A stretch of 8,244 nt of DNA from positions 1 to 8,244 of the forward strand of contig CBDUXZ010000073.1 in assembly GCA_965371325.1 (NCBI GenBank). The letters run 5' to 3'. Below, piece by piece: positions 1 through 8,244 of this stretch (the stretch's first letter is position 1; the number at the start of each line of letters is the position of its first letter). This stretch comes from CBDUXZ01 sp965371325 [NCBI: uncultured bacterium] (GTDB lineage: Bacteria; JAUYMQ01). The position numbers and the translations under genes were made by a program. A model generated the notes under the pieces. The model ran no database searches. It was not told where the DNA came from and saw only the letters and a program-made list of their open reading frames with translations.

Positions 1-403
1 ACCCCTGGCACCAGACCTCCTCGCAGCTGAGAAGTTTTTTGAGGTACCGCTTCTTCTGCTCGTCCGTCCCGGTCTGCATAATGGTCGGGCCGGCCCAGGC
101 CAGCCCGATGTAGTTCACCATGAAAGGCACGCCGGCGTGTGCCATCTCCTGATCGATCGTGCGCTGTGAGCCCGAAGGCAGGCCACGCCCGCCAAACTCA
201 TCGGGCCATTCGACCCCGAGATACCCGGCGTCATACACCTTTCGCTGCCAAGCCTGAAGGTAGTTGAACTGATCCTCCGACTCCACTTCGAGGAAGGTCT
301 GCGGTAGTTTGAAGCCGGGATCAGGCGGGCGGTTCTCTTTCAGCCAGGCGCTGACTTCCTCGCGCAGCTTTCGCTTCTCCGCCGATTCATTCTTCTCGGA
401 CAT
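1..403 (-). CDS. Acyl-CoA dehydrogenase, N-terminal part (3' end outside window)
   Basis: Probable FAD-dependent acyl-CoA dehydrogenase, which oxidises an acyl-CoA to the 2-enoyl-CoA in beta-oxidation or a related pathway. Only the first 134 residues are present. They cover the alpha-helical N-terminal domain: a charged first helix (EKRKLREEVSAWLKENRP), then the family hallmark GVEWPDEFGGRG at about 63-74, the helix with QEMAHAGVPF at about 85-94, and the segment TGTDEQKKRYL at about 111-121. The last visible residues, VWCQG, are where the flavin-contacting WCQGFSEP-type motif begins in many acyl-CoA dehydrogenases. The start ATG (403-401) has a strong GGAGGA Shine-Dalgarno 4 nt upstream (plus-strand 408-413). 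Family members are usually about 380-400 residues, so roughly two thirds is missing. Substrate chain length cannot be judged. It is divergent from the DksA-like gene. The family call is firm, the substrate unknown. Confidence 0.93.
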   Translation of the reverse strand, partial: MSEKNESAEKRKLREEVSAWLKENRPPDPGFKLPQTFLEVESEDQFNYLQAWQRKVYDAGYLGVEWPDEFGGRGLPSGSQRTIDQEMAHAGVPFMVNYIGLAWAGPTIMQTGTDEQKKRYLKKLLSCEEVWCQG

Positions 404-607
404 CGCTTCCTCCAAGCACCGTTTCTGCCCCCCTCATCCCGCAAACGGCGCCTCACGGTTGAACCATCCAGGACACTATCGCGCACCCGATTTGTAGCAG
501 ACCCTACGGTTCGGGAAAAGAGGGCTGCTTGTCGGAAGAGCCAATGCGTGACGAGACAACTGAGTGAAGTTCATTCCCTTTCCCGGTGCACATTAGAAAA
601 GCAGGCC

Positions 608-623
608 CTGACCCCGGATGTCT
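608..623 (+). repeat. Degenerate copy of the CTGACCCCGGAYGT element
   Basis: This 16-nt stretch matches 14 of 16 positions of 1387-1402, at the end of the DksA-like gene. The shared core is CTGACCCCGGA followed by YGT. The left palindrome arm (GGGGT) present in the other copy is not conserved here. It lies in non-coding DNA upstream of the sigma-54 promoter. It may be a decayed member of a dispersed short palindromic repeat family, or a coincidence of GC-rich sequence. Two copies in 8 kb is suggestive only. Confidence 0.35.
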
Positions 624-715
624 GGCGCTGCCAAAGTTGCAAGCACGCGCGTATCCATCGCAGAGTTTGCACGCCCGTCGGGGCCGACACGGGTTATTTG
701 CGGGGAAATATTGCC

Positions 716-731
716 GGGCACGCTTCTTGCT
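716..731 (+). promoter_or_regulatory. Sigma-54 (RpoN) -24/-12 promoter
   Basis: The sequence GGGCACGCTTCTTGCT matches the RpoN consensus TGGCACGNNNNTTGCW at every specified position except the first base. The invariant GG (717-718) and GC (729-730) are separated by exactly 10 bp, as required. Initiation is expected near 742, about 60 nt before the chosen ATG at 805. The gene driven would be the DksA/TraR-like protein. Its activator (an AAA+ enhancer-binding protein) is not in the window. The motif match is directly visible; activity is inferred. Confidence 0.72.
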
Positions 732-804
732 CGGTCCTTGTTTAATCAAGTGCTGCCGCCGGTGCGCGCCTCCCGTGCACGCGGAGCAGTGTGGGGTGAC
801 GGGC

Positions 805-1404
805 ATGGCGTCACGTCGGGTCAAGCGATCCAAAGGGTCGGAAGGCCACCAACGGGGGAAGAAGGCCAAGGGGAAGCAGCCCAGGTACATCCCCAACCGC
901 GATCGCTCCCTCGCTTCCAGGAATGCCCCCCGCGTGCGCTCCACGGGCACCTCCGCCAGCCGCCAGCCGCAGGAAGTATCCCTGGGGTTTCCTCCCGCCG
1001 ATGCCGAAGCCGATCACATAGGTCGAATGCCGCTGGGTCCCGACGAGGTTGAGCGACTCAGGAGCCTCCTTCATCAGCGGCACAAGACCACGCTCAATCT
1101 CCTCCGCCGTGTCACGACCGCCGAATCCGAGGTTGTCACCGCGAGGATGATCAGCCCGGAGCTTGCCGAGCGTGGGACCGACCGTGCGATGGAAATGCTC
1201 CTCATACAAGAGGAGGCGAAAGAGCTCGCCGAGATTGACGCAATTGAAGCCGCACTGAAGCGCATGCGCTCCGGATTCTACGGCATCTGCACGGCCTGCG
1301 GGGAGCGGATTTCCTACCGGCGTCTTCTCGCCCTGCCCGAAGCGACACGCTGCATCCGCTGCGAGAAGGGGCGCAACCAAAGGGGTCTGACCCCGGACGT
1401 TTAA
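805..1404 (+). CDS. DksA/TraR-family zinc-finger protein with basic N-terminal extension
   Basis: Probable RNA polymerase secondary-channel regulator of the DksA/TraR family. Residues about 77-155 form the predicted coiled coil. The C-terminal C4 zinc finger has C162-x2-C165 and C183-x2-C186 (GICTACGERIS then RCIRCEKGR), with the family's FYGICTACGE-type lead-in. At the coiled-coil tip, the DRA of the DksA DxxDxA motif is present (D126, A128) but the first acidic residue is not (R123; E122 is adjacent), so ppGpp/DksA-like action is not assured. Residues 1-74 are rich in Arg and Lys and resemble no known domain. I chose ATG 805 because GGGGTGA lies 5 nt upstream and the start follows the sigma-54 promoter. 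ATG 1027 would give a more usual 125-residue protein and remains possible. The last residues, RGLTPDV, are encoded by a palindromic repeat. Family call strong, start uncertain. Confidence 0.8.
   Translation: MASRRVKRSKGSEGHQRGKKAKGKQPRYIPNRDRSLASRNAPRVRSTGTSASRQPQEVSLGFPPADAEADHIGRMPLGPDEVERLRSLLHQRHKTTLNLLRRVTTAESEVVTARMISPELAERGTDRAMEMLLIQEEAKELAEIDAIEAALKRMRSGFYGICTACGERISYRRLLALPEATRCIRCEKGRNQRGLTPDV
1382..1394 (+). repeat. Short palindrome GGGGTC-T-GACCCC at a gene end
   Basis: A perfect 13-nt palindrome (6-nt arms, one central T) is followed by GGACGTTTAA and supplies the final codons and stop of the DksA-like gene. In RNA it could form a GGGG/CCCC stem with a 5-nt loop followed by a short T stretch, a poor terminator at best. 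It resembles REP-type extragenic palindromes, and a degenerate copy lies at 608-623. Its right arm also holds the -35 of the next gene's putative promoter. Membership in a genome-wide repeat family cannot be tested from one window. Confidence 0.5.
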
Positions 1405-1415
1405 GCTGGTAAAGT
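1387..1415 (+). promoter_or_regulatory. Putative sigma-70-type promoter of the COG3146 gene
   Basis: CTGACC (1387-1392, 4 of 6 to TTGACA) and TAAAGT (1410-1415, 4 of 6 to TATAAT) are separated by 17 bp. The predicted start of transcription is near 1422, one base before ATG 1423, so the mRNA would be leaderless. This fits the absence of a Shine-Dalgarno there. Both hexamers are imperfect; the call gains weight from the same arrangement at clpS and bioB. Confidence 0.42.
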
Positions 1416-1422
1416 CCAATGC

Positions 1423-2592
1423 ATGAGCAAGCCACTCACGGCGCGAATTGCCGGGAAGATGACCGAAGTCTCGCGGGAGGCATGGGACTCCCTCCTGAGC
1501 GATAACCCGTCTCCCTTTCTGCGTTGGGACTGGCTGAGCCTTCTCGAAGAAACCGGATGCGCCGTTCGGGCCTCGGGTTGGGTCCCTCACCACGCCCTCG
1601 TGTTCCGCCAGGAACAGCTCGTTGGCGCCTGCCCCATGTACCTGAAGCTCCACAGCATGGGAGAGTTCGTCTTCGATCACGATTGGGCGCTCTACGCTGA
1701 GCGCCTCGGCATTAACTACTACCCGAAACTCCTTATCGGCATTCCCTTCACGCCCGTGGCGGGTCCGCGGTTCCTGACGGCACAGAACGAAGACCGTCCG
1801 GCGCTTGTCTCGCTCATGGGCAAGGTGATCGCCAAACTTACCGTCGAGAACGGCATCTCCTCCGCCCATGTGAACTTCTGCCGCGAAGACGAAACGAAGG
1901 CCCTGGAGGGGATCGGGTACCTCCGTCGCGTCGACGTCCAGTTCCACTGGCAGAACCGGGGATACCGCGATTTCGAGGGCTTCCTCCAGGAGGTGCGATC
2001 CGGCAGGCGAAACAAGATCCGAAGGGAGAGGAAGGAACTCGTGCGGCAGGGGATCACGATTCGCATCATCGAGGGGAACGACGTGACGCCCGAGATCGCC
2101 GATACGCTCCACGATCTCTACGCCGCCCACGTCGACAACCTCTACTGGGGACGCCGGTACCTGACGCCGGCGCTCTTTCGGGCGCTTGCAGAGCGTATGG
2201 GCGATCATCTCCTCCCCATCCTCGCTGAACGGAACGGGAAGACCATCGCGGGCACGCTGAACCTCGTGGACGGGGATGCCCTTTACGGGCGCTATTGGGG
2301 AGCCTTCGAACAGCACCGCTTTCTGCACTTCAACGTCTGCTACTACGCTGCAATCGAGGCATGTATCGCACGGGGATTGTCACGCTTCGAGGCGGGGGCA
2401 GGCGGCGACTTCAAGCAGTTCCGGGGGCTGGATCCCGAATTCACCACAAGCATGCACTTCATTCATGATGAGCGCTTCAGGGACGCGCTTGACGCCCACC
2501 TGGCGAAGGAGAGAGGGTCAGTCCGCCAGTTTCGGGAGAAGCTCCGCGCGGATCGAAGTCAACTCAAGCGGGTTCGTCGTCGGGATAGCTGA
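1423..2592 (+). CDS. COG3146 / FemAB-like (DUF482) GNAT-fold acyltransferase
   Basis: A 389-residue protein of the COG3146 group (Pfam FemAB_like, formerly DUF482), predicted to be a cytoplasmic acyl- or aminoacyltransferase of GNAT fold. Its substrate is not established. Recognisable family blocks are FLRWDWLSLLEETG (32-45), the GEFVFDHDWA and YYPKLLIGIPFTPVAGPR region (80-116), FHWQNRGYRDFEGFL (174-188) followed by the basic stretch SGRRNKIRRERK (193-204), the WGRRYLT motif (242-248), GTLNLVDGDALYGRYWG (277-293), FLHFNVCYY (300-308) and EAGAGGDFKQFRG (323-335). Length is normal for the group. There is no signal peptide or membrane segment. No Shine-Dalgarno precedes ATG 1423; a -10-like TAAAGT ends 7 nt upstream, suggesting a leaderless message. 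The last 29 bp overlap the convergent clpA end. It may be co-transcribed with the DksA-like gene 18 bp upstream, but no functional link is evident. Confidence 0.88.
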   Translation: MSKPLTARIAGKMTEVSREAWDSLLSDNPSPFLRWDWLSLLEETGCAVRASGWVPHHALVFRQEQLVGACPMYLKLHSMGEFVFDHDWALYAERLGINYYPKLLIGIPFTPVAGPRFLTAQNEDRPALVSLMGKVIAKLTVENGISSAHVNFCREDETKALEGIGYLRRVDVQFHWQNRGYRDFEGFLQEVRSGRRNKIRRERKELVRQGITIRIIEGNDVTPEIADTLHDLYAAHVDNLYWGRRYLTPALFRALAERMGDHLLPILAERNGKTIAGTLNLVDGDALYGRYWGAFEQHRFLHFNVCYYAAIEACIARGLSRFEAGAGGDFKQFRGLDPEFTTSMHFIHDERFRDALDAHLAKERGSVRQFREKLRADRSQLKRVRRRDS

Positions 2593-4834
2593 GGGTGAGC
2601 TTGTCCTCTCCGTCGAAGTCAACGAGAACCTTTCCTCCACCTCTAAGGCGCCCGAAGAGAATCTCGTCGGCGAGAATTTGCTTGATTGAGACCTGAATGA
2701 GCCGCGCCATGGGCCGCGCGCCGAAGGTGGCATCATAGCCCTTCTCCGACAGCCAGCCGCGCGCCTCCCGCGTGACCTCCATGTCCACGCGCTTCTCGGC
2801 AAGCTGCAGATCGAGTTCCGTCAGAAACTTGTCCACGACACGCTCCACCACTTCCGGAGGGAGGGTGTTGAATTCGATGATCGCATCAAGGCGGTTTCTG
2901 AACTCGGGGCTGAACATCCTCTCTATCGCTTCCTTCCCTTTCGACAGGTCGGGCCCTGAACGGGTGAACCCCGGCGCCTGGCGGCTCATCGCCTGGGCGC
3001 CCGCGTTCGTGGTCATGATGAGAATCACATTCCTGAAGTCCGCCTTCCGCCCGTTGTTGTCGGTGAGCGTCGCGTGATCCATCACCTGAAGAAGAACGTT
3101 GAACACGTCGGGATGCGCTTTCTCGATCTCGTCGAGCAGCAGCACCGCGTAGGGATTCCGGATGATGGCGTCAGTGAGGAGTCCGCCCTGATCGAAACCC
3201 ACGTAACCCGGGGGGGCACCGATGAGGCGCGAAACAGTGTGCTTCTCCATATACTCACTCATGTCGAAGCGCTCGAAGGAAACCCCGAGGATGCGCGCAA
3301 GCTGAAGGCCGACCTCTGTCTTGCCGACTCCCGTCGGACCCGCAAAGAGAAAGCTCCCGATGGGCCGGGTGGGCGCACCCAGGCCCGAGCGGGACATTTT
3401 GATCGCCGTGGCCAGCGCCTGAATTGGCGGCTCCTGTCCGAATACAACCTGCTTGAGATCGCTCTCCAGCGTCGCAAGCGCTTCCCGGTCGGAAATAGAA
3501 ACGTTCTTCACGGGAACGCGGGCGATTTGCGAAACGATCGCCTCGATGTCCTTCGCCGTGACTACCCTCTTCTTGCGCGGCTTGGGCTGAAGCTTGATCT
3601 TGGCTCCCGCCTCATCGATGACGTCGATGGCCTTGTCGGGGAGGTGTCGATCGTTGATGTGCTTCGCGCTGAGTTCAGCAGCCGCGCGGATGGCGGACGC
3701 CGAATAGGTGACGCCATGGTGCTCCTCGTAGTGCGGTTTCAGCCCGCGAAGGATTTCGATCGCTTCACCCAGCGAGGGCTCCGATACCTCGATGCGCTGG
3801 AACCTCCGGGAGAGCGCCCTGTCGCGCTCGAAGTAGCTCTTGTAATCGTGGTAGGTGGTCGAGCCGATGCAGCGCAGATCACCCGTGGCCAGCGCGGGCT
3901 TCAGAAGCATCGCAGCGTCCATGGCGCCGCCCGTCGCCGCGCCGGCGCCGACGATCGTGTGAATCTCGTCGATGAAGAGAATCGCGCCGGGAATCTCCCG
4001 GAGCGCCTTCAGGACGGCCTTCATGCGCGATTCGAACTCTCCGCGAAACTTAGTTCCCGCGAGCAGCGCCCCCATATCGACGGCATAGATGCGGGCGTCA
4101 CGGAGCGACTCCGGAACCTCGCCCTCGGCTATCTTCCTGGCGAGCCCCTCCGCCAGTGCGGTCTTTCCAACGCCCGCATCGCCGACAAAGAGCGGATTGT
4201 TTTTCCGGCGGCGGGACAAAACGTGGATCGTCCGCTGGATTTCGGCCTGGCGTCCGACGAGGGGATCTATTTTCCCCTGCTTCGCGCGCTCGACTAGATC
4301 CGTGGTGTATGCGCCCAGGGGATCCTGCTGGCTCTCCCCCTCCCCCTCGGCATGGGAAAGGCCCATCTCGTCACCCCGCAAGGAGCCGTCGTCCTCGTCG
4401 GGTATTTTCGAGATACCGTGGGAGACGAAGTTCAGGACGTCGAGGCGGCTGATCTCCTGCTGCTCGAGAAGATAGAGCGCATGAGAACCGCCCTCGCGGA
4501 AAAGTGCCACGAGCACGTTCACCGAATCGATCTGCCGCTTCCCGGCCGACTGCACGTGGAGCGCAGCCCGATGCATGACGCGCTGGAAGGCAAGGGTCTG
4601 GGTTGGATCGTTCTCAGCACCTTCGGGGAGCTTCTCGACGGAATCCTCAAGGTAATCCTCAAGCTCCCTTCGCAGCAGATCGACATCCCCCCCGCACTGA
4701 CGAATCACCGCGCGGGCGTCCTCATCATGAAGAAGCGCGTAAAGGACGTGCTCGAGGGTCAGGTACTCGTGACGCCGTCTTTTGGCTTCGGCCACCGCCA
4801 GTCCGAGCGTCGCCTGCAGTTCGCGGCTGATCAA
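2564..4834 (-). CDS. clpA: ATP-dependent Clp protease ATP-binding subunit ClpA
   Basis: AAA+ unfoldase that threads substrates into the ClpP peptidase and receives N-degron substrates from ClpS. From the TTG start it has 756 residues (E. coli ClpA: 758). Order: Clp N domain (ISRELQ... about 1-143, two repeats), an acidic linker (about 145-175), AAA1 with Walker A GDAGVGKT (218-225) and Walker B ILFIDEIH (285-292), then AAA2 with Walker A GPTGVGKT (499-506), Walker B VLLLDEIEKAH (564-574), sensor region FRNRLD (645-650) and GARPMARLIQ near the end. TTG 4834 is preferred to GTG 4852 because a GGAGGA Shine-Dalgarno sits 4 nt before it and the product then begins like other ClpA proteins (M-[IL]-x-x-E-L). 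It overlaps the clpS stop as TTGA. Oddity: the ClpP-docking loop, IGL in E. coli, reads APGF (PGF at 621-623). The 3' end overlaps the convergent gene by 29 bp. No terminator is seen. Confidence 0.97.
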   Translation of the reverse strand: MISRELQATLGLAVAEAKRRRHEYLTLEHVLYALLHDEDARAVIRQCGGDVDLLRRELEDYLEDSVEKLPEGAENDPTQTLAFQRVMHRAALHVQSAGKRQIDSVNVLVALFREGGSHALYLLEQQEISRLDVLNFVSHGISKIPDEDDGSLRGDEMGLSHAEGEGESQQDPLGAYTTDLVERAKQGKIDPLVGRQAEIQRTIHVLSRRRKNNPLFVGDAGVGKTALAEGLARKIAEGEVPESLRDARIYAVDMGALLAGTKFRGEFESRMKAVLKALREIPGAILFIDEIHTIVGAGAATGGAMDAAMLLKPALATGDLRCIGSTTYHDYKSYFERDRALSRRFQRIEVSEPSLGEAIEILRGLKPHYEEHHGVTYSASAIRAAAELSAKHINDRHLPDKAIDVIDEAGAKIKLQPKPRKKRVVTAKDIEAIVSQIARVPVKNVSISDREALATLESDLKQVVFGQEPPIQALATAIKMSRSGLGAPTRPIGSFLFAGPTGVGKTEVGLQLARILGVSFERFDMSEYMEKHTVSRLIGAPPGYVGFDQGGLLTDAIIRNPYAVLLLDEIEKAHPDVFNVLLQVMDHATLTDNNGRKADFRNVILIMTTNAGAQAMSRQAPGFTRSGPDLSKGKEAIERMFSPEFRNRLDAIIEFNTLPPEVVERVVDKFLTELDLQLAEKRVDMEVTREARGWLSEKGYDATFGARPMARLIQVSIKQILADEILFGRLRGGGKVLVDFDGEDKLTLSYPDDEPA

Positions 4835-5157
4835 GCTTCCTCCAGCGTACACTTCAAGGGGTAGTCGTGCTCTTCAGCGAGAGCCTGGGTCTGGGCGACC
4901 TTGGTCTCCGCGATCTCATAGGTGTAAACCCCCGCAACTCCCATGCCCTTCTTATGGATGTGGAGCATGATCTGGACGGCTTCGTTGTCGGGTTTGCCGT
5001 AGACGCTCTGCAGCACCATGACGACGAACTCCATGGTGGTGAAGTCGTCGTTATGCAGGAGAACCTTGTAGAGGGGCGGCCTGGCAAGCTTTAGCCGCCG
5101 CTCGGTCACGACACCGAGATCTCCCTTCTGATCCGGGCCCTGGCGCCTGTCGCTCAT
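4831..5157 (-). CDS. clpS: ATP-dependent Clp protease adaptor ClpS
   Basis: N-end-rule adaptor: it binds N-terminal Leu, Phe, Tyr or Trp on substrates and delivers them to the ClpA N domain. The product is 108 residues (E. coli: 106). A flexible N-terminal tail of about 25 residues is followed by the core RPPLYKVLLHNDDFTTMEFV. Binding-pocket residues seen in E. coli are all present: N36, D37, D38, T40/T41, M42, M64, H68 (E. coli H66) and L101. The C-terminal PLKCTLEEA matches the family's PLxCTLE ending. A longer frame opens upstream at 5226, but MSDRRQ at 5157 fits family length. There is no Shine-Dalgarno before this ATG; a TAAAAT -10 ends 7 nt upstream, predicting a leaderless clpS-clpA mRNA. 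The bioB terminator upstream separates it from bioB transcription. Confidence 0.96.
   Translation of the reverse strand: MSDRRQGPDQKGDLGVVTERRLKLARPPLYKVLLHNDDFTTMEFVVMVLQSVYGKPDNEAVQIMLHIHKKGMGVAGVYTYEIAETKVAQTQALAEEHDYPLKCTLEEA
4838..4843 (-). promoter_or_regulatory. clpA Shine-Dalgarno inside clpS, decides a TTG start
   Basis: GGAGGA on the minus strand lies within the last codons of clpS, with 4 bases to TTG 4834-4832 (counting from GGAGG plus the following AAGC). The upstream GTG at 4852 would place this motif inside clpA codons and add six residues (VYAGGS) absent from ClpA families. Ribosomes ending clpS at TGA 4833-4831 are positioned to restart on the overlapping TTG, so the two proteins are probably translationally coupled. 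Confidence 0.8.
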
Positions 5158-5164
5158 TGCCCGA

Positions 5165-5193
5165 ATTTTAAGCTGACCTTCGCGATGCCGCAA
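5165..5193 (-). promoter_or_regulatory. Putative clpS-clpA promoter
   Basis: On the minus strand TTGCGG (5193-5188, 3 of 6 to TTGACA) and TAAAAT (5170-5165, 5 of 6 to TATAAT) are spaced by 17 bp. Transcription would begin near 5158, one base before the clpS ATG. The -10 is good and the -35 weak. The placement downstream of the bioB terminator makes a promoter here necessary. Confidence 0.58.
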
Positions 5194-5290
5194 CGGTGAA
5201 ACCCCCAAATGCCTTCTGATTCTCAATAATTAACGACCAGTCGGGCCCCCCGCTTGATGACGCTTTGCGGCAGAATCGCAACGCCGTGAT

Positions 5291-5323
5291 AAAAACGCCT
5301 CCTCGATTTCCGTTCGAGAAGGC
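5291..5323 (-). terminator. Rho-independent terminator of bioB
   Basis: On the minus strand, 34 nt after the bioB stop, GCCTTCTCGA (5323-5314) pairs with TCGAGGAGGC (5306-5297) through ten base pairs including one T-G wobble. The loop is 7 nt, and the stem is followed by G then TTTTT (5295-5291). It separates bioB from clpS, so bioB is read as a single-gene transcript. Confidence 0.85.
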
Positions 5324-5357
5324 TCTCTCCATACGTTCCAACCATGGCCGGTTCGAA

Positions 5358-6464
5358 TCAGCGCCTCACACCGCGTCCCTCCGGGTTGCGAATGGAGGGC
5401 TTCAGGATCTCGCCCTCACCATCCAGGTGAAACTCAATCAAATCCTCGTGCGACGCGTCGAAAACCCGCCCGTCGTGATCCGCGTTCCCCTCCACTTCGA
5501 AGCCCGCGTCGTGGATCATCCTGTAAGTTTCACGGATCGAATTGCCCCGCGTCGTAAGATAGCCCTCCACGAAGAGGGAGTTCGCGGGATAGAGCGCAAG
5601 GGATCCGAGTGAGCGCAAGTGCCCCTCTCTTCCGCCGGCGGCGCGAATTTCCGCCCGGGGATTTACGAAGCGGAACATGCAGAGCGCGCGCAGACAGCGC
5701 TCGGGCGTCAGGCTTCCGTCCTTCCGGACGGGATTTCCTTCGATAGGGATCAGAAAGTTTACCGGGATTGAGGGGACCGCGAGCTCGCGCAGCTTGAAGG
5801 CAACCTCCACGAGATCATCGCTCTTCTCCCCCATGCCCATGATGAGGCCGCTGCAACTGCCGATCCCGTGTCGCGCCGCGGCCTCCAGGGTTGCCACGCG
5901 CTCGGCGTACGTATGGGTGGAGCAGATGGCCGGGTAGTGCGCCTCGCCCGTGTTCAGATTGTGATTAAGCCGGTCGAGGCCCGCCTCGGCAAGCATGCGC
6001 GCCTCCTCGTCCCCGATGAGTCCGACGGAAAGGCACGTCTTGATCCCGTAGCGAGACTTGACCTCCCGGATGAGATCCGCGAGCTTGCGCGTGCGCTCAG
6101 GCGTGGGTCCGCGGCCCGAAAGCACCATGCAGTAGCGCGACGCTCCCGCCTTCCAAGCCGACTCCGCCTCGGCGAGAATTTGTTCGTCGGATTTCATGGG
6201 GTACTTGCTGATCGCGGCGGTGGAGTCTTTCGACTGCGAGCAGTAGCCGCAATCCTCCTCGCAGAGCCCGTTCTGAACGTTGTTCAGGATATGCACCATG
6301 ACCTTTCGGCCGAAGTACTTTTGACGGGGCTGGAAGGCCGCATGGAGGAGGGGGAGGAGTTCCGCGTCGTCACCGTCGATGACCCAGCGGGCCTCGGTCT
6401 CGGTCGGCGGGCGATCGGAAAGGGCCCGGCTGGCGAGCCTGTTATAGAGAATCTGGGTATCCAC
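5358..6464 (-). CDS. bioB: Biotin synthase BioB
   Basis: Radical SAM enzyme that inserts sulfur into dethiobiotin, the last step of biotin synthesis, in the cytoplasm. The 368-residue product has the radical-SAM cluster motif C68-x3-C72-x2-C75 in a CEEDCGYCSQS context. The ligands of the auxiliary [2Fe-2S] cluster are present: C112 (YCMV), C144 (KTCLS), C204 (GSCSG) and Arg about 274 in the IRAAGGRE segment (E. coli C97, C128, C188, R260). The YNHNLNT-type motif appears as NHNLNT (167-172), and NFLIPIEGNP (236-245) is the usual substrate/SAM-side block. It is somewhat longer than the E. coli enzyme (346). The start is GTG 6464-6462 with no Shine-Dalgarno: the preceding bases are pyrimidines (CTCCCTCCCC). 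A consensus promoter places the mRNA start about 2 nt before it. No other bio gene is nearby. A terminator follows at 5291-5323. Confidence 0.97.
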   Translation of the reverse strand: MDTQILYNRLASRALSDRPPTETEARWVIDGDDAELLPLLHAAFQPRQKYFGRKVMVHILNNVQNGLCEEDCGYCSQSKDSTAAISKYPMKSDEQILAEAESAWKAGASRYCMVLSGRGPTPERTRKLADLIREVKSRYGIKTCLSVGLIGDEEARMLAEAGLDRLNHNLNTGEAHYPAICSTHTYAERVATLEAAARHGIGSCSGLIMGMGEKSDDLVEVAFKLRELAVPSIPVNFLIPIEGNPVRKDGSLTPERCLRALCMFRFVNPRAEIRAAGGREGHLRSLGSLALYPANSLFVEGYLTTRGNSIRETYRMIHDAGFEVEGNADHDGRVFDASHEDLIEFHLDGEGEILKPSIRNPEGRGVRR

Positions 6465-6472
6465 GGGGAGGG

Positions 6473-6501
6473 AGCATAAGAGCCGGGAGGACGATTGTCA
6501 A
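6473..6501 (-). promoter_or_regulatory. bioB promoter (sigma-70 type)
   Basis: On the minus strand a perfect -35 TTGACA (6501-6496) is followed after 17 bp by TATGCT (6478-6473, 4 of 6 to TATAAT). The predicted transcription start is near 6466, two bases before the GTG codon. The -35 lies inside the left half-site of the BirA-type operator, so repressor binding would directly block RNA polymerase. Confidence 0.75.
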
Positions 6502-6526
6502 TGTAGCTTCCCGATAAGGTTGACAA
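6495..6526. promoter_or_regulatory. BirA (biotin repressor) operator
   Basis: Two half-sites, TTGTCAATG (6495-6503) and GGTTGACAA (6518-6526), are separated by 14 bp. They match the known BirA signal of the form TTGTnAACC-N14-16-GGTTnACAA, the right half fully and the left half at seven of nine positions. The flanks extend the symmetry to a perfect 10-bp inverted repeat, CGATTGTCAA (6492-6501) and TTGACAATCG (6520-6529). Biotinoyl-AMP-loaded BirA is expected to bind here and shut off bioB. birA itself is not in the window. Confidence 0.85.
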
Positions 6527-6549
6527 TCGTGCCCCGCTGGTCCACGAAA

Positions 6550-6572
6550 GTGCCCGGTAGCAGAACGGGCAC
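6550..6572 (+). repeat. Inverted repeat, 7-bp stem
   Basis: GTGCCCG (6550-6556) and CGGGCAC (6566-6572) are perfectly complementary around a 9-nt loop. On the minus strand the stem is followed by only TTTC, so it is a poor terminator. It lies 24 bp beyond the BirA operator. It could be an RNA hairpin or a protein-binding site; function unknown. Confidence 0.5.
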
Positions 6573-6593
6573 ATCTTATCGAACGGGGGATTT

Positions 6594-6609
6594 CTCGCCA
6601 GTGGGCGAG
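6594..6609 (+). repeat. Inverted repeat, 6-bp stem
   Basis: CTCGCC (6594-6599) pairs with GGCGAG (6604-6609) around the tetraloop AGTG. Pairing can extend by a T-G and a T-A pair. There is no T-run on either side. It is the second hairpin in this intergenic region. A structured leader RNA is possible, but I have no family match. Confidence 0.4.
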
Positions 6610-6749
6610 GATGAGTGCCGAAGGGTCGCACGGGGCTCCCCCAGTGCGCCTGAGGATCCCTCTGCTTCCAATCGGTCAAAGGGCTGCGGGCAGGCGTTCC
6701 TAGAGGGTTTTGAGCGCATGGTTTGCACGTTTTTGAGATTAACATCTGA

Positions 6750-6759
6750 TGCATATGCA
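6750..6759. repeat. Palindrome TGCATATGCA, candidate operator
   Basis: A perfect 10-bp palindrome lies in the least GC-rich part of the intergenic region. A wider 7-bp inverted repeat, GTTTGCA (6721-6727) and TGCAAAC (6756-6762), overlaps it. It could be a regulator-binding site for the downstream diiron operon, about 240 bp away. No regulator is identifiable, and short palindromes also occur by chance. Confidence 0.3.
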
Positions 6760-6996
6760 AACTTTGCGCTGCCCCCCGATTCGTTCCTTTCAGACCGGCC
6801 GGCACCACGATTCCAGGCCCCCCCGGAAACCATGGTGGATTCGAGGGAATTTCGGCTTCAAGGCCCAAGTCCGGACCCTCGCCCGCAGATGGCACGTTCC
6901 CTGCTTGAGAAAACCTGAGAGCGGTTTCAGTTTCGCTTGAAAGGACGGACTCACCCCTAAATCAATCACGCAACAAAAAACGGAGGATTCAAATCT

Positions 6997-8079
6997 ATGG
7001 CCGCTAAATACAGCCCTGTTGTAGAGAAGACCCTCGATAACATGGCAGACATGCGGGCCGGCAAATTCAATCTTTCCTGGATGAGCGCGAATCCCGACGG
7101 CTGGAACACGAAGGTAAAAGCCTCGCCCGTCGGCATCACACTCGACAATCTGAACTCCGTTCAGCCGTACGGGGACGTGCCGGAATACGGTTCCGCGATC
7201 GGAAGCATGGCGCCCCGGGGCTGCGAGGTTCCGCCCGACACACCCTCACTCGGCATCTACGACATCAATGAGAAGGGGCTCGTCTGGGCCGACAATGTGG
7301 CGAAGCTCTATGACGAAGCGGTCGCCCGCCAGTGGAGCTCCACGCGGGACATCCCCTGGGAACGCCTCGAGGAGCTCCCGGAGGAAATGGAAAAGGCGGT
7401 CTGCCAGCTCTGCACCGGCCTCACGGAGGTCGAATTTATCGCGGCGGACCTCCCGGCGAAGTGGCTGTGGCGCATCAACCACGACTTCCACGAAGTGAAG
7501 CTCTTCCTGGCCTCCCAGGTCATGGATGAGGCGCGGCACCTGGACGTGTTCCGGAAGCGCGCCCTTGCCAACGGTGGTGGCCTTTTGCAGGCCTCGCCGG
7601 GTTCCGAACGCCTTCTCCGGGCGATCATCGAAGCGCCGAACTACACCGTCGCCAGCTCCCTCATGCACATTCTCGCCGAGGGCTTCGTGCTCACCCTCTT
7701 CCGCCACGGTGAATTCATTGCGCCGACGGAGGTGGAGAAGAAAATCTTCCGCCTCTGCATGCAGGATGAGGCCCGCCACGTGGCCTACGGCACGATGCAC
7801 CTGAAGTACTTCCTGAAGACCTACCCCGAGCGGGAAGAGGAAATTCACGCGATCCTCGCAGTCGGCGAAGAGGCGATCTTCTCGCTGACCACTGAGCCGC
7901 AGAGCATCGAGCCGCGGGCAATTCTCGCGGGAGGCGGTGTCGAGCACATGCACGAGGGCCTGCTGAAGACTTCCTATCTGTACACAAAGCAGATCACCGA
8001 GTATCTGCAGCGCCTGAAGGTGGCCGGGCTCGATCGATCGGAGCGGATCGCCATTCCGGTCGAACTGCCCATGGACTGA
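6997..8079 (+). CDS. Ferritin-like carboxylate-bridged diiron protein, function unknown
   Basis: A 360-residue soluble protein with the four-helix diiron ligand pattern. The first glutamate is E144 or E146 (LTEVEF), then E178-x2-H181 in MDEARH, E228 (LAEGF), and E258-x2-H261 in QDEARH. Spacings (about 32-34, 50 and 30 residues) resemble ribonucleotide reductase R2, R2-like oxidases, bacterial multicomponent monooxygenases and AurF-type N-oxygenases. Unlike AurF there is no extra histidine four residues before E258: C254 is there. A C136-x2-C139 pair precedes the first ligand. Residues 1-100 lack ligands and contain Gly/Pro-rich segments; I recognise no domain in them. A clear GGAGGA Shine-Dalgarno precedes ATG 6997. 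The next gene starts 45 bp downstream and looks like a lipid-carrier protein, so an oxygenase, desaturase or oxidase acting on a hydrophobic or acyl substrate is a reasonable inference. The diiron fold is strong; the reaction is unknown. Confidence 0.82.
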   Translation: MAAKYSPVVEKTLDNMADMRAGKFNLSWMSANPDGWNTKVKASPVGITLDNLNSVQPYGDVPEYGSAIGSMAPRGCEVPPDTPSLGIYDINEKGLVWADNVAKLYDEAVARQWSSTRDIPWERLEELPEEMEKAVCQLCTGLTEVEFIAADLPAKWLWRINHDFHEVKLFLASQVMDEARHLDVFRKRALANGGGLLQASPGSERLLRAIIEAPNYTVASSLMHILAEGFVLTLFRHGEFIAPTEVEKKIFRLCMQDEARHVAYGTMHLKYFLKTYPEREEEIHAILAVGEEAIFSLTTEPQSIEPRAILAGGGVEHMHEGLLKTSYLYTKQITEYLQRLKVAGLDRSERIAIPVELPMD

Positions 8080-8124
8080 GGGAACAACCATTCAGACTGA
8101 ATTCACACAACCCGGGAGATGAAC

Positions 8125-8244
8125 ATGCACGAATTCCCTTCGGAGGAGTGGTTCCGTCAGCTCCAGCAGGCGATGGACGAAGAGGTGGAAAAATACCGCC
8201 GCCTGGGCAGCACCGAGCTGACGCTTTATCTGAAAATGAACTTC
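8125..8244 (+). CDS. Probable SCP2-type sterol/lipid-carrier protein, N-terminal part
   Basis: Only the first 40 residues are in the window. The opening, MHEFPSEEWFRQLQQAMDEE, with an F-P-S-E-E-W motif followed by an amphipathic helix and then a beta-strand-like TELTLYLKMNF, resembles the start of bacterial SCP2 sterol-binding domain proteins, which carry lipids or acyl-CoAs in a hydrophobic tunnel. ATG 8125 is chosen because the Shine-Dalgarno GGGAG (8114-8118) is 6 nt away; the in-frame ATG 8119 is directly adjacent to it and too close. It lies 45 bp after the diiron gene on the same strand with no terminator between, so co-transcription is likely. Too little sequence is present for a firm family call. 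Confidence 0.5.
   Translation, partial: MHEFPSEEWFRQLQQAMDEEVEKYRRLGSTELTLYLKMNF

Follow-up and report, generated by a model that had tools for sequence, protein, structure and literature searches.

The window, that is, the whole stretch of 8,244 nucleotides analysed here, carries a complete open reading frame on the forward strand at positions 6997–8079, encoding a protein of 360 amino acids that is designated DI (diiron protein) on the evidence of its sequence, its homologues and its predicted fold. A likely ribosome-binding site for it, GGAGG (6982–6986), is situated 10 nt 5′ of the ATG. After a gap of 45 bp (8080–8124), a second gene follows on the same strand; it is preceded by GGGAGA (8114–8119), likely its ribosome-binding site, and is cut by the window end, so that only its 5′ part is present, the first 40 codons (8125–8244, forward strand) starting with MHEFPSEEW. 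Its product, of predicted SCP2 fold, is called the partner hereafter, and the fragment in the window was identical at 33 of 40 residues to the 152-aa partner of the related locus L001. Upstream of DI, 532 bp away and divergently oriented, lies a biotin-synthase-type gene (Radical_SAM plus BATS). The first-pass annotation of this DNA had described a full diiron ligand set in DI (E144 or E146, E178, H181, E228, E258, H261), together with C254, a CxxC at 136–139 and a same-strand gene with an FPSEEW start 45 bp further on; the residue numbers proved correct on the translation and the gene is present as described.

Genome contigs were scanned with DI alone, and the best 80 of 109 confirmed loci (L001–L080; 48–92% identity) were retained, the nearest relative among those kept being L001, the DI of which was 92% identical and with which the window was joined in the tree. 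According to the record titles, the 80 loci were mostly from metagenome bins of Deltaproteobacteria/Myxococcota, the other titles being one Binatota, Acidimicrobiia and other Actinomycetota, Chloroflexi, “Gammaproteobacteria” and several Mycobacterium isolates. A partner profile detected the partner immediately behind DI, in the same orientation, in 79 of these loci, and in the single miss, L045, the contig ended 597 bases past the match; the pairing with an SCP2-like gene, which the first-pass annotation had expected to fail in other genomes if its proposal were wrong, is thus conserved. Because relatives were found in 80 loci, 79 of them with the partner, a chance origin of the DI/partner observation can be excluded on the sequence comparison. 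In a gene-cluster survey blind to small genes, that of ferredoxin included, no gene besides DI and the partner was common to more than 13 loci; genes were called with a home-made codon-usage script that has the same failing, and the neighbour lists are therefore approximate. The start and stop codons of the two genes overlapped by 1–4 bases in at least 13 loci (rows up to L053, with starts chosen by the script). Over 58 loci, distances between DI sequences were correlated with those between partners (r 0.79, a value that none of 1000 permutations reached), a correlation that shared descent alone could also produce. In L068 and L080, DI contained an in-frame TAG; since the positions differed, recoding of the stop codon was rejected and the two TAGs have the look of nonsense mutations or of errors in the assembly. 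These two loci were omitted from the DI alignment while their partners were kept in the partner alignment; the part of the L080 DI ahead of its TAG was included in error in one set of neighbour proteins, and L054 and L069, for which no start was found, are absent from the DI alignments.

Three even whole-genome samples were then searched with both profiles (DI at E ≤ 1e-30, partner at E ≤ 1e-6). For the class of G007 (L047, Aciditerrimonas), DI was found in 18 of 148 genomes and the partner in exactly the 15 left when G129, G147 and G151, having only a divergent DI form (1e-46 to 1e-55), are taken away. Similarly, for the phylum of G006 (L024, titled Chloroflexi), DI was present in 9 of 251 genomes and the partner in 7, exactly those other than G235 and G381, which had only divergent forms near 1e-60; for the phylum of G005 (L012, titled Polyangiaceae), the same 8 of 247 genomes contained both. 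Over the total of 646 genomes, the partner was present in 30 of 30 core-DI genomes, four of which (G005, G006, G007 and G010) were known carriers before sampling, and in 0 of 616 others, with the five divergent-form genomes set aside as another subfamily by a split made after the scores had been seen. Linkage alone does not explain this co-occurrence, since the partner gene was far from the DI genes in G302, G374 and G382; the surroundings of these three unlinked partners had nothing clear in common save the partner and one weakly similar protein at 5–8 kb. Some genomes had several DI genes and one partner gene, and as G374 had six DI matches with one partner, it may be that one partner serves several DI enzymes. 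Because the pair occurs together in very different bacteria, DI and the partner probably form one oxygen-using machine, and their strict co-occurrence provides a clean genetic handle on its function.

Residues E144, E146, E178, H181, E228, C254, E258 and H261 were invariant in 78 of 78 aligned DI homologues; for the cysteines of the CxxC, C136 was near-invariant (62 of 65) and C139 was present in 37 of 65. C254 stands four residues before E258, at the position that we take to be the site of the third histidine, or seventh ligand, of AurF (four residues before the last Glu), and with cysteine there in 65 of 65 rows the AurF histidine was found in no member of this alignment. In extra loci, the DI profile had 26 matches, from which duplicates of the same gene, the copy of L001 itself, a split gene of L094 and one very weak match were excluded, and 17 distant relatives were aligned. 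All 17 had kept E178, H181, E228, E258 and H261, and 13 had kept E146, the four exceptions being copies from L081 and L082; E144 was kept in 5 (with a two-residue misplacement conceivable in the weak rows). Two retained the complete CxxC and none C254. Given the 13 against 5 in distant relatives, of the two candidates E144 and E146, the latter is most likely the ligand as judged from the alignment, and the CxxC and C254 look to be outside the metal site because so few distant relatives have kept them. The metal ligands of DI are probably E146 (codon 7432–7434, helix 129–157), the ExxH pair E178 and H181 (7528–7539, helix 162–191), E228 (7678–7680, helix 216–236) and the second ExxH pair E258 and H261 (7768–7779, helix 245–275), all on the forward strand and placed by the model and the alignments.

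In 16 tandem loci, all outside the window, one DI copy with all six ligands adjoined a copy with 0–2 of the six. Because ligand content was the criterion for sorting the copies, the sorting is circular; the depth of the loss and the adjacency are not. E178, E228 and E258 were kept in none of the 16 ligand-poor copies, E146 in 1, H261 in 7 and H181 in 8, and G46, R74, W113, W121, R186, K187, R188, D257 and R260 were kept in all 16. K248 and Q112 were nearly as fully lost as the ligands (kept in 0 and 1 of 16, respectively), and may be second-shell or interface residues. The tandem ligand loss, a natural experiment, agrees with the six-ligand assignment. A quick tree built from 59 rows required three changes for the ligand-poor copies, a number forced by the starred branches, and each group of them stood next to a ligand-bearing lineage of its own. 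When the L144 pair, which has long branches, was removed, the count fell to two, and monophyly of the 15 copies left was rejected (AU p 0.0025, quick tree). Apparently, the ligand-poor copies arose more than once inside the DI family, and such repeated ligand-less tandem partners make the evolution of catalytic/structural diiron subunit pairs testable. The partner gene was located beside 10 of the 16 tandem loci; the other six were in G302, G374 and G382, with the partner elsewhere. Gene conversion between neighbouring copies is a process that could mimic repeated origin.

Compared with known families, DI was below every Pfam cut-off (DUF455, 15.7 bits vs. 34.3; AurF, PF11583, 13 bits vs. a gathering score of 29.6; ribonucleotide reductase R2, PF00268, 12.2 bits vs. 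33.6) and under all cut-offs of NCBIfam (R2lox equivalog, 27.3 bits vs. 194), and PF11266, the model for aldehyde-deformylating oxygenase (ADO), was absent among its Pfam matches up to E 10. No significant match was obtained from the PDB with the single DI sequence. A 65-row DI profile matched the VlmB homologue 6d9f (E 1.5e-5 over residues 160–310), the next PDB matches (E 0.009–0.1) being R2lox, though many of these entries are labelled ribonucleotide reductase; the ADO of S. elongatus gave no significant alignment with this profile. Other proteins of three DI-bearing genomes reached the PF11266 cut-off (L081, 39 bits; L082, 28.5 bits; L083, with its neighbours, 28 bits), and these genes also matched the DI profile (36, 31 and 61 bits, respectively), so that a chain of weak sequence matches joins the DI family to ADO. 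The view that DI resists simple assignment to a known class has held, with no cut-off reached in Pfam or NCBIfam and no close match to a characterised enzyme in the Pfam, NCBIfam and PDB searches, with sequence and profile alike. DI would work in the manner of the ADO/R2lox/VlmB enzymes, but since it fails the sequence tests for AurF, R2lox, ribonucleotide reductase R2 and ADO, it is filed here as a new family inside the known ADO/R2lox/VlmB superfamily.

The best predicted structure of DI had a mean pLDDT of 93.2 and a pTM of 0.92, with the ligands on the four core helices given above; mean pLDDT over the five models ranged from 93.2 to 80.2, two being less confident (82.7 and 80.2). Foldseek returned no match at E ≤ 0.001 and placed R2lox, VlmB and ADO at E of about 0.002–0.01. 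VIA-align, used as a second look at these matches, ranked ADO (4rc5) at the top, with Z 21.9 and rmsd 2.2 Å over 212 of 221 ADO residues (model residues 125–357), followed by VlmB (Z 20.2, rmsd 3.5 Å, 250 residues), R2lox (Z about 19, rmsd 3.2 Å) and methane monooxygenase hydroxylase (Z 18.6, rmsd 3.5 Å). These predictions support a four-helix diiron oxygenase-type fold for DI, nearest to ADO, VlmB and R2lox, and together with the conserved six-ligand set they agree, indirectly where ligand geometry is concerned, with its original description as a diiron enzyme.

The likeness to each of these systems is partial. Soluble methane monooxygenase (sMMO), a bacterial multicomponent monooxygenase, has a catalytic alpha and a ligand-less beta subunit, and its hydroxylase resembles the DI family in fold and in the pairing of certain DI relatives with a paralogue devoid of ligands; in contrast, the window has one copy, a ligand-bearing one, and the ligand-less copies of the relatives arose inside the DI family. 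The VlmB azoxy synthase (8wvr) and its Kitasatospora homologue (6d9f) provide the top sequence-profile match, but VlmB is about 18% identical to DI, and we know of no SCP2-fold partner for it. With R2lox, DI shares the fold and a carboxylate-rich dimetal site; the Val-Tyr cross-link pair of R2lox is V72 and Y162 in G. kaustophilus, as described in PMC6399176, whereas the corresponding positions in DI, matched by offset from the ligands, are A149 (65 of 65) and position 223 (M in 57, L in 8). The same paper reports that R2lox co-purifies with a fatty acid coordinating both metals. With ADO, the fold match extends across nearly the whole ADO chain, and DI has EX31EX2H (E146-X31-E178-X2-H181) and EX29EX2H (E228-X29-E258-X2-H261) where ADO has two EX28-29EX2H motifs, according to PMC4286721, which further states that ADO requires O2 and a reducing system, for which ferredoxin, ferredoxin reductase and NADPH can serve. 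A ferredoxin gene is also found beside many DI genes; unlike ADO, DI has an extra N-terminal region of about 100 residues and an SCP2-fold partner, and the DI of the window lacks a PF11266 match.

Structure work on the partner was done with the full copy of L001, the window copy being cut. The model had a mean pLDDT of 96.6, and SCP2 entries occupied Foldseek ranks 1–15, with E ≤ 0.001 for 5; alignment with TT1886 of Thermus thermophilus (2cx7) gave Z 14.2 and rmsd 2.2 Å over 124 residues. The partner profile matched 2cx7 and 1wfr with E of 0.016 and 0.011, and among 65 partners there was no PF02036 (SCP2) match at E ≤ 1, so that annotation would miss this protein. The idea of an SCP2-like neighbour is therefore upheld by the predicted fold of the L001 copy, though Pfam does not detect SCP2: the partner is SCP2 by predicted fold and outside PF02036 by sequence, with lipid binding only putative. 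It shares this fold with SCP2 proteins, nearest TT1886 (2cx7, 1wfr), and differs from them by its fixed gene neighbour. The SCP2 fold alone is no proof of lipid binding. UbiJ, also of SCP2 fold (Z 7.4–7.9 vs. the partner), has an SCP2 domain that binds hydrophobic intermediates of the O2-dependent ubiquinone pathway, but the E. coli ubiquinone hydroxylases are flavin enzymes, not diiron proteins, both points being taken from PMC6747719. A search confined to open-licence papers found no literature on the DI/SCP2-fold pair. A diiron oxygenase-type protein is of a known kind; what is new is the constant pairing with an SCP2-fold protein and the recurrence of duplicates that lack the ligands.

A possible electron supply, encoded outside the window, was sought in the relatives as the ferredoxin motif CxxCxxCxxxC within 450 bp behind the partner. 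It was found in 54 of the 58 loci L023–L080, twice (two clusters) in all but L029; of the exceptions, L045 and L067 end too early, and L047 and L080 lacked the motif, tblastn giving a ferredoxin match behind the partner in L080 and upstream on the other strand in L047. In the 22 loci L001–L022, the group nearest to the window, the motif was found behind no partner, fewer than 450 bases being left in L008 and L021. Of three further single-copy loci, from the G005 phylum, L153 had the motif (a Pfam Fer4 match being obtained as well) and L152 and L154 did not. Neighbourhoods were also surveyed for pathways with 116 proteins near DI and 121 far from it, chosen from 168 and 196, respectively; over the 25 commonest families per set there was no strong family enrichment or clear lipid pathway near DI, Acyl-CoA_dh_1 occurring in 6 of 116 near and 3 of 121 far proteins. 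COX1 was present in all 9 DI-bearing genomes of one phylum sample, which fits O2 use by DI bearers with little power, because 209 of all 251 genomes have COX1.

Based on these results, we propose, with a probability of about 0.5, that DI is an O2-dependent, ferredoxin-fed diiron oxygenase, to which the SCP2-fold partner presents a hydrophobic substrate. The lipid- or acyl-oxidising module suggested in the first-pass annotation is thus supported in part, its oxygenase activity and the lipid or acyl nature of its substrate being putative. DI would be a soluble, ferritin-like dinuclear-iron oxygenase, with its fold predicted and its ligands conserved; E146, E178, H181, E228, E258 and H261 would hold the metals, to which O2 would bind. 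A low-potential ferredoxin would reduce the diiron site; the majority of the remoter loci encode it in third place, and in the closest group of the window it would be supplied from elsewhere. By analogy with UbiJ, the partner may bind the hydrophobic substrate and present it to the DI site, or take up the product. With O2 at the metals, a lipid, acyl or isoprenoid substrate, either long-chain or polycyclic, would be oxygenated or desaturated. If this is true, a dedicated carrier would be a natural route to oxygenate poorly soluble compounds, in a family whose record titles place it in Myxococcota, Binatota, Chloroflexota and Actinomycetota, the last including Acidimicrobiia and some mycobacteria. 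A wider reading, which we put forward tentatively and regard as somewhat doubtful, is that of a new diiron system with the SCP2-fold protein as an obligatory lipid shuttle and a scaffold split more than once into catalytic and ligand-less subunits, independently repeating the alpha/beta arrangement of sMMO.

Proteins of the MmoB type gate access of O2 and substrate in bacterial multicomponent monooxygenases, and the partner could be a regulatory or coupling subunit of this sort, in which case the substrate may be small and soluble. Complete co-occurrence of DI and the partner even when unlinked, the overlapping start and stop codons and the evolution of ligand-less second copies, as in multicomponent monooxygenases, are all in line with such a subunit; however, the partner fold matches lipid-carrier SCP2 proteins, and several DI genes per one partner gene fit a shared carrier at least as well, and we therefore consider the coupling role rather unlikely. 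It is improbable that DI functions as an ADO, forming hydrocarbons from carrier-delivered fatty aldehydes. The structural match ranked first, the six-ligand plan with ferredoxin as a possible donor (the latter by PMC4286721), the title of 6d9f, which mentions aldehyde deformylating activity, and the weak sequence bridge through L081, L082 and L083 speak for it, but VlmB and R2lox fit DI almost as well, the DI of the window has neither a PF11266 match nor a significant profile alignment with the S. elongatus enzyme, and the neighbours listed included no recurrent aldehyde-forming reductase beside DI.

The oxygenase reading has also to be weighed against one in which DI stores iron, handles peroxide or senses redox state. 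Ferritin-like folds include proteins of all three kinds, and Rrf2-type regulators adjoin DI in some loci; nevertheless, the folds nearest to DI are oxygenases and oxidases, many loci have a dedicated ferredoxin gene, and the ligand loss is confined to the neighbouring paralogue, which suggests labour divided between catalytic and non-catalytic copies, so that we give a storage or sensor function little credence. Finally, a role of the DI/partner module in nitrogen-oxide respiration or nitrosative-stress handling is very improbable. This idea was suggested by genes for an NO reductase of the NorB type close to DI in four loci (L006, L012, L017 and L029), by a Mo complex of the nitrate-reductase or ethylbenzene-dehydrogenase type in L001 and L037 and by an Rrf2-type regulator in 7 loci. 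As a general explanation it was dropped: the other 76 of the 80 loci lacked NorB, two of the four with it (L012 and L017) were sister rows, and none of the 148 genomes sampled from the G007 class, among which 15 have the pair, matched PF22085, a model of only the NorB with a cytochrome-c-like domain. The idea may hold for a few myxobacterial loci. The molybdenum enzyme set of L001 stands 131 bp behind the partner, where many other loci have the ferredoxin gene, and comprises Molybdopterin, 4Fe-4S, EB_dh and Nitrate_red_del proteins.

A ferredoxin gene was located just behind the partner gene, which itself directly follows the diiron gene and encodes the SCP2-fold protein, in 54 of the 58 loci L023–L080 (relatives from the contig scan), and with one exception each of these ferredoxin genes contained two cluster motifs. 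In L001, the relative nearest to the window, the diiron-partner pair was followed immediately by a molybdenum enzyme set (bp 2266–8505) made up of alpha, Fe-S beta, ethylbenzene-dehydrogenase-type gamma and chaperone-type delta, the alpha being 1166 aa long with a weak TAT signal match; a relative was divergently placed in L037. On a Rhodococcus opacus plasmid (L101, bp 3051–7102), the genes flanking a distant relative that scored 58 bits with the diiron profile encoded a molybdopterin oxidoreductase and the ferredoxin FdxA, which echo both the molybdenum-enzyme neighbours in L001 and the ferredoxin neighbours in L023–L080; no SCP2-like match was found in the 12.3 kb of L101 that were read.

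At four loci the pair had a gene for a NorB-type NO reductase nearby, L012 (bp 11594–14008), L017 (bp 11592–14012), L029 (bp 13981–16395) and L006 (bp 2328–8623), the last additionally with a multicopper-oxidase/cytochrome c protein. In the neighbourhoods of a divergent diiron subfamily (L092, bp 5394–12003; L093, bp 1852–8116), Amidohydro_2 proteins and proteins of the hydantoinase A or B type were encoded beside the diiron and partner genes, and are a possible clue to the substrate; a ferredoxin gene was also present in that of L092. Elsewhere in diiron-bearing genomes (L081, L082 and L083) there were ferritin-like proteins that matched the diiron profile as well as PF11266, the ADO family.

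Tandem diiron genes were observed at 16 loci (L014, bp 424–2674; L136–L145; L147–L151), where one copy had all six ligands (E146, E178, H181, E228, E258 and H261) and the adjoining copy lacked four to six of them. These ligand-poor copies apparently had two or three separate origins. In two acidimicrobial bins (L068 and L080), the diiron gene contained an in-frame TAG, the position of which differed between the two.

In the window, scanning in front of the diiron gene gave no sigma-70-like match; one such match (bp 6473–6501, minus strand) preceded the biotin-synthase-type gene, where chance alone would give 0.5 matches over the length scanned. Elsewhere, a FemAB_like gene (bp 1423–2592, plus strand) and a ClpA-type gene (bp 2564–4852, minus strand) overlapped tail to tail by 29 bp (bp 2564–2592), and the start of the latter was overlapped by ClpS (bp 4831–5226, minus strand).
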